A stretch of 64,000 nt of DNA, from positions 1 to 64,000 of the forward strand of contig LADZ01000017.1 in the NCBI GenBank assembly GCA_000961845.1. Reading direction: 5' to 3'. The DNA comes from Flavobacteriales bacterium BRH_c54 (GTDB lineage: Bacteria; Bacteroidota; Bacteroidia; Flavobacteriales_E; Vicingaceae). Below are positions 1 to 64,000 of the stretch, in pieces. The notes under the pieces were generated by a model. It ran no database searches. It had not been told where the DNA came from and worked only from the letters and a program-made list of their open reading frames with translations. Position 1 is the first letter of the stretch, and each line of letters opens with the position of its first letter. A program made the translations under genes and the position numbers.

Positions 1-1
1 A

Positions 2-529
2 TCCTATCCAATACCTACAGCGGCATTTACTTACGGACCTGAACCAACCAATATTTATGATGCTGAAATTACCTTTATAGACAATTCGATTATAGCAAGC
101 CAATGGATATGGGATTTAGGAGATGGAGCATCATCAACAGATCAAAATCCAGTTCATCATTATGCTGACTCAGGTTCATATTACGTAACCTTGTTCATGG
201 AAAACATATATGGATGTAGAGACACAGCATCAAAAATGATAAGAATAGATCCAACATTTGCTATCTTTATACCAAATGCCTTTACACCAGATGGAGATAA
301 TGTAAACGATTTCTTTTTTGTAAAAGGCTATGGAATTACCCAATTAGAAACATTAGTGTTTGATAGGTGGGGAGTGTTAGTGTATGAAGGGTATCAATTA
401 GACTCTAAGTGGGACGGTTCATACAAAGGAGAACTAGGAGTTACGGATGTATATCCGTATAAAGTTAGAGCGAGAGACCTTTTTGGAGAGTGGCATGAAT
501 TTATAGGAAAAGTAACCTTACTTAAATAA
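2..529 (+). CDS. T9SS type B secreted protein, C-terminal part (PKD domain plus gliding-motility-type sorting domain)
   Basis: The reading frame is open from the left edge of the window, so this is the 3' end of a longer gene. The first ~60 codons form a PKD-type beta-sandwich repeat, recognised by WDLGDGASSTDQNP followed by the Y-DSGSYYVTL strand. The last ~85 codons are a type B C-terminal sorting domain (CHU_C/TIGR04131 type): IPNAFTPDGDNVNDFF, then VFDRWGVLVYE, W-DG and a closing KVTLLK. Such proteins cross the outer membrane by the type IX secretion system and are released or bound at the surface. Adhesion or extracellular matrix is a usual role, but the N-terminal part that would show the specific function lies outside the window. 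A hairpin terminator follows. Confidence 0.85.
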   Translation, partial: SYPIPTAAFTYGPEPTNIYDAEITFIDNSIIASQWIWDLGDGASSTDQNPVHHYADSGSYYVTLFMENIYGCRDTASKMIRIDPTFAIFIPNAFTPDGDNVNDFFFVKGYGITQLETLVFDRWGVLVYEGYQLDSKWDGSYKGELGVTDVYPYKVRARDLFGEWHEFIGKVTLLK

Positions 530-555
530 TGTAGATACAAACTTTTTAAAATAGT

Positions 556-589
556 CAACAGCCCATTAGTTTAAACTAATGGGCTGTTG
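556..589 (+). terminator. Palindromic hairpin after the T9SS protein
   Basis: A perfect 17+17 bp palindrome (CAACAGCCCATTAGTTT and its complement) begins 26 bp after the stop codon. No long T-run follows, so it may act as a terminator or as an mRNA 3'-end-stabilising hairpin. It separates the left-edge gene from the M20 peptidase gene. Confidence 0.7.
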
Positions 590-649
590 CATTTAAATAA
601 AAGCACTATTTTTAGTAATATTGACTTTTAATAATTTAATGTTGGAAAT

Positions 650-2047
650 ATGTCAAACACAGCTAAAATAAACGAGTATATACAAAATAATAAGCAAAGA
701 TTTTTAGAGGAATTAATAGATTTATTGAAAATTCCATCAATAAGTGCTGATTCTAAATACAACAAAGAAACTTACCAAACTGCCGAAGAAGTTAAAAAAA
801 GATTAACGGAAGCGGGTGCGGATAATGTTGAAATTTGTGAAACAAAAGGACATCCTGTTGTTTATGGAGAAAAAATTATTGACACTAATTTACCAACAGT
901 TTTGGTTTACGGACATTATGATGTTCAGCCACCAGACCCATTAGACTTGTGGACATCACCACCTTTTGAACCTGTAATTAAGAAGACAGAAAACCACCCC
1001 GAAGGAGCTATTTTTGCCAGAGGAGCTTGTGATGATAAAGGACAAATGTACATGCATGTAAAGGCTTTTGAAGCCATGATGAAGACCAATACGCTTTCAT
1101 GCAATGTAAAATTTATGATTGAAGGAGAAGAAGAGATAGGGTCAGAAAATTTAGAAACGTACATTAAAGAAAATAAAGAAAAGCTTAAAGCAGATGTTAT
1201 TATAATTTCTGATACAGGTATAATTGCAAATGACATTCCTTCTATAACAGTTGGGCTTAGAGGGTTAAGCTACATGGAAGTTGAGGTTACAGGCCCAAAC
1301 AGAGACTTACACTCAGGATTGTATGGAGGTGCTGTTGGTAATCCAATAAATATTCTTTGTGAAATGATAGCTAAGTTGAAAGATGATAAAAATAAAATTA
1401 CCATACCTGGTTTTTATGATAAAGTAGAGATTCTTAGTGAAGAAGAAAGAGCCGAAATGGCAAAAGCTCCATTTAGTTTAGAAGCATACAAAAAGTCTAT
1501 TGGATTAACGGATATTGATGGAGAAGAAGGTTATACAACAAATGAAAGAAATTCTATTAGACCAACCTTAGATGTAAATGGAATTTGGGGAGGATATACT
1601 GGTGAAGGAGCAAAGACTGTATTACCATCAAAAGCATATGCTAAAATTTCTATGAGATTAGTTCCTCATCAAGATTCCGATGAGATCTCTGATTTATTTA
1701 CTGAATATTTTAAGAGTATTGCTCCTCCATCTGTGAGTGTAAAGGTTACACCACATCATGGTGGGACACCTTATGTAACTCCAATTGATTTTTCAGGATA
1801 TTTAGCTGCCAAAAACGCTATGGAAGCTACTTTTGGAAAAGCTCCTATTCCCGTTAGAAGTGGAGGAAGTATTCCTATAGTTGCTTTGTTTGAACAAGTA
1901 TTAGGATTAAAATCTGTTTTAATGGGTTTTGGATTAGACTCTGATGCCATTCATTCTCCTAATGAGCATTATGGCGTGTTTAATTATTTTAAAGGTATAG
2001 AGACTATACCATTGTTTTTTGAGCAATTTGCTAAATTACATAAATGA
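650..2047 (+). CDS. M20 family metallo-dipeptidase
   Basis: Zinc-dependent exopeptidase of the M20/M25/M40 family, 465 aa, probably cytosolic because no signal peptide is visible. Visible motifs in order: GHYDVQP with the first metal ligand His near residue 89, ARGACDDKGQ with the bridging Asp near 128, EGEEEIGS with the catalytic Glu pair near 161, DLHSGLYGG of the dimerisation lid, SGGSIP, and the last metal ligand in HSPNEHY near the C-terminus. The length and these motifs fit the carnosinase/CNDP-like dipeptidase subgroup; the exact substrate cannot be read from the sequence. Its stop overlaps the start of the next gene by 4 bp (ATGA), which indicates translational coupling. Confidence 0.9.
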   Translation: MSNTAKINEYIQNNKQRFLEELIDLLKIPSISADSKYNKETYQTAEEVKKRLTEAGADNVEICETKGHPVVYGEKIIDTNLPTVLVYGHYDVQPPDPLDLWTSPPFEPVIKKTENHPEGAIFARGACDDKGQMYMHVKAFEAMMKTNTLSCNVKFMIEGEEEIGSENLETYIKENKEKLKADVIIISDTGIIANDIPSITVGLRGLSYMEVEVTGPNRDLHSGLYGGAVGNPINILCEMIAKLKDDKNKITIPGFYDKVEILSEEERAEMAKAPFSLEAYKKSIGLTDIDGEEGYTTNERNSIRPTLDVNGIWGGYTGEGAKTVLPSKAYAKISMRLVPHQDSDEISDLFTEYFKSIAPPSVSVKVTPHHGGTPYVTPIDFSGYLAAKNAMEATFGKAPIPVRSGGSIPIVALFEQVLGLKSVLMGFGLDSDAIHSPNEHYGVFNYFKGIETIPLFFEQFAKLHK

Positions 2048-2505
2048 GAACGCTGAAAAACACTATTGTATTGCTTTCTATTTTTTCTCTATTCGGTTGT
2101 ATGGAGTATAAGGAGGTTGAGCTAGTAGAGGTTAAACAAGTAGCTGTTCGAGTATTTTCTATGAAGGAAATTAGGCTTGTTGTTTATATGCAGATTCATA
2201 ATCCTAATAGTTATAAAATAGCTATAACAGAAGCAGATATGGAGCTTTTTGTTAAAGGTAAAAAAATCGGAAATGCTAAATTAGATAACATAATCGTCCT
2301 TCCAAAAAACTCAAATGAAGTGTATGAAGCTTTGGTTTTTACTCCAATGAATGAAATGCAGACAAACGCAATTCCAATAATATTAAGTGTGATTGGTCAG
2401 CCTACTGTGCCTGTTCATGTAAAAGGATATGTAAAAGGAAAAGTGAAAGGGGTTGCTAAAAAAATTCCCGTTGAATTTACAGATAACGTTAGGTTAAAGC
2501 GTTAG
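2044..2505 (+). CDS. LEA14-like (WHy domain) lipoprotein
   Basis: A 153-aa protein with a lipoprotein signal peptide (hydrophobic LLSIFSLFGC, cysteine at 19). The rest resembles the LEA type 2 / WHy (water stress and hypersensitive response) beta-sandwich: a strand rich in Val, then MQIHNPNSYKIAI, where the 'hNPN' motif is typical, then a charged strand with VKGKKIGNAKL. Related bacterial proteins are periplasmic with no defined reaction. It overlaps the M20 gene by 4 bp and meets the converging methylase gene tail-to-tail with a 12-bp overlap. Family assignment is fairly firm; function is unknown. Confidence 0.7.
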   Translation: MRTLKNTIVLLSIFSLFGCMEYKEVELVEVKQVAVRVFSMKEIRLVVYMQIHNPNSYKIAITEADMELFVKGKKIGNAKLDNIIVLPKNSNEVYEALVFTPMNEMQTNAIPIILSVIGQPTVPVHVKGYVKGKVKGVAKKIPVEFTDNVRLKR

Positions 2506-3174
2506 ATTTTTATAGAACTCATTTTCTATCGCTTCACTTCTTTTAACCACTTTTTTTGCCCACTCAATTAATAAATCGGTTTTTTCTTGATCAGAAAGTT
2601 GCCAATTAATGTCAGATGATTTAAGTCGTTTGGAAATTTCGTACATGCAAATTGCTCCTGAAACAGAGATATTTAAACTTTCTGTAAATCCATACATAGG
2701 TATTTTTACATGTTCATCAGCATTGTCTAATACTAAATCAGACAATCCATCTTGTTCGGTGCCGAAGAACAATGCAAATTTGTTTTCAATAGGAATATTT
2801 TCAATCAAATAGCTGTCTGCATGTGGCGAGGTAGCATAAATTTTATAACCTTGCAACCTTAATTGGTTGATGCAACTTAGTGTGTTATTTTCTAATTCAT
2901 TATGCTTGTGAATGTTTAGCCATTTTGAAGCTCCCATAACCACTTTTGGATTAATATTATATTCGTTTTTATTTTCAATAATATGTACATTTTGAACACC
3001 AAAAACATCGCAACTTCTTAAAATAGCACTTGCATTATGTGGCTGAAAAATATCTTCTAAAACTACTGTAATATGATTCGTTCTATTTGAAATAACTTCT
3101 TGAAATATAGCTTGTTTGTTTTCAGAAACAAAACTTAACAAGTGTTCTAAAAATGCTTTGTTTTTTATTGTCAT
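2494..3174 (-). CDS. TrmH/SpoU family tRNA/rRNA 2'-O-methyltransferase
   Basis: SPOUT-class RNA ribose methyltransferase of 226 aa. Motif 1 is the stretch LEDIFQPHNASAILRSCDVFG with the catalytic-type N-AS--R. Motifs 2 and 3 forming the SAM-binding trefoil knot are FALFFGTEQDGLS and IPMYGFTESLNISVSG. The ESLN(I/V)S form of motif 3 resembles TrmH, which makes Gm18 in tRNA, but the target nucleotide is inferred only from resemblance. On the minus strand a TAnnTTTG box (complement of 3182-3189) ends 7 nt before the ATG, so the transcript is nearly leaderless and this start is favoured. Confidence 0.85.
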   Translation of the reverse strand: MTIKNKAFLEHLLSFVSENKQAIFQEVISNRTNHITVVLEDIFQPHNASAILRSCDVFGVQNVHIIENKNEYNINPKVVMGASKWLNIHKHNELENNTLSCINQLRLQGYKIYATSPHADSYLIENIPIENKFALFFGTEQDGLSDLVLDNADEHVKIPMYGFTESLNISVSGAICMYEISKRLKSSDINWQLSDQEKTDLLIEWAKKVVKRSEAIENEFYKNLTL

Positions 3175-3301
3175 AATAAAACAAAAGTATTAAAAAGTTA
3201 ATAATATCTGAACTTGATGTTTTTCAAAAATGAAAATATGTCAGTAGCTTTTGGTAAATAAAATTAAAATTTAAGACTAAAAACCACTATTTGTGCAATT
3301 A

Positions 3302-3346
3302 TGTCATACTACAATAACTAAAAACCTCATGGCATAAAATATGACA
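3302..3346 (+). promoter_or_regulatory. Inverted repeat upstream of groES
   Basis: TGTCATA (3302-3308) and TATGACA (3340-3346) form a spaced 7-bp inverted repeat in the 219-bp gap between the RNA methylase gene and groES. No CIRCE element (TTAGCACTC/GAGTGCTAA) and no clear TAnnTTTG box were found here, so heat-shock control probably does not use HrcA/CIRCE. The repeat is weak evidence for an operator. Confidence 0.25.
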
Positions 3347-3393
3347 AGAGCATATCACATTAAAATTATTATTAACCAAAAAACTATAGAAAT

Positions 3394-3669
3394 ATGTCAT
3401 TAAAAATTAAGCCATTGGCAGACAGAGTAATTATTGAGCCTGCCCCAGCAGAAGAAAAAACTGCCGGAGGAATTATCATTCCTGACACTGCTAAAGAAAA
3501 ACCTCAAAGAGGAAAAGTTTTAGCCGTAGGAAACGGAAAAAAAGATGAACCTATGACGGTAAAAAAAGGTGATGTTGTTTTATATGGTAAATATGCCGGA
3601 ACAGAAATTACTATTGAAGGCAAAGATTACCTTATTATGAAAGAAGCAGATATTTACGCAATTGTTTAA
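3394..3669 (+). CDS. groES: Co-chaperonin GroES
   Basis: A 91-aa GroES heptamer subunit that caps the GroEL folding chamber in the cytoplasm. It starts [20 protein letters not shown], holds the mobile loop with [16 protein letters not shown], and continues with [16 protein letters not shown] and the final [13 protein letters not shown]; all are standard for the family at standard length. It lies 32 bp before groEL and is clearly co-transcribed with it. Confidence 0.98.
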
Positions 3670-3680
3670 TTATTAATTAA

Positions 3681-5342
<1,662 letters not shown>

Positions 5343-5353
5343 TAACAATATAA

Positions 5354-5396
5354 ATAACAAAAAAACCTGATAAATTTTATTAGGTTTTTTTGTTAT
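5354..5396. terminator. Bidirectional rho-independent-type terminator after groEL
   Basis: A perfect 15-bp stem (ATAACAAAAAAACCT with AGGTTTTTTTGTTAT) and 13-nt loop. The T7 run in the right arm serves groEL; the A7 run in the left arm serves the converging gene at 5421-6155. Confidence 0.9.
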
Positions 5397-5420
5397 AATT
5401 AGGAATAAGGTGGATTAAGT

Positions 5421-6155
5421 TTATTTAGAAGCTAATCCGTTAATTACAGATTGTATAGTTAGTGCTAAGTTTTTCGCATCATTATCTTGTATGCGTTGGT
5501 CGGTAATCTGAGCCATCACAAAAACATTATCTACATCACTTTCTATGTATTTTTTTCTGGCAAGTAGTACTTCTTCTAATGTTTCAAATTTTCCTATAGA
5601 ATAGATTTTGTTGTCGGCACTAATTTCCATAATTTGTTCATCACCAATTGTTTCTAAAATTTTATCAACCATTTCTACAGAATTGATAGGAATTGCTAAA
5701 GCGTAATAATGATCTAAACCGGAACGTTGTACTTGCAGTAAATAATCAACTTCTATATTGCTAATTTTTTCAGGATTGTTATTGCTAGCAACTTCAGTAT
5801 CGGTTATTTGATTTTTATATTGAAGCGAAATGGCATCAGCAATAGATATTTCTTCTTGGTCATTAAAAGCAATTATATTTACTGTTTTTAAATCTAATTG
5901 AAGTAATTCATTTTTTACAGAATCTGCTTCACTAAAAGTTAAGAATTTACCAAATTGAAAATATTCTTTTTGTTGAATGGTTATTTTGCTCAGATACTGA
6001 TATTCTGTAATGAGCTGATTCGTTTTCTGAATATCATTAGCATCAATTTCAATTTGATAAACGATTCCCTTAGGTAAGTTAGGGTTGCTTGCATAAGTTG
6101 TTGAGTTAGCCAACAAAAAAGCAATAATGGCGAGGTAAGTAGTAAATGTTTTCAT
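5421..6155 (-). CDS. Exported protein with two SPOR-like repeats
   Basis: A 244-aa protein with a Sec signal peptide (MKTFTTYLAIIAFLLANSTTYA). Two SPOR-like units can be seen: YFQFGKFLTFSEADSVKNEL near residues 65-85, and IYSIGKFETLEEVLLARKK near 187-205. Each carries the '(F/S)-G-F--EA---' pattern by which SPOR and SPOR-like domains are recognised, and each follows a strand of the type YQIEI or YYALAI. Canonical SPOR domains bind denuded peptidoglycan glycan strands; whether these divergent repeats do so is not known. It stands alone between the groEL terminator and a 165-bp gap. Confidence 0.55.
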   Translation of the reverse strand: MKTFTTYLAIIAFLLANSTTYASNPNLPKGIVYQIEIDANDIQKTNQLITEYQYLSKITIQQKEYFQFGKFLTFSEADSVKNELLQLDLKTVNIIAFNDQEEISIADAISLQYKNQITDTEVASNNNPEKISNIEVDYLLQVQRSGLDHYYALAIPINSVEMVDKILETIGDEQIMEISADNKIYSIGKFETLEEVLLARKKYIESDVDNVFVMAQITDQRIQDNDAKNLALTIQSVINGLASK

Positions 6156-6320
6156 AGTCTTAGAGTTTTAGGTGAAACAATATTGATGACTAGTGTTTGA
6201 ATGATTTTTTTAAATCTTTTATTCAAAGAACTACTTACTTAAACTGACAGAAAATGTTAAAAGTTACATAAAAACACGTATATTTTTTAAAAATATAACA
6301 ATTAATTTGTTGATAAGATA

Positions 6321-7580
6321 TTACGTTTTTTGCTTTTTCTTTTTAGCAGCAGGAAAAAGAATATTATTTAAAATCAATCTATATCCAGGTGAGTTAGGAT
6401 GTAGATTTAAATCGGTGGGAGGGTCGCCAACTTTGTGTTGATAGTCTTCAGGGTCATGTCCGCTATAAAAAGTCCAAGTACCTTTTCCCATTGTCCCATG
6501 TATATATCTAGCAATGTTTAACGATTTGTTTTCTCCCATAACTAATACATCTTTTTTAATGTATTGTTTATTGTAAGAAGTGGTTTGCCCATAAAATCCT
6601 TTAATAATTTTTTGATGGTTTTGACAAAGCATGGTGGGAACAATATCCCATTTTGCAGAAAAATCAAACAAAGTAAAATTATCTAAGTTTTGTGGAGTAT
6701 TTATGTGAATAGGTACAGTAGCATCTATAGTTGAAAATTCATATTCATAGGGATTTGTTTTTAAGGTATAATCTTTAAAAGCAAAAGTTTTACTGTAGTC
6801 GAGTTGATCACTGTAGTTAGGAGTGGTTCCATCACCATCAAACATAGATTCGCAAATATCTAAACCTTCAGCAGATAAAGCAATATCTAAAGCATCTGTC
6901 CCTGAACACATGGCAAATAGGAACCCGCCACCAAGGGCAAATTCTTTTATTTTTTTTGCCACGCCTAATTTTAGTTGAGATACTTTGCTAAATCCAAGCT
7001 TTGCCGCTGTTTCTTCATTGTACCTAACTTGTTCTCTATACCAGGGTGCATTTTTGTAGGCAGAATAAAATTTACCATATTGTCCCGTAAAATCTTCATG
7101 ATGAAGATGGAGCCAATCGTATAATGGTAATTTGCCGTTTATAATTTCTTCATCATAAATAACATCATAAGGAATTTCTGCATAGGTTAAAACTAGTGTT
7201 ACAGCATCATCCCAAGGTTGTTTGTTTTTAGGAGAATAAACAGCAATTTTTGGAGCTTTCTCAAGTTTTACGGCATCCATATTTATTTCCGGGTCAGCAA
7301 TTTCTTGCAAAATAGCATTGGCTTTTACATCAGCAATAACTTCAAAAGAAACACCTCTAATTAGTAGCTCTTCCTCTAATGCTTTTACATGTTGTACCAT
7401 AAAACTTCCTCCTCTGTAATTCAGTAACCACTGTACTTCCAAGTTGTTTTCTAATACCCAATAGGCAATTCCGTATGCTTTTAAATGATTACGTTGTGCA
7501 TCATCCATAGGAATAAGCAATTGTGTAGCATTTGCAACAATACTTATACAAAGAAATAATATGAGAGCAATAATTTTCAT
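6321..7580 (-). CDS. Exported protein of the Bacteroidota family labelled 'asparagine synthetase B'
   Basis: A 419-aa protein with a signal peptide (MKIIALILFLCISIVANA). It contains LIPMDDAQRNHLKAYG near the N-terminus, KIAVYSPKNKQPWDDAV, DWLHLHHEDFTGQYGKF, FLFAMCSGTDALDIAL near the middle and FYSGHDPEDYQH near the end. This matches a conserved Bacteroidota family often annotated as asparagine synthetase B, but the AsnB PP-loop ATP site and N-terminal Cys2 are absent. The IAVYSPK...FAMCSG pattern with a lone cysteine in a nucleophile-like turn suggests a class I glutamine-amidotransferase-like fold in the periplasm. Function is unknown. It lies 63 bp downstream of dnaB on the same strand. Confidence 0.6.
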   Translation of the reverse strand: MKIIALILFLCISIVANATQLLIPMDDAQRNHLKAYGIAYWVLENNLEVQWLLNYRGGSFMVQHVKALEEELLIRGVSFEVIADVKANAILQEIADPEINMDAVKLEKAPKIAVYSPKNKQPWDDAVTLVLTYAEIPYDVIYDEEIINGKLPLYDWLHLHHEDFTGQYGKFYSAYKNAPWYREQVRYNEETAAKLGFSKVSQLKLGVAKKIKEFALGGGFLFAMCSGTDALDIALSAEGLDICESMFDGDGTTPNYSDQLDYSKTFAFKDYTLKTNPYEYEFSTIDATVPIHINTPQNLDNFTLFDFSAKWDIVPTMLCQNHQKIIKGFYGQTTSYNKQYIKKDVLVMGENKSLNIARYIHGTMGKGTWTFYSGHDPEDYQHKVGDPPTDLNLHPNSPGYRLILNNILFPAAKKKKQKT

Positions 7581-7643
7581 GAATCAAATTTACTTTTAAA
7601 ATTAATAAAAGTAACTATAGGAATCTGTTAAAAGATTGTAAAC

Positions 7644-9218
7644 TTAGAAAGGAGCGTCATCCAAATTTGGATTGAAGTCATCAAAATCATCATTTATATC
7701 GTTCATTTTAGATGATTTTACTATTGTTGCTCCACTATCAAATTCATCTCCTTTAACATTTACTTGCATACTTTGAGGAAAATCTCCATGTTCAAAAGAA
7801 TTTTCATCATTATCCATGAATTTGGCCAATTCATTAACGAATTTAAGGTTAACATCACAAACAGCACCATTTCTGTGTTTTGCTATAATAATGGTCGCTT
7901 TTCCGTCCGTTGGGTTGCCATCTTCATCTTCAGTAATTCCATAATAAGCAGCTCTATGAATAAATTGAACCATATCGGCATCTTGTTCAATAGACCCAGA
8001 CTCTCTTAAATCTGATAATTGTGGACGTTTGTTGCCTCCTCTAGTTTCAACCGCTCTACTTAATTGCGAAAGTGCTAAAACAGGAATGCTTAGTTCTTTG
8101 GCAATACTTTTTAATGAACGAGAAATCATACTAATTTCCTGTTCTCTGTTTCCGCCACCTTTAGCACTATCATTTCCTCCGGACATTAACTGAAGGTAAT
8201 CTATAATTAATAACTGAATGTTATGTTTGGCTTTTAGTCTTCTTGCTTTTGCACGCAATTCAAAAACAGATAAACCTGCAGTGTCATCAATAAAAATAGG
8301 TGCTTCACTTAATTCGGTAATTCTAGATTGAATTTGTTGAATTTCATCATTTCTTAAGTTTCCACTTCTTAGTTTTTCTGATGAAATTTCTGATTCGGCA
8401 GAGATTAAACGAGTAACCAATTGAAGTGACGACATCTCTAACGAGAAAAATGCTACCGGAATTTTATAGTCAACTGCTGCATTTCGTGCTAACGAAAGCA
8501 CATAAGAGGTTTTTCCCATTGCCGGACGAGCAGCAATAATTACCAAATCGGAAGGTTGCCAGCCGGAAGTTACTCTATCTAAAGCTGTAAATCCAGATGG
8601 GACACCAATTACACCAGACTCTTTATTTTTAGCATTTTCTATTTGTTTTAAAGCTGCTGAAATTAATTCCGATACGCTTTCAAAACTTTTACGAATATTA
8701 CCTTCTGCAACAGAAAATAAAGAAGATTCTGCTTGGTCTAATAAATTAAAAACATCTGTAGTATCGTCATAAGCATTAGTGATAATTTCAGACGAAATTC
8801 TAATTAATTCTCTTAAAATATACTTTTGAGCAATAACCCTTGCATGAAACTCTATGTTTGCTGCTGAAGCAACTCTGTTGGTTAATTGAGTAACATAATA
8901 AGCACCTCCTACAATATCTAATTCGCCTCTTTTTTTAAGTTCTGAGGTTACGGTAAGTAAGTCAACTGCTTGAGATTTCTCAAACAAATATTGTATAGCC
9001 GCAAATATTTTTTGATGACTTTCTTTGTAAAAACTTTTTGGTTGAAGAATATCTATTGCAGTATTTACAGCTTCTCTTTCTAGCATTAATGCCCCTAAAA
9101 CAGCCTCTTCTAAATCTACTGCTTGTGGCGGTAATTTGCCGTGTTCTAAGGGAGAACCAACTTTTGTTAATGCAAAATTTCTTTGTGTTGTTTTTTTTCT
9201 GTTTTCCTCTGCTGCCAT
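7644..9218 (-). CDS. dnaB: Replicative DNA helicase DnaB
   Basis: Hexameric 5'-3' helicase at the replication fork, 524 aa from the chosen start. The N-terminal DnaB domain has PPQAVDLEEAVLGALMLE. The RecA-like domain has Walker A (ARPAMGKTSYVLS), FFSLEMSSLQLVTRL, Walker B (LLIIDYLQLMSG), the LRESGSIEQDADMV arginine-finger region and IIAKHRNGAVCDV. No intein is present. A Met five codons upstream exists (9233), but the TATTTTTG box (complement of 9223-9230) overlaps it and ends 4 nt before the ATG at 9218. The 9218 start is therefore preferred and the mRNA is probably leaderless. Confidence 0.97.
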   Translation of the reverse strand: MAAEENRKKTTQRNFALTKVGSPLEHGKLPPQAVDLEEAVLGALMLEREAVNTAIDILQPKSFYKESHQKIFAAIQYLFEKSQAVDLLTVTSELKKRGELDIVGGAYYVTQLTNRVASAANIEFHARVIAQKYILRELIRISSEIITNAYDDTTDVFNLLDQAESSLFSVAEGNIRKSFESVSELISAALKQIENAKNKESGVIGVPSGFTALDRVTSGWQPSDLVIIAARPAMGKTSYVLSLARNAAVDYKIPVAFFSLEMSSLQLVTRLISAESEISSEKLRSGNLRNDEIQQIQSRITELSEAPIFIDDTAGLSVFELRAKARRLKAKHNIQLLIIDYLQLMSGGNDSAKGGGNREQEISMISRSLKSIAKELSIPVLALSQLSRAVETRGGNKRPQLSDLRESGSIEQDADMVQFIHRAAYYGITEDEDGNPTDGKATIIIAKHRNGAVCDVNLKFVNELAKFMDNDENSFEHGDFPQSMQVNVKGDEFDSGATIVKSSKMNDINDDFDDFNPNLDDAPF

Positions 9219-9222
9219 AACC

Positions 9223-9230
9223 CAAAAATA
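9223..9230 (-). promoter_or_regulatory. -7 box of the dnaB promoter
   Basis: TATTTTTG on the minus strand matches the Bacteroidota TAnnTTTG box and ends 4 nt before the dnaB ATG. No clear TTG -33 element was found at the expected distance. Confidence 0.5.
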
Positions 9231-9233
9231 CAA

Positions 9234-9453
9234 ATATTGTTGAGAAGTAAACGGCTATTTAAAAAGATTATTTTTCTTTTTTCAAGATAAAAAATAGATG
9301 TTGTGCATCAGTAAATTAACAAGTTACTCACGAATAACTAACAACTTTTTTAAAGGTTAAACAAAATACTAAAAAAGTGTAACGATTTTAAGTTTAAGAC
9401 TACCAAATGAATAACTAAATAGGTATTAAAATGAGTCGAAGAAAAAAAATGAC
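9234..9453. other. Left part of the 480-bp gap between dnaB and the GT5 gene
   Basis: AT-rich spacer between divergent genes, without a convincing ORF or RNA gene. The right part of the same gap (9454-9713) carries the strong promoter described separately and a ~220-nt untranslated leader, in which GTGTTAACAC and a CTTTAT/ATAAAG hairpin (near 9640-9675) are the only visible structures. Confidence 0.5.
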
Positions 9454-9484
9454 TTGACAAGCGTTGTAAAATTTCTTAACTTTG
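9454..9484 (+). promoter_or_regulatory. Promoter of the GT5-DUF4270-glmS operon
   Basis: TTG (9454-9456, within TTGACA), a 20-nt spacer and TAACTTTG (9477-9484): a full match to the Bacteroidota housekeeping promoter. The predicted start near 9488 leaves an unusually long leader of about 225 nt before the ATG at 9714. The first transcribed bases can form a small hairpin (TTGTG...CACAA). Confidence 0.8.
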
Positions 9485-9713
9485 TGCAATTAAACACAAT
9501 TTTGTAAAAGAATAATAGTTTTTTGTTTGTGTTTAATTTGTGTTAACACTTATATATTTAATTTGAATACCTTACAATACGTATCACACACTTTAAGATT
9601 TGTCAATTTTATTGTTGAAGGCTGAAAAAACTTTCCAATATCTTTATGTGTATGTATGTGAAAAATATAAAGGAATTTAGATACCATAATAATAACTAAT
9701 AAATAGCTCTACT

Positions 9714-10544
9714 ATGAAAAAGAAAAAAGTATTATTTATTTCACAAGAAATTTCCCCTTATTTAGAAGAAAGCGAGTTAGCGAATATTGGAAGACATCTT
9801 CCACAAGGTATTCAAGAAAGAGGTAAAGAAATTAGAACATTTATGCCAAAATTTGGGTGTATTAATGAAAGAAGGAACCAACTTCATGAAGTAATAAGAC
9901 TTTCAGGTATGAACCTTATCATTGATGATAATGATCATCCATTAATTATTAAAGTAGGCTCTATTCAGCAAGCTAGGTTACAAGTATATTTTATTGATAG
10001 CGAAGATTTTTTTGATAGAAAAGCAATGTTGCATGACACAAAATCAGGTAAATTGTTTGAAGATAATGATGAAAGAGCAATATTTTTTGCAAGAGGAGTA
10101 TTAGAAACAGTTAAAAAATTAGGCTGGGTGCCGGATATTGTTCATTGTCATGGATGGATGACCAGCTTAGTGCCGCTTTATATTAAAACATCTTATAGTA
10201 AAGATCCTGTTTTTGAAAATGTAAAAGTGGTATATTCTTTATACAATAATGAGTTTGAAGGTAAGTTAAATAAAGATTTAATCAAAAAAGCTTACATGGA
10301 AGGAATGGATAAAGATAGAGTTAAAGAATTTTCAGAAACTTGTTTTGTTGGTTTAAATAAAGCTGCTATTAACTGTTCGGATGCAGTTATAAAAGGTAGT
10401 GAGAGCCTAAATAAAGATTTACAAGCAGTTTTTGATGATTTTACTGGTCCTAAATTAGATTATCAATCGCCAGAAGAATACATTAATGCCTATTCAGATT
10501 TTTATGATGAGGTATATGAAAATAGCGAAGTATTAATTGGATAA
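9714..10544 (+). CDS. GT5 glycogen/starch synthase-like protein, N-terminal catalytic lobe only
   Basis: A 276-aa protein resembling the N-terminal Rossmann lobe of GT5 glycogen synthases: KVLFISQEISPYLEESELANIG matches the usual start, and VPDIVHCHGWMTSLVPLY is the conserved 'DIVHxHDW' segment. The C-terminal GT-B lobe, which holds the ADP-glucose phosphate site and the E-x7-E motif, is absent, and the usual K-x-G-G-L of the N-terminus reads ELANIG. Full-length enzymes are about 470-490 aa. No frameshift remnant follows: the next gene begins 40 bp on. Short forms of this kind followed by a DUF4270 gene and glmS are common in Bacteroidota, so this is probably a stable, repurposed protein. Confidence 0.8.
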   Translation: MKKKKVLFISQEISPYLEESELANIGRHLPQGIQERGKEIRTFMPKFGCINERRNQLHEVIRLSGMNLIIDDNDHPLIIKVGSIQQARLQVYFIDSEDFFDRKAMLHDTKSGKLFEDNDERAIFFARGVLETVKKLGWVPDIVHCHGWMTSLVPLYIKTSYSKDPVFENVKVVYSLYNNEFEGKLNKDLIKKAYMEGMDKDRVKEFSETCFVGLNKAAINCSDAVIKGSESLNKDLQAVFDDFTGPKLDYQSPEEYINAYSDFYDEVYENSEVLIG

Positions 10545-10584
10545 AAAATAGTTAAACAAATAACTAAAAACATACAGTAGATAA

Positions 10585-11904
10585 ATGAAAATATCTCAAG
10601 CCCTATTTATGCGGAAAGTAACATTGCTTTCCGCTCTCTTTTTTCTAAGTATTGCTCTCTTTTTTAATTCTTGTAAGAAAGATGGTGAGTTAGTTCCTGA
10701 ATTTGATAGCGGGAATGCTAACATTATGAAAACAGATACACTTACTATTGTAACTTCTTTAGCAAAAGAAGATTCTATTAGAACCGATGTATCAATATAT
10801 AATCTTTTAGGAATTTATAATGACCCTGTTTTTGGGCCAACTGCTTCATCTTTTTATACGCAAGCTACTTTAAATGGATTAAATGTAGATTTTGGCGTTG
10901 GAGCAGTGTTAGATTCAGCAGTATTAACGTTTGCATATAATGGAGTTTATGGAGATACAAATGCAGCAATTTCTATTAATGTGTATGAGTTAACTGAACA
11001 AATGAGTACAAGCAATAGTTACTATTCTAATCAGAAATTAGCGTATGATGTTACGCCTATTACCACAACCATGTTTTCTCCAAAAGTAGCTGATAGTGTA
11101 TTTGTTGCTTTTGAAGGAGGAAATGTAGCTCCACATTTAAGAATAAACTTAGGCAATACTTTTGGAAACAAAATTTTTGCAGAATCCGGAACCTCAAACT
11201 TGGCAAACAATACCAATTTTACACAGTTCTTTAAAGGATTTTATTTAACAACAACAGATTCTGTTCAAAATACAACACTAAGCCCCGGACAAGGAGCAAT
11301 TGCTTATTTTAATACCAATTCATCTTTGTCAACATTAACCCTTTATTATAATGATACGTCAAAATACAATTTCCTTATTAATTCAGAAAGTGTAAAATAC
11401 AATAGGTTTGACCACAATTATACCGGTACTGATGTAGAAGCACAATTGCTTGGAGGGGGAGACTCAACAGTTAGTTATATACAAACAATGGCTGGAGTTA
11501 AAACTAAAATTGAAATACCATATATTAAAGAATTAATTAAAGATGGTGAAGTAGTCATTAATAAAGCAGAGTTAGTTGTAACTATAGAAAGTGGAACAGA
11601 TGCTACTTATCCTACTATACCTACACTCACATTAGTTTCTATAGATAATAATGGGCAATCGGTGTTTTTACCCGATTTTTTTGAAGGACTTGACTTTTTT
11701 GGAGGTTCATTAAATTCAACCGAAAAAACATATACGTTTAATATACCAAGACATTTACATAGTATGATTTATAATACTACTAGTAATAATGGAATGTATT
11801 TAGTGGCTACAGGTCAATCAATATCAGCGAATAGATCGGTAATTACTACCAATAAAAATCAAATAGCTAAATTAAAATTAAATATTACCTATACTAAATT
11901 ATAA
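10585..11904 (+). CDS. DUF4270 domain lipoprotein
   Basis: A 439-aa protein with a lipoprotein signal ending in ALFFNSC-KKDG (Cys near 30); an alternative Met eight codons in (10609) would also leave a working signal. The body matches DUF4270: TVSLAKEDSI-like N-terminal strand, then LLGIYNDPVFGPTASSFYTQ and VLDSAVLTFAYNG, a pattern resembling all-beta secreted carbohydrate-binding modules. No catalytic residues can be named. It is co-transcribed with the GT5 fragment and sits 4 bp before glmS, so a role tied to amino-sugar or envelope glycan synthesis is plausible but inferred from position only. Confidence 0.8.
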   Translation: MKISQALFMRKVTLLSALFFLSIALFFNSCKKDGELVPEFDSGNANIMKTDTLTIVTSLAKEDSIRTDVSIYNLLGIYNDPVFGPTASSFYTQATLNGLNVDFGVGAVLDSAVLTFAYNGVYGDTNAAISINVYELTEQMSTSNSYYSNQKLAYDVTPITTTMFSPKVADSVFVAFEGGNVAPHLRINLGNTFGNKIFAESGTSNLANNTNFTQFFKGFYLTTTDSVQNTTLSPGQGAIAYFNTNSSLSTLTLYYNDTSKYNFLINSESVKYNRFDHNYTGTDVEAQLLGGGDSTVSYIQTMAGVKTKIEIPYIKELIKDGEVVINKAELVVTIESGTDATYPTIPTLTLVSIDNNGQSVFLPDFFEGLDFFGGSLNSTEKTYTFNIPRHLHSMIYNTTSNNGMYLVATGQSISANRSVITTNKNQIAKLKLNITYTKL

Positions 11905-11908
11905 GAAT

Positions 11909-13753
11909 ATGTGTGGAATTGTTGCATATTTAGGAGATAAACAAGCTTATCCAATTTTAATTAAAGGATTAAAAAGATTAGAATATAGAGGATACGATAG
12001 TTCTGGAGTTGCCATTATTGATAATGGTGAAATTAATTTATTTAAGAAACAAGGTAAAGTTGTAGAACTAGAAAGCTTAGTTGCTGACAAAAATATTAAT
12101 GGTACAATTGGTATCGGACATACTCGTTGGGCTACTCACGGTTTGCCAAATGACATTAATGCACATCCTCATTATTCAGGCAATGAAAAATTAGCTATTA
12201 TTCATAACGGAATTATAGAAAATTATGCATCATTAAAACAAGGATTAAAATTAAGAGGACATGAGTTTAAAAGTGAAACAGATACAGAGGTGTTAATTCA
12301 CCTTATAGAAGATGTTCAACAAAAAACTAATGTTCCACTTGCCGAAGCAGTTAGGGTTGCTTTAGGAGAGGTAATAGGTGCTTATGCTATTGTAATCATT
12401 GATAAAAATAATCCTAATACATTAATTGCGGCTAAAAAAAGTAGTCCGTTAGTAATAGGAGTAGGAGAGGGGAATGAATTTTATGTTGCTTCAGATGCTA
12501 CTCCAATAGTTGAATACACTCGAAATGTAGTTTATTTAGAAGATGAAGAGATAGCAGTACTTACTAAGGGAGAAGACATTCAATTAAAAAATATTAAGAA
12601 TCAGGAAAAAACTCCTTATATACAAGAATTAGAAATGCAATTAGAAGCCATTGAAAAAGGTGGTTACGAGCATTTTATGTTAAAAGAAATATATGAACAA
12701 CCGCAATCTATTCGTAATAGTATGCGTGGTAGAATAGATTTAGATAAAGGCATTGTTTCTTTAGGAGGAATTAGAGATTATGAGCAAAAAATGATGAATG
12801 CAAGCAGAATTATAATTGTTGCTTGCGGAACTTCTTGGCATGCCGGATTGGTTGGAGAATACTTATTGGAAGACCTTACTAGAATACCTGTAGAGGTAGA
12901 ATATGCATCAGAGTTTAGATATAGAAATCCTATTATTTCAGAAAGCGATGTGGTAATAGCCATTTCTCAATCGGGAGAAACTGCTGATACGCTTGCTGCT
13001 ATTAAATTGGCTAAAGAGAAAGGAGCAACCATTATTGGAATTTGTAATGTTGTGGGTTCATCCATTTCTAGAGAAACCCATGCAGGGTCATATACGCATG
13101 CAGGACCAGAAATTGGAGTAGCTTCCACTAAAGCATTTACTTCTCAGGTAACCGTTCTTTCGTTGATGGCACTTTCAATTGCTCATAAAAAAGGCACTAT
13201 TTCCGAATCTAAATTTAGAGCATTGTTACACGAGCTAAGTTCAATTCCTGAAAAAGTGGAGCATTTACTTTCTTCTGACAAACAAGTTAAACATATTTCA
13301 GCTTTATTTAAAGATGCCCGAAACTTCTTATATTTAGGAAGAGGATACAATTTCCCTGTGGCATTAGAAGGAGCTTTAAAACTTAAAGAAATTTCTTACA
13401 TCCATGCAGAAGGTTATCCGGCAGCAGAAATGAAACACGGACCAATTGCTTTAATTGATGAAGAAATGCCTGTGGTAGTTATTGCTACTAAGAAAGGAAA
13501 TTACGAAAAAGTAGTTTCTAATATTGAGGAAGTAAAAGCAAGAAGTGGTAAAATAATAGCTATTGTAAACGAAGGCGATGTTGATGTGAAAGCTATTGCA
13601 GACCATGTTATTGAAATTCCTGAAGTAGAAGATTTATTTAGTCCGTTATTAACGTCAATTCCTTTACAGTTACTTTCTTACCACATAGCAGTAATGAGAG
13701 GTTGTAATGTTGATCAGCCAAGGAATTTGGCAAAATCAGTTACGGTGGAGTAA
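11909..13753 (+). CDS. glmS: Glutamine--fructose-6-phosphate aminotransferase
   Basis: Makes glucosamine-6-phosphate from fructose-6-phosphate and glutamine, the first step to UDP-GlcNAc for peptidoglycan and LPS; cytosolic, 614 aa. The N-terminal glutaminase begins MCGIVAYLG with the nucleophile Cys2, followed by RLEYRGYDSSG and HTRWATHG. Two SIS domains follow (VACGTSWHAGLVGEY, ISQSGETADTLAA, STKAFTSQ, then LGRGYNFPVALEGALKLKE and EMKHGP). It ends with the standard NVDQPRNLAKSVTVE. No glmS ribozyme core was seen upstream; the gene is 4 bp from the DUF4270 gene. Confidence 0.97.
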   Translation: MCGIVAYLGDKQAYPILIKGLKRLEYRGYDSSGVAIIDNGEINLFKKQGKVVELESLVADKNINGTIGIGHTRWATHGLPNDINAHPHYSGNEKLAIIHNGIIENYASLKQGLKLRGHEFKSETDTEVLIHLIEDVQQKTNVPLAEAVRVALGEVIGAYAIVIIDKNNPNTLIAAKKSSPLVIGVGEGNEFYVASDATPIVEYTRNVVYLEDEEIAVLTKGEDIQLKNIKNQEKTPYIQELEMQLEAIEKGGYEHFMLKEIYEQPQSIRNSMRGRIDLDKGIVSLGGIRDYEQKMMNASRIIIVACGTSWHAGLVGEYLLEDLTRIPVEVEYASEFRYRNPIISESDVVIAISQSGETADTLAAIKLAKEKGATIIGICNVVGSSISRETHAGSYTHAGPEIGVASTKAFTSQVTVLSLMALSIAHKKGTISESKFRALLHELSSIPEKVEHLLSSDKQVKHISALFKDARNFLYLGRGYNFPVALEGALKLKEISYIHAEGYPAAEMKHGPIALIDEEMPVVVIATKKGNYEKVVSNIEEVKARSGKIIAIVNEGDVDVKAIADHVIEIPEVEDLFSPLLTSIPLQLLSYHIAVMRGCNVDQPRNLAKSVTVE

Positions 13754-13984
13754 AAATAGTACTTGGGAGTATTTAGAATTGTCTTGAGTGATTGGGAGTT
13801 GAGGGATTGCACAAATTTAAAATAAGCTGTTCTTACTTAGACATACCTTGATGTTTAAAAACTAAGTATTTTTACTTATATCTTCTCCATATAAATACGT
13901 AAAATGTTGTTTTTCAGTTAAAAAATTTTGATTGTAATGTTTTTTTGTTTTACATTGGCTTCCTAATTCTTAAATAATTAGCTT

Positions 13985-15616
13985 ATGAAAACGCTTCAAC
14001 ACTTTATCTTTTCAATTTACAAATTGAAGTTATTAATTTTTTTATCTGTATTTTGTTTCTCGCATGCTTTCGCTCAAAACACACTCCCATCCTCAGGTAA
14101 TGTAGGTATAGGAACTACTACTCCAAATACTAATTTGGACGTGGTTGGTAATACTAATTTAGGTGGTAATGTAACTATAGACAGTTCTGTTACTGTTAGA
14201 GATTCTGCTACCTTTCAGAAAAAACTTACCGTAGATCAAGACCTTAAAATAAAAGGCACTTCCGTTTTTGTAGATAATGCTAATTTTAAAAGTGACTTAA
14301 AAGTGTTAGGTACTGCTAAAATGAAAGATAAATTAGTGGTAGATGGGCTTGCTCGAATGAATGGCGATGCAAATGTATTTGGAAATTTTAGAATTAAAAG
14401 TTTAGCAGATTCTACTGCCTCATCAGAGCGTTGGCTTACTATAAACCCTAACGGAAAAGTAACCAGTTTAGATAAAAGTGGGTTAATGACTGCAATTTAC
14501 CAACCTCCGCAAACTTGTATTTCTACTGGTAATAATGTAAGTCTACCTATTTGGAGTTCAACTAGTACTCCTAATTATGGTATTTTATTTACAGGGATAG
14601 ATTGTCCTGCAAGAATAGGCTTAGGAACTAATAACCCAAACGCAACATTAGATGTAAGGGGCACAGGCTATTTCACTTCTTTTTTTGGAATAAATTCCAT
14701 ACCTACTAACCAATATCAATTACATGTAAATAATTCAGTAGGAACAACAGCTGGAATATATTTAAACACCAACCACCCACAAAATTGGCCCAATGTAAAA
14801 TATGGTTTTCAAAATATTGTAAACAATAGTAACACTATTGCCTATGCCATAACAGATGCAAACACCAACCAAGATGTATTTGTGGTTATGGGTAATGCTA
14901 AAACTGGAATTGGAATAGCTAATCCAACTGCACAATTAGATGTAAGTACTGGAAATAACACAGGGTTAATTGTAAGCACTAATCATGATAATAATTTTGG
15001 TTATGGCATTCATAGTAAAGTAGCAAAAAATAAAACTAAGGCGTTTGCAGTTTATAATGCTGAAGAAACCAAAGAAAGTTTTATTGTTCATGGTGATGGA
15101 GAAACGCATATTATTGGAAAAACTTCAGCTATAAGATTAATAGATGATGAAATTGAAAGCGGAACAACAGCTACAACTGATTTTAAAATAAGTGCAGGTA
15201 ATGGAGCTGGAAGGTTAATCTCTGATAATAGTATTGTAATGTTTCTCGATTCTGACAACAACCAGAGTGATGCAGTGTTTGAAATAGTTTCTAATAATGG
15301 TTTTTACAGTTCTAATATCACCCAATTATTTAAAGTAAAAGAAGTTGGTGGTGTATTTTGTTCAGAAATTACGGTACAAGTTGCTCCGTTTCCTGATTAT
15401 GTTTTTGATACTGATTATGAATTAATGACCTTGCAAGAATTGGAAAAATACATAGCAGAAAATAAGCATTTGCCTAACATACCAACAGCCAAAGAAGTGG
15501 AAGAACAAGGATTAAGTTTGGGTGATATGCAAGTAAAACAAATGGAAAAAATAGAAGAATTAACGCTATATATTATTGCTCTAGAAAAAAGAATTAAAGA
15601 ACTAGAAAGTAAATAA
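13985..15616 (+). CDS. Exported tail-fibre-like / adhesin-like protein
   Basis: A 543-aa protein with a signal peptide (ending FCFSHAFAQ). After the GNVGIGTTTPNTNLDVVG motif typical of Bacteroidota 'tail fibre' and cell-surface proteins there are repeated short beta units (residues ~50-140: GNVTIDS, DSATFQKKLTV, DQDLKIKG, NANFKSDLKVLG). GLGTNNPNATLDVRG recurs mid-protein. The C-terminus has LMTLQELEKYIAENKHLPNIP and ends in a ~30-residue coiled coil (MEKIEELTLYIIALEKRIKELE), like Bacteroidota relatives of phage tail-fibre chaperone regions. No S74 peptidase Ser/Lys dyad is evident. It is likely a trimeric surface or exported fibre. A barrel protein gene follows after a structured leader. Confidence 0.6.
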   Translation: MKTLQHFIFSIYKLKLLIFLSVFCFSHAFAQNTLPSSGNVGIGTTTPNTNLDVVGNTNLGGNVTIDSSVTVRDSATFQKKLTVDQDLKIKGTSVFVDNANFKSDLKVLGTAKMKDKLVVDGLARMNGDANVFGNFRIKSLADSTASSERWLTINPNGKVTSLDKSGLMTAIYQPPQTCISTGNNVSLPIWSSTSTPNYGILFTGIDCPARIGLGTNNPNATLDVRGTGYFTSFFGINSIPTNQYQLHVNNSVGTTAGIYLNTNHPQNWPNVKYGFQNIVNNSNTIAYAITDANTNQDVFVVMGNAKTGIGIANPTAQLDVSTGNNTGLIVSTNHDNNFGYGIHSKVAKNKTKAFAVYNAEETKESFIVHGDGETHIIGKTSAIRLIDDEIESGTTATTDFKISAGNGAGRLISDNSIVMFLDSDNNQSDAVFEIVSNNGFYSSNITQLFKVKEVGGVFCSEITVQVAPFPDYVFDTDYELMTLQELEKYIAENKHLPNIPTAKEVEEQGLSLGDMQVKQMEKIEELTLYIIALEKRIKELESK

Positions 15617-15630
15617 CAGAAAATAAACAC

Positions 15631-15707
15631 ATGAAACGACCATGAGTAAAAAGTTGCTCACACAGGAGAATGATTATCATGGGAGTTCCATCTCACCGAT
15701 TTAATAA
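15631..15707 (+). promoter_or_regulatory. Structured 5' leader element, copy 1
   Basis: Outer stem P1: ATGAAAC (15631-15637) with GTTCCAT (15685-15691), one A-C mismatch. Inner stem P2: CCATGA (15640-15645) with TCATGG (15677-15682). Hairpin P3: GAGT (15644-15647) with GCTC (15656-15659), sharing bases with P2. After 3 nt comes the box ACCGATTTAATAA (15695-15707), then 16 nt to the ATG at 15724. The same plan recurs at 21018 and 58157. Confidence 0.65.
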
Positions 15708-15723
15708 CAATAAATATAAACAG

Positions 15724-16329
15724 ATGAAATTACGATATATTATATTTTTATTTTTGATGGGATTGTTTTTTAAACTTAGTGCACAACAACATGAAGTTGG
15801 GGTGGTTATAGGAAGTGGGAAAGCTAATTTAAAAGATGAAATAGGAATCAATACTTCTCAAAACACGTCCAACATTAGTTTTATTAGTAGTGAACTTAGT
15901 TATGGATATACCCCTAAAAACGCATTTTTTAAGTTCAATACAGGCGTAAATTATAGCCATAGAGAATTAACAAAAAACAATGTCGCTATAGATTATATAA
16001 AACTACCATTACAAATAAATTTTGTAATTGGAAACCAAGTTCAACCTATCATTGGTGGGGGTGTTTATTTTGCATCAATTCTAAATAAAAAAAATGAAAA
16101 TAATAATGCGTTAGATTTTTCTCTTTTCCAGCTTGGTGCTTCTTTAAAATTAGGTATTGGCTTTCTTTTTTCTCAGAATATTAAAATTGCTTTAAGTTAT
16201 AATATAAATAAAGATATTATACCTATTTATTACGAAAAAAACGTTGGGAAATTTCAAAATGAAAAATCAATTGTTAGAGGAGTAGACAAATTTTTTTCTA
16301 TTTCAATATATTATGTGATTATTAAATAA
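15724..16329 (+). CDS. Outer-membrane beta-barrel protein
   Basis: Predicted 201-aa barrel with a signal peptide (MKLRYIIFLFLMGLFFKLSAQ) when started at 15724. A longer frame from 15670 exists but would run through the structured leader and bury the signal peptide, so 15724 is chosen. The mature part alternates short amphipathic strands (FKFNTGVNYSHREL, PLQINFVIGNQVQPIIGGGVYF, LGASLKLGIGFLF, IKIALSYNINKD) and ends in a strand with aromatic residues (FFSISIYYVIIK), as in PorT-like/OmpW-like barrels of Bacteroidota. Function is unknown; it is part of the surface-protein run 13985-18585. Confidence 0.65.
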   Translation: MKLRYIIFLFLMGLFFKLSAQQHEVGVVIGSGKANLKDEIGINTSQNTSNISFISSELSYGYTPKNAFFKFNTGVNYSHRELTKNNVAIDYIKLPLQINFVIGNQVQPIIGGGVYFASILNKKNENNNALDFSLFQLGASLKLGIGFLFSQNIKIALSYNINKDIIPIYYEKNVGKFQNEKSIVRGVDKFFSISIYYVIIK

Positions 16330-16343
16330 ATCAAATATTTGCT

Positions 16344-17837
16344 ATGAGTGTAAAAAAATATATTACATTTCTTTTTTTAGTTTTTTTAGTTAATTATTGC
16401 AAAGGTCAATGGCAATGGGGGCAACCTTATAGTGGTCAGTGTGTATCTGAACTGGTATCTCCAGCTTTTACAAAGTCTTGTAACTCCAACCCTTGGGTAT
16501 TAGAGTTTGAAGATAATTTTGATGGAAATCAAATAGATTTATCTAAATGGGACGTAAAAGAAAGTGTTGTAAGAGGGTTTTCAAATCCAACAGCCTGGAT
16601 GTCTCCCAATAATGTGGAGGTTAGTAACGGAACATTAAAGTTAATAGCTACTCAAAATACACCTCCATTACAAGGTACTTATGTTACAGATTGGTCAACC
16701 AATCCACTGACAACCCAAACTAGTTCATTCGATTATTCAGTAGGCGAAGTTTGGCCAAAACAATTTTTTGGGTATGGGAAATATGAAATCAGAGCTAAAG
16801 TTCCTTCTAGTAAAGGATTTTTACCAGCATTTTGGACTTATGGAGGTATAGGTTGGAATGAGATTGATGTTTTTGAGATTTATACTGATGAACTAACAAA
16901 TTATCCAACTAACATTCACTATTATCCTAATACCCAGACTCAAGGCAGTAATGCATGCCAACACACTATAGAAAATGGACCAAATTATTCAGTTGCTTTT
17001 CATACTTTTACTATGATATGGGATTTTTTTAAAGTTGAATGGTATATAGATGGAGACTTAGTAAGACAGGCTTTTAAATTTCATACTTTATTAGGGCAGA
17101 GTATTGATTGCAATTCTTTTTCTCCATTTACTCAATATGTCTATAACAAAGCATTTCCAATTGAAGATATGAATATTATTTTAGGTCAACAAATAGCAAC
17201 AGGAAGTCATGCACCAAATTCTACAACTATTTTTCCTGCCATTTTCGAAATAGATTATATCCGTTATTGGCGTAAAGAGCCTATACCAACCCCTTGTAAT
17301 AATGGGATAATAAAAACAAATCCCTTTAGTGGTACCTATGTAGGAGATAATGGTTTGCTTTTTTTCGCTGCTAGTGTTGAATCTGGTAATTATGCCGATA
17401 TAACTGTTCAAGATAAGTTATTTATTTTACCCAATTTTAAAGCTAAAAATGGCAGTTATTTCCATGCAAAAGCTGACCCTGTTGCTTGTGGCACTTCTGC
17501 CAGAATGGCTAATGAAGAAGGAGATTCCATAGCAATTTATGAAAGACCTTCTAATCTAGAAAAAGAAGATGAAGAAGAAACAATTACATCATCAAATCAA
17601 AATAGTGAGTTGCTTATCTTCCCTAACCCCACCAACAGTCTTATTAATATTGAGTTAAACTCCAATAAACCTTATTTTGAAATTGAAGTGTTTAGCCTTT
17701 TAGGAGAATTGATTTATGTAAACAAAGTGAATAGTCCAAAACTAACTTTCGACTTATCCCAATATCCTAAAGGAATGTACTTAGTTAAAATAAAACAAGA
17801 CAACCATTATTACCATGAAAAAATCAGTTATTATTAA
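16344..17837 (+). CDS. Secreted GH16 family glycoside hydrolase with T9SS type A sorting domain
   Basis: A 497-aa extracellular endo-glycanase. A signal peptide (ending NYCKGQ) is followed by the GH16 jelly roll: EFEDNFDGNQIDLSKWD, FGYGKYEIRAKVPSSKG, and the catalytic signature NEIDVFEIY near residue 175, matching E-[IL]-D-x-x-E with nucleophile and acid/base glutamates. Then come WDFFKVEWYIDG and FEIDYIRYWR. Related enzymes cut beta-1,3/1,4-glucans or marine galactans; the substrate is not decidable here. A spacer with NGIIKTNPFSGTY precedes a type A sorting domain at the end (LLIFPNPTNSLINIEL, LSQYPKGMYLVKI). The 3' end overlaps the next gene by 23 bp. Confidence 0.88.
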   Translation: MSVKKYITFLFLVFLVNYCKGQWQWGQPYSGQCVSELVSPAFTKSCNSNPWVLEFEDNFDGNQIDLSKWDVKESVVRGFSNPTAWMSPNNVEVSNGTLKLIATQNTPPLQGTYVTDWSTNPLTTQTSSFDYSVGEVWPKQFFGYGKYEIRAKVPSSKGFLPAFWTYGGIGWNEIDVFEIYTDELTNYPTNIHYYPNTQTQGSNACQHTIENGPNYSVAFHTFTMIWDFFKVEWYIDGDLVRQAFKFHTLLGQSIDCNSFSPFTQYVYNKAFPIEDMNIILGQQIATGSHAPNSTTIFPAIFEIDYIRYWRKEPIPTPCNNGIIKTNPFSGTYVGDNGLLFFAASVESGNYADITVQDKLFILPNFKAKNGSYFHAKADPVACGTSARMANEEGDSIAIYERPSNLEKEDEEETITSSNQNSELLIFPNPTNSLINIELNSNKPYFEIEVFSLLGELIYVNKVNSPKLTFDLSQYPKGMYLVKIKQDNHYYHEKISYY

Positions 17838-18585
17838 ACCTCTATTTTTAATGGCTATGTTACTTGCTTTTCATACAAGTCATGGTCAAGAACAAGATTC
17901 TATACCCCCAAAAACAAGCAAGTTTTCCATCGGAATAGCTGTTTCTCCCGAAATGGGTTATCGTTCCTTTAACCCAACTAACAAGGGTGAAAAAAATGAT
18001 TTTTTAATGAATGTGAGTAAACCCTTGCTAGATTCTTTAGAAAGTCCAAAATTTTGCTATTCAGTTGGTATTTATTCTACTTACCAACTAAGCAAAAGAT
18101 TTTCTTTAGAGCTTGCGGTTTATTATGCTAACAAAGGGTATAAAATTGATGAAATTACATTTACTACTGTAAACGACCCTGAAAAGTCAGGAACAGGCAG
18201 TATTTTCTATAATTATAGATATATAGATGTTCCTTTAAATGTGAATTTTTATATTATCAATCGTAAATTTAAATTCTTTGTTTCTACTGGGATTACCGCA
18301 AATATCTTTATAAATAAAACATCTATTATTAAAACCGATGATTTTGATGCAAGCGTTATTAATGAAAGATATAACCCTACAAGAGGTAATACTGCTCCTT
18401 TCAATATGGCTTTTAATGGAAGTTTGGGATTGGAATACGAATTAAGCCAACATGTTACCTTACGATTACAACCTCACTATCAACGATTTTTAACCACTAT
18501 TGATACTTCCAAATGGATAAATGATGAATATACTGTAAAACTATACAATTATGGTATTCGTTTGGGAGCGAGTTATCATTTTTAA
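17815..18585 (+). CDS. PorT-like outer-membrane beta-barrel protein
   Basis: A 256-aa protein with a signal peptide (ending AFHTSHGQ). Strand-rich barrel features follow: FSIGIAVSPEMGYRSF, FCYSVGIYSTYQLSKRFSLELAVYYANKGYKI, RYIDVPLNVNFYI, FKFFVSTGITANIF, LGLEYELSQHVTLRLQPHYQRF and the closing LYNYGIRLGASYHF with terminal Phe, a usual signal for BAM-inserted barrels. It fits the PorT/outer-membrane-protein-beta-barrel families; the ligand is unknown. Its start lies inside the end of the GH16 gene (23-bp overlap), implying coupled translation, and its end overlaps convergent metF by 4 bp. Confidence 0.7.
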   Translation: MKKSVIIKPLFLMAMLLAFHTSHGQEQDSIPPKTSKFSIGIAVSPEMGYRSFNPTNKGEKNDFLMNVSKPLLDSLESPKFCYSVGIYSTYQLSKRFSLELAVYYANKGYKIDEITFTTVNDPEKSGTGSIFYNYRYIDVPLNVNFYIINRKFKFFVSTGITANIFINKTSIIKTDDFDASVINERYNPTRGNTAPFNMAFNGSLGLEYELSQHVTLRLQPHYQRFLTTIDTSKWINDEYTVKLYNYGIRLGASYHF

Positions 18586-19535
18586 TAAATCGCTTTAGCA
18601 ATTTCTTTTACAGCAACAGATTTGCCCATGGTATAATAATGAATACATGGCACACCAAATTCCACTAATTTTTTAGATTGGTCAATTGCCCATTCAATAC
18701 CAACTTGTTTTACGGCTTCATCATCTTTGCATTTTTCAACAGCATCAACCAAATCATCCGGCAAATCTATATGGAAAAACTTAGATAGAGAAATTAATTG
18801 GTTCTTGTTAGAAATGGGTTTAATACCTGGTATTATCGGTACATTAATATCATTTTTTCTACAAAGATTTACAAAATCAATAAACTTTTCAGTATCGTAA
18901 AATAACTGAGTAACAATATACTCGGCACCAGCATCCACCTTTTGTTTTAGGCGTTTTAAGTCAGACTTAATGTTTGGTGATTCAAAATGTTTTTCAGGAT
19001 AACCTGCAACACCAATACAAAAATTAGTGGGAGAAGCATTTTGTAAATCTTCATCCATATAAACCCCTTTGTTTAAACCAACAATTTGCTTTACTAAATT
19101 TACAGCATATTGATGTCCTTCTTTTTCAGGAACAAAAGCAGGTTCGGTTTTAATAGGATCACCTCTTAAAGCCAATACATTATCAATACCTAAAAAATCT
19201 AAATCAATCAGTGCATTTTCGGTTTCTTCTTTAGTAAATCCTCCACAAATAATATGAGGAACAGCATCTACTTTGTATTTATTTACAATTGCTGCACAGA
19301 TACCAACAGTTCCGGGACGTTTTTTTATAGCAATTTTTTCTAAATAACCCTTCTCTCTTTTTTTGTAAATAAACTCCTCTCGGTGGTAAGTAACATTGAT
19401 AAATGAAGGATTAAAATCAATTAAAGGATCAATACTATCATAAATAGATTGAATGCCTTTTCCTTTTAATGGAGGTAAAATTTCAAAAGAAAAAAGTGGT
19501 TTTTTGGCTTTATTAATATGTTCTATTACTTTCAA
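18582..19535 (-). CDS. metF: Methylenetetrahydrofolate reductase
   Basis: FAD enzyme (317 aa) that reduces 5,10-methylene-THF to 5-methyl-THF for methionine synthesis; cytosolic TIM barrel. Landmarks: FSFEILPPLKGKG with the catalytic Glu of the 'FE' motif, FINVTYHREE, CGGFTKEETENAL, NVLALRGDP, CIGVAGYPEKH and GAEYIVTQLFYD. The first in-frame codon that can start it is TTG at 19535 (complement of CAA), followed at once by the family's normal N-terminus KVIEHINKAKKPLFSF; an in-frame stop lies six codons further upstream. A minus-strand TATGTTTG box lies at the complement of 19572-19579. Confidence 0.93.
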   Translation of the reverse strand: MKVIEHINKAKKPLFSFEILPPLKGKGIQSIYDSIDPLIDFNPSFINVTYHREEFIYKKREKGYLEKIAIKKRPGTVGICAAIVNKYKVDAVPHIICGGFTKEETENALIDLDFLGIDNVLALRGDPIKTEPAFVPEKEGHQYAVNLVKQIVGLNKGVYMDEDLQNASPTNFCIGVAGYPEKHFESPNIKSDLKRLKQKVDAGAEYIVTQLFYDTEKFIDFVNLCRKNDINVPIIPGIKPISNKNQLISLSKFFHIDLPDDLVDAVEKCKDDEAVKQVGIEWAIDQSKKLVEFGVPCIHYYTMGKSVAVKEIAKAIY

Positions 19536-19640
19536 AACGAATGAGCTGTTTTAGGTTAAAATTTCAAAGGGCAAACATATTACTTTATTTTCAATTGATA
19601 GAAAATGAAGGCTGTAAAATATTTTATTCTTTCACTTTAT

Positions 19641-19670
19641 TTGTTGGTCTAAAAAAAAATAGTAGGTTTG
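19641..19670 (+). promoter_or_regulatory. Promoter of the LytTR response regulator gene
   Basis: TTG (19641-19643), 19-nt spacer, TAGGTTTG (19663-19670): a full consensus match. The predicted transcription start near 19675 rules out the long frame beginning at 19541 and supports the ATG at 19706. Confidence 0.75.
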
Positions 19671-19705
19671 AAGTAATCATTATTAACCCCATCTTAATAA
19701 AAAAT

Positions 19706-20425
19706 ATGAAAACTATTATTGTAGATGACGAGCGGTTGGCAAGAAAGGAGCTAACTAATCTTTTAAAGGATTTTCCTGAAGTAGAGATAATTGATGAGTG
19801 TGATAATGTAGATGATGCTATAGAAAAGATTAATACACTTCAACCGGATTTTGTATTTTTAGATATTCAAATGCCCGGAAAAGATGGATTTAGTTTATTA
19901 GAAGAGTTGGAATATGCTCCTTTGGTAGTTTTTGTTACTGCTTATGATGAATATGCAATAAAGGCTTTTGAGGTAAATGCATTAGATTATTTACTTAAGC
20001 CAATACAACCCGAAAGACTTAAAGAAACCTTAGAAAAAATTAAAAACCAACTAAAAGACACCAGTTCACAGTCAATTAGTAACAATAAATTAGGTATCCA
20101 GGATAGGGTCTTTGTTAAAGATGGAGATAAATGTTGGTTTGTTCAACTTAAAGATGTGCCCTTGTTCGAATCTGAAGGAAACTATGTAAGGGTATATTTT
20201 GATAACAATAAGCCACTTATCTTAAAGTCGTTAAATAATTTGGGCGACAAATTAAATGAAGACTTCTTTTTTAGAGCTAACAGAAAACACATTATAAATT
20301 TAAGCTGGATAGAGAATGTAGAGAATTGGTTTAATGGTGGATTAATGGTTACGCTTAAAAACAAAATGAAAATAGAATTATCTCGAAGACAAGCAACTAA
20401 ATTAAGAGAAATGAAGAGTTTATAA
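19706..20425 (+). CDS. LytTR family response regulator
   Basis: A 239-aa two-component regulator. The receiver domain begins KTIIVDDERLARKEL; the phospho-acceptor Asp is in FVFLDIQMPGKDG, with the conserved Thr in VVFVTAYDEYA and Lys in YLLKPI. The C-terminal LytTR DNA-binding domain has VFVKDGDKCWFV, FESEGNYVRVYF, FFRANRKHIINL and a basic tail (ELSRRQATKLREM). The start at 19706 is set by the promoter and by the usual N-terminus. The histidine kinase partner, normally a LytS/YpdA-like gene next door in this phylum, is absent, so it is an orphan regulator here. Confidence 0.92.
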   Translation: MKTIIVDDERLARKELTNLLKDFPEVEIIDECDNVDDAIEKINTLQPDFVFLDIQMPGKDGFSLLEELEYAPLVVFVTAYDEYAIKAFEVNALDYLLKPIQPERLKETLEKIKNQLKDTSSQSISNNKLGIQDRVFVKDGDKCWFVQLKDVPLFESEGNYVRVYFDNNKPLILKSLNNLGDKLNEDFFFRANRKHIINLSWIENVENWFNGGLMVTLKNKMKIELSRRQATKLREMKSL

Positions 20426-20487
20426 AAAAATTCATCTATTCATACAAGCATTTAGTCCAAAAATATGACCATTAAGTATAAAAAATG

Positions 20488-20517
20488 TTGAGAAAACATA
20501 AAAAAATTGTACTTTCG
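20488..20517 (+). promoter_or_regulatory. Promoter of the SiaC-like gene (20527)
   Basis: TTG (20488-20490), 19-nt spacer, TACTTTCG (20510-20517; one mismatch to TAnnTTTG). The ATG follows 9 nt later, so the message has almost no leader. Confidence 0.65.
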
Positions 20518-20526
20518 GGTTTTTAA

Positions 20527-20931
20527 ATGGGAAAAATAGAGAAAATATATAAGACTGCAACAGCTACTTCTCCCGAAGTAATTTTAGATATTGAGAGCAA
20601 TGTGTTTTCAATAAAAGGGAAATCTGTAGTTACAGAAGTTGATCAATTTTATCAACCAATATTAAATTGGTTAGATGAGGTTAAAGCCAATGTTAATCAA
20701 GAAATTAACTTTGTTTTTGATTTAGAGTATTTTAATGTGTTTTCTTCAAAAAGAATACTTTTTTTACTTTATAAATTGAAAGATTTAAAAGAACAAGGGA
20801 TTAATGTGAAAATCGTTTGGCATTTTTCTATTGAAGACGATGATATGAAAGAAGTAGGAGAAGATTTTGCCTGTATGGTAAATTTACCCTTTGAATTTAT
20901 CAGTAAACAAGTAGAATCTCCATTTTCTTAA
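20527..20931 (+). CDS. SiaC-like regulatory protein (DUF1987), paralogue 1
   Basis: A 134-aa cytosolic protein of the DUF1987/SiaC family. In Pseudomonas aeruginosa SiaC is switched by phosphorylation of a Thr by the kinase SiaB and the PP2C-type phosphatase SiaA, and controls a diguanylate cyclase. Family landmarks are SPEVILDIESNVFSIKGKS, FYQPILNWLDE and VWHFSIEDDDMKEVGEDF. In the strand-turn that carries the phospho-site this copy reads YFNVFSSKR, whereas the second paralogue at 44493 reads YLNTSSLQ; the usual Thr is replaced by Val at residue 71. No SiaA- or SiaB-like gene lies nearby. Confidence 0.75.
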   Translation: MGKIEKIYKTATATSPEVILDIESNVFSIKGKSVVTEVDQFYQPILNWLDEVKANVNQEINFVFDLEYFNVFSSKRILFLLYKLKDLKEQGINVKIVWHFSIEDDDMKEVGEDFACMVNLPFEFISKQVESPFS

Positions 20932-21017
20932 TGCTTTTTTATAAAAGCAAACAGCACTAACTTTCTTGGTTAAAAAAATAATGCTCAATTTTGCTGCATT
21001 AATAAAAATCTAAATAT

Positions 21018-21052
21018 ATGAAATGAATAATTCCATGTAACTGATTTAATAA
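21018..21052 (+). promoter_or_regulatory. Structured 5' leader element, copy 2 (minimal form)
   Basis: ATGAAAT (21018-21024) pairs with ATTCCAT (21030-21036, one A-C mismatch) across a 5-nt loop; the inner helices of the other copies are missing. After 3 nt comes ACTGATTTAATAA (21040-21052), then 15 nt to the ATG at 21068. A possible promoter (TTG at 20966-20968, 17 nt, CAATTTTG at 20986-20993) would start transcription ~20 nt upstream of the stem. Confidence 0.55.
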
Positions 21053-21067
21053 AATAAAAACAAACAC

Positions 21068-21715
21068 ATGAAAAACTTATCATTAGTACTTAATACAGTA
21101 ATGGGGATTGCTATTATTATATTGTTTTACCTACAATTCTCTAGTAAAACTTTAGCTCCTGATGAACAACAAAAAGAAGAAGTTACCACTACAGAAGCAA
21201 TTGAAGAAATGATTGTAAGCAATGATAGCTCTAATTCTAAAATAGGATACATTAATGTAGATTCGCTACAAATAAAATATAAGTTGTACGATGAGTTAAA
21301 ATCTAAATTAGAGAAGAAAGAAAAATCGTACGATGCTCAACTGAAAGCCAAGTCTCAAGATTTTCAAAAGAAAATTGAAGATTTTAGAAAAAAAGCTCCT
21401 AACATGACCCAGTTTGAGGGAGAATTAAAACAAAAAGAGTTGGCACAAGAGGAAGAAAAACTTTATCAAATGAGAGATGAATACGCACAGCGTTTCGAAA
21501 AAGAAATGATAGAATTAAACACTCAACTGTACAAAGCCATAAAAGATTATATCAAACAACACAATGAATTAACTAAATATGATATCATTATTGGGGAATC
21601 TCAAACTAGAAACTTTGTGTTAGATTTTAATAAAGATATTGATATTACCAATGATATAGTAAAAGGATTAAATAAAAAATACAACGAAGATAAAGCTTCT
21701 AAAGCAAAACCATAA
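21068..21715 (+). CDS. Skp/OmpH-like periplasmic chaperone, membrane-anchored
   Basis: A 215-aa protein with one N-terminal membrane segment (residues ~5-24, VLNTVMGIAIIILFYLQF) and no clear cleavage site. An acidic linker precedes the OmpH/Skp core: KIGYINVDSLQIKYKLYDEL is the usual first strand and helix. A long charged coiled coil follows (KSKLEKKEKSYDAQLK through EMIELNTQLYKAIKDYIKQH), with YDIIIGESQTRNFVL as the returning strand. Skp-type chaperones hold unfolded outer-membrane proteins in the periplasm. The uncleaved anchor and the acidic linker differ from plain Skp. It is preceded by structured leader copy 2. Confidence 0.7.
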   Translation: MKNLSLVLNTVMGIAIIILFYLQFSSKTLAPDEQQKEEVTTTEAIEEMIVSNDSSNSKIGYINVDSLQIKYKLYDELKSKLEKKEKSYDAQLKAKSQDFQKKIEDFRKKAPNMTQFEGELKQKELAQEEEKLYQMRDEYAQRFEKEMIELNTQLYKAIKDYIKQHNELTKYDIIIGESQTRNFVLDFNKDIDITNDIVKGLNKKYNEDKASKAKP

Positions 21716-21749
21716 CACCAATATTCCCAATTAATAATTTGTTTTATTT

Positions 21750-22310
21750 ATGTTAATAGCTAAAGAAAAAGAAAAAACCAATTTAGCCGAATATATTCTG
21801 TATATGTGGCAAATAGAAGATTTAGTAAGGTTTAATGAGTTTGATATTGACAAAATTTATGATGTTATAATCGATAAGTTTGATACTACGACCGAAATGA
21901 AAGCTGAGATTAAACTTTGGTACGAAAACGTTATTAAAAACATGCTTAAACAAGGCATAGCAGAAAAAGGACATTTAGCCGAAGTTAATACTAGACTAGA
22001 AGAACTTAATAACTTACACAATTCTCTATTAACTACTGTTCAGGATAAAATCTACCAAGAGCAGTACATAAAAACTAAAACGAATATAACGGAGTTTATA
22101 CAAAAAACTGATAAGCAAATAAATAATGAGGTTCAGGCTTGTTTGGTGGGTTTATATGGGTTTTTAGTACTAAAGCTTAAAGGAGAAAAAATTTCTGAGG
22201 CAACGCAACAAGCAATTCAGTCGTTTAGTGCAATGATGGCTTTACTTACAGACAGATACAATAAATTGCAAAAAGGAGAGTTGAAGTTCAGCAAAGCTTT
22301 TAGTAATTAA
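21750..22310 (+). CDS. DUF4924 family protein
   Basis: A 186-aa, largely helical, soluble protein of the Bacteroidota family DUF4924. The N-terminus MLIAKEKEKTNLAEYILYMWQIEDLVR is characteristic. Further helices include MKAEIKLWYENVIKNML, RLEELNNLHNSLLTT and VQACLVGLYGFLVLKLKGEKIS. No catalytic motif, signal peptide or membrane span can be seen and no function is known. It follows the OmpH-like gene by 34 bp on the same strand and may be co-transcribed with it. Confidence 0.7.
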   Translation: MLIAKEKEKTNLAEYILYMWQIEDLVRFNEFDIDKIYDVIIDKFDTTTEMKAEIKLWYENVIKNMLKQGIAEKGHLAEVNTRLEELNNLHNSLLTTVQDKIYQEQYIKTKTNITEFIQKTDKQINNEVQACLVGLYGFLVLKLKGEKISEATQQAIQSFSAMMALLTDRYNKLQKGELKFSKAFSN

Positions 22311-22353
22311 TTTTAGGATTAATTATTTATTGAGTGTTTGAACACACCGTAAG

Positions 22354-23901
22354 ATGTTAAAAAAAATCGTTTTCATACTACTATTAGTAAGCTCTTATTT
22401 AGAGTTTAAGGCTCAGTGTGTGCCGGGTTCTCCACCATTGCCAACAGTTGTGGTAGATTCAGTTTCCGTTTTACCCAATGGAGATATTATTATTTGTTGG
22501 CAAGCCAGTAATGTTCCTGATATTTTGGAATATGACATTATTATGTTCGATCCTATTACCTCTGCAGATTTAACTATAGCAACTATTCCTGCAGGTGGTT
22601 CAACTTGTTATACTATACCTTATGGGGACCCTAATAACTTTTCTGATACAGAAGTTAGAGAATATGGCGTAAGAGTAAAAGATAATTGTGGTAATGCTTC
22701 TTTAAATGGAGATAACTATCATAACACAGTATTGTTAGAATATGGAATAAATATTTGTGCTGCCTCCATTAATTTTACTTGGGATGCTTATGACGATTTT
22801 AACTCGGGAACAAATGTGCTTTATGAACTTTTTGTAAGTCAAGATGCAGCTCCATTTATTTCTGCAGGAACAACCAATAATACTAATATAACCTACACAG
22901 GAGTGGTACAAGGTTCTAATTACCAATTTTATATTAGAGCAATTGAAAATAATGGAGCAGGACCAATAACTTCATCAACAAATATTGTGGATATAAGTGC
23001 CAACTTTTTCCTTAAGGATCCCAGTTTTTTATATTTATACACTGCAACCGTTGAAGCTCCAACACAAATTGATGTACAGTTTTATGTAGATACCTTTGCA
23101 GATGCTAGAGTGTATAATATTCAAAGAAAGCAAAAAATAACAGATGCCTTTGTTACGGTAGGTTCAGTCCCAGCTTTTAAAGGAATGAATCCGTTTATCG
23201 TTTTTAATGATTATGATGTTGATGCTGAAGAGACGTCCTATTATTATCAAATAGAAATGGTTAACCTCTGTAATCAGACAAAAATTATATCTAACATAGG
23301 TAAAACCATTTTTTTAGAAGCTTATAATGATAAATTAGAACTAACTAACACACTTACTTGGTCGGCTTATGAAGGTTGGTTAGGAAATGTTACTGCGTAT
23401 GAAATTTACAGATCTATTGGTGGAATTTGGGAAACTACTCCGCTGGCAACTGTTCCGGCATTGGTTGGAGAAAATACTTATATAGACGATGTTTCTACTA
23501 CCTTAGAAGGAGATGGAGAATTTTGTTATAAAATTGTTGGTGTAGAAGGTGGAGCTGCTCATCCGGGAGCTTTGCCTCCAGCCAGAAGCTCATCTAATGA
23601 AGTTTGTGTAGAACATGTTCCATTAATTTATATTCCTAATGCTTTTGACCCATTGAGTACATTTAATCCAGTTTTTAAACCCGTGCTTACTTTTGCCAAT
23701 CCACTTTCTTACGAGATGATTATTTTTGATAGATGGGGACAAAAAGTTTTTGAAACCAATGATATTAATGAAGGCTGGAACGGAGCCTTTAACAACAAAG
23801 GTGAATTCCAGGCGGTTGGTAGTTATGTGTATTCCATTAAATTTAAATCGGCTCCTGGGAAAGATTTCGCCTATAGAGGTTTAGTGACACTTATTAGGTA
23901 A
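22354..23901 (+). CDS. T9SS type B secreted protein with fibronectin III-like repeats
   Basis: A 515-aa extracellular protein with a signal peptide (ending SYLEFKAQ). The body shows repeated FnIII-like units with the patterns 'W-a-----Y-ly' and 'Y-y-v-a': IICWQASNVPDILEYDI, FTWDAYDDFNSGTNVLYELFV, YQFYIRAIENN, LTWSAYEGWLGNVTAYEIYR and FCYKIVGVEG. It ends in a type B sorting domain: IYIPNAFDPLSTFNPVFKP, MIIFDRWGQKVFETN, W-GAFNNKGEFQAVGSYVY and a closing RGLVTLIR. It resembles many gliding-motility-associated C-terminal-domain proteins; adhesion is a guess. A 44-bp gap separates it from the DUF4924 gene. Confidence 0.82.
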   Translation: MLKKIVFILLLVSSYLEFKAQCVPGSPPLPTVVVDSVSVLPNGDIIICWQASNVPDILEYDIIMFDPITSADLTIATIPAGGSTCYTIPYGDPNNFSDTEVREYGVRVKDNCGNASLNGDNYHNTVLLEYGINICAASINFTWDAYDDFNSGTNVLYELFVSQDAAPFISAGTTNNTNITYTGVVQGSNYQFYIRAIENNGAGPITSSTNIVDISANFFLKDPSFLYLYTATVEAPTQIDVQFYVDTFADARVYNIQRKQKITDAFVTVGSVPAFKGMNPFIVFNDYDVDAEETSYYYQIEMVNLCNQTKIISNIGKTIFLEAYNDKLELTNTLTWSAYEGWLGNVTAYEIYRSIGGIWETTPLATVPALVGENTYIDDVSTTLEGDGEFCYKIVGVEGGAAHPGALPPARSSSNEVCVEHVPLIYIPNAFDPLSTFNPVFKPVLTFANPLSYEMIIFDRWGQKVFETNDINEGWNGAFNNKGEFQAVGSYVYSIKFKSAPGKDFAYRGLVTLIR

Positions 23902-23971
23902 AAAGCTCACTACTTAAACTTTTAAACACCTAAACTTTCTAAACTAATTTATTAATTTAGCAGTTAAAAGC

Positions 23972-24556
23972 ATTGTTATCATAGAATTTCTAAAAGATAT
24001 AGACACCCAATTATTTCTGTTCCTTAATGGAATACATTCTCCTTTTTTTGATGTAGTTTTCGAATATTTTTCCGGTAAATTTTTTTGGATACCGCTCTAT
24101 GCTTTGCTGTTTGTTATTGCTATTTTAAAGCTTAAATGGAGAATAATTTACTTTGTTGTGGCTGTAGTTGCATTAATATTTTTAAGTGATAAAATATCTG
24201 TTTATTTATTTAAAGATGTTTTTTTACGATATAGACCTTGTCATAATTTGGACATAACACATTTGGTACATTTAGTTGATGGATGTGGTGGAAAATACGG
24301 CTTTGTATCATCGCACGCTGCCAATACTTTTGCTTTAGCCACTTATTTAGGAGTTGTCTTAAAAAAGCATTTTCCAAAAATGTTATTATGGATGCTTATA
24401 TGGGCAGCAGTAGTTTCGTATAGTAGAATTTATTTGGGAGTTCATTATCCTGCTGATATTGTTGTAGGAGGAATTTTAGGAATAGGAATAGGATTGTTTG
24501 TTGCTTTTTCGCTAAAAAAATTGAATACCAAACTGAACCTTAAAATGGATATATAA
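23972..24556 (+). CDS. PAP2 family membrane phosphatase (non-standard start)
   Basis: Integral-membrane phosphatase of the type 2 phosphatidic acid phosphatase family (UppP/PgpB-like lipid phosphatases). Catalytic motifs: KDVFLRYRPC (motif 1, K-x6-RP), FVSSHAANTFALA (motif 2, xSxH) and SRIYLGVHYPADIVVGG (motif 3, SR-x5-H-x3-D). The typical N-terminus EFLKDIDTQLFLFLNGIHSPFFDVVFEYF is in frame upstream of the first TTG (24104), but no ATG, GTG or TTG lies between it and the stop at 23945. ATT at 23972 is the most plausible start; starting at TTG 24104 would remove the first conserved segment. It overlaps crcB by 1 bp. Confidence 0.75.
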   Translation: MVIIEFLKDIDTQLFLFLNGIHSPFFDVVFEYFSGKFFWIPLYALLFVIAILKLKWRIIYFVVAVVALIFLSDKISVYLFKDVFLRYRPCHNLDITHLVHLVDGCGGKYGFVSSHAANTFALATYLGVVLKKHFPKMLLWMLIWAAVVSYSRIYLGVHYPADIVVGGILGIGIGLFVAFSLKKLNTKLNLKMDI

Positions 24557-24927
24557 TGGTGCAAATAGGACTTTTATTTCTTGCAGGAGGGATGGGTACA
24601 CTTTGTCGCTATGGAATTTCTAAAGCAACGCTTAGCATGGTAGCAACCAATTTTCCTTTGGGAACATTTATATCAAACATAATAAGCTGTGTTATATTAG
24701 CACTTACTTTGTTGTATTTTAATGGGAAATTTTCTGATAACTCGTTAGCAAAGCTGGTTATTATTACAGGCTTTTGTGGCGGATTTAGTACGTTTTCTAC
24801 TTTTAGTTATGAAACAGTAGCACTTTTAAAACAAGGAAATGTAATGTGGGCGATTGTCAATATTCTTGTTAGTGTGTTGGTGGGCGTAGCACTTATCTAT
24901 TTTTTGCTGATTAAAGATAAGGTTTAG
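24556..24927 (+). CDS. crcB: Fluoride channel CrcB/Fluc
   Basis: A 123-aa four-helix membrane protein of the Fluc family, which forms dual-topology dimers that expel fluoride. It shows the family pattern GGMGTLCRYGIS in TM1, PLGTFISNIISCVIL in TM2 (Asn of the pore), GFCGGFSTFSTFSYE in TM3 (the Phe box and central Na+ site) and a last membrane helix. Length is normal. It overlaps the PAP2 gene by one base (TAATG). No fluoride riboswitch was recognised upstream, as expected for an internal operon gene. Confidence 0.93.
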   Translation: MVQIGLLFLAGGMGTLCRYGISKATLSMVATNFPLGTFISNIISCVILALTLLYFNGKFSDNSLAKLVIITGFCGGFSTFSTFSYETVALLKQGNVMWAIVNILVSVLVGVALIYFLLIKDKV

Positions 24928-24949
24928 GTAACTAATCTGTTGAGAAACT

Positions 24950-24978
24950 AAATAATCAACCTTTTTTTAATAACTTTG
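24950..24978 (+). promoter_or_regulatory. Promoter giving a leaderless message for the CCC-motif gene
   Basis: TTG (24950-24952), 18-nt spacer, TAACTTTG (24971-24978). The ATG at 24983 lies 4 nt after the box, so transcription and translation should begin at the same place. Confidence 0.75.
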
Positions 24979-24982
24979 CCCC

Positions 24983-25333
24983 ATGGAAACTACTTATCAA
25001 CCTAATATCCAGCAAGAACTACCAAATGCTACTTTAGTATTGGTTTTTGGGATTTTATCAATAGTGTTTTGCTTTTGCTATGGTTTTTTGGGGTTAGTTT
25101 TCGGTATTCTATCTGTGGTATTGGCTTCAAAAGCTAATAAATTATACAAGAGTTCACCTCAAAATTATACCATAGGTTCTTATAACAATGTAAAAGCAGG
25201 AAAAGTTTGTGGAATTATTGGGCTGTCTTTGTCAGGCTTATTCTTCTTATTAATACTTGCTTATATTGCATTTTTTGGCTTTGTATTTACATCAGTCCTT
25301 CCATGGTCTGAGATGATGCAGCAGTCGTATTAA
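24983..25333 (+). CDS. CCC-motif / DUF4190-like small membrane protein
   Basis: A 116-aa protein with a polar N-terminus (METTYQPNIQQELPNATL) and two hydrophobic segments, residues ~17-45 and ~75-103. The first has the cysteine-bearing turn IVFCFCYGFLGLVFG, and a basic loop follows (SKANKLYKSSPQNYTIGSYNN). This layout fits the Bacteroidota 'CCC motif membrane protein' and DUF4190-type families; no function is established. It probably stands as a monocistronic, leaderless gene under its own strong promoter. Confidence 0.6.
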   Translation: METTYQPNIQQELPNATLVLVFGILSIVFCFCYGFLGLVFGILSVVLASKANKLYKSSPQNYTIGSYNNVKAGKVCGIIGLSLSGLFFLLILAYIAFFGFVFTSVLPWSEMMQQSY

Positions 25334-25362
25334 TTTTTCTAACTAATTAAAATTTTTGTGTT

Positions 25363-25728
25363 GTGGATTTAAGTGATAAATTTAAAGGAAGTTATAGTGT
25401 TAATCTTAGGATTTTAACCAAAAAATCTAAATTAGGTTTTGGTTACCAAGATATAAAAGAATTGCGTATTCAAGATTTGCTTATAGCCAATAAACACAAA
25501 GAACTAATTCGAATTTATTTTGGTTTAGATAAAATATCTTTTATTGATGAAATCCTACAAGAGATAGGCATTACCGAAGATATGAAAATTGAAAAGCCAG
25601 GTAAGATTATTGATACTGACGATAGAGAAGTGCTGATAAAAAAAGCCATGGAAAATGTTAAAGTACAACGCATAAAAGATAGAGAAGCCTTTAAAAAAAT
25701 GATGGAAAAAGAATTGGACTTGAATTAA
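25363..25728 (+). CDS. Hypothetical protein
   Basis: A 121-aa soluble, highly charged protein that I do not recognise. It starts with GTG; the preceding AATTTTTG (25351-25358) is one base from the TAnnTTTG box and ends 4 nt before this GTG, so it may be leaderless. The N-terminal part (FKGSYSVNLRILTKKSKLGFG) looks beta-rich; the C-terminal third is a basic/acidic helix (REVLIKKAMENVKVQRIKDREAFKKMMEKEL). No signal peptide or membrane span is visible. Codon use matches its neighbours. Confidence 0.55.
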   Translation: MDLSDKFKGSYSVNLRILTKKSKLGFGYQDIKELRIQDLLIANKHKELIRIYFGLDKISFIDEILQEIGITEDMKIEKPGKIIDTDDREVLIKKAMENVKVQRIKDREAFKKMMEKELDLN

Positions 25729-25752
25729 GAGTTAATTCTGTGGACTTCTATT

Positions 25753-26286
25753 TCAATTTTTATATTTTTCAAAATAACTATTTAATTTCTCATTTAATTT
25801 ATTTGAATTAATATCAAGTCCAGATGATGAGATATTGAATGGAGAATTGTAACTGTAGATATTAAACTGCATCAACTTCTTTCTAATTGTATTGGTTTCC
25901 TTTTTTAACCAAGATTCAGGATTTTTCACCCTAATTACAACTATTTTAACACTATTAATTTTTATTTCTTCAAACCCAAGTATTTCTTCCCATTTAATAA
26001 AATCTGTCAATGATTTTTTTGGATTTATATTAAGTCCTATAGGGTCGATAGTTAAAGCTAATTCAGATTTTAAAAGTCTTTTAACAGAGATATATACTCC
26101 TATTCCAAAAAATAGAACAGAAGTAATAAATCCTAATATGTGAACATATATTGGATTTATTGCTTTTAAGTTAGACAACTTATTAGATTCCAATAAAAGC
26201 CAAACCCCTATTAAAACAAATACAATAGAAATAATCAATAATAAAAATGATTTTTTCTTACTTGTATAAATTTCAATTCTTTCCAT
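25753..26286 (-). CDS. STM3941-like two-helix membrane protein
   Basis: A 177-aa protein with two transmembrane segments near the N-terminus (residues ~13-31 and ~46-67), then a cytoplasmic PH-like portion: LTIDPIGLNINPKKSLTDFIKWEEILGFEEI, VIRVKNPESWL. The 'W-eI--' and 'v-v-NPe' pattern resembles the STM3941 family and other bacterial PH-like membrane proteins. Function is unknown. The minus-strand gene at 26319 lies 32 bp upstream and the two probably form one transcript. Confidence 0.5.
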   Translation of the reverse strand: MERIEIYTSKKKSFLLLIISIVFVLIGVWLLLESNKLSNLKAINPIYVHILGFITSVLFFGIGVYISVKRLLKSELALTIDPIGLNINPKKSLTDFIKWEEILGFEEIKINSVKIVVIRVKNPESWLKKETNTIRKKLMQFNIYSYNSPFNISSSGLDINSNKLNEKLNSYFEKYKN

Positions 26287-26318
26287 TTTTTTGAGATAGG
26301 GTTGGCATATAAATAATA

Positions 26319-26975
26319 TTAAAGCTTCATTGTAAAAGAGATACTAATTTTTTCTTTCTTTCCTTTCAACAAAAATTTTGGAAAAATGTTGGGGAATATG
26401 TTTAAATATTTTTCAAGCTCATCACATTTATAAACACTTGGTTGTTGTTTTTCAATTTTACTAATTACATAGACTGAATTTTTTACTTCAAACTCAAGTT
26501 GGTATTTATAAGTGTTTGAATAGTCGCATAAACCGTTATCACAGTATTTACTTATCTCAGTTAAGTAATTGAGGTATGAAAAAATATGAATTTTTAACTC
26601 TTTTAAATTATTAAAGAATAATGTATCTGTTACAACATTATTAGTATCCCACATCTCTTTAAATCGAATTGAAATAATTGAATCATTTGGAACCAATTGC
26701 CTAACTACTGTGTCGTTTTTGTAGTTTTTGAACTTTATTTTTTCAGTATATAAGTTATAACCATCAATTAAAATTTCCAGATTATTCCCCCTAATTTTTT
26801 CAATTAAAACTATATCATTAATTGTATCTAAAGAAAAATCGGCATTACTTATTTTAATAGAATTGTCCAGTTGGACATTGTTCAATGAATAAGAATCTAC
26901 TAGTTTTAAGTAACAATTAGTTTGTCCAAATACAAAATTAGATATCAAAATGAATATCAATAAAAAATTCTTCAT
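26319..26975 (-). CDS. Exported hypothetical protein
   Basis: A 218-aa protein with a signal peptide (MKNFLLIFILISNFVFGQ). The N-terminal part (CYLKLVDSYSLNNVQLDN, then NLEILIDGYNLYTEKIKF) resembles a carboxypeptidase-regulatory-like beta-sandwich. The C-terminal part (YQLEFEVKNSVYVISKIEKQQPS ending ISISFTMKL) resembles the strand order of TonB-C-like domains. Two cysteines in KYCDNGLCDYS may form a disulfide. These are loose resemblances; no function can be given. Confidence 0.45.
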   Translation of the reverse strand: MKNFLLIFILISNFVFGQTNCYLKLVDSYSLNNVQLDNSIKISNADFSLDTINDIVLIEKIRGNNLEILIDGYNLYTEKIKFKNYKNDTVVRQLVPNDSIISIRFKEMWDTNNVVTDTLFFNNLKELKIHIFSYLNYLTEISKYCDNGLCDYSNTYKYQLEFEVKNSVYVISKIEKQQPSVYKCDELEKYLNIFPNIFPKFLLKGKKEKISISFTMKL

Positions 26976-27077
26976 TTCACTTTATTAAACTCCCTCCAAA
27001 TATAACAATTCCTCCTCATTTCACATTTAATTTTCCTTATGTAACAAAAGTAGCTGACTTTAGGGTTGGAGGCAAGG

Positions 27078-27085
27078 TACTTTTG
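27078..27085 (+). promoter_or_regulatory. Probable -7 box of the first RND efflux operon
   Basis: TACTTTTG matches TAnnTTTG, 26 nt before the ATG of the TolC gene at 27112. No TTG stands at the expected -33 distance, so the promoter may need an activator. Confidence 0.45.
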
Positions 27086-27111
27086 CACCAACAAAAAAAT
27101 TACTTAGACAC

Positions 27112-28431
27112 ATGAAGAAAAAAAAAATAGTTGCGTTTGCCTTAATCGGTTTGTTTGCAAGTCCTACATTGGTAGCACAAAGCACTCAAAAAATTTCTTT
27201 TAAAGAAATTGAAGCCAAGGTAATAGAAAATAACCACCAATTAAAAATTACCCAACAACAATTTATTGAGGCTCGTGCCGAATACCGTCAAACCAACTCG
27301 GTATTGTTGCCCAATTTAAGCATTTCGCATACCGGATTTAAAACTAATAACCCTGTTTATGCTTTTGGGGCGAAATTAAATCAAGGCAATTTTACCATGC
27401 AAGATTTTGATATCAATAACCTGAATAATCCTGATGCTATTGAAAATTACACCACTACTTTTCAAGTGGAGCAGCCTTTAATTAATGTAGATGGTATGTA
27501 TTATCGTCAGGCAGCTAAAAGCAAAATGGAGGCAATTGAATTGCAAAATGCTTTTAAACAAGATGCTTTGTTAATTGAAGTACAAAAAGCTTATATGCAA
27601 CTACAAGTGGCTAACGAAGCAGTAAAAGTGTTAGAAAAAGCTAATGCAACTGCCCAAGAAACCAAAAAAGTAGTGACCAGCTTTTACGAGCAGCAAATCA
27701 TTCAAGAAAGTGACTTGTTGTTAGTTGAAATCCGTGTAAACGAAATTGAAAATCAGTTGGCACAAGCAAAAAGTGCAGTAAAAAATACCTCAGACTTTAT
27801 TCATTACTTAATGGGAACCGGTTCTGACAATATTATTGAGCCTGCCGATGAATTGGAAGCAACAGTTGTGTTAGCTTCAGCAAACACTTCTGTGGACGCA
27901 CTTAAAAACCGTTCGGACATTAAAGCAATGGAGCTTTTAACCAATGCCTATAAAAAAATGAGCAGCGCTTCTAAAATGGCTTTTGTCCCAAGACTAAATG
28001 CTTTTGGAAATTACGAATTATTTGACGACCAGGTTTTTGGAACAAATGCCAATAGTTATTTTGTAGGAGCTCAACTAAAATGGGATTTGTTTCAAGGAGG
28101 AAAAAATGTAGGGAAATGGCAAAAAAATGCTGCTCAATACCAGCAATCAAAATTGGAGTACGAACAGTATTTGGCAAAAAGCCAGGTAGAAATCAATCAA
28201 ATGAATCGTTCATTAATTGATGCTCAAAACCAAATGGAATTAGCCAAAAAGTCGATGGAGCAAGCCGAAGAAGTGTTGAGAATAAAAACCAACCGATTTA
28301 ACCAAGGCTTAGAAAAAACTTCCGATTTGCTAATGTCAGAAACGCAGTTTGCTGAAAAGCAGTTGGCTTACTATCAAAGCATTTTTCAATATAATTTGAC
28401 ACAGGCTTATATCAATTTTTTAACTAAATAA
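27112..28431 (+). CDS. TolC family outer-membrane efflux channel
   Basis: A 439-aa outer-membrane factor of a tripartite efflux system. A signal peptide (ending SPTLVAQ) is followed by two OEP repeats of long amphipathic helices: ISFKEIEAKVIENNHQLKI and YMQLQVANEAVKVLEKANATAQ in the first, YKKMSSASKMAFVPRLNAFG and NRFNQGLEKTSDLLMSETQF in the second. Barrel strands such as FVGAQLKWDLFQGGKN carry the usual W-LF-GG motif. It is the first gene of the operon with the adaptor and pump; a 171-bp gap holding a long hairpin separates it from the adaptor gene. Confidence 0.92.
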   Translation: MKKKKIVAFALIGLFASPTLVAQSTQKISFKEIEAKVIENNHQLKITQQQFIEARAEYRQTNSVLLPNLSISHTGFKTNNPVYAFGAKLNQGNFTMQDFDINNLNNPDAIENYTTTFQVEQPLINVDGMYYRQAAKSKMEAIELQNAFKQDALLIEVQKAYMQLQVANEAVKVLEKANATAQETKKVVTSFYEQQIIQESDLLLVEIRVNEIENQLAQAKSAVKNTSDFIHYLMGTGSDNIIEPADELEATVVLASANTSVDALKNRSDIKAMELLTNAYKKMSSASKMAFVPRLNAFGNYELFDDQVFGTNANSYFVGAQLKWDLFQGGKNVGKWQKNAAQYQQSKLEYEQYLAKSQVEINQMNRSLIDAQNQMELAKKSMEQAEEVLRIKTNRFNQGLEKTSDLLMSETQFAEKQLAYYQSIFQYNLTQAYINFLTK

Positions 28432-28432
28432 C

Positions 28433-28550
28433 GACTATTTATAATGCTCGATTTCTTCGTTACTCTTGGTTTAAAAACCAGTCATTTACTAAAGTAAACT
28501 CCTGATTTTCAAACCTACGAAAGCCTCGAACTCAAACATTATAAATAGTC
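28433..28550. repeat. 118-bp long imperfect hairpin element
   Basis: Ends are a perfect 14-bp inverted repeat (GACTATTTATAATG 28433-28446, complement 28537-28550). Inside, further pairs align in the same register: TTCGT/ACGAA (28456-28460 with 28517-28521), GGTTT/AAACC (28468-28472 with 28511-28515), CAG/CTG, and a central TTTAC-TAAA-GTAAA. The whole stretch can fold into one arm. It starts 2 bp after the TolC stop codon and is followed by a T/A-rich run. A dispersed repeat or an RNA processing signal is possible. Confidence 0.7.
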
Positions 28551-28602
28551 TTAAAAAAATATCAATCAAAAAATTATAACCATATATAAAAACCAACATA
28601 CA

Positions 28603-29679
28603 ATGAAAAAAAGAATATACACCTTATCTATAGCATTAGCATCCATTGCATTCATTAGCAGCTGTGGTGCAGAAAAAGAAGAAACAACCATTGCCGAAAA
28701 AGGCATAGCGGTTCAAGTAGCAACACCTGTATTACAAACGGGTAATAGTTTAACCGTTAGTGGAAAAGTGGAAGCTGTAAATAATGCGACATTAAGCACT
28801 CGTCAGATGGGATTTGTAGATGAAATTCATGTGAAAATTGGTGAAAAAGTAAGCAAAGGACAATTGCTGCTTTCTATTACCAATGAAGATTTAAGAGCTA
28901 AAAAAGCACAAGTAGAAGCCAATATTAGCGAAGCTTCGGCAGCATTAAAAAACGTTGAAACTAACTACAACCGTTTTAAAACATTATTTGAGCAAAAAAG
29001 CGTTTCGCAAAAAGAAATGGACGATATGACCATGCAATACGAAATGACTAAATCGAAATTAAGTGCAGCTCAGCAAATGAAAAATGAAATAGATGCTCAG
29101 TTTGATTACGCCAACCTTAAAGCTCCTTTTGATGGAGTAATTACCAATAAGTTTATTAAAAAAGGAGATATGGCAAATCCGGGAATGCCACTTATTGCTT
29201 TGGAAAATCCAAACCATTTTGAAGTAATAGCCAATGTTCCTGAATCGGAAATTGCAAATATTAAAACAGATAATGAAGTAAAAGTGCTAATTAAATCGAT
29301 TAACAAAGAAGTAAAAGGCACTATTGCAGCCATCAGTAAATCGGCAAGCAACACAGGCGGACAGTTTCAAATACGAGTAAACTTAGAAGAAAATTTAGAA
29401 GGAATTTATTCTGGAATGTTTGCCACACTAAAACTTACCACTAATAACGATAATCAATTAAGTGCTTTAATGGTAGATAAAAATGCTATCATCAAAAAAG
29501 GCGATTTAAAAGGTTTGTATGTAGTTAGTCAGCAAAATACCGCAGTGCTTCGTTGGGTAAGATTAGGCAGACAAGTGGGTGAAAATATTGAAGTGCTTTC
29601 TGGTGTTAGCAATGACGAACAGTACATTGTAGCACACCAAGGAAAAGTATTTAACGGAGCTAAAGTTTCTGTAAAATAA
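28603..29679 (+). CDS. RND efflux periplasmic adaptor (membrane fusion protein), lipoprotein
   Basis: A 358-aa HlyD/AcrA-type adaptor bridging pump and channel. Lipoprotein signal with Cys near 21 (AFISSCGAEKEE). Lipoyl half-motifs: MGFVDEIHVKIGEKVSKGQLLLSI and FDYANLKAPFDGVITNKFIKKGDM. A coiled-coil hairpin sits between them (YNRFKTLFEQKSVSQKEMDDM), then beta-barrel and membrane-proximal domains (ESEIANIKTDNEVKVLI; LYVVSQQNTAVLRWVRLG). It lies 49 bp before the pump gene. Confidence 0.92.
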   Translation: MKKRIYTLSIALASIAFISSCGAEKEETTIAEKGIAVQVATPVLQTGNSLTVSGKVEAVNNATLSTRQMGFVDEIHVKIGEKVSKGQLLLSITNEDLRAKKAQVEANISEASAALKNVETNYNRFKTLFEQKSVSQKEMDDMTMQYEMTKSKLSAAQQMKNEIDAQFDYANLKAPFDGVITNKFIKKGDMANPGMPLIALENPNHFEVIANVPESEIANIKTDNEVKVLIKSINKEVKGTIAAISKSASNTGGQFQIRVNLEENLEGIYSGMFATLKLTTNNDNQLSALMVDKNAIIKKGDLKGLYVVSQQNTAVLRWVRLGRQVGENIEVLSGVSNDEQYIVAHQGKVFNGAKVSVK

Positions 29680-29728
29680 TCCATTAAGTTAACTAATTAC
29701 AAAGTACTTTTTAATTAAACCAAAGACA

Positions 29729-32700
29729 ATGAAAGAAGGAATAGCAGGCAAAATCGCCAAACTTTTTATACAATCGAAACTTACTGTATTACTCATGATT
29801 GTATTCATGGTAATAGGCGTTTATAGTTCGTTTTTAATACCTAGGGAGGAAGAACCTCAAATTGATGTGCCTATGGCAGATATCTTTGTGGGATATCCCG
29901 GAGCATCGCCACAAGAAGTAGAATCACGAGTAGCTCAACCGTTAGAAAAAATCATTTCTAATATTAAAGGTGTGGAGTATGTTTATTCTACTTCTATGAA
30001 TGAACAAGGAATGATTATCGTGCAGTTTTTTGTTGGAGAAGATATAGAACGATCTATCGTAAAACTATACAACGAAATCAATAAAAACATGGATAAACTC
30101 CCGGAAGGAGTAACCATGCCACTGATAAAAACCAGAGCTATAGACGATGTGCCAATGTTAGCTTTAACGCTTTGGAGCGAAAATTACGATGATTTCCGTT
30201 TAAAGCAATTAGCCAATGAACTTACCAATGAAATTGAAAAGGTAAATGATGTTTCTATCACCAAAGTAATAGGAGGAAGAAGTAGACAATTGCGTGTAGT
30301 ATTGGATAAAGATAAAATGGCCGAGTTAGGCTTGGATTTTTTAGAGGTAACTAAACAAATTCAAGTTGCTAACCAACAAATGTCTTCAGGAAAATTCAAT
30401 AAAAACGATACTGAATTTTTAGTTTCTTCAGGAGCTTTCTTAAAAACAGTTCAGGATGTAGAGCAGTTGGTAGTTGGTATGCACAACAATTTTCCGGTGT
30501 ATTTAAAACAAATTGCTACCATATCGGATGGACCAGAAATACCTAATGCTTATGTAACTTTTGGTTATGGGAGTGCTACCGATAAAAAAGAAGTACATCC
30601 ATCGGAATATGCTGCGGTAACTATTTCTGTTGCCAAAAGAAAAGGTGCTGATGCCATGAAAATTTCCAATGTTATTTTGGATAAAGTTGAACATTTGCAA
30701 AAAACATTAATTCCAGATGAGGTAAAAGTAGAAATTACCAGAAACTACGGAGAAACAGCCTCACACAAAGTATCGGAATTGTTATTGCACTTAATTGGAG
30801 CTATTGTAGCAGTAACCATTGTGGTAATGTTGGCAATGGGTTGGAGAGGCGGATTGGTAGTTTTCCTTTCAGTGCCTATTACTTTTGCACTTACTTTATT
30901 GAGTTACTATTTATTAGATTATACCTTAAATAGAATTACCTTATTCGCATTAGTATTTGTAACGGGTATTGTGGTAGATGATTCCATCATTATTGCCGAA
31001 AACATGCACCGACATTTTAAGATGAAACGCTTACCTTTTGGTCAGGCTGCTATTTATGCGATAAATGAAGTAGGTAACCCCACCATTTTAGCCACCTTTA
31101 CAGTAATTGCCTCGGTATTGCCAATGGCTTTTGTTAGCGGATTAATGGGGCCTTACATGAGTCCGATGCCTATTGGGGCTTCTATAGCCATGATTTTGTC
31201 ACTTTTTGTAGCACTTACCATTACACCGTATTTGGGTTTTATTTTTTTACGAGAAAAAGAGAAAAGAACAGGAACGGAAGAAGAGAAAGCTCCTAAAAGA
31301 ATGGAAGACACCTTTATTTACAAATTGTACGATAAGTTTGAGCGTCCGTTAATTGAAAACAGAACAAAACGTTTTTGGTTTTTAGGATTAACCGTATTCT
31401 TACTATTCGGTTCTATGGCAATGTTCTTTACCAAATCTGTAGCTGTAAAAATGTTGCCTTTCGATAACAAAAATGAATTTCAGGTGGTAATTGATATGCC
31501 CGAAGGAACAACTTTAGAAAGAACGTTGGCAGTAACACAAGAAATAGAGCAATATTTAGCTACTAGAAATGAAGTAGTGAACTATCAAGGTTATGTGGGA
31601 ACTTCAGCACCCATTACTTTTAACGGATTGGTAAGGCATTATGATTTACGTGGAGGAAGTAATAATGCCGATATCCAAGTAAACTTAACAGATAAAACCG
31701 AAAGAAGCGAACAAAGTCATGACATTGCTAAACTACTTCGTCCGGACATTCAGCAAATAGCTAAAAAATATGGAGCCAATGTTAAATTGGTGGAAGTACC
31801 ACCGGGACCTCCAGTACTTTCTACCATAGTAGCTGAAATTTATGGGCCGGAATACGACCAACAAATTAAAGTGGCAAGTGAAGTAATGAACATCTTAAAT
31901 AATACGCAAGATGTAGTAGATGTAGATTGGATGGTGGAGGATGATCAAACTAAATTCAGTTTTGAAGTAGATAAAGAAAAAGCCATGTTGTATGGAATTC
32001 CTACTCAGCAAATTACACATACATTAAATACAGTAATGAGCGAAAGAGAAATTTCCAGATTGTATGATGAAAATGCTACTAAAGCTGTAGGAATTGTGTT
32101 GACACTTGATGAGAAAGAAAAATCTACGATAAGTGATATCCTTCAAATTCAAATCGCTAACCCAATGGGACAAACCTTTCCGTTGGCAGATTTAGTGAAA
32201 GTAAATAAAGAAATTCAGCCTAAAAGCATTTTCAGAAAAAATCAAAAAAGAGTAGTTTATGTATTAGCGGATATGGCAGGAGCATTAGAAAGTCCGGTAT
32301 ATGCCATTTTAGGAATTGATGAAAAGCTAAAACAAATTCCTTTACCCGAAGGTTATGTGCTGAATGAGTTGTATATGAATCAACCCGAAAATGAAGATGA
32401 TTTTACTGTGAAATGGGATGGAGAATGGCAAATTACCTTGGAAGTGTTTAGAGATTTAGGAATGGCATTTATGGGAGTAATTTTCATTATCTATATTCTA
32501 ATTGTAGGATGGTTTCAAAACTTTAAAGCCCCGATGGTAATGATGGTAGCTATACCATTGTCATTAGTAGGAATTGTAGTAGGACATTGGATGCTAGGAG
32601 CATTTTTTACAGCAACATCTTTTATCGGAATGATAGCCCTGGCGGGAATTATGGTGCGGAACTCTGTACTGTTGATAGACTTTGTTAACTTACGAATAGA

Positions 32701-32983
32701 AGAAGGAATTCCTTTAAAACAAGCAGTTATTGAGGCTGGAGCTATTAGGACAACACCAATTTTGTTAACTGCAGGAACAGTGGTCATAGGAGCATTTGTT
32801 ATCCTTTTTGATCCTATTTTCCAAGGATTAGCCATTTCGCTAATGGGAGGAACAATAGCTTCAACAGTGCTAACATTGTTAGTAGTGCCATTAGTGTATT
32901 ACATGATAGAACGTAAAAATCATCCATCAGAAGAGAATAAAATAGAAGAAGAAACAGATAATAATCAAGAACTAAACTTATAA
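29729..32983 (+). CDS. RND family efflux pump permease (HAE-like)
   Basis: A 1084-aa inner-membrane proton/substrate antiporter with the 12-helix RND plan. TM1 follows KLFIQSKLTVLLM; porter-domain landmarks are VGYPGASPQEVESRVAQPLE and VIGGRSRQLRVVLD. The proton-relay helix reads FVTGIVVDDSIIIAEN, with two adjacent Asp as in AcrB, which favours organic substrates over metal ions. The second half repeats the fold (TKRFWFLGLTVFLLFG; FIGMIALAGIMVRNSVLLIDF). The charged tail after the last helix is short. Substrate unknown; the PII-like gene downstream hints at a regulatory link. Confidence 0.93.
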   Translation: MKEGIAGKIAKLFIQSKLTVLLMIVFMVIGVYSSFLIPREEEPQIDVPMADIFVGYPGASPQEVESRVAQPLEKIISNIKGVEYVYSTSMNEQGMIIVQFFVGEDIERSIVKLYNEINKNMDKLPEGVTMPLIKTRAIDDVPMLALTLWSENYDDFRLKQLANELTNEIEKVNDVSITKVIGGRSRQLRVVLDKDKMAELGLDFLEVTKQIQVANQQMSSGKFNKNDTEFLVSSGAFLKTVQDVEQLVVGMHNNFPVYLKQIATISDGPEIPNAYVTFGYGSATDKKEVHPSEYAAVTISVAKRKGADAMKISNVILDKVEHLQKTLIPDEVKVEITRNYGETASHKVSELLLHLIGAIVAVTIVVMLAMGWRGGLVVFLSVPITFALTLLSYYLLDYTLNRITLFALVFVTGIVVDDSIIIAENMHRHFKMKRLPFGQAAIYAINEVGNPTILATFTVIASVLPMAFVSGLMGPYMSPMPIGASIAMILSLFVALTITPYLGFIFLREKEKRTGTEEEKAPKRMEDTFIYKLYDKFERPLIENRTKRFWFLGLTVFLLFGSMAMFFTKSVAVKMLPFDNKNEFQVVIDMPEGTTLERTLAVTQEIEQYLATRNEVVNYQGYVGTSAPITFNGLVRHYDLRGGSNNADIQVNLTDKTERSEQSHDIAKLLRPDIQQIAKKYGANVKLVEVPPGPPVLSTIVAEIYGPEYDQQIKVASEVMNILNNTQDVVDVDWMVEDDQTKFSFEVDKEKAMLYGIPTQQITHTLNTVMSEREISRLYDENATKAVGIVLTLDEKEKSTISDILQIQIANPMGQTFPLADLVKVNKEIQPKSIFRKNQKRVVYVLADMAGALESPVYAILGIDEKLKQIPLPEGYVLNELYMNQPENEDDFTVKWDGEWQITLEVFRDLGMAFMGVIFIIYILIVGWFQNFKAPMVMMVAIPLSLVGIVVGHWMLGAFFTATSFIGMIALAGIMVRNSVLLIDFVNLRIEEGIPLKQAVIEAGAIRTTPILLTAGTVVIGAFVILFDPIFQGLAISLMGGTIASTVLTLLVVPLVYYMIERKNHPSEENKIEEETDNNQELNL

Positions 32984-32993
32984 ATTTAATAAT

Positions 32994-33299
32994 ATGAAAC
33001 TATTAATAGTAACCGCCATAGCAGCACATCAGCAAGAAGTGTTAAAGCTTTTTAAAGCCTCAGGAATTGAAGCTTTCAGCAGCTCAGAAATTGACGGATA
33101 TAAAAACATATCGTCACTAATTGCAGCTCACAGTTGGTTTCCGAGCCAGCCCGGAGGAAATGAATCCTTATTGTTTTTCTCTTTCTCTGAAGAGGATAAA
33201 GTAAATCAGTTGTTAGAAAAGGTGCAAACTTTTAATGCCAATACTGAAAATTTTAATCCGATAAGAGCTGCGGTTATTGCCATAGAAAAATTTATTTAA
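32994..33299 (+). CDS. PII-like (DUF3240-type) small protein
   Basis: A 101-aa cytosolic protein whose strand-helix order (LLIVTAIAAHQQEVLKLFKASGI, then ESLLFFSFSEEDKVNQLLEKVQTFN, then PIRAAVIAIEKFI) fits the ferredoxin-like fold of PII-like and CutA-like trimers. DUF3240-type PII-like proteins are found with metal and RND efflux genes, and its place 10 bp after the pump agrees. It lacks the uridylylated T-loop of classical GlnB. The assignment rests on fold pattern and context, not on a diagnostic motif. Confidence 0.5.
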   Translation: MKLLIVTAIAAHQQEVLKLFKASGIEAFSSSEIDGYKNISSLIAAHSWFPSQPGGNESLLFFSFSEEDKVNQLLEKVQTFNANTENFNPIRAAVIAIEKFI

Positions 33300-33316
33300 T
33301 CAAAAAATTTAAAATT

Positions 33317-33526
33317 ATGATCAACAGAATAGTAAGAGGAATAGCCGGAACATTTGTTTTAATAAGTATACTATTAGCAGTATATGTAAACATAAATTGG
33401 TTATGGTTTACAGCATTTGTAGGAGTAAATTTGTTACAATCTTCATTTACACAATGGTGTTTAATGGATAAAATACTTGCCAAATTGGGAGTTAAAGCAG
33501 AAGGGGATAGTTGTACCAATTGTTAA
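33317..33526 (+). CDS. DUF2892 (YgaP-like) small membrane protein
   Basis: A 69-aa protein with two membrane segments (VRGIAGTFVLISILLAVYV and WLWFTAFVGVNLLQSSF), then a cytoplasmic tail WCLMDKILAKLGVKAEGDSCTNC. The pattern 'R--RG-aG--' and 'FvG-NllQs-fT--C-----L-klG' is that of DUF2892, the transmembrane domain also fused to rhodanese in YgaP. The final C-x2-C pair could bind metal or be redox active. It is the last gene of the RND operon, 17 bp after the PII-like gene. Confidence 0.8.
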   Translation: MINRIVRGIAGTFVLISILLAVYVNINWLWFTAFVGVNLLQSSFTQWCLMDKILAKLGVKAEGDSCTNC

Positions 33527-33536
33527 CTAAATATTT

Positions 33537-33567
33537 GCAACCCAAGTAAATTATTTAGTTGGGTTGC
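33537..33567 (+). terminator. Hairpin terminator of the first RND operon
   Basis: Perfect 9-bp stem GCAACCCAA (33537-33545) with TTGGGTTGC (33559-33567) and a 13-nt loop, directly followed by the -7 box of the MerR gene. Confidence 0.7.
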
Positions 33568-33568
33568 T

Positions 33569-33576
33569 TACTTTTG
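33569..33576 (+). promoter_or_regulatory. -7 box of the MerR-type gene
   Basis: TACTTTTG, a full TAnnTTTG match, 4 nt before the ATG at 33581: a leaderless arrangement. The -33 region falls inside the upstream terminator hairpin and has no clear TTG. Confidence 0.55.
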
Positions 33577-33580
33577 CTAT

Positions 33581-33913
33581 ATGACTGACGGTAAATTATT
33601 TTATACTATTGGTGAAGTGGCAAACATGTTTAATGTCAACACGTCCTTAATTCGTTTTTGGGAGAAGGAGTTTGATATTATTAAACCTCAAAAAAACAAA
33701 AAAGGTAATCGACTGTTTACTAAAAAAGACATTGATAATTTTCATATTATTTTTCATTTAGTAAAAGAGAAAGGATATACTTTAGAAGGAGCCAAAAACA
33801 AACTTAAAAGTGGAGCACAATCCTTTCAAGAATCCACCAAAGAAAATCTTGAAGTCATTAAATCACTAGAAAGTGTAAAAGTTTTTTTACTAAGCTTGAA
33901 AGAAGAATTATAA
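33581..33913 (+). CDS. MerR family transcriptional regulator
   Basis: A 110-aa DNA-binding protein with the MerR winged helix at the N-terminus: FYTIGEVANMFNVNTSLIRFWEKEF, then NKKGNRLFTKKDIDNFHIIFHLVKEKGYTLEGAKN. The C-terminal part is a short helix (VIKSLESVKVFLLSLKEEL) without the cysteines of metal-sensing MerR proteins. It resembles the small Bacteroidota MerR proteins of unknown effector. It is monocistronic, ends at a strong bidirectional terminator, and is probably leaderless. Confidence 0.85.
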   Translation: MTDGKLFYTIGEVANMFNVNTSLIRFWEKEFDIIKPQKNKKGNRLFTKKDIDNFHIIFHLVKEKGYTLEGAKNKLKSGAQSFQESTKENLEVIKSLESVKVFLLSLKEEL

Positions 33914-33914
33914 T

Positions 33915-33948
33915 AAAAAAACCTCTGAATTAATTCAGAGGTTTTTTT
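33915..33948. terminator. Bidirectional terminator between the MerR gene and tRNA-Leu
   Basis: A perfect 34-bp palindrome, AAAAAAACCTCTGAATT and its complement, with A7 on one side and T7 on the other. It starts 1 bp after the MerR stop codon and ends next to the tRNA 3' end, so it serves both genes. Confidence 0.92.
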
Positions 33949-33949
33949 G

Positions 33950-34029
33950 TACCCGAGGCCGGAGTCGAACCGGCACTCCGAAGAACACGAGTTTGAGTCG
34001 TGCGCGTCTACCAATTCCGCCACTCGGGC
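33950..34029 (-). tRNA. tRNA-Leu (anticodon CAA)
   Basis: The minus strand folds as a class II tRNA. The acceptor GCCCGAG pairs with CTCGGGT, the D arm holds GGTAGACGC, the anticodon stem CACGA/TCGTG encloses the loop CTCAAAC (anticodon CAA, codon UUG), a short variable arm follows, and the T arm is GCCGG-TTCGACT-CCGGC. The 3' CCA is not encoded. Upstream on the minus strand, TAATTTCG (complement of 34059-34066) with a TTG 22 nt away is a plausible promoter. Confidence 0.95.
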
Positions 34030-34174
34030 ATAGTGTTCAATAATTAAGAACAGGATTGCGAAATTACTCATCAATTTTTAATATTAAACAACTTTTACTA
34101 AAATTTTAAGCTATATAGCTTTCTACTTATAATCGATATAAAAAACGAATTCAGAATATACGACATTTAGCGTA

Positions 34175-34205
34175 TTGTCAAAAGTACAGGAGAATCACAT
34201 TTTTG
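34175..34205 (+). promoter_or_regulatory. Probable promoter of the beta-propeller gene cluster
   Basis: TTG (34175-34177), 20-nt spacer, CATTTTTG (34198-34205, one mismatch to TAnnTTTG), about 31 nt before the ATG at 34237. Confidence 0.5.
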
Positions 34206-34236
34206 TTGTCAGAAATTAACTGATAAACAACTATTA

Positions 34237-35382
34237 ATGATTTTAAAGCAACATATTTTATTTTTTAGTTTATTTTCTTTACTTATAAATTGGTCTGTAG
34301 CACAAACTAATGCCAACGAAGAATATAAAGATTTCCATATGGCTGGCGATAAAACGTATCGTTCAGGGATGGTTCTTTCTCCTGATGGAAAAACTGTTGC
34401 AGTTGCCGGAGCTCAAGGAAATCCACTGTTTATATATGATTGGAAAACCGATAAGATTATTAAAAAACTTGAAGTAGGAAATTGGTTTGCCGGAGCTAAG
34501 GTTTTTTATTCTTCTAAAGCTACTTATTTATTATTGCAACAAATCATTGCCGTAAATTTTGCACCTAACAAAAAAAGAGAACTTGCTTTTGAAATTGTAA
34601 ATGCAGCAACAGGTGAAGTTGTACAAAAAATAGATAAAGCTCATGCTGTGCAAATTGCGAATAGCGAATTATTTTATATTGTTTTAAGAGGAAATGAAGT
34701 TTCCCTACACGAATTACCTTCGGGTAAAAAACTGAATAGTTTTATCGTTGATAATGCCACTCATTCAGTAGCTATCAGCCCGGATGAAAATATCATAGCT
34801 GTTTCGCACCGACCTACTTTAGAACAGGTAAAAAATGTACCTACCATAAGGAATGATAAAAAAGCTAAAAAAGCCATTAAACCGGCATTGAAATATAGAG
34901 AAATGATAAGTCTATATGATGCAAAATCGTTTCAAGAAATTAAGACGGTTAATGAATTATACGATATTGTTTACCAACTTCAATTTTCGAAAGACGGAAA
35001 ATTATTATACAATTATTCTATTCCTCATATTAAGATGCAAACCGCATCAGCAGGAAAACAAGGGTATATTTATGCTATTCAGATGCCTGATGGAGAGCCA
35101 ACAAGAATTTCTTTTATGACGTTAGCCACTTTTGAACCTGACTTTACTGAAAATGAAAGTGGGGCGTTGTTTGGTGTTATGTCAACAGATGGGTTTCCTG
35201 AATTAAGGATTTATAATAACCTAAATGGCAGATTACTTTATCGATTCAATATGCGTCAGCGATTGAGTGATGCTTTTAAAAAGAAAATGATGGGAGATAA
35301 TAAAGCAAGCTTTGTCTTTCTTCCTGACGGAAATATTTTAATGGTAAGCGGAAATCAAACTTTATTATGGAAACCACAATAA
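34237..35382 (+). CDS. Exported WD40-like beta-propeller protein
   Basis: A 381-aa protein with a signal peptide (ending INWSVAQ). Repeated four-strand blades can be followed: RSGMVLSPDGKTVAVAGA then LFIYDWKTDKIIKKLEV; HSVAISPDENIIAVSH then MISLYDAKSFQEIK; YQLQFSKDGKLLYNYS; ELRIYNNLNGRLLYRF; and FVFLPDGNILMVSGNQTLLWK. The 'SPDG/SPDE ... a-a ... DW/YD' pattern is that of WD40/YncE propellers. It is likely a periplasmic binding scaffold with no catalytic motif. The end overlaps the next gene by 16 bp. Confidence 0.65.
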   Translation: MILKQHILFFSLFSLLINWSVAQTNANEEYKDFHMAGDKTYRSGMVLSPDGKTVAVAGAQGNPLFIYDWKTDKIIKKLEVGNWFAGAKVFYSSKATYLLLQQIIAVNFAPNKKRELAFEIVNAATGEVVQKIDKAHAVQIANSELFYIVLRGNEVSLHELPSGKKLNSFIVDNATHSVAISPDENIIAVSHRPTLEQVKNVPTIRNDKKAKKAIKPALKYREMISLYDAKSFQEIKTVNELYDIVYQLQFSKDGKLLYNYSIPHIKMQTASAGKQGYIYAIQMPDGEPTRISFMTLATFEPDFTENESGALFGVMSTDGFPELRIYNNLNGRLLYRFNMRQRLSDAFKKKMMGDNKASFVFLPDGNILMVSGNQTLLWKPQ

Positions 35383-35741
35383 AATTAATAGCAATAGTAC
35401 TATTGTTAATGATAGGTATAAGTAAACAATCATTAGCACAGAAAAATATCTCATTAACTAATCCTGATGAGATTACTGAGGCAGCAGTAAAATATTTTGA
35501 ATATTCACTTAAAGAAGGAGAATTATTTAAGCTCGCAGAAAAACATCAAATTACGGGAGCTTATGAATTTGACGTAACCATAAGAGAACGAGGAGAAGTA
35601 GCTTCAGTATTCGTGGTTGATAGAGAAGGCGGTTCATTAGCATTTCAAAATTTGGTAAAAGATGCAGTAATGAAAATGAAACTGGGTTTTAAAATGCAAA
35701 AAGGAAAAAGATATAAAATCAATTATAAATTTCAATTTTAA
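35367..35741 (+). CDS. Exported TonB-C-like small protein
   Basis: A 124-aa protein with a signal peptide (LIAIVLLLMIGISKQSLAQ). The mature part has helix EITEAAVKYFEYSLKEGELFKLAEKH followed by strands ITGAYEFDVTIRERGEVASVFVV and the end MKLGFKMQKGKRYKINYKFQF, similar to the C-terminal domain of TonB-type proteins (the 'G-v-v-f-v---G-v' strand pair). It lacks a membrane anchor and a proline-rich spacer, so it is not a working energy transducer by itself. Translation is probably coupled to the upstream propeller gene (16-bp overlap). Confidence 0.5.
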   Translation: METTIKLIAIVLLLMIGISKQSLAQKNISLTNPDEITEAAVKYFEYSLKEGELFKLAEKHQITGAYEFDVTIRERGEVASVFVVDREGGSLAFQNLVKDAVMKMKLGFKMQKGKRYKINYKFQF

Positions 35742-35756
35742 ACTAAATCAATAATT

Positions 35757-37448
35757 ATGAAAAAGTACATTTTATCAGCGTTTATGTTCGTGGGCGTTTG
35801 TGCCTTTGCACAAGAAGATATGAGCCCGGTTTGGGAATCCAGATTAGGACATCAAATACAAAGTTACGGTACAGGAAATGAATCTCGAGGATACAGCTAT
35901 GCTGCATCAGACAAAGAAATTACCCTTTTCGATAATAAAAGCGGAAAAGTAATTTATGAGAAAAAATTTAAAGATATTGCTCCACAACTTAGAAAAATAG
36001 ATGAAATTATTCCATTGTGGGAATCAAATGCCTTTATCTTTTTCGATAAGAAAATGGGTAAAGATCAGGTAGTTTGTGTAGACATGAAATCTGCCGATAT
36101 ATTGTGGTCTTCAGAACGTTTTCAATTGTCTGAAAGTTTTGGAAGTGCTTTTGCCGGAAGCCAAAATGAAACTACTTCGTTTGCAGAATTATTTTTAGAT
36201 GTGCCTGAAGAAGAAGGTTTTTTAGTTACTCTAAAAAAAGAAATGGTTTTTGTTAAAGCTAGAACAGGAGAAGAAATCTGGAGTACTGAAAAATTTAAAG
36301 GAGTTGTTGGTCAATATGTTTATACAGACGGACATTTAATAGCAGTAAATTTTGTTCCGGGAGGACTAGGAGCCTTATTCACAGGGTTTAAAAATCAAAT
36401 CTCAAAAATTAACTTAAAAAATGGAGAAATAGTTTGGGAACAAAACTATGTAGGTAGAGCAGAAAGAAAAGTAATTACCAAAGAGTTTTTATTTGATTTG
36501 GAGGTGAAAGGAGATATTGTAGTACTTAGATTAAATGGTATTCAAAATTATGATTTAAAAACAGGAGCTAAACTTTGGTCGGCTGCTTTTGATTATACAG
36601 CAGATAAAATAGTTGGAGAACCACAAGGAACTAAAAAGTTTGGTGTTTATGGAGCAGTTGCCGAACCTGTATTCATAGGTGATGATGTTTATGTATTAGA
36701 TATGTCGAGCAAAAAATCTCAATATGTAAAAAAATATGATAAAAATACCGGAAAACTATTATGGACATCGGCAGAAATTAAAGGAGCAAGAGCTATTCCT
36801 TCAATGGGAGTTTCAGGAGATAAAGTTTTTATTCAAATAGGTGGAGTTGTAGAAGCTCAAGCTTATATTGTAAAAAAAGTTCAAAATAAAGATGGTTCCG
36901 TTTCATGGGAGAGAGAAAGTCGAGTTTGGTATCCAAATGTGAAGCCTTGGGGAATGCAAGCTTTTAATACAACAGATGGCTCTTTAGCATGGACGACAGA
37001 ACGTTTTAAAAAGGGTATTTCTAACTCTTTTGTAAGTGATGATAATATTATAGTTTCTAGCGGAAAAGCACTTTATTCTATAAAAATGGCTGATGGAAAT
37101 GTAAATTATGAAGTGTTGTTAAAAGATGATGGAATTGGTGTGGGAGAAAAATTAGAAGTTTATAAAGACAAAATAGTAGTTATTGCTACAAAAGGAATTT
37201 CTACACACAACATTAGTGATGGGAAATTGGTAGCAAGCAATAAATATAAAAAATCATTTTTAGAAGCGTATGAGGGAGACTTTTTAATTATGAAAACAGA
37301 TAGGGCTGATATTGCTTGTTTTGATTTGAAAGATTGTTCTTTTAAACAATTTAAAGCCAAAAATGGTTCTGAAATTTCATTGACAGAAGATGGGAATTAT
37401 GTGTATGTTTACGAAAAGAAGGATGTAACTAAGTTGAATACCAAGTAA
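35757..37448 (+). CDS. Exported PQQ-like beta-propeller protein
   Basis: A 563-aa periplasmic protein with a signal peptide (ending GVCAFAQ). Blades carry the PQQ-type tryptophan docking pattern, for example MKSADILWSSERFQ, KARTGEEIWSTEKFKG, NLKNGEIVWEQNYVG, DLKTGAKLWSAAFDY, DKNTGKLLWTSAEIKG and NTTDGSLAWTTERFKKG. No PQQ- or metal-binding dehydrogenase residues can be named, so a BamB-like scaffold or binding function is more likely than an enzyme. It is the third gene of the 34237-37448 group, 15 bp after the TonB-C-like gene, and ends at a strong hairpin. Confidence 0.75.
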   Translation: MKKYILSAFMFVGVCAFAQEDMSPVWESRLGHQIQSYGTGNESRGYSYAASDKEITLFDNKSGKVIYEKKFKDIAPQLRKIDEIIPLWESNAFIFFDKKMGKDQVVCVDMKSADILWSSERFQLSESFGSAFAGSQNETTSFAELFLDVPEEEGFLVTLKKEMVFVKARTGEEIWSTEKFKGVVGQYVYTDGHLIAVNFVPGGLGALFTGFKNQISKINLKNGEIVWEQNYVGRAERKVITKEFLFDLEVKGDIVVLRLNGIQNYDLKTGAKLWSAAFDYTADKIVGEPQGTKKFGVYGAVAEPVFIGDDVYVLDMSSKKSQYVKKYDKNTGKLLWTSAEIKGARAIPSMGVSGDKVFIQIGGVVEAQAYIVKKVQNKDGSVSWERESRVWYPNVKPWGMQAFNTTDGSLAWTTERFKKGISNSFVSDDNIIVSSGKALYSIKMADGNVNYEVLLKDDGIGVGEKLEVYKDKIVVIATKGISTHNISDGKLVASNKYKKSFLEAYEGDFLIMKTDRADIACFDLKDCSFKQFKAKNGSEISLTEDGNYVYVYEKKDVTKLNTK

Positions 37449-37468
37449 TAAAAGTGTTTTTTTATTTG

Positions 37469-37502
37469 AAAAGGGTGATGGATTTTAATCCATCACCCTT
37501 TT
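37469..37502 (+). terminator. Terminator after the beta-propeller group
   Basis: A perfect 16-bp stem AAAAGGGTGATGGATT with its complement and a 2-nt loop (37485-37486), ending in a T-run that continues to ~37510. Confidence 0.92.
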
Positions 37503-37535
37503 TTATTTTTTATGAAATAAAAGTCGTCTAATAAT

Positions 37536-37565
37536 TTGTTTTTTAATCAATCTTTTATAAATTTG
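37536..37565 (+). promoter_or_regulatory. Promoter of the MarR / beta-oxidation cluster
   Basis: TTG (37536-37538), 19-nt spacer, TAAATTTG (37558-37565), a full match to the Bacteroidota consensus, about 16 nt of leader before the ATG at 37586. Confidence 0.8.
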
Positions 37566-37585
37566 CTATGCATACATAATAAAAA

Positions 37586-38023
37586 ATGAAAAGAAGCGAA
37601 ACGGTAGATTATCAGATTAAAGCTACATGGCATGCTGTATTTAAAATGTATAACCAAATTGCGGCAAAGTACGATACTACACAAGCAACAGGCTTTGTTT
37701 TGTTGAGTATTGCTAAAGAGGGAACGCCTTCTACCGCTATTGCTCCTTTGTTAGGGATGGAAGCTACTAGTTTGAGTAGAATTTTAAAAAATTTAGAGAC
37801 AAAAGGACTAATTTATAGAAAAAGTGATGAAGTTGATAAGCGTAAAGTGCTAATATTTTTGACACCAGAAGGAGTTGAAAAAAGAAAAATAGCCAAAAAA
37901 GTAGTTTCGGGATTTAATAAATTAATTATAGAAGAAATAGCACAAGAAAAGCTGGCGGTTTTCTATGAAGTGATGGAAACCATAAATAAAACAGTTGAAA
38001 AATATAAAAATGAAAATTTGTAA
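37586..38023 (+). CDS. MarR family transcriptional regulator
   Basis: A 145-aa winged-helix repressor type. HTH region: TQATGFVLLSIAKEGTPSTAIAPLLGMEATSLSRILKNLETKGLIYR, with the wing KSDEVDKRKVLIFLTPEGVEKRK, which is diagnostic for MarR. Dimerisation helices lie at both ends. As the first gene of the fatty-acid beta-oxidation cluster it probably senses an acyl-CoA or fatty acid and controls the genes that follow. This is the usual arrangement for such clusters in Bacteroidota but is inferred here from position. Confidence 0.88.
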   Translation: MKRSETVDYQIKATWHAVFKMYNQIAAKYDTTQATGFVLLSIAKEGTPSTAIAPLLGMEATSLSRILKNLETKGLIYRKSDEVDKRKVLIFLTPEGVEKRKIAKKVVSGFNKLIIEEIAQEKLAVFYEVMETINKTVEKYKNENL

Positions 38024-38098
38024 ATGTGAGAATGAGAAAACATTGGGGGTTAACTATTAAATCTTATAAATTTCTTATTTCATAAACTAATTAAAAAT

Positions 38099-40474
38099 AT
38101 GAGAAAAATTAATAAAGTAGCAGTATTGGGATCAGGAGTAATGGGATCCAGAATTGCTTGTCATTTTGCTAACATTGGTGTGGAAGTGTTGTTGTTAGAT
38201 ATTGTGCCAAAAGAAGCGGTAGAATCAAAAGATAAAGCAGCTCGAAACAAGATTGTAAACGATGCATTGCAATTTGCTCTAAAATCTAATCCGTCTCCTA
38301 TTTACAGCAAATCTTATGTAAGTAGAATTACTACCGGAAATATGGATGATGATATGGCTAAAATTGCTAATTGCGATTGGATAATTGAAGTAGTTATTGA
38401 GCGATTAGATATCAAAAAACAAGTATTTGAAAATGTAGAAAAATATAGAAAACAGGGAACACTTATTACAACCAATACATCAGGTATTCCAATACACTTA
38501 ATGTTAGATGGACGCAGTGAAGATTTTCAACAACATTTTTGTGGAACACATTTTTTCAACCCTCCACGTTATTTAAAATTGTTGGAATTAATTCCCTCGC
38601 CAAAAACTTCACCTGAAGTAATGGCATTTTTAGAAGATTATGGTCAGCGATTTTTAGGAAAAACAACTGTAGTTTGTAAAGATACTCCTGCTTTTATTGC
38701 TAATAGAATAGGTGTTTATAGCATTATGTCTTTATTTCATACCGTTACTGAAATGGGATTAAGTGTAGAGGAAGTAGATAAATTGACAGGACCTGTTATT
38801 GGTCGCCCAAAATCGGCAACTTTCAGAACTTGTGATGTAGTTGGTTTAGATACCTTGGTGCATGTTGCCAATGGAGTGAAAGATAATTGTCCGAATGATG
38901 AAGCCAATACTACCTTTGAAATTCCAAGTTACATTAACAAAATGGTAGAAAATAATTGGTTGGGTTCAAAAACCAAACAAGGCTTTTATAAAAAAGTTAA
39001 AACAGATGACGGGAAAAGTGAAATTCATGCGCTAAATCTTTCAACGCTTGAATATGCTCCATCTCAAAAAGTAAAATTTGCTACGTTGGAAATGACTAAA
39101 ACCATTGATGATTTAAAGGAGAGAATGAAAGTGCTTATTAACGGGAAAGATAAAGCAGGAGAGTTTTACAGAAAATCTTTCTTTGGGTTATTTGCTTATG
39201 TATCTAACAGAATTCCTGAAATTACCGATGCTATTTATAAAATAGATGATGCACTTTGTGCCGGTTTTGGATGGAGTTTAGGTCCTTTTGCTAATTGGGA
39301 TGCAGTTGGCGTAGAAGAAGCGGTAAATCAAATGGAAAAAATGGGCATTACGCCAAATCCATGGGTAAAAGAAATGTTGGCAGCAGGAATCAAATCTTTC
39401 TATAAAGTAGAAAAAGGGGCAAAATACTATTATGATATTGAATCAAAAAGTTACCAAATGGTACCGGGTTCTGATGAAGTATTGTCATTAGAAACTTTAA
39501 GAGAAGAAAATACCATTTGGAAAAATGCAGGAGCAACTATTGTTGATTTAGGAGATGGGATTATCAACTTGGAGTTTCATACTAAGATGAATACTATTGG
39601 AGCTGAGGTGATAGAAGGTATTAATAAAGCCATAGATTTAGCGGAAGAGAAATACAAAGGATTAGTCATTTATAATGATGGAGATAATTTTTCGGCAGGA
39701 GCGAACGTAGGAATGATTTTTATGATGGCTGCCGAACAAGAATATGATGAATTGAATTTCGCCATTAAAACGTTCCAAGATACCATGATGCGTGTACGTT
39801 ACTCTTCTGTTCCCGTAATTGTTGCTCCACATAATTTAGCTTTAGGTGGTGGTTGCGAGATGAGTATGCATGCCGATAAAGTGATTGCTCACGCAGAAAC
39901 TTATATGGGATTAGTAGAATTTGGTGTAGGTGTTATTCCTGGAGGTGGTGGAACAAAAGAGTTTGCCCTAAGAGCTTCAGATGAATATGGTGATGGAATA
40001 CGATTAAATGTATTAAGAAACCGATTTTTAACTGTAGGACAAGCAAAAGTAGGTACTTCTGCCGAAGAAGCTTTTGAGTTGGGATATTTAAGAAGAGGAA
40101 CAGACGAATGGATAGTAAGCAGAAAACATCAATTGAGTTATGCTAAACAAGCGGCACTTAACTTGGCTGAGAAAGGTTATACCAAACCACTTCAACGAAA
40201 CGATATTAAAGTATTAGGTAACGAAGGGTTGGGAATTGTTTATGTTGGAGCCAATTCTATGAAATCTGGTAATTACATCTCAGAACACGACCAGCTGATT
40301 TCAGAAAAATTAGGTTTTGTTTTGTGTGGAGGGAATTTATCTCAACCCACAGAAGTAAACGAGCAATATTTATTAGATATGGAACGCAAAGCCTTTTTGG
40401 AATTGTGCCAGCAACGAAAAACACTAGAGCGTTTGCAAAGCATTATTACCACAGGAAAAGTACTTAGAAATTAG
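38099..40474 (+). CDS. 3-hydroxyacyl-CoA dehydrogenase / enoyl-CoA hydratase fusion
   Basis: A bifunctional 791-aa beta-oxidation enzyme with the dehydrogenase first: NAD-binding AVLGSGVMGSRIACHFAN, IIEVVIERLDIKK, TTNTSGIPI, GTHFFNPPRYLKLLELIPSP with the catalytic His, and DVVGLDTL in the second HAD domain. The C-terminal crotonase domain (from ~residue 475) has FSAGANVGMIF and NLALGGGCEMSMHADK plus VEFGVGVIPGGGGTKEF with the catalytic glutamates. This domain order is opposite to E. coli FadB and is common in Bacteroidota. It oxidises enoyl-CoA via 3-hydroxyacyl-CoA to 3-ketoacyl-CoA, passing it to the thiolase at 40891. Confidence 0.93.
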   Translation: MRKINKVAVLGSGVMGSRIACHFANIGVEVLLLDIVPKEAVESKDKAARNKIVNDALQFALKSNPSPIYSKSYVSRITTGNMDDDMAKIANCDWIIEVVIERLDIKKQVFENVEKYRKQGTLITTNTSGIPIHLMLDGRSEDFQQHFCGTHFFNPPRYLKLLELIPSPKTSPEVMAFLEDYGQRFLGKTTVVCKDTPAFIANRIGVYSIMSLFHTVTEMGLSVEEVDKLTGPVIGRPKSATFRTCDVVGLDTLVHVANGVKDNCPNDEANTTFEIPSYINKMVENNWLGSKTKQGFYKKVKTDDGKSEIHALNLSTLEYAPSQKVKFATLEMTKTIDDLKERMKVLINGKDKAGEFYRKSFFGLFAYVSNRIPEITDAIYKIDDALCAGFGWSLGPFANWDAVGVEEAVNQMEKMGITPNPWVKEMLAAGIKSFYKVEKGAKYYYDIESKSYQMVPGSDEVLSLETLREENTIWKNAGATIVDLGDGIINLEFHTKMNTIGAEVIEGINKAIDLAEEKYKGLVIYNDGDNFSAGANVGMIFMMAAEQEYDELNFAIKTFQDTMMRVRYSSVPVIVAPHNLALGGGCEMSMHADKVIAHAETYMGLVEFGVGVIPGGGGTKEFALRASDEYGDGIRLNVLRNRFLTVGQAKVGTSAEEAFELGYLRRGTDEWIVSRKHQLSYAKQAALNLAEKGYTKPLQRNDIKVLGNEGLGIVYVGANSMKSGNYISEHDQLISEKLGFVLCGGNLSQPTEVNEQYLLDMERKAFLELCQQRKTLERLQSIITTGKVLRN

Positions 40475-40484
40475 AAATTTTAAG

Positions 40485-40499
40485 TGTTGAATTTTGAAT
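40485..40499 (+). repeat. Left imperfect inverted repeat around the four-helix-bundle gene
   Basis: TGTTGAATTTTGAAT; its inverted partner at 40868-40882 (complement TGTTAAATTTTGAAT) differs by one base. The 8-mer ACTTAGAA also occurs on both sides as a direct repeat (40472-40479 and 40861-40868). AT-rich composition makes chance similarity possible. Confidence 0.4.
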
Positions 40500-40511
40500 A
40501 AAAATACTACA

Positions 40512-40859
40512 ATGAAAAAAAGCATAATTCAAGAAAAATCATTTGAGTTTAGTTTGATAATTATCAAATTATACCAAAAAATGATTGATCAAAATGAGTA
40601 TGTTTTGAGTAAACAGCTATTACGCTCTGGAACTTCTATTGGGGCTAACATAGAAGAAGCAACGGCTGGAATTTCTAAGAAAGATTTTATTGCTAAAATG
40701 AGTATTTCATCAAAGGAAGCACGAGAAACAAGGTATTGGTTAAAATTAATAGATAAGAGTAATTTAGTTGAAATAGATGTTAATGAAGAACTAAAATTAG
40801 TTGAAGATTTAATAAATATTTTAACTTCAATAGTTAAAACTGCACAAAAAAATATTTAA
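40512..40859 (+). CDS. Four-helix-bundle protein (23S rRNA IVP family)
   Basis: A 115-aa protein of the S23/IVP four-helix-bundle family, known from intervening sequences in 23S rRNA genes and as stand-alone genes in many Bacteroidota. Landmarks: FEFSLIIIKLYQKM (helix 1), YVLSKQLLRSGTSIGANIEEATAGISKKDFIAKMSIS (the conserved 'R-s-tSI--Ni-Ea' turn), KEARETRYWLKLI and a final helix. It forms pentamers in known structures and may bind nucleic acid; the role is unresolved. The ATG at 40512 gives the standard N-terminus; a TTG at 40494 is less likely. It interrupts the beta-oxidation operon. Confidence 0.85.
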   Translation: MKKSIIQEKSFEFSLIIIKLYQKMIDQNEYVLSKQLLRSGTSIGANIEEATAGISKKDFIAKMSISSKEARETRYWLKLIDKSNLVEIDVNEELKLVEDLINILTSIVKTAQKNI

Positions 40860-40867
40860 AACTTAGA

Positions 40868-40882
40868 ATTCAAAATTTAACA
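40868..40882 (-). repeat. Right imperfect inverted repeat around the four-helix-bundle gene
   Basis: ATTCAAAATTTAACA, reverse complement of the left repeat at 40485-40499 with one mismatch. It ends 8 bp before the thiolase ATG. Confidence 0.4.
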
Positions 40883-40890
40883 TTTCAGAT

Positions 40891-42066
40891 ATGAACGCAT
40901 ATATAGTAGCAGGTTACAGAACAGCAGTAGGAAAAGCACCAAGAGGATTATTCCGATTTACAAGACCGGATGATTTGAGTGCAGCTGTGATTAAAAGGTT
41001 AATGGAAGATTTTCCACAATTAGATAAAGAACGTATTAATGATGTAATCGTGGGTAATGCCACTCCTGAAGCAGAGCAAGGATTAAACATTGGTAGAATG
41101 ATTTCTATGATGGGGTTAGATTCTGTTAAAGTTCCAGGAATGACGGTAAATCGTTACTGTTCATCAGGAATACAAACTATAGCGATTGCATCAGCACAAA
41201 TTAATGCAGGTATGGCAGATTGTATTATTGCAGGAGGAGTAGAGACTATGAGTCCAATACCTTTTGGAGGTTGGAGAATAGTTCCAAATGCAAAATATGC
41301 TAAATCTAATCCCGATTATTATTGGGGGATGGGATTAACAGCGGAAGCAGTTGCCAAAGATTTTAACATCTCTCGTGAAGAGCAAGATGCTTTCGCTTTT
41401 GAATCGCACAAAAGAGCGTTAAATGCTATTGATACCGGATTGTTTAAAGATGATATAGTACCAATTGAAGTAGAAGAAATTTTTGTAGATGAAAACAATC
41501 AACGTCAAACCAAAAAATATACGGTGGATACCGATGAAGGACCAAGAAGAGGAACTACTATTGAGGCATTAGCCAATTTAAAACCGGTTTTTGCTCAAGG
41601 CGGAAGTGTAACAGCCGGAAATTCATCACAAACTTCTGATGGAGCTGCTTTTGTAATGGTAATGTCAGAAAAAATGGTAAAAGAATTAAATATCGAACCT
41701 ATTGCTCGATTAGTATCTTACCAAGTAGTTGGTTTAGAACCAAGAATTATGGGAGTTGGTCCGCTAACAGCTATACCGGCAGCTTTGAAACATGCAGGAA
41801 TGAGACAAGAAGATATTGATTTATTTGAGTTGAATGAGGCTTTTGCATCACAATCGTTAGCAGTAATTAAAGGATTAAATTTAGATACGAATAAAGTAAA
41901 TGTGAATGGAGGGGCTATCGCTTTAGGACATCCATTAGCATGTACAGGAGCTAAATTATCGGTGCAAATGTTTAATGAATTAAAAAGAAGAAAACAAAAA
42001 TACGGTATGGTAACCATGTGTGTAGGAACTGGACAAGGTGCGGCAGGAATTTATGAGATGCTTTGA
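40891..42066 (+). CDS. fadA: Acetyl-CoA C-acyltransferase (3-ketoacyl-CoA thiolase)
   Basis: A 391-aa thiolase that cleaves 3-ketoacyl-CoA with CoA to acetyl-CoA and a shortened acyl-CoA. Catalytic residues: nucleophile Cys in TVNRYCSSGIQTIA near residue 90; His in NVNGGAIALGHPLACTGA near 345; acid/base Cys in MVTMCVGTGQGAAGIYE near 377. Also ELNEAFASQSLAVI and GGVETMSPIPFGG. Length is normal and no frame damage is seen. It works with the HAD/ECH fusion upstream; the IVP gene between them was probably inserted into the transcript. Confidence 0.95.
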   Translation: MNAYIVAGYRTAVGKAPRGLFRFTRPDDLSAAVIKRLMEDFPQLDKERINDVIVGNATPEAEQGLNIGRMISMMGLDSVKVPGMTVNRYCSSGIQTIAIASAQINAGMADCIIAGGVETMSPIPFGGWRIVPNAKYAKSNPDYYWGMGLTAEAVAKDFNISREEQDAFAFESHKRALNAIDTGLFKDDIVPIEVEEIFVDENNQRQTKKYTVDTDEGPRRGTTIEALANLKPVFAQGGSVTAGNSSQTSDGAAFVMVMSEKMVKELNIEPIARLVSYQVVGLEPRIMGVGPLTAIPAALKHAGMRQEDIDLFELNEAFASQSLAVIKGLNLDTNKVNVNGGAIALGHPLACTGAKLSVQMFNELKRRKQKYGMVTMCVGTGQGAAGIYEML

Positions 42067-42090
42067 TAATGTGAAAATGTGTAGATGTGA

Positions 42091-42597
42091 ATGTTTAAAA
42101 TGAAGGAATTAAATACAAATATACAATACGCTACCACTCCCTCTGAAGAGGGAAAGGCTGCCCGCGTATCCATTATTTCTTCATCAGAAACCTACTCACT
42201 TCGTTTGGAAGTGTTGTGGCAACACAAAAATAGTTTAGAAGAATGTAAGTTGGATATAGATGATATGTCTACCACCTTTCATGTTGGGGTATTTAAGGAC
42301 AATGAAATTGTTGCGATAGGCACTTTTTTACAACAACAAAATGAAAAATTTGATGCGAAAAATCAATATCGATTAAGAGCTATGGCAACATCACCAAAAG
42401 TAAGAGGAGAAAATTTCGGAAAGCAAGTCATTGATTTTGCGTTGGAAGAATTAAAAAATAGAAAAGTTGATTTACTATGGTGCGATGCCCGAAAAGTAGC
42501 ACTCGGTTTTTACGAAAAAATGGGCTTTAATATATTGGGAGATTTTTATGAGATCCCAATAATTGGAAAACATAAGTTAATGTATAAGAGAATTTAA
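42091..42597 (+). CDS. GNAT family N-acetyltransferase
   Basis: A 168-aa acyltransferase with the GNAT core: YSLRLEVLWQHKNSLEECKLDIDD at the start, VGVFKDNEIVAIGTFL, RLRAMATSPKVRGENFGKQVIDFALEEL with an R/Q-x-x-G-x-G/A-like acetyl-CoA loop (KVRGENFGKQ), and VALGFYEKMGFNILGDFYEIP at the end. The substrate is unknown. Codons ~14-26 (YATTPSEEGKAARV) come from a GC-rich patch with the 16-bp palindrome TCCCTCTGAAGAGGGA (42138-42153), unlike the surrounding DNA. The original start may have been lost and replaced by this stretch. Met at 42100 is an alternative start. Confidence 0.8.
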   Translation: MFKMKELNTNIQYATTPSEEGKAARVSIISSSETYSLRLEVLWQHKNSLEECKLDIDDMSTTFHVGVFKDNEIVAIGTFLQQQNEKFDAKNQYRLRAMATSPKVRGENFGKQVIDFALEELKNRKVDLLWCDARKVALGFYEKMGFNILGDFYEIPIIGKHKLMYKRI

Positions 42598-42682
42598 TTT
42601 GAAAATAGAACAATTTGAAAATTTGAAAATACTTTTTTCTTTCAAACTTTCAACTTTATAAACTTTTAACTATAATAAAATT

Positions 42683-44467
42683 ATGGAAAACAAAGACACA
42701 CTAAAAGGAGGAGAGTTTTTAATTAAAGAAACAGATGCTAATTCGGTATTTATTCCTGAACAATTTGACGAAGAGCAACAAATGATTGCTGCAACATGTA
42801 TGGATTTTGTAGAGCAAGAAATTTTACCCAATATAGAACGAATTGAGAAGATGGAAGAAGGTTATACGCCTTCATTATTAGAAAAAGCGGGAGAATTAGG
42901 TTTGTTGGGAATTTCTGTACCTGAAGAATTAGGCGGTTTTGGTAAAGATTTCGTCACTAGTATGCTTGCTACAGAAGTGTTAGGAGGAAGCTATTCGTTT
43001 GCTGTTTCGCTTTCGGCACATACGGGAATAGGAACATTACCCATTTTGTATTATGGTAATGAATTCCAAAAACAAAAATATATTCCAAAATTAGCTTCTG
43101 GAGAATGGAAAGCCGCTTATTGCTTAACAGAACCAGGTTCTGGTTCAGATGCTAACTCAGGAAAAACCAAAGCAGTATTAAGTGATGATGGTAAGCATTA
43201 TATTATTAACGGACAAAAAATGTGGATTACTAATGGAGGTTTTGCAGATGTTTACACCGTTTTTGCAAAAATTGGCGATGATGAAAACCTTTCTGCTTTT
43301 ATTATAGAAAAAGCATTTGGTGGGATTTCTTTAAACCCTGAAGAAAAGAAAATGGGAATTAAGGGATCATCAACTCGTCAGGTATTTTTTAATGATTGTA
43401 AAGTCCCAGCAGAAAACTTATTAGGAGAAAGACAAGAAGGATTTAAAATAGCCTTAAACATCTTAAATATTGGTAGAATAAAATTAGCTGGAGCTGCAAT
43501 TGGTGGAGCTAAAAGAACCATTTCTGAATCAGTAAAATATGCTAATGAAAGAGAGCAGTTTGGCAGACCAATTTCTAAATATGGAGCAATAAAATATAAA
43601 TTAGCCGAGCAAGCCATAAGAGTTTATGCTTCGGAAGCAGCAACTTACCGTTGTAGTCAGAATATTGATGATGCAATAAATGCGTTAATAGCAAGTGGAA
43701 TGGATAAAGGACAAGCAACGTTAGAAGGTATCAGACAATTTGCAGCAGAGGCTGCTATTTTAAAAGTTCACGGTTCAGAAGCGTTGGATTATGTGGTGGA
43801 TGAAGGTGTTCAGATTTTCGGAGGTATGGGCTATTCGGCTGAATCACCTGTAGAAAGAGCTTATAGAGACGCTCGTATTAATCGAATTTTTGAGGGAACT
43901 AATGAAATTAACCGCATGTTAATTGTAGATATGTTGTTAAAGAAAGCCATGAAAAACGAATTGGATTTAATGGGTCCTGCACAAGAAGTAGCTAAAGAAT
44001 TAATGAGTATTCCCGATTTTGGTACTGCATCAAGCAATGTACTTGAAGAAGCACATCAACAAGTAAAAAACTTTAAAAAAGCCATTCTAATGGTTGCCGG
44101 AAGTGCAGCTCAAAAATTAATGATGCAATTGGCTAAAGAACAAGAAATATTAATGAATATTGCCGATATGGTTATTGAAGTTTATGTTGCCGAATCTGTT
44201 TTGTTGAGAGTAGAAAAATTAGCTTTAATTAAAGGAGAAGCTGCCGTAGAAAATCAAATGGCTATGATGCAAGTTTATGTGTATGATGTTGCGGATAAGA
44301 TTAATAAATATGGAAAAGATGCTATAATTTCTTTTGTAGAAGGCGATGAACAAAAAATGATGTTAACCGGATTAAAACGTTTTACCAAACAAAATATGTT
44401 TAATGTGAAAGAAACCAGAAGAAAGATAGCCGATAAATTGATAGCAGAAAATAAATATTGTTACTAA
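42683..44467 (+). CDS. Acyl-CoA dehydrogenase
   Basis: A 594-aa flavoenzyme oxidising acyl-CoA to trans-2-enoyl-CoA, the first step of beta-oxidation. Motifs: CLTEPGSGSDANSGKTKA, MWITNGGFADVYTVFAKI, KMGIKGSSTRQVFF, ANEREQFGRPISKYGAIKYKLAE, VQIFGGMGYSAESPVERAYRDARINRIFEGTNEINRML with the catalytic Glu. The extra C-terminal ~160 residues (helical, VAKELMSIPDFG onwards) are typical of the long ACAD form common in Bacteroidota and resembling VLCAD. Electrons would pass to ETF, which is not encoded here. It completes the beta-oxidation cluster. Confidence 0.95.
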   Translation: MENKDTLKGGEFLIKETDANSVFIPEQFDEEQQMIAATCMDFVEQEILPNIERIEKMEEGYTPSLLEKAGELGLLGISVPEELGGFGKDFVTSMLATEVLGGSYSFAVSLSAHTGIGTLPILYYGNEFQKQKYIPKLASGEWKAAYCLTEPGSGSDANSGKTKAVLSDDGKHYIINGQKMWITNGGFADVYTVFAKIGDDENLSAFIIEKAFGGISLNPEEKKMGIKGSSTRQVFFNDCKVPAENLLGERQEGFKIALNILNIGRIKLAGAAIGGAKRTISESVKYANEREQFGRPISKYGAIKYKLAEQAIRVYASEAATYRCSQNIDDAINALIASGMDKGQATLEGIRQFAAEAAILKVHGSEALDYVVDEGVQIFGGMGYSAESPVERAYRDARINRIFEGTNEINRMLIVDMLLKKAMKNELDLMGPAQEVAKELMSIPDFGTASSNVLEEAHQQVKNFKKAILMVAGSAAQKLMMQLAKEQEILMNIADMVIEVYVAESVLLRVEKLALIKGEAAVENQMAMMQVYVYDVADKINKYGKDAIISFVEGDEQKMMLTGLKRFTKQNMFNVKETRRKIADKLIAENKYCY

Positions 44468-44472
44468 ATTTG
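44465..44472 (+). promoter_or_regulatory. -7 box before the second SiaC-like gene
   Basis: TAAATTTG matches TAnnTTTG and overlaps the acyl-CoA dehydrogenase stop codon; a TTG at 44438-44440 lies 24 nt upstream, slightly beyond the usual range. The TTG start of the next gene is 20 nt downstream. Confidence 0.45.
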
Positions 44473-44492
44473 CCATTTTTAAAGCTATTCTT

Positions 44493-46923
<2,431 letters not shown>

Positions 46924-47019
46924 TTAATTTTTTTAGAATAAAGCTTACATTTCTTTAACTCCGAAATTAAAAAAAATACGTTTATCATTTGGTAATTTTA
47001 CAAAACTATTTTTTGGATT

Positions 47020-47679
47020 ATGGATGCATTGGAACAAGGTAAAAACTATTTTGAAAATGACAATTTTAGTGAAGCACTAGCTAGTTTTACTCAATATTTA
47101 ACGGAACATATTAATCATGCAGATGCGTTATTTTTTAGAGCAATATGCCACCGGAAATTAGGTGATTACAAAAGCTCCATCATAGATTTTACGGCAGTAT
47201 TAAAAAAATTACCAGAAGAGGCTACTATTTATAGTGAAAGAGGCGTTTCCTATTTTCATAATAAACAAATTGATTTATCTTTAAAAGACATGGATAAGGC
47301 GGTGGAGTTGGAACCACAAAAAGCTTATCGTTATTCCAGCAGGGCTTTTATTAAAGCTTATAAAGATATCGAGGGGGCTATTGCAGACTATAAAAAAGCG
47401 ATAGAAATAGATCCAAAAGATGAAATTTCGTTCAATAATTTAGGATTGCTGGAAGAAAATTCCGGTAGATATAAAGAAGCTCAGGAACACTATAAAAAAT
47501 CTAATGAAATTATTGGTTACGATCCCGAAACGAGGCAACAAAAAGATGAACAAGAAGAAATACCACTAACACCTAATGAACAACCTACTTTTGGAAGTGT
47601 ATTTGCCAGCGTTTTTACCTCTAACGCTGCCCGTAAAGATTTTTGGGATTTTGTAAAAAAGATTTTTGGAAAGGGTTAA
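47020..47679 (+). CDS. Tetratricopeptide-repeat protein
   Basis: A 219-aa soluble protein made mostly of TPRs: GKNYFENDNFSEALASFTQYL, ALFFRAICHRKLGDYKSSIIDF, TIYSERGVSYFHNKQIDLSLKDMDKAV, YRYSSRAFIKAYKDIEGAIADYKKAI and ISFNNLGLLEENSGRYKEAQEHYKKS. The C-terminal ~45 residues are not TPR and end in a basic helix (DFWDFVKKIFGKG). It is a scaffold for protein-protein contacts with unknown partner. A near-consensus box (TATTTTTTG, 47007-47015) lies 4 nt before the ATG, so the message may be leaderless. The stop overlaps folB by 4 bp. Confidence 0.8.
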   Translation: MDALEQGKNYFENDNFSEALASFTQYLTEHINHADALFFRAICHRKLGDYKSSIIDFTAVLKKLPEEATIYSERGVSYFHNKQIDLSLKDMDKAVELEPQKAYRYSSRAFIKAYKDIEGAIADYKKAIEIDPKDEISFNNLGLLEENSGRYKEAQEHYKKSNEIIGYDPETRQQKDEQEEIPLTPNEQPTFGSVFASVFTSNAARKDFWDFVKKIFGKG

Positions 47680-48038
47680 TTTTTTCTTTCCTGCTCCAAT
47701 TGCACACTTACGCTATCAATATGTCCGCCAAGGGGAACGTTGAGTTTAGAGACTTTAATTTTAATTTTATCTATTGTAGGAAATTCAGCAAAAAGAGCAT
47801 CAATACAACGCTGAGAAACGTGTTCTAAAATTTTTGAAGGAATAGCCATTTGTTGTTTGATAACCTGAAAAACTGCCTGATAATTTACTGTGTCGTGGAT
47901 ATTGTCAGTTTGTGAAGGAGTCGTTAAATCTACATCTAACTCTACATTCACTAAAAAATTGGTACCAATGGCGGTTTCTTCTTTAAAACAACCATGATAC
48001 GCGTAAATCTTTATTCCTTCAACAAATATTTTTCCCAT
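47676..48038 (-). CDS. folB: Dihydroneopterin aldolase FolB
   Basis: A 120-aa tunnelling-fold enzyme of folate synthesis that converts 7,8-dihydroneopterin to 6-hydroxymethyl-dihydropterin and glycolaldehyde. Landmarks: IKIYAYHGCFKEETAIGTNFLVNVELDVD (the 'a-hGv---E---g' motif with the pterin-contacting Glu), DTVNYQAVFQVIK (substrate-binding Tyr), ILEHVSQRCIDALFAEF and KIKVSKLNVPLGGHIDSVSV with the conserved Lys. Normal length. It follows gltX on the same strand after an 86-bp gap containing a small hairpin and short repeats. Confidence 0.92.
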   Translation of the reverse strand: MGKIFVEGIKIYAYHGCFKEETAIGTNFLVNVELDVDLTTPSQTDNIHDTVNYQAVFQVIKQQMAIPSKILEHVSQRCIDALFAEFPTIDKIKIKVSKLNVPLGGHIDSVSVQLEQERKN

Positions 48039-48069
48039 AGTTATTAGTTTATCGCTTCTCGGTTTAGCA

Positions 48070-48139
48070 GTTGACAGAAAAACAGTGAACTGTCAACCGA
48101 AAACCATTAACAATTCACACATTTTCACATTTTCACATT
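48070..48139. repeat. Hairpin and short GAAAATGTG-type repeats between gltX and folB
   Basis: GTTGACAG (48070-48077) pairs with CTGTCAAC (48090-48097). Just after, CACATTTTCACATT occurs twice, overlapping (48118-48131, 48126-48139); its exact complement AATGTGAAAATGTG lies between fadA and the GNAT gene at 42068-42081. Confidence 0.5.
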
Positions 48140-49666
48140 TAAAATCTTCTCCATTCCCACATCTATCCTCCTTAAGGTTTCTTCTTTTCCTAATAATGCA
48201 CAAATTTCAAACATAGAAGGTCCCATTCCCATTCCGGTTACCAACACTCTAAAGTTAGGCAATACCGCTCCAAAACCTAATCCTTTTTCTTCTATAAAGC
48301 TTTTAAAAGCTATTTCAATATTAGCTGCATTGAAATCCACAATATTTTCTAATACCGTTCTTAATTCTTTAATGATTTCAGGTGTTTCAGGCTTCCATTT
48401 TTTGTTTACTGTTTGCTCATCATAAGTGGTTGGAGCAATAAATAAATAGTCTTCAGCCAGTAAATCATTGATGAAAACGGCTCTTTCTTTCATTAATCCG
48501 CAATATTGTGATAGAAAACTATCACTAGGCATTGCAAAACCTTTTTCTGCTACTAATGGTTTAACAAATGCTGCTAATTCTTCGTTAGATTTATTCCTTA
48601 AATATTGAGCGTTAAACCATCTGGTTTTTTCGGGGTCGAATTTTGAACCTGATTTACCTACTTTTTCTAATGAGAAAGCTTGAATTAATTCTTCCATAGA
48701 AAAAATCTCTTGAGTAGTTCCTGGGTTCCATCCTAATAATGCCAACATATTGATGAAAGCATCAGGAAAATAACCACTTTCTCTGTAGCCCGAAGAAATT
48801 TCTCCTTCAGGAGATGTCCATTGAATGGGGAAAACAGGAAAGCCTAATCTGTCGCCATCACGTTTGCTTAATTTACCGTTGCCATCAGGCTTTAAAATTA
48901 ACGGCAAGTGAGCAAATTGAGGCATTACCTCTTCCCAACCTAGATATTGGTATAACAATACGTGCAAAGGACCGGATGGTAACCATTCTTCTCCTCTAAT
49001 TACGTGCGTAATTTTCATTAAATAATCATCCACAATATTTGCCATGTGGTAGGTGGGCATGCCATCAGATTTGTACAATACTTTATCATCTAAATTGGTG
49101 GTTTGCACTACTACCCAACCTCTAATTAAATCTTTAAATTTTACTTCTTCGTTTCTTGGAATTTTAATTCTCACCACATAAGGCTCGTTGTTGTCCAATC
49201 TCTTTTGTACTTCCTCAGCAGAAAGAGAAAGTGAGTTTTTCATGGAATTTCGGGTGTTGATGTTGTACTGTGGGGCAGCAACACCAGCTTTTTTAAGGTT
49301 TTCACGCATTTCTTCCAACTCTTCAGGTGTATCAAAAGCATAATAAGCATGACCCGATGCAAGTAATTGATCGACATATTTTTTATAAATTCCTGCTTCT
49401 TTTCTTTCGGACTGACGGTAAGGACCATACTCTCCGCCAACACCAACGCCTTCGTCTATAGTTAAGCCACTCCATTTTAATGCTTCAAGAATATAATCTT
49501 CGGCACCTTTTACATAGCGGGTTTGGTCGGTATCTTCAATACGCAACAAAAAATCGCCACCGTGTTTTTTGGCAAATAAATAATTATACAATGCTGTTCT
49601 AACACCTCCAATGTGTAAAGGTCCTGTTGGACTTGGGGCAAATCTTACTCTAACTTTTCTTTCCAT
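48125..49666 (-). CDS. gltX: Glutamate--tRNA ligase
   Basis: Class I aminoacyl-tRNA synthetase charging tRNA-Glu, 513 aa. The HIGH motif is in RFAPSPTGPLHIGGVRTALYNYLFAK; RIEDTDQTRYVKGAEDYILEALKW follows. KMSKS-type loop is GNGKLSKRDGDRLGFPVFPI, with a Bacteroidota-type insertion after it. TGTTQEIFSMEELIQAF-like and anticodon-binding regions make up the C-terminal part. A minus-strand TAATTTTG box (complement of 49687-49694) gives a short leader. The start MERKVRVRFAPSP is standard. Confidence 0.97.
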   Translation of the reverse strand: MERKVRVRFAPSPTGPLHIGGVRTALYNYLFAKKHGGDFLLRIEDTDQTRYVKGAEDYILEALKWSGLTIDEGVGVGGEYGPYRQSERKEAGIYKKYVDQLLASGHAYYAFDTPEELEEMRENLKKAGVAAPQYNINTRNSMKNSLSLSAEEVQKRLDNNEPYVVRIKIPRNEEVKFKDLIRGWVVVQTTNLDDKVLYKSDGMPTYHMANIVDDYLMKITHVIRGEEWLPSGPLHVLLYQYLGWEEVMPQFAHLPLILKPDGNGKLSKRDGDRLGFPVFPIQWTSPEGEISSGYRESGYFPDAFINMLALLGWNPGTTQEIFSMEELIQAFSLEKVGKSGSKFDPEKTRWFNAQYLRNKSNEELAAFVKPLVAEKGFAMPSDSFLSQYCGLMKERAVFINDLLAEDYLFIAPTTYDEQTVNKKWKPETPEIIKELRTVLENIVDFNAANIEIAFKSFIEEKGLGFGAVLPNFRVLVTGMGMGPSMFEICALLGKEETLRRIDVGMEKILNVKM

Positions 49667-49748
49667 TTGGCTAAAAATTTAAGGGACAAAATTAATATTT
49701 ATAGCGTAAGAAAAGCGTATAAACAGGATAAAAAAAGAATGTGTTATT

Positions 49749-49776
49749 TTGGTGTTAGTGAGATTAATTATATTTG
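49749..49776 (+). promoter_or_regulatory. Promoter of the TonB-like/TPR gene
   Basis: TTG (49749-49751), 17-nt spacer, TATATTTG (49769-49776); about 35 nt of leader before the ATG at 49816. Confidence 0.65.
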
Positions 49777-49815
49777 TTCTATTAAATTTATGAAATTAAG
49801 AATTGATAATAAAAA

Positions 49816-50877
49816 ATGAAAAGAAAGTTTATAATATTGATTGTATGGTTAATTTGTTTCAATTGTTTAAAAGCACAGATACAAGATAAAGTTATTGAGA
49901 ATAAAAGCTCGGCTAAACTAGAGTTTAATATTGAAGTTTTAGATTCATTATCAAACAATTTAAAAGATGTTCAAGCTAAGATTTACTATGAAGATTCTTT
50001 AATTCAATCTCATCAAATACCTGCAGAAAGTGTTTTAAAATTAAACTTTCATATTCAAAATAAATATAAATTAATAGTAAATAAGGAGGGGTTTGAAACA
50101 TTTGTTTTTGATATAAATACTGAAATGAGTGATGAAAATGAAGAGGATGGAAAATATGGATGGGAGTTTAACACATCTTTGGTTTTAAAAAGGAATAGTA
50201 ACCCTTTGAAGATAAAAACATTGAAAATATGTTTTGATTCGTTGACTAGGTATTTTGATTTTTGTGAAAAAAAGTATCCGTGTGTCAATAATAATATAGA
50301 TGAAGAACAAGTGTTTACAATTGTGGATAGTATGCCAAAATTTCCAGGAGGAGACCAAGAAATGTATAAATATATGGGTAAAAATATATTTTATCCAATT
50401 GAAGCAAAAGCAAATGATGAACAAGGAAAAGTTTATGTGAATTTTATTGTTGGTAAAGATGGATGCATTTATAATGCAAAAGTTATAAAAGGAGTTTCCT
50501 CTTCTTTAGACAAAGAGGCGTTAAGGCTTATAAATAGTATGCCTAAATGGACTCCAGGTTATAAAGAGAAAGAAGCCGTGAATGTATCTATTAATTTGCC
50601 TATAAGTTTTGTATTGTTGAGTCAAAACAATTTAAGAATTTCAACAGATAATTATAAAAAAGGATTGAGATTTTACAAATCTGGAGATTACAATAAAGCC
50701 ATAGAGTATTTTTCAGTAGCAATAGAAAACTATAGTCGTAATGTAGATGCTTATTTTAATAGAGGAATAAGTTATTATAAAATGAATAATATAGAAAAAG
50801 CATGTTATGATTGGAAGAAAGCTAAAAGCATGGGTGATAAAGAAGCAGAAAATATAATAGAGAAATATTGTAAATAA
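49816..50877 (+). CDS. Exported TonB C-terminal domain protein with TPRs
   Basis: A 353-aa protein with a signal peptide (ending NCLKAQ). Residues ~30-140 form a beta-rich region (LEFNIEVLDSLSNNLKDVQAKIYYEDS; KYKLIVNKEGFETFVFDI) like the carboxypeptidase-regulatory fold. Residues ~165-270 are a TonB-C domain: MPKFPGGDQEMYKYMGKNI, GKVYVNFIVGKDGCIYNAKVIKG, LDKEALRLINSMPKWTPG. TPR repeats follow (LRFYKSGDYNKAIEYFSVAI; AYFNRGISYYKMNNIEKACYDWKKAKSMG). It lacks an uncleaved inner-membrane anchor, so a direct role in energy transduction is doubtful. Confidence 0.75.
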   Translation: MKRKFIILIVWLICFNCLKAQIQDKVIENKSSAKLEFNIEVLDSLSNNLKDVQAKIYYEDSLIQSHQIPAESVLKLNFHIQNKYKLIVNKEGFETFVFDINTEMSDENEEDGKYGWEFNTSLVLKRNSNPLKIKTLKICFDSLTRYFDFCEKKYPCVNNNIDEEQVFTIVDSMPKFPGGDQEMYKYMGKNIFYPIEAKANDEQGKVYVNFIVGKDGCIYNAKVIKGVSSSLDKEALRLINSMPKWTPGYKEKEAVNVSINLPISFVLLSQNNLRISTDNYKKGLRFYKSGDYNKAIEYFSVAIENYSRNVDAYFNRGISYYKMNNIEKACYDWKKAKSMGDKEAENIIEKYCK

Positions 50878-50878
50878 A

Positions 50879-51967
50879 TCACACCGCCATACTTACGAGT
50901 GTAATGCGTAATATGTTTTTGCGTTTGCTCACCATTACACCCGTTCCATGCTTTTTCTTTTTTGTAAACGATTGGTTTTCCAATAAATACTGCTGGACTT
51001 CTTGTTGCATTTTTTCTAAATCAAAAGCTTCGGGAGAAGTTTCTAATACTAAACAATAAACTGATACCTGTTTTTTTATTAATCCCCACCATTTGCTAAC
51101 AGTATGTGTTTGGAGTTCGTTTAGCAATACAGGGTCATCGGTTTCAGCTTTCAATTTTTTGTTGTAAGCTAATTTTCGTGCTGCTATGTTGGCTTGTTCG
51201 GTTAGTTTTTTAGAAAATTTGGAAGAAGTAGCTGCTAAAATTTCTTGTTCAAGCGTGTGTTGCAATTCATTTTTTACTTTATAAATATGAATCCGTTTAG
51301 GTTTTTCCGCTGTTTTGTTTGTAGATGTTGGAACAGGAACTTTTGTATCGGCTACTATTTCATTCCCTTTGTAAAAAATGCCTCTGGAAAAAACATTGGT
51401 TGCCCAAACGGTTCCTCCGTCATAAGTAAAAGCAATACCGTGTTTTTTATAATTCTCTGTCAACATGTTTTCATGATGACCAGGAGAGCCTTTCCACTGA
51501 TTAAAAGCTGCTAACGCCATATTTTTGGCAATTTCTACATAGTTGTTGCCATAAAAACTGTAATTGTACAAACAATTTTCTCCGCCTGAACTGATATACA
51601 CCTCTTTATCTGCTGCAGCAAAATCAACTCTTTCGCTAGGGTAATTTCCTGTAGTAAATTGAGATAAGTTTGTTTGATTCATGTTTTCTCTATGCGTTAA
51701 ATCTCCGGCAGCCTTCATGTATAAATTATGATTTCTGGCGGCTATCCACATAATTTCATCAAAATCTAGTGCTTGTTTTCGTTGTTGCTTCCTGTAGTTA
51801 TTCAACAAGTGGTGAAATTCAAAAGCTGCCAATCGTTCTATTTTGGCAATGGTATCAATTTCTACTTGATTTAAAATATTATCTAAATCGTTGATGGTGT
51901 TTTTTTGGGCGTTACCAATTTGTAGCAAACAGAAGATAAACCCAATTGATGTTAGGAAGTTTTTCAT
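50879..51967 (-). CDS. Exported CAP/SCP domain protein
   Basis: A 362-aa protein with signal peptide MKNFLTSIGFIFCLLQIGNAQ when begun at 51967; the 11 extra codons up to 52000 would spoil that signal. The CAP (SCP/PR-1) domain spans ~residues 40-210: LLNNYRKQQRKQALDFDEIMWIAARNH, AAGDLTHRENM, SGGENCLYNY, AFNQWKGSPGHHENML and YDGGTVWATNVFS, with the paired His/Glu of the CAP cavity. A Lys-rich C-terminal ~130 residues are unassigned. CAP proteins bind sterols, lipids or act as lytic enzymes in different lineages; no role can be fixed. Confidence 0.82.
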   Translation of the reverse strand: MKNFLTSIGFIFCLLQIGNAQKNTINDLDNILNQVEIDTIAKIERLAAFEFHHLLNNYRKQQRKQALDFDEIMWIAARNHNLYMKAAGDLTHRENMNQTNLSQFTTGNYPSERVDFAAADKEVYISSGGENCLYNYSFYGNNYVEIAKNMALAAFNQWKGSPGHHENMLTENYKKHGIAFTYDGGTVWATNVFSRGIFYKGNEIVADTKVPVPTSTNKTAEKPKRIHIYKVKNELQHTLEQEILAATSSKFSKKLTEQANIAARKLAYNKKLKAETDDPVLLNELQTHTVSKWWGLIKKQVSVYCLVLETSPEAFDLEKMQQEVQQYLLENQSFTKKKKHGTGVMVSKRKNILRITLVSMAV

Positions 51968-52042
51968 GTTTTGGAAATTATTGTGTGAAATACCAAACAA
52001 AAAACTTAACTTTTGTTAAAATATTGTTGGACAAAAAAATAA

Positions 52043-52071
52043 TTGTATTACTTCAAAAATGATTAACTTTG
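52043..52071 (+). promoter_or_regulatory. Promoter of the heavy-metal efflux operon
   Basis: TTG (52043-52045), 18-nt spacer, TAACTTTG (52064-52071). The box lies inside the longer frame that begins at 52059 and ends 5 nt before the ATG at 52077, so it decides that start and predicts a leaderless message. Confidence 0.78.
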
Positions 52072-52076
52072 TACTG

Positions 52077-52466
52077 ATGTTCAAAACAATAAAATATACT
52101 TTTATTTACTTGGCAGCATTTATTGTACTGCTACATCAGCTTGTGCCACATGTTCATCAAAGTGAATTATCTGAGCAGGAACATCAACTCGTACACGAAA
52201 ATGAAGCTACTGATTTTGTTGATGTATTAGCCCTTATTTTCCATGAGTTTACCGATGAAGGTGAAATGGAAGAAATTGTGCTTCGTCAGCAAGATGATGC
52301 AAATTTTACAGCTTCACAAGATTTTATACCACTTATTCCTTTTGGTTTAGATTTGTTGGAAATTAATCAACCAACCGTTACCACTACTTTTTTTATTCTT
52401 GAAAAACATCCTGTTTTTTCAGGAATACATTCCTCTTGGGGTATTCGTCCTCCTCCGTTTGCTTAA
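52077..52466 (+). CDS. Small exported/anchored protein heading the metal efflux operon
   Basis: About 129 aa. One N-terminal hydrophobic segment (FIYLAAFIVLLHQ) precedes a His/Glu-rich stretch (LVPHVHQSELSEQEHQLVHENE), an acidic middle (FHEFTDEGEMEEIVL) and a Pro-ending tail (SWGIRPPPFA). The histidines and acids suggest periplasmic metal binding. Small proteins with this layout often precede CusA-type pumps in Bacteroidota, but I cannot name a family. The start at 52077 is chosen from the promoter; the frame itself extends to 52059. It lies 57 bp before the pump gene. Confidence 0.6.
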   Translation: MFKTIKYTFIYLAAFIVLLHQLVPHVHQSELSEQEHQLVHENEATDFVDVLALIFHEFTDEGEMEEIVLRQQDDANFTASQDFIPLIPFGLDLLEINQPTVTTTFFILEKHPVFSGIHSSWGIRPPPFA

Positions 52467-52523
52467 TGTTTTTTTGCCTTTAAAGGCATGTCAACTCATT
52501 AAGTTTAAACGAAAAAAATCATC

Positions 52524-55500
52524 ATGTTTGAAAAAATTATTGCTTATTCGCTAAAAAATAAGCTTATTGTACTACTGCTAGTTTTAGCATTAATTCTTGG
52601 AGGAATATATTCCATGAAGCATTTGGCGGTAGATGCAGTTCCTGATATTACCAATAACCAAGTACAAGTGGTTACTTCATCACCAACACTCGCAGCTGAA
52701 GAGGTTGAGCAATTTATTACGCTACCTATAGAAATGGCTGTAGCCAATATTCCTAACGTTGTTGAAGTAAGGAGTATTTCTCGCTATGGGTTGTCGGTTA
52801 TTACTATTGTTTTTGAGGAGGAGGTAGATATTATGCTAGCTCGCCAATTTGTTAATGAGCAACTTACTATTGTTAAAGATGAAATTCCTGAAGCTTTCGG
52901 TTCACCTGAAATGATGCCTATTACTACCGGTTTAGGAGAAATTTACCAGTATATCTTACAGGTTAAGCCAGGTTACGAAAACCAATTTGACATTATGGAA
53001 ATCCGTACCATACAAGATTGGATAGTAAAAAGACAATTAGCCGGAATGCCTGGAATTATCGAAGTAAGCAGCTTTGGTGGTTTGGTAAAACAATATGAAG
53101 TGAGCGTTTTACCTGAAAAATTATTAGCCTATAATGTTACCATTAACGAAGTAGAAATAGCGTTAACTAAAAACAACAGTAACAGTGGAGGAAGCTACAT
53201 TGAATCGGGAGAAAATGCGTTTTATCTGAGAACAGAAGGTAGGGCTTCTAATTTTGAAGATATTGAAAACATCATTATTAAAAATGAAGGTTCCCCCGTT
53301 AGAATTAAAGATGTTGCTAAAGTAGGTTATGGAAGTCCGAAACGTTATGGAGCTATGACTATGGATGGTAAAGGAGAAGTGGTAGGCGGAATTACACTAA
53401 TGTTGAAAGGAGCAAACTCTTCTGAAGCAGTTGAAAATGTGCAAAATCGAATGGAATTGGTGCAAAAAGCATTACCTGAAGGTTTGGAAGTTTATCCTTA
53501 TATAGATAGGTCGGTATTGGTAGGAAAAACCATTAACACGGTTACCAAAAATCTTATTGAAGGTGGACTGATAGTGATTTTTGTATTGGTGTTGTTTTTA
53601 GGGAATTTCCGAGCCGGATTAATTGTTTCTTCGGTTATCCCGCTTTCCATGTTGTTTGCTTTTATCTTGATGCGGTATTTTAATGTCTCTGCTAATTTAA
53701 TGTCGCTTGGTGCAATAGATTTTGGAATTGTGGTGGACGGAGCAGTAATTATTGTAGAAGGTGTATTGCATGTGTTGCATCATAAACATAGAGGAAAAAC
53801 TTTAACAACAGCACAAATGAATACCGAAATTCAGTCTGCTACAGGTCAAATATACCGTTCAGCCGCTTTTGGAGTATTAATTATTTTGGTAGTTTTTGTC
53901 CCCATCTTTTCATTAGAAGGTGTTGAAGGAAAAACCTTTTTACCCATGGCTCAAACTGTAAGTTTCGCTATTTTAGGTTCATTACTGCTTTCCCTAACCT
54001 ATGTTCCAGTGGCTTCAGCTTTGTTTTTAAAGAAAAAAATAAGCGATACAGATACTTTTTCTGATAAATTGGTAATTGCACTTCAAAAACGTTACAAACC
54101 TTTGTTGAGCAAAGTATTAGAACAGCCAAAAAAAGTAATAGCTTTTGCTTTAGCAGGGTTAATAGGAGCAGTTTTGTTATTTGGTACTATGGGTTCTGAA
54201 TTTATTCCCACTTTAGAAGAAGGTGATTTGGCAATGCAAATGGCAATAGAACCAGGGAGTTCTTTAGAGAAAAGTATTGCTACATCAACTCGTGCGGAAA
54301 AGATTCTGAAAGATAATTTTTCTGAAATTAACCATGTGGTTTCCAAGATTGGAACAGCCGAAGTGCCTACAGACCCAATGGCTATTGAGGATGCTGACAT
54401 TATGATTTTGTTAAAAGAAAAAGATGAATGGGAAAATGCCGATAATCGAGAAGATTTAATTGAATTGATGAAAGAAAAACTGAGTGTGATGACAGATGCT
54501 TCTTTTGAGTTTACACAACCCATACAATTACGATTTAATGAATTGATGACAGGAGCTAAAACAGATATTGCCATTCAGATTTTTGGCGAAGATCCTGCAA
54601 CCTTAAAATCTTTAGCAGATAAAATCGCTTTAACTATAAAAGATATAAACGGTGTAGGAGATGTTAAAGTAGAACAAACCGAAGGCTTACGTCAGTTAAG
54701 TGTCGTAATTGACAGAAAAAAATTAGCCATTCATGAGGTAAATGTAGAAGAAGTAAACCAAATCATAAAAGCGGCTTATGCTGGTGTAACAACAGGAGTG
54801 ATTTACGAAAATGAACGTCATTTTGACTTGGTGGTTCGTCTGGATAACAAAAACATCCAACAATTATCCCTCAACAAACTTTTTGTGAAAAATCCTCAGG
54901 GAGAAATGGTTTCGCTAAACCAGTTGGCAAAAGTGGAAGAAAAAATAGCTCCCATGCAAATTTCGCGTGAAGATGCCAAACGTAGAATTACTATTGGCGT
55001 AAATGTTAGAGATAGAGATATTGCTTCTTTGGTAGAAGAACTTCAAGGCACTATTTACAATAATTTAAAGTTACCTGCCGGATATACTATCAAATATGGT
55101 GGTCAGTTCGAAAATTTAGAAAATGCTCTAAATCGATTAATGATTGTTGTTCCGGTAGCATTAATGCTTATCCTGTTTTTGTTGTATTTAGCTTTTGGAA
55201 CATTTAAAGAATCCATCATTATTTTTATGGCAGTTCCTTTGGCTTCCATTGGCGGAATTTTAGCACTTTGGTTAAGAGGTATGCCTTTTAGCATTTCTGC
55301 CGGGATTGGCTTCATTGCTTTATTTGGAGTGGCAGTGCTTAATGGAATTGTATTAGTAAATGAAATTGTAAAATTAAAACAAACCAATATGGACTTAAAA
55401 GATTTAATTATTGAAGCAGCAAATTCCAGGTTACGTCCGGTATTAATGACTGCCTTAGTAGCTTCGTTAGGATTTATTCCTATGGCATTGGCAACTTCTA

Positions 55501-56804
55501 GTGGAGCCGAGGTTCAACGTCCATTGGCAACGGTAGTTATTGGCGGATTAATTACCTCTACATTATTAACTTTATTGGTGCTGCCTGCTTTATACCTTCT
55601 TTTTGATAAGCGTAAAAAAATCAAGATGCCAATTTCAATGGTGCTGATAATCGGATCGTTAGGGACAACAGTTTCAGTAAATGCTCAAGAAAAACAATTG
55701 GATTTGGAGCAACTGGTAACAGCGGCTCAAAAAAATCATGTTAACATAAAACTAAACGAGTTAGAAAAACAAGTCTGGGAAAGCGAAAGTAAAAATGCTT
55801 ATCAAATTCAACCGCTACAAATTGGTATGCAATATGGACAAATTAATGCTGAGTTGATGGATACTTATTGGGAGGTGATGCAAGATTTTGGAACTCCATG
55901 GACGATAAAAAGAAGGAAGAATGCTGCCAAATTGGGCATTGATTTTACTGAACAAAAAGCACAAACTATCCAACAAGAAATTCGGTATAACATTACCGCT
56001 GCATATTATAATTGGTTGTATTACAATAAGGCTTATGAATTACTCAGCGAGGTAAAAACGGCCATACTTCGAGCTGAGAAAAGTTTAAAATTAAAGTTAG
56101 AAGCAGGAGAAATTAGTCATACTGATTTTTTAATGGTTCAGCAGTTGAATAATGCTGTAAAGCAAAAAATGCAGCAATATTATTCAGGTAAAAACCAACA
56201 AGAGCAAGAATTATTATTTTTCTCTGGTTTAGATGGAACGATTAAAGATACACTTTATGAGAAAATTACTTTTCAGGCAGCACCAACACTAAGTACAAGT
56301 TTGTATGCTGAAAATCAGCTTAAAATTGCTCGATTAGAGCAACAACAAAAAGTGATAAAGTCAGACTTTCAACCTACTTTTCAGGCAGGGTATTTTCGCC
56401 AGAGTTTAAATCATGTTCAAGGATTTCAAGGGTTTAAAGCGGGGTTGGCTATTCCTTTGGTTTTTGGAGGAAAACGCAATGAGTTAGCAAAAAATCGTTT
56501 ACAAATAAAAGCTGCTAAAACAGAAAATGACAACCTAAAAAAACTGTTGGAAAGTGAGTTGCAAACACTTACTAAAAACATTGAGTTTATGCAGCAAAAT
56601 GTGGGCGACAATCAGCAATATTTTGATGATACACTTTTAGGCTTACAGCAGTTGCAACAACAATTGACTGTTGGAGAAATTAATCACTACGAATTTGTTC
56701 AGCTTACCAATATTATTATTGAAGGAGCTTTAAGCGAAATGGAAATGATTAACAGCTTTAATCAGGCAGTTATAAAACATCAATTTTTAACAACAACTAA
56801 ATAA
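52524..56804 (+). CDS. CusA/CzcA-type heavy-metal RND pump fused to a TolC-like channel
   Basis: A 1426-aa fusion. Residues 1-~1030 are a heavy-metal-type RND permease: [45 protein letters not shown], the proton-relay helix [29 protein letters not shown], and TM11-12 [32 protein letters not shown]. Basic DKRKKIK precedes a second signal-like segment ([20 protein letters not shown], residues 1035-1054) with an A-x-A-like site. Then comes an OEP/TolC domain to the end ([63 protein letters not shown]). The fusion is known in Bacteroidota. It exports Cu/Ag or Zn/Co/Cd; the ion is not decidable here. Confidence 0.93.
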   Translation: [1426 protein letters not shown]

Positions 56805-56813
56805 GAAAAGTTT

Positions 56814-57662
56814 ATGAAAAATTTAATATACATCACCGTTGCCATGCTAATAGTTGCATGTGGTGATAACAAAACAAAAGAAACTACAACAGCACCGGAA
56901 GAAACAGTTGTGGAAACCACCGAAAAAATGGTAGTACCTACCAATAAAAATATTGAATGTTTCGGAACGATAGATGTTCCGCCATCGGCTATTTATGAGG
57001 TTTATACTAAAGCTGAAGGGTTTATTGCAAAATTAAATTTGTTGGAAGGTGAGCACGTAGAAAAAGGACAAGTGTTAGCAGAAATTGAATCACCGGAGTT
57101 TGCTCAGTGGCAAAAAGAATTGTTATCAGCAAAAGCAAATTATGATTGGCAACAACAGCATTTTGATAGAAACAAGCAATTGTATGAAAACAAAGCCATT
57201 TCTGATAAAGAATTTCAGCAAATAGAAAAAGATTATTTATTGGCAAAATCAACTTATCAAGGTTGGAAGGATCAATTAACAGCTATTGGATTTTCAGAAA
57301 ATCAATTAATTAATAATAGCAATGTTAAATTACAAATAAGAAGTATTGCCCACGGAACGGTAGTGAAAATAAATACTAAAAACGGTGCGAAAATTTCTGC
57401 TGATACACATTTGTTTACCATATTAGATAAATCACATTTACATATTGAAATGAAAATAGCAGCTGCTGATATTCAAGGTGTAAAAATTAATCAATCCTTC
57501 TTTTTATTACATAACCAAGATACTATTAAAGGGCATGTTTATTTAATTAATGATTTAATTAATGAAGATAATACCGTTAGGGTTCATGGGCATTTTGATG
57601 ATGAAAAAGATGAGGAAAAATTAATTGTTGGTCAGCAGTTTTTTGTAGAGGTTTTGAAATAA
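56814..57662 (+). CDS. Heavy-metal efflux periplasmic adaptor (CusB/CzcB-like lipoprotein)
   Basis: A 282-aa membrane-fusion lipoprotein (signal ending MLIVACGDNK, Cys near 16). Lipoyl half: AEGFIAKLNLLEGEHVEKGQVLAEIESPEFAQWQKELL, a short helical hairpin, and the returning half (LQIRSIAHGTVVKINTKNGAKIS), then a beta-barrel (LHIEMKIAAADIQGVKINQSFFL). It is shorter than E. coli CusB and lacks N-terminal Met metal-binding extensions. It is the last gene of the metal efflux operon, 9 bp after the pump-TolC fusion, closed by a strong terminator. Confidence 0.88.
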   Translation: MKNLIYITVAMLIVACGDNKTKETTTAPEETVVETTEKMVVPTNKNIECFGTIDVPPSAIYEVYTKAEGFIAKLNLLEGEHVEKGQVLAEIESPEFAQWQKELLSAKANYDWQQQHFDRNKQLYENKAISDKEFQQIEKDYLLAKSTYQGWKDQLTAIGFSENQLINNSNVKLQIRSIAHGTVVKINTKNGAKISADTHLFTILDKSHLHIEMKIAAADIQGVKINQSFFLLHNQDTIKGHVYLINDLINEDNTVRVHGHFDDEKDEEKLIVGQQFFVEVLK

Positions 57663-57702
57663 AAAAGCATTAAGAATGTAGCTACATTCTTAATGCTTTT
57701 TT
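57661..57702. terminator. Strong bidirectional terminator after the metal efflux operon
   Basis: A perfect 42-bp palindrome (21+21: AAAAAAGCATTAAGAATGTAG and its complement) that starts within the adaptor's stop codon; T6 and A6 runs serve both the + strand operon and the converging lipoprotein gene. Confidence 0.92.
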
Positions 57703-57728
57703 ATTAATGTGTTAGATGAAGTTAATGA

Positions 57729-58019
57729 TTAAAGTATGCAATCCATTTTATCACCTTCAGCTATTAATTGGTCATTAGTGTATTTTCCTTCATCAATAGC
57801 TTTATCAATGGCATCATTAAATTTATCAATTTCATCATTCAATGCATCATATTCTGCATCAGATAAATGATCTGAGTTATCAAGTTGATTGTATAAGTCG
57901 CAAAGACAAGTTGCCGCACTAACTAGTTCAGATGCATCACATTTTTTACTATTGGTAGCCTCACCACATGAAGCTAAGAAGATGGCTACAAAAGAACCTA
58001 GGATAATTATTTTTTTCAT
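57729..58019 (-). CDS. Small lipoprotein of unknown function
   Basis: A 96-aa protein with a clear lipobox (IFLASCGEA, Cys at 18). The mature ~78 residues are acidic and helical: CDASELVSAATCLCDLYNQLDNSDHLSDAEYDALNDEIDKFNDAIDKAIDEG. Four cysteines (C-x15-C-x-C and a C-terminal ICIL-type Cys) could pair in disulfides. I do not recognise the family. It lies alone between the efflux-operon terminator and the divergent GNAT gene. Confidence 0.7.
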   Translation of the reverse strand: MKKIIILGSFVAIFLASCGEATNSKKCDASELVSAATCLCDLYNQLDNSDHLSDAEYDALNDEIDKFNDAIDKAIDEGKYTNDQLIAEGDKMDCIL

Positions 58020-58143
58020 GAGATATTGTTTAAAATTTAGACAAATATATAAAAATATACAAAGGATAACTAATTTATTATATAGATAATAGATAGGTAT
58101 TATAATATAGAATAATTCAGTTTAAACTTTCCAAAAGTTATTT

Positions 58144-58151
58144 TACTTTTG
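58144..58151 (+). promoter_or_regulatory. -7 box of the GNAT gene with structured leader
   Basis: TACTTTTG fully matches TAnnTTTG; TTT at 58121-58123 stands at the -33 place (20-nt spacer). Transcription should begin at about 58155-58157, exactly at the first base of the P1 stem described next. Confidence 0.65.
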
Positions 58152-58156
58152 GCAAT

Positions 58157-58232
58157 ATGAAATAGCCATGTGCAAAAGCACACAACCAGTGATGAAGATA
58201 ACATGGTATATTTCATATGACCGATTTAATAA
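58157..58232 (+). promoter_or_regulatory. Structured 5' leader element, copy 3
   Basis: P1: ATGAAATA (58157-58164) pairs perfectly with TATTTCAT (58209-58216). P2: CCATG (58166-58170) with CATGG (58202-58206). P3: TGTGC (58169-58173), loop AAAA, GCACA (58178-58182), sharing two bases with P2. After 3 nt the box ACCGATTTAATAA (58220-58232) and 15 nt to the ATG at 58248. The stems keep pairing with changed bases compared with copy 1, and the transcript should begin at P1. Confidence 0.7.
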
Positions 58233-58247
58233 AATAAATAGCTATAT

Positions 58248-58739
58248 ATGAAGATCTCCTTTAAGTCAATTAAAAAATCGGATTTAACAGAAGTAACGGC
58301 TGTCTATAATTATTATGTAGAAAATTCTACAGCAACTTTTCATTTACAAGCTGTTACCGAGCAGGAGATGGAGCAAACGCTTTGTTTAGAACATCCAATT
58401 TATCAATCTTTTGTTATTCTATCTGATGATAAAATTGCTGGTTTTTGTTATTTAGGGCAGTTTCGTAAAAAAGAAGCTTACGATATTTCTGTCGAAGTAA
58501 CCTTGTATATAAAGCCAGAATTTACCGGTAAACAAATTGGTGTTGAGGTTTTATCTTTTATGGAAAAAACGGCTAAAAACTTAGGATTAAAAAATCTAGT
58601 AGGGGTAATTACCTCGGAAAATGTAGGAAGTTTAAAATTATTTGAACGTTGCGGCTATTTTAAATGCGGACATCTTAAAAATATAGGAATTAAATTTGGC
58701 AGAGCGTTGGATGTGATTTCTTATCAGAAAGAGATTTGA
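58248..58739 (+). CDS. GNAT acetyltransferase (phosphinothricin-acetyltransferase-like)
   Basis: A 163-aa N-acetyltransferase. N-terminal KKSDLTEVTAVYNYYVENSTATFHLQ matches the 'i--IYN--v--s-atf' start of the PAT/YncA-like GNAT group. VTLYIKPEFTGKQIGVEVLSFMEKTA holds the acetyl-CoA loop (FTGKQIG), and ITSENVGSLKLFERCGYFKCGHLKNIGIKFG matches the end of the fold. YncA-like enzymes acetylate methionine derivatives or phosphinothricin-like amines; the substrate is not determined. It is preceded by its own promoter and by structured leader copy 3. Confidence 0.85.
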   Translation: MKISFKSIKKSDLTEVTAVYNYYVENSTATFHLQAVTEQEMEQTLCLEHPIYQSFVILSDDKIAGFCYLGQFRKKEAYDISVEVTLYIKPEFTGKQIGVEVLSFMEKTAKNLGLKNLVGVITSENVGSLKLFERCGYFKCGHLKNIGIKFGRALDVISYQKEI

Positions 58740-58843
58740 AATCAAAAGAATAATCGAATTTATGTTTAAAATAAATGGGATAAATATTTTTGTGTTAAGA
58801 TAATAACTATTTTTGTAAGTGAATACTAACTAACATTTTTTAA

Positions 58844-59443
58844 TTGACTTTTTCTGATAGACAAATACAAATTATAGAAGCGGCTACCAAACGTATTGAT
58901 GGGTATGGCATTCAAGAACTTACTATAAAAAATTTAGCTAACGATTTAGAGTTGTCAGAGGCAGCATTGTATCGTCATTTTAATAGTAAAAATGAAATTA
59001 TGATGGGGATGCTTTCCTATTTTATTATTGGAATGAAAGAAAAAATAAATAAAATTATAGCTAATGATTCTAAAATTCCTTGTGAAATTCTTAGGGATGT
59101 ATTTAATAATCAATTAAACACCTTTGTTCAAAATCCAGCCATTGTAAGTGTTATTTTTTCTGAAGGTATTTTTCAATTTAATAATGAATTGAGTAATAAA
59201 CTTAGTGAAATGATGGATTTAATGCATGAAAATGTTACTAAAATTATAAAAAGAGGACAAGAGGAAGGATGTTATAGAAAAGTTTTAAGTCCCGATATTG
59301 CAGCAACCATGATTATGGGAAGTATGCGAATGGTAGTGTTAAAATGGAAGCTATCGGGGAATAAAACCAATTTAGTAAAAGATGGACAAACCATGTTAAA
59401 TGGTATTTTAAAAATGATGGAAAGAAAACAAGCTCTTGCTTAA
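58844..59443 (+). CDS. TetR family transcriptional regulator
   Basis: A 199-aa regulator. TetR helix-turn-helix at the N-terminus: RQIQIIEAATKRIDGYGIQELTIKNLANDLELSEAALYRHFNSKNEI. The remainder is a helical ligand-binding/dimer domain (MLSYFIIGMKEKINKI; VSVIFSEGIFQFNNELSNKL). The start is TTG at 58844, directly after an in-frame stop, and is needed for the first helix. Two TATTTTTG boxes lie upstream (58785-58792 and 58808-58815). It heads a same-strand run of five further genes with gaps of 5-18 bp or overlaps, which it probably controls. Confidence 0.85.
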   Translation: MTFSDRQIQIIEAATKRIDGYGIQELTIKNLANDLELSEAALYRHFNSKNEIMMGMLSYFIIGMKEKINKIIANDSKIPCEILRDVFNNQLNTFVQNPAIVSVIFSEGIFQFNNELSNKLSEMMDLMHENVTKIIKRGQEEGCYRKVLSPDIAATMIMGSMRMVVLKWKLSGNKTNLVKDGQTMLNGILKMMERKQALA

Positions 59444-59461
59444 ACAGAAAAGCAAATTAAG

Positions 59462-59854
59462 ATGTTAAATATATTAAGAATAATCAACTCAATTGCACTT
59501 ACATTTTTTGGAGGGCTATCTGTTTTCCTAACACTTTCAATTATTTTCGATTGGTTTGGCATTAGAGAAAAAGAAGGGAATTATGTGTTGTTTATTGTTT
59601 ATGCGAATCTAATTTGTGGTATAATTTACTTAATTGCTGCTTATGCCAATTTTATAAAATTCAGAAAAACATATCTATTATTATCAGTTGCAATAGGGGT
59701 TTTGTTAGCAGCATTTATAGCTTTTTTGTTTTACATAAATTCAGGAGGAATTCATGAAGAAAAAACAATAGGTGCAATGCTTTTTAGAATAGGAATTACA
59801 ATAGGATTCACCTTAATATCATTTTACACCATCAATAAAAATAAAAAACAATAA
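59462..59854 (+). CDS. Four-helix integral membrane protein, unknown
   Basis: A 130-aa protein with four predicted membrane segments (IALTFFGGLSVFLTLSIIF; VLFIVYANLICGIIYLIAAYANF; YLLLSVAIGVLLAAFIAFLF; MLFRIGITIGFTLISFYTI) joined by short polar loops, one with GGIHEEKTIGA. I do not recognise the family; it resembles small membrane proteins often found near Bacteroidota redox or metal genes. It lies 18 bp after the TetR gene and 10 bp before the multicopper oxidase gene, so it is part of this operon. Confidence 0.6.
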   Translation: MLNILRIINSIALTFFGGLSVFLTLSIIFDWFGIREKEGNYVLFIVYANLICGIIYLIAAYANFIKFRKTYLLLSVAIGVLLAAFIAFLFYINSGGIHEEKTIGAMLFRIGITIGFTLISFYTINKNKKQ

Positions 59855-59864
59855 ATAGTTATTT

Positions 59865-61586
59865 ATGAAAAAATCATTACTTATTTTAGGTTCAATAGTT
59901 TTTGGATCGCTGGTTAATGTAAACGCACAAAATCTATTAGCTATTCCTGATACGCTTTCGGGTACTACATTTAACTTAAATTTGTTAGATACCAACAAAG
60001 TATTTTTTACTGGATTTACTACCAATACTTTTGGAGTAAATACTAATTATTTAGGGCCAACATTATTTCTAAACCAAGGAGATTCTATCCAACTTAATGT
60101 ACACAACCAATTAATGGATACCACCACTATTCATTGGCACGGACTTCATGTTTCAGCAAAAAATGACGGAGGACCACATATTGTAATTCCACCAGATACC
60201 ATTTGGAGACCATCTTTTAAAGTCAGAGATCATGCAGCAAGTTATTGGTATCATCCACACATGCACCACATGACTAATTTGCACGCAACATTAGGTGCAG
60301 CAGGGATGATAATAGTTAGAGATACTATAGAAGCAGCATTAACATTACCAAGAAAATATGGTGTTGATGATTTTCCTTTAGTACTTCAATCAAAAAGTTT
60401 TGACACGAATAAACAAATTGTTGTTCATGATGCTGCTGATAGTGTAATGATGGTAAACGGAACAATAGATGCTTATTTGCCAACACCTGCTCAAGTAGTT
60501 CGTTTTAGACTGTTAAATGCTTCATCAGAAAGAATTTTAAATATCGGATTACAAGGAAACTTATCTTTTTATCAAATAGCTACAGATGGTGGGTTACTAA
60601 ATGCACCTGTTCAATTAACCAGATTAATGTTATCTCCTGGTGAACGTGCTGAAATTTTAGTAGATTTTTCAGGAATGACAGGTCAAAATATTAATTTAAC
60701 GAGTTTTGCTTCCGAATTGCCTAATGGTATTTATGGAGCTCTTCAACCTGGTATGGGAGCCGGACAAACAATTCCGGGATATACCTTAAACCCATTAAAC
60801 GGAGCAGATTTTCCATTAATGAGTTTTTCTGTTGTAACTCCAACTACAAATCCTGTAACTACTATCCCTTCAACATTAACAACAAATACACCTTGGCCAA
60901 TTGCTAGTGCTGATGATTTTAGAACACTAACATTTACACCAGTTAATATGGGGCCAACAGCTATTCAAGGGCCATTTCTTATTAATAATACAAGCTATAA
61001 CATGGGAGTTGTTAATTACCATATTCCTTTAGATAATATTGAAATTTGGACATTAACTAACCAATCACCTATAGCTCACCCTTTTCACATTCATGATGTT
61101 CAGTTTTACATTACTGAAATTGCAGGAGTTGCACCTCCACCAAATTTAGCAGGAAGAAAAGATGTGGTACTTGTAAGACCAGGACAAACCGTAAAATTCA
61201 TTACTAAATTTGAATCATTTTGTGATTCAATGGGAATGTACATGTATCATTGCCACATGCTAACTCATGAAGATGATGGTATGATGGGTCAGTTTGTTGT
61301 TGATTGTCCTACAACTGTAACTGTTGAAGAAATTAATGTTGATAATAATGAATTACTTATTTACCCCAACCCAGCTGCTGATAAAGTAAACATTAAAATG
61401 GAAAAAGAGGTAGTAATTTCATCTATAACGGTATATGATTTTTCTGGAAAACGTATCATCTTCGAAAATAATATCAATCACAATGAAACAGTAATTGACC
61501 TTCAAAAACAACCTTCAGGCATTTATTTTTTTGAAATTAATAGCAACGATAAAGTATTCCGTAAAAAAATCAATCTAATCAAATAA
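59865..61586 (+). CDS. Secreted multicopper oxidase with T9SS type A sorting domain
   Basis: A 573-aa extracellular oxidase of the three-cupredoxin laccase/CueO/CotA type with signal peptide (ending VNVNAQ). All four copper motifs are visible: TIHWHGLHV, YWYHPHMHHM, HPFHIHDVQ and MYHCHMLTHEDDGMMGQF (type 1 Cys-His-Met in the last). These bind one type 1 copper and the trinuclear centre that reduces O2 to water. The last ~75 residues are a type A sorting domain (LLIYPNPAADKVNIKM; YDFSGKRIIF; QPSGIYFFEI; KKINLIK). It likely oxidises Cu(I) or phenols at the cell surface. Confidence 0.92.
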   Translation: MKKSLLILGSIVFGSLVNVNAQNLLAIPDTLSGTTFNLNLLDTNKVFFTGFTTNTFGVNTNYLGPTLFLNQGDSIQLNVHNQLMDTTTIHWHGLHVSAKNDGGPHIVIPPDTIWRPSFKVRDHAASYWYHPHMHHMTNLHATLGAAGMIIVRDTIEAALTLPRKYGVDDFPLVLQSKSFDTNKQIVVHDAADSVMMVNGTIDAYLPTPAQVVRFRLLNASSERILNIGLQGNLSFYQIATDGGLLNAPVQLTRLMLSPGERAEILVDFSGMTGQNINLTSFASELPNGIYGALQPGMGAGQTIPGYTLNPLNGADFPLMSFSVVTPTTNPVTTIPSTLTTNTPWPIASADDFRTLTFTPVNMGPTAIQGPFLINNTSYNMGVVNYHIPLDNIEIWTLTNQSPIAHPFHIHDVQFYITEIAGVAPPPNLAGRKDVVLVRPGQTVKFITKFESFCDSMGMYMYHCHMLTHEDDGMMGQFVVDCPTTVTVEEINVDNNELLIYPNPAADKVNIKMEKEVVISSITVYDFSGKRIIFENNINHNETVIDLQKQPSGIYFFEINSNDKVFRKKINLIK

Positions 61587-61591
61587 CACGT

Positions 61592-62053
61592 ATGAGAAAA
61601 ATATTTTTAATCACCACTATTGCCATTTCTTTTATTGCTTGTAAAAATGAAGGAAGCCACGAAACCCATGATGAACATGAACATCATGATGAAACTGTAG
61701 CCCACAAAGAAGATCATCATAATCATGAATCGGAAGCGATTTTGTTGAACAATGGTGAAAAATGGAAAGTAGTAGAAAATATGTCTGGCTACATTCGCAA
61801 TATGGAAAAAGCGGTAAATGAATTTGAAGGGGAAGATTATCCAGCTTTAGCAAAAACTATTGATGAAAACATAAGAGAATTAACTTCTAATTGTACGATG
61901 GAAGGACAGGCTCATGATGAATTGCATAAATGGTTATTACCTTTTATAGAACTTTCCGAAGAGTTTGATGTAGCCACAGAGCTGGAAGAACAAGAACAAA
62001 TCTACCGAGAGTTTAAAGCCTCTTTTAAAATATATAATACCTATTTTGAATGA
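61592..62053 (+). CDS. Histidine-rich lipoprotein
   Basis: A 153-aa lipoprotein (signal ending ISFIACKNE, Cys near 17). Residues 20-45 are extremely rich in His and acids (HETHDEHEHHDETVAHKED, then HHNHESEA), a likely copper or zinc chelating segment. The rest is helical, with YIRNMEKAVNEFEGEDYPALAKTIDENI and CTMEGQAHDELHKWLLPFIEL, reminiscent of four-helix metal-binding domains found near copper genes. It lies 5 bp after the multicopper oxidase and overlaps the next gene by 4 bp, so joint function in metal handling is likely. Confidence 0.75.
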   Translation: MRKIFLITTIAISFIACKNEGSHETHDEHEHHDETVAHKEDHHNHESEAILLNNGEKWKVVENMSGYIRNMEKAVNEFEGEDYPALAKTIDENIRELTSNCTMEGQAHDELHKWLLPFIELSEEFDVATELEEQEQIYREFKASFKIYNTYFE

Positions 62054-63018
62054 ATACTGTAATTAAAATAGTTGCGTTATCAATTCTTTTTTCTAGCTTG
62101 CTGCTTTCTTGTTCAGAAACTGGAAAACAACTAGAAGAAGATAATCTATTAGCAATTAATAACCAATCTGTAAATGAGGATAAAGTTCTATCCTTATTAA
62201 AAACAAATTGCTTCAATTGTCATAATCCCGACATGGGAGAAAGCCGTGTGGCACCTCCATTATTTAAAGTACGAGAGCATTATTATGATGAGGAGACCAC
62301 AAAAGAAGAATTTGTAGTTGCAATTATTAACTTCATTAATAATCCCACCGAAGAAAATTCCATAATGCCAGGTGCAGTAAGAAATTTTGGCTTAATGCCT
62401 AAAATGAGTTTTAAAGAGGAAGATATACAGTTAATAGCTGAGTACTTATATGATAACGATGTTTCCTCAGACGAATGGTATGCCAAGTGGGAAGGATTTA
62501 AAAAATCTCCAGCAAGTACTCAAACAGATTTAAGTTATGAAGATTTAGGTAGAAATATTGTTAATGAAACCAAATCCAACATTGGCAAAAATTTGATGAA
62601 AGCAGTAAAAGAGAGAGGTGTAGCAGGAGCGGTTGAATTTTGTAACACAAGAGCAATTCCTATTACTGATAGTATGGCTGTAGTATTAAATACAAAAGTA
62701 AAACGTGTTTCTGACAAACCAAGAAACCCTATAAATACAGCAAATTCGGAAGAAATAGCCTACATTGACGGTTGGAGAAAAGCAAAAGCTAATGGTGAAA
62801 AATACCCTCCAAAAGTTACAGAAATGGAGAATAAAATGGTAGGATATTATCCTATAGAAATTAATCAAACATGCTTAAAATGCCATGGAATTCCCGAAAA
62901 ACAAATAAACACTGAAACTTTAGCCAACATCAAAAAATTATATCCAAATGATAAAGCCACAGGTTATGCCGAAGGTGATATACGAGGAATTTTTGTAGTA
63001 GAAATGGATAAAAAATAA
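62050..63018 (+). CDS. Dihaem lipoprotein: cytochrome c domain plus DUF3365
   Basis: A 322-aa exported protein with a lipoprotein signal (LLLSCSETG, Cys near 21). The N-terminal class I cytochrome c domain has the haem site NCFNCHNP near residue 56 and a Met ligand in FGLMPKMSFKEEDI. The C-terminal part is a DUF3365 (Tll0287-like) sensor domain: AVKERGVAGAVEFCNTRAIPI, RVSDKPRNPINTAN, and a second haem motif QTCLKCHGIPE. Two CxxCH motifs point to a dihaem electron-transfer or redox-sensing protein in the periplasm. Translation is coupled to the His-rich lipoprotein (4-bp overlap). Confidence 0.82.
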   Translation: MNTVIKIVALSILFSSLLLSCSETGKQLEEDNLLAINNQSVNEDKVLSLLKTNCFNCHNPDMGESRVAPPLFKVREHYYDEETTKEEFVVAIINFINNPTEENSIMPGAVRNFGLMPKMSFKEEDIQLIAEYLYDNDVSSDEWYAKWEGFKKSPASTQTDLSYEDLGRNIVNETKSNIGKNLMKAVKERGVAGAVEFCNTRAIPITDSMAVVLNTKVKRVSDKPRNPINTANSEEIAYIDGWRKAKANGEKYPPKVTEMENKMVGYYPIEINQTCLKCHGIPEKQINTETLANIKKLYPNDKATGYAEGDIRGIFVVEMDKK

Positions 63019-63028
63019 ATACAATAAC

Positions 63029-63463
63029 ATGGACAAACACAGTTATAATATTTCCCTAACATGGAACGAAGGCAGAAAAGGCATACTGGAATCTCCAGAA
63101 TTGCCTACAAAAATTGAAGTAGCAACGCCACCCGAATTTGATAAAGGTATACCTGAAATTTGGAGTCCGGAACATCTTTATACTGCATCAGTGTTAAGTT
63201 GTTTTATGACAACCTTTTTGGCTATAGCTGAATTTTCTAAATTAGAATTTAAAAGTTTTGATTGTGATGCAGAAGGAGTTTTAGATAAAGTAGAAGGTAA
63301 ATTTTTAATGACAGAAGTAAACCTAAAAGCTCGTTTGGTGATAGATGATGCTTCTAAAAAAGAACGTGCCGAGCGTATTTTAGAAAAATCGGAAGCAGCT
63401 TGTTTAATTTCTAATTCAATAAAAACGAAAGTGAACTTAATTGCAGAAATTACTTCTTTATAA
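63029..63463 (+). CDS. OsmC/Ohr family peroxidase-like protein
   Basis: A 144-aa protein of the OsmC/YhfA group. First redox cysteine in EHLYTASVLSCFMTTFLAIAE near residue 60; second in KSEAACLISNSIKTKV near 127. The 'SPE-L-----a-C---t---iA' pattern is characteristic. OsmC/Ohr proteins reduce organic peroxides with two cysteines. It is the last gene of the multicopper oxidase operon, 10 bp after the dihaem protein, in keeping with an oxidative-stress theme. Confidence 0.88.
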   Translation: MDKHSYNISLTWNEGRKGILESPELPTKIEVATPPEFDKGIPEIWSPEHLYTASVLSCFMTTFLAIAEFSKLEFKSFDCDAEGVLDKVEGKFLMTEVNLKARLVIDDASKKERAERILEKSEAACLISNSIKTKVNLIAEITSL

Positions 63464-63470
63464 TAGTTAT

Positions 63471-63490
63471 AAAACGAAACACATCGTTTT
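63471..63490. terminator. Terminator between OsmC and the VOC gene
   Basis: AAAACGA (63471-63477) pairs with TCGTTTT (63484-63490) over a 6-nt loop, followed by a T-run; it lies between converging genes and can serve both. Confidence 0.65.
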
Positions 63491-63867
63491 TATTTTTCTG
63501 CAAAAGCAATTACATGCCCATCTGTATCGGCAATATAACCGACTTTGTCGCCCCAATTTCTTTGTTTTAATGGACTAATCATTTTTGCCCCCAACTGTAT
63601 TCCTTTTTGGATGTAATCTTCAGCATTTTTTACTTTTAAGTATAACTCGCAACGTGGTATTCCATTTCCTGTATTAGGATGAGGAGTACTATGCCCTAAA
63701 ATTGTAGCAATTCCGTTTTCGGGCATCAAACCTAATTTCGTTCTTTCTGAAAGTTGAAACTCCGTCATGCCCGGCACATGCAATGATGGTTTTAGGTTTA
63801 ATAATTCCTCATAAAAATATTTGCTTTTTTCTTGGTTAGCAACGTAAAGGATAAATTCTGTTTGCAT
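63490..63867 (-). CDS. VOC superfamily (glyoxalase/bleomycin-resistance-like) protein
   Basis: A 125-aa protein with two beta-alpha-beta-beta-beta modules: TEFILYVANQEKSKYFYEELLNLKPSLHVPGMTEFQL in the first, and CELYLKVKNAEDYIQKGIQLGAKMISPLKQRNWGDKVGYIADTDGHVIAFAE in the second. The end motif 'WGdkvgYi-DpdGh-ia-ae' is typical. Metal ligands of true glyoxalase I are not all present, so the activity is unknown. It starts with a standard ATG at 63867 and stands alone on the minus strand. Confidence 0.82.
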   Translation of the reverse strand: MQTEFILYVANQEKSKYFYEELLNLKPSLHVPGMTEFQLSERTKLGLMPENGIATILGHSTPHPNTGNGIPRCELYLKVKNAEDYIQKGIQLGAKMISPLKQRNWGDKVGYIADTDGHVIAFAEK

Positions 63868-63966
63868 TGTTGTGGCAATTTAATTTTAAACCAAATGTAA
63901 TTATTTAAACATTTATTGCAAATAAATTAGTTGCTAACGAGTTTGTTGAAAACAAAAACGAATATT

Positions 63967-63991
63967 ACTCACTCGGTAAAACCGAGCGAGT
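63967..63991. repeat. Small GC-richer hairpin at the right edge
   Basis: ACTCACTCGGT (63967-63977) pairs with ACCGAGCGAGT (63981-63991) with one mismatch and a 3-nt loop. Its role cannot be judged because the window ends 9 bp later. Confidence 0.4.
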
Positions 63992-64000
63992 GGTTAGGTG

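Follow-up and report, generated by a model that had tools for sequence, protein, structure and literature searches.

Structured leaders in a Flavobacteriales genome as probable copies of a mobile hairpin cassette inserted at start codons

Several families of short hairpin-bearing elements are described that choose their insertion site by sequence. IS608 inserts 3' of the tetranucleotide TTAC, the site being chosen by a tetranucleotide guide at the foot of a hairpin (PMC5934647). REP elements use GTAG, and in Escherichia coli the REP requires conserved mismatches in its stem (PMC8266576). Subclass 2.6 of the Y1 proteins occurs mostly in Bacteroidetes and is flanked by 'atypical secondary structures' (PMC6006769), which shows that Y1 proteins with unusual partners exist in this phylum. 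At the RNA level, the Bacteroidota leader RNAs of Rfam (e.g. Flavo-1) and the riboswitches are structured sequences lying right before a start codon, as are the sequences described here. We analysed a stretch of 64,000 nucleotides (the window; contig 4, bases 1-64000) of the 2.92-Mb genome of Flavobacteriales bacterium BRH_c54, in which three genes are preceded by leaders of one common plan. Judged from their sequence and from comparison with related genomes, we hold firmly that these leaders are copies of a non-autonomous mobile DNA cassette.

Anatomy and spread of the cassette

An earlier note on this DNA had placed three copies at 15631, 21018 and 58157, and ATGAAA is indeed present at all three positions; the shared leader plan was recovered as well, with TTYCAT-NNN-ACYGATTTAATAA at 15686, 21031 and 58211 and start codons at 15724, 21068 and 58248. 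Because of empty orthologous sites in relatives, the cassette is taken to run from its ATGAAA to the base before the gene's ATGAA, and since target and cassette both have ATGAA, the breakpoint is resolved only within five bases. The features are the following, the segment with its NNN triplet being called the guide.

15631 to 15723, + strand: copy 1, complete cassette of 93 bp, 5' of the ATG (15724) of a beta-barrel gene; covariance-model match, E 8.2e-12
15686 to 15694, + strand: guide of copy 1, TTCCAT-CTC, with its partner CAG at 15721-15723
21018 to 21067, + strand: copy 2, minimal cassette of 50 bp without inner hairpin, 5' of the ATG (21068) of an OmpH-like gene; covariance-model match, E 3e-5
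21031 to 21039, + strand: guide of copy 2, TTCCAT-GTA, with its partner CAC at 21065-21067
58157 to 58247, + strand: copy 3, complete cassette of 91 bp, 5' of the ATG (58248) of a GNAT gene; covariance-model match over 58157-58253, E 1.5e-11
58157 to 58164, + strand: 5' strand of P1 in copy 3, ATGAAATA, which is the 5' end of the cassette and the same as the target ATGAA (from sequence and alignment)
58166 to 58170, + strand: 5' strand of P2 in copy 3, CCATG, with its partner CATGG at 58202-58206 (from sequence and fold)
58169 to 58182, + strand: inner hairpin P3 of copy 3, TGTGC-AAAA-GCACA, with two bases in common with P2; its pairs are found in the alignment
58211 to 58219, + strand: guide of copy 3, TTTCAT-ATG, with as partners the 5' ATGAAA and TATATGAAG at the gene start (from triplet complementarity across copies)
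58220 to 58232, + strand: conserved box of copy 3, ACCGATTTAATAA, in the linker from the guide to the 3' end of the cassette
58245 to 58247, + strand: terminal triplet TAT of copy 3, partner of the guide triplet ATG (2/3 matched)

Copy 1 starts 14 bp past the stop codon of the upstream gene, and the ortholog of copy 2 in the congener G002 has the guide triplet GTG instead of GTA. Elsewhere in the window, at 52524-56804 on the + strand, an open reading frame of 1426 aa is predicted to encode a CusA-like heavy-metal RND efflux pump fused to a TolC-like outer-membrane domain and is followed at 56814 by what appears from its translation to be an efflux periplasmic adaptor.

The exact pattern ATGAAAN{3,70}TTYCATNNNACYGATTTAATAA has six matches in the whole genome and none in a reversed control, so that the pattern of the window is not due to chance. 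The 13-nt box by itself, with two mismatches allowed, is nevertheless found in the window at a rate near chance, 18 times where 13.6 are expected. The set of copies was enlarged by searching with the 3' half, mismatches allowed, and then with a covariance model for which 40 copies were aligned. A search of the 2.9-Mb genome with this model, a step that the earlier note had proposed, gave 42 copies at E<1e-3 and 53 when E values up to 1 were accepted. The spread of the family is established well beyond this genome: 62 of 395 sampled Bacteroidia genomes, complete single-contig genomes among them, have a match at E<1e-3, with E-values that rest on a short calibration. Of the 15 genomes found positive in a sample of the phylum, two fall outside Bacteroidia, and among the named carriers are Vicingaceae, Salinivirgaceae and other Bacteroidota MAGs. 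Cassettes usually measure about 80 to 95 bp, with a full range from 50 to about 130 bp; two cassettes with an enlarged inner hairpin (L072 and L083) measure 136 and 133 nt including the first bases of the gene. The gene downstream of the L083 cassette may, by resemblance, encode a HigA-like antitoxin.

Searched against Rfam, the copies had no match at gathering thresholds and none that was credible at permissive E-values, and in this they differ from the Rfam leader and riboswitch families (Flavo-1 included). This bears out the suggestion of a new structured family not represented in Rfam, and no description of the cassette was found in the open-access literature. Its shortness, its lack of coding sequence and the leader-like look of every copy are probably why annotation has overlooked it. 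A strict-pattern search of IMG/VR returned 118 contigs, mostly by chance, of which only L392 resembles the minimal copy; on this putative viral contig a minimal cassette (ATGAAACGCATGTTCCATCTGAC...AAACAGATGAAA) stands ahead of an open frame of 102 codons.

A coding origin of the conserved box was considered too, because in one frame it reads FHxTDLIK and a stop in the first copies, as would a short conserved upstream ORF. The whole cassette of L006 reads MKRAMRKPLTQRKMIIGEFHLTDLIK followed by a stop, and in six copies the changes in TTY, NTG and ACY look synonymous or conservative, but the frame is broken in window copies 1 to 3 and in L005, the minimal copy holds no ORF, and in other genera the tail (GACCTTTTAAAAACAAATTAT) loses the frame while complementarity to the guide is retained. 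The wider alignment thus refutes this reading, to which we give practically no chance.

Empty sites, tandem arrays and start codons

The genes lepA, nadA, cmk and a chalcone-isomerase-like gene are uninterrupted in close relatives and have exact junctions here, the order in the occupied genome being native upstream sequence, cassette, start codon. With junctions marked by a slash, cmk reads GACAAACAAAGCGAAGA/ATGAAAAAAATT in G002 against GAAGA/ATGAAACGACC...CAACAG/ATGAAAAAAATT here, with several cassettes in a row; nadA reads ACAAGAA/ATGAACGC in G004 against ACAAGAA/ATGAAACGACC...AAACAG/ATGAACAC; and lepA reads AAAGGT/ATGAAGAAC in G005 against ATAGGT/ATGAAACGACC...GACAG/ATGAAAAAC (in short form GAAGA/ATGAAA for cmk, CAAGAA/ATGAAC for nadA and GGT/ATGAA for lepA). 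The same contrast between an occupied site in this genome and an empty one in congeners holds for bshB1, gapdh and pyrF. Measured against the empty sites of congeners, the inserted cassette amounts to 50 to 93 bp and sits precisely between the upstream sequence and the ATG, which establishes both the insertion and its exact position.

Copies 2 and 3 of the window, the two whose genes had a close ortholog for comparison, vary in the same way between species. Copy 2 is absent in G004 and common to G002, and copy 3 is absent from G004, G002 and G003. From a TTACTTTTG box ahead of copy 3 the earlier note had placed the transcription start at the first base of P1; the GNAT orthologs of G004 and G002, however, retain this box, as TACTTTTG and TATTTTTG, a few bases 5' of their ATG. 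Because these congeners carry the box and no element, we assign it to the promoter of the GNAT gene.

Tandem arrays give further evidence, with a period of 91 to 93 bp (91 bp in G003:C104, 93 bp in G295) and internal junctions (...CAG/ATGAAA...) that match those at genes. Empty sites, species-specific occupancy and tandem arrays together back the second of the possibilities that the earlier note had raised, a dispersed mobile leader cassette. In G295 (L327-L353) the 93-bp arrays are accompanied by a second related unit, in which CAGGCTATCTGACC replaces the guide, beside CCCGATTTTTCTTCGGG hairpins.

Placement at start codons is established for the genome under study, where 29 of the 30 copies with fetched flanks lie at ORF starts, near-exclusively in sense orientation. 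The 335 ATGAA sites of the window comprise 287 genic sites, 25 gene starts and 23 intergenic non-start sites; if copies survived only outside genes, about half would be expected at starts (binomial ~1e-7), a rough null that comes from one window with simple ORF calls and by which targeting and selective survival are not separable. In G295, with its long arrays, non-start copies are commoner and a good share lies away from gene starts, and therefore the target is ATGAA and not the start codon as such. The genes downstream (lepA, bshB1, gapdh, pyrF, cmk, nadA, purA, ompH-like and others) have no common function.

The internal guide and the regulatory reading

The earlier note had described a spacer of exactly 3 nt after TTYCAT. 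These bases are no spacer: NNN is the reverse complement of the three bases 5' of the gene's ATG, guide and end triplets occurring as CTG/CAG, ATG/CAT, GTG/CAC, AAG/CTT, TTG/CAA and ACG/CGT. The complementarity is established in two sets of copies. In 40 copies 107 of 120 positions are matched, where 20000 shuffles gave a mean of 79.7 and a maximum of 93 (kinship ignored), and in the alignment the most variable guide-end pair takes the forms CG (18), AU (14), GC (4) and UA (1). In a second set, selected by pattern and reaching other genera, complementarity at the variable base was no selection criterion, and 109 of 115 copies match at that base against a shuffled mean of 49 and a maximum of 64 (kinship again ignored).

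The earlier note had seen compensatory changes in the P1 stem. Pairing is present and position 7 covaries (TA 75, CG 36), but the helix is not clean, since position 4 is almost always conserved as a non-Watson-Crick position: opposite the A at position 4 of ATGAAA stands a C in 103 of 117 strict copies and an A in the other 14, copy 3 with its TTTCAT being an exception. On the antisense strand this A.C becomes T.G. Positions 8-9 are often a G.A/A.G mismatch pair, and the strands of P1 differ by class, with AAC/GTT in class A only and ATGAAATA/TATTCCAT and ATGAAATGC/GCATTCCAT in classes B and C. Alignment A2 gives poor support to the pairs of helix 2 (52.5% of cells), in part because subfamilies are misaligned with each other.

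Because of the triplet complementarity and the covariation by position, the guide RTTNCAT-NNN thus pairs with the 5' ATGAAAY and the 3' NNN of the cassette, and also with the gene's ATGAAA instead of the cassette's own. From this we infer that the guide serves to recognise both the ends and the target.

In the other possibility that the earlier note had raised, the sequences would be regulated leaders or switches, i.e. cis-regulatory RNAs (riboswitch, thermometer or protein-binding) in which P1 and a hairpin at the start codon, TTNCATNNN/NNNATGAAA, are alternative folds exposing or hiding the ATG. Pairing at the RNA level does exist, copies stand in sense at gene starts, and in all three window copies the tail is able to fold back over the ATG, at -2.7 to -5.9 kcal/mol; yet these tails fold no better than shuffled sequences (z -0.45 to -0.63), the folds of whole leaders are mostly unremarkable with copy 3 alone standing out, and the conserved A.C at position 4 weakens P1 as an RNA helix. 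The folding of a single copy, whether as RNA or as DNA of either strand, is weak evidence in either direction; as DNA, copy 1 forms P1 on the antisense strand only. The missing common function of the downstream genes, an occupancy that differs between congeners and the precise empty sites and tandem arrays, which are traits of mobile DNA, argue against regulation as well, and the covariation between guide and end is accounted for by end recognition. We consider a regulatory leader very unlikely. A cassette that forms part of a 5' UTR may influence translation, and the guide within it might mask the start codon; a common regulatory role for the cassettes is nevertheless unlikely.

Candidate movers of the cassette

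For the mobile cassette we propose as the probable course that it inserts 5' of ATGAA by means of its internal guide and is moved in trans, most likely by a HUH (Y1-type) transposase. Insertion takes place directly 5' of ATGAA, in one orientation and with no target duplication beyond the common ATGAA. The guide RTTNCAT-NNN would align the two cassette ends, 5' ATGAAAY and 3' NNN, and could then exchange the cassette's own ATGAAA for that of the target, by which ends and target would both be recognised. On the antisense strand the layout is TTTCAT/ NNN - linker - NNN'ATG(G/T)AA - hairpin - TTTCAT/. Target, linker, guide, hairpin and right cleavage site thus follow each other as they would if the ends of an IS200/IS605 element were folded into one hairpin, and it is because this resembles an IS200/IS605 or REP element that a HUH single-strand transposase appears the most likely mover. 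Once inserted, the cassette would form the new 5' UTR of the gene, and because an A/T-rich translation-start region, AATAAATATAAACAG, comes with it and ATGAA is restored, an insertion at the start codon may be tolerated. The class of enzyme, the strand on which it acts and the neutrality of the insertion are what we infer from this layout.

The resemblance to the IS200/IS605 family (IS608, ISDra2) and its palindrome-associated derivatives lies in a fixed short target with insertion 3' of it on the antisense strand, a strand-specific orientation, a precise empty site and no target duplication; in addition, the guide is complementary to the target and lies at the hairpin's 5' foot, and the right end equals the target (TTTCAT). 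Unlike these elements, which have a subterminal hairpin at each end, the cassette has a single hairpin between its ends in all copies, its guide pairing is linear over 9 to 10 bp across the junction instead of 4 nt and partly crossed as in IS608, its target is the complement of ATGAA, i.e. gene starts, and no tnpA/tnpB or partner insertion sequence with cassette ends was found. With REP and BIME elements it has in common the many short intergenic hairpins per genome, the tandem arrays and the conserved stem mismatches (position 4, and G.A at positions 8-9). In contrast to the REP sequences that accompany TnpA_REP (RAYT), its foot is NNN-ATG(G/T)AA-Y on the antisense strand with no GTAG/GGAG, its copies do not flank a tnpA_REP gene, and they are placed in sense at gene starts, not dispersed through intergenic space, with no alternation of orientation. 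Two further classes were rejected: a DDE-type MITE, because ATGAAAY... at one end is no inverted repeat of ...NNN at the other and nothing beyond the common ATGAA is duplicated, and an integron attC site (RYYYAAC / GTTRRRY), because its core boxes are missing in classes B and C.

For the mover itself, PF01797 (Y1) was searched in 60 relatives and 12 copy-rich genomes, and the flanks of the genes were read. The Y1 genes found carry other palindromes: the loci of the genus and those of 11 copy-rich genomes showed other repeats or no cassette ends, with L289 (G295:C32) as the sole exception. There, an IS200-type Y1 gene is followed, about 120 bp downstream, by two tandem cassettes at an intergenic non-start site and in the orientation expected for the end of an insertion sequence, a neighbourhood that is probably due to chance. 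G245, which is 100% complete, has no PF01797 match, yet holds 10 strict copies. An autonomous copy with an ORF between its ends was not found with the strict right-end pattern in 18 genomes, nor among 50 fetched right ends.

The genus has TnpA_REP-like genes of its own, such as G000:C69:3002, but it is decidedly unlikely that the cassette is their REP repeat: the palindromes beside these genes are different ones (GTTTGTAGCTACAAGCTACAAAC and others), their fetched flanks hold no cassette and the cassette foot lacks GTAG/GGAG. A RAYT-like gene conserved in the genus (L188, G000:C69:2927-3475; also L190-L192 and L197) has its own palindromes, GTTTGTAGCTACAAGCTACAAAC, downstream and is unlinked to the cassette.

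A mover other than a HUH enzyme, such as a tyrosine or serine recombinase or a route via RNA and reverse transcriptase, with the long linear guide as a new mode of recognition, has somewhat more in its favour: no Y1 gene is linked, guide pairing covers both sides of the junction, and placement in the own genome is near-exclusively in sense at starts. Positive evidence for another enzyme is lacking, however, as are inverted terminal repeats, target duplication and attC core boxes in the class B and C copies, and we regard such a mover as unlikely. The missing linked Y1 gene and the misfits to IS200/IS605 are the reasons why we hold the class of enzyme loosely and the mobile reading firmly. Tentatively, and with rather more doubt than belief, we entertain the broader view of a new Bacteroidota mobile element that would use start codons as a safe harbour, splint its ends with a guide of about 10 nt, swap ATGAAA, depend on an enzyme outside the known ones and replace the leader of the gene.

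For the mobile cassette, insertion at a start codon together with a ready-made leader would be an unusual way for an element to insert harmlessly. Through it the 5' UTRs of housekeeping genes appear to have been rewired repeatedly and in a species-specific way. The covariation between guide triplet and end triplet offers a testable code for the recognition of ends, and the cassette may mislead searches for riboswitches in Bacteroidota.
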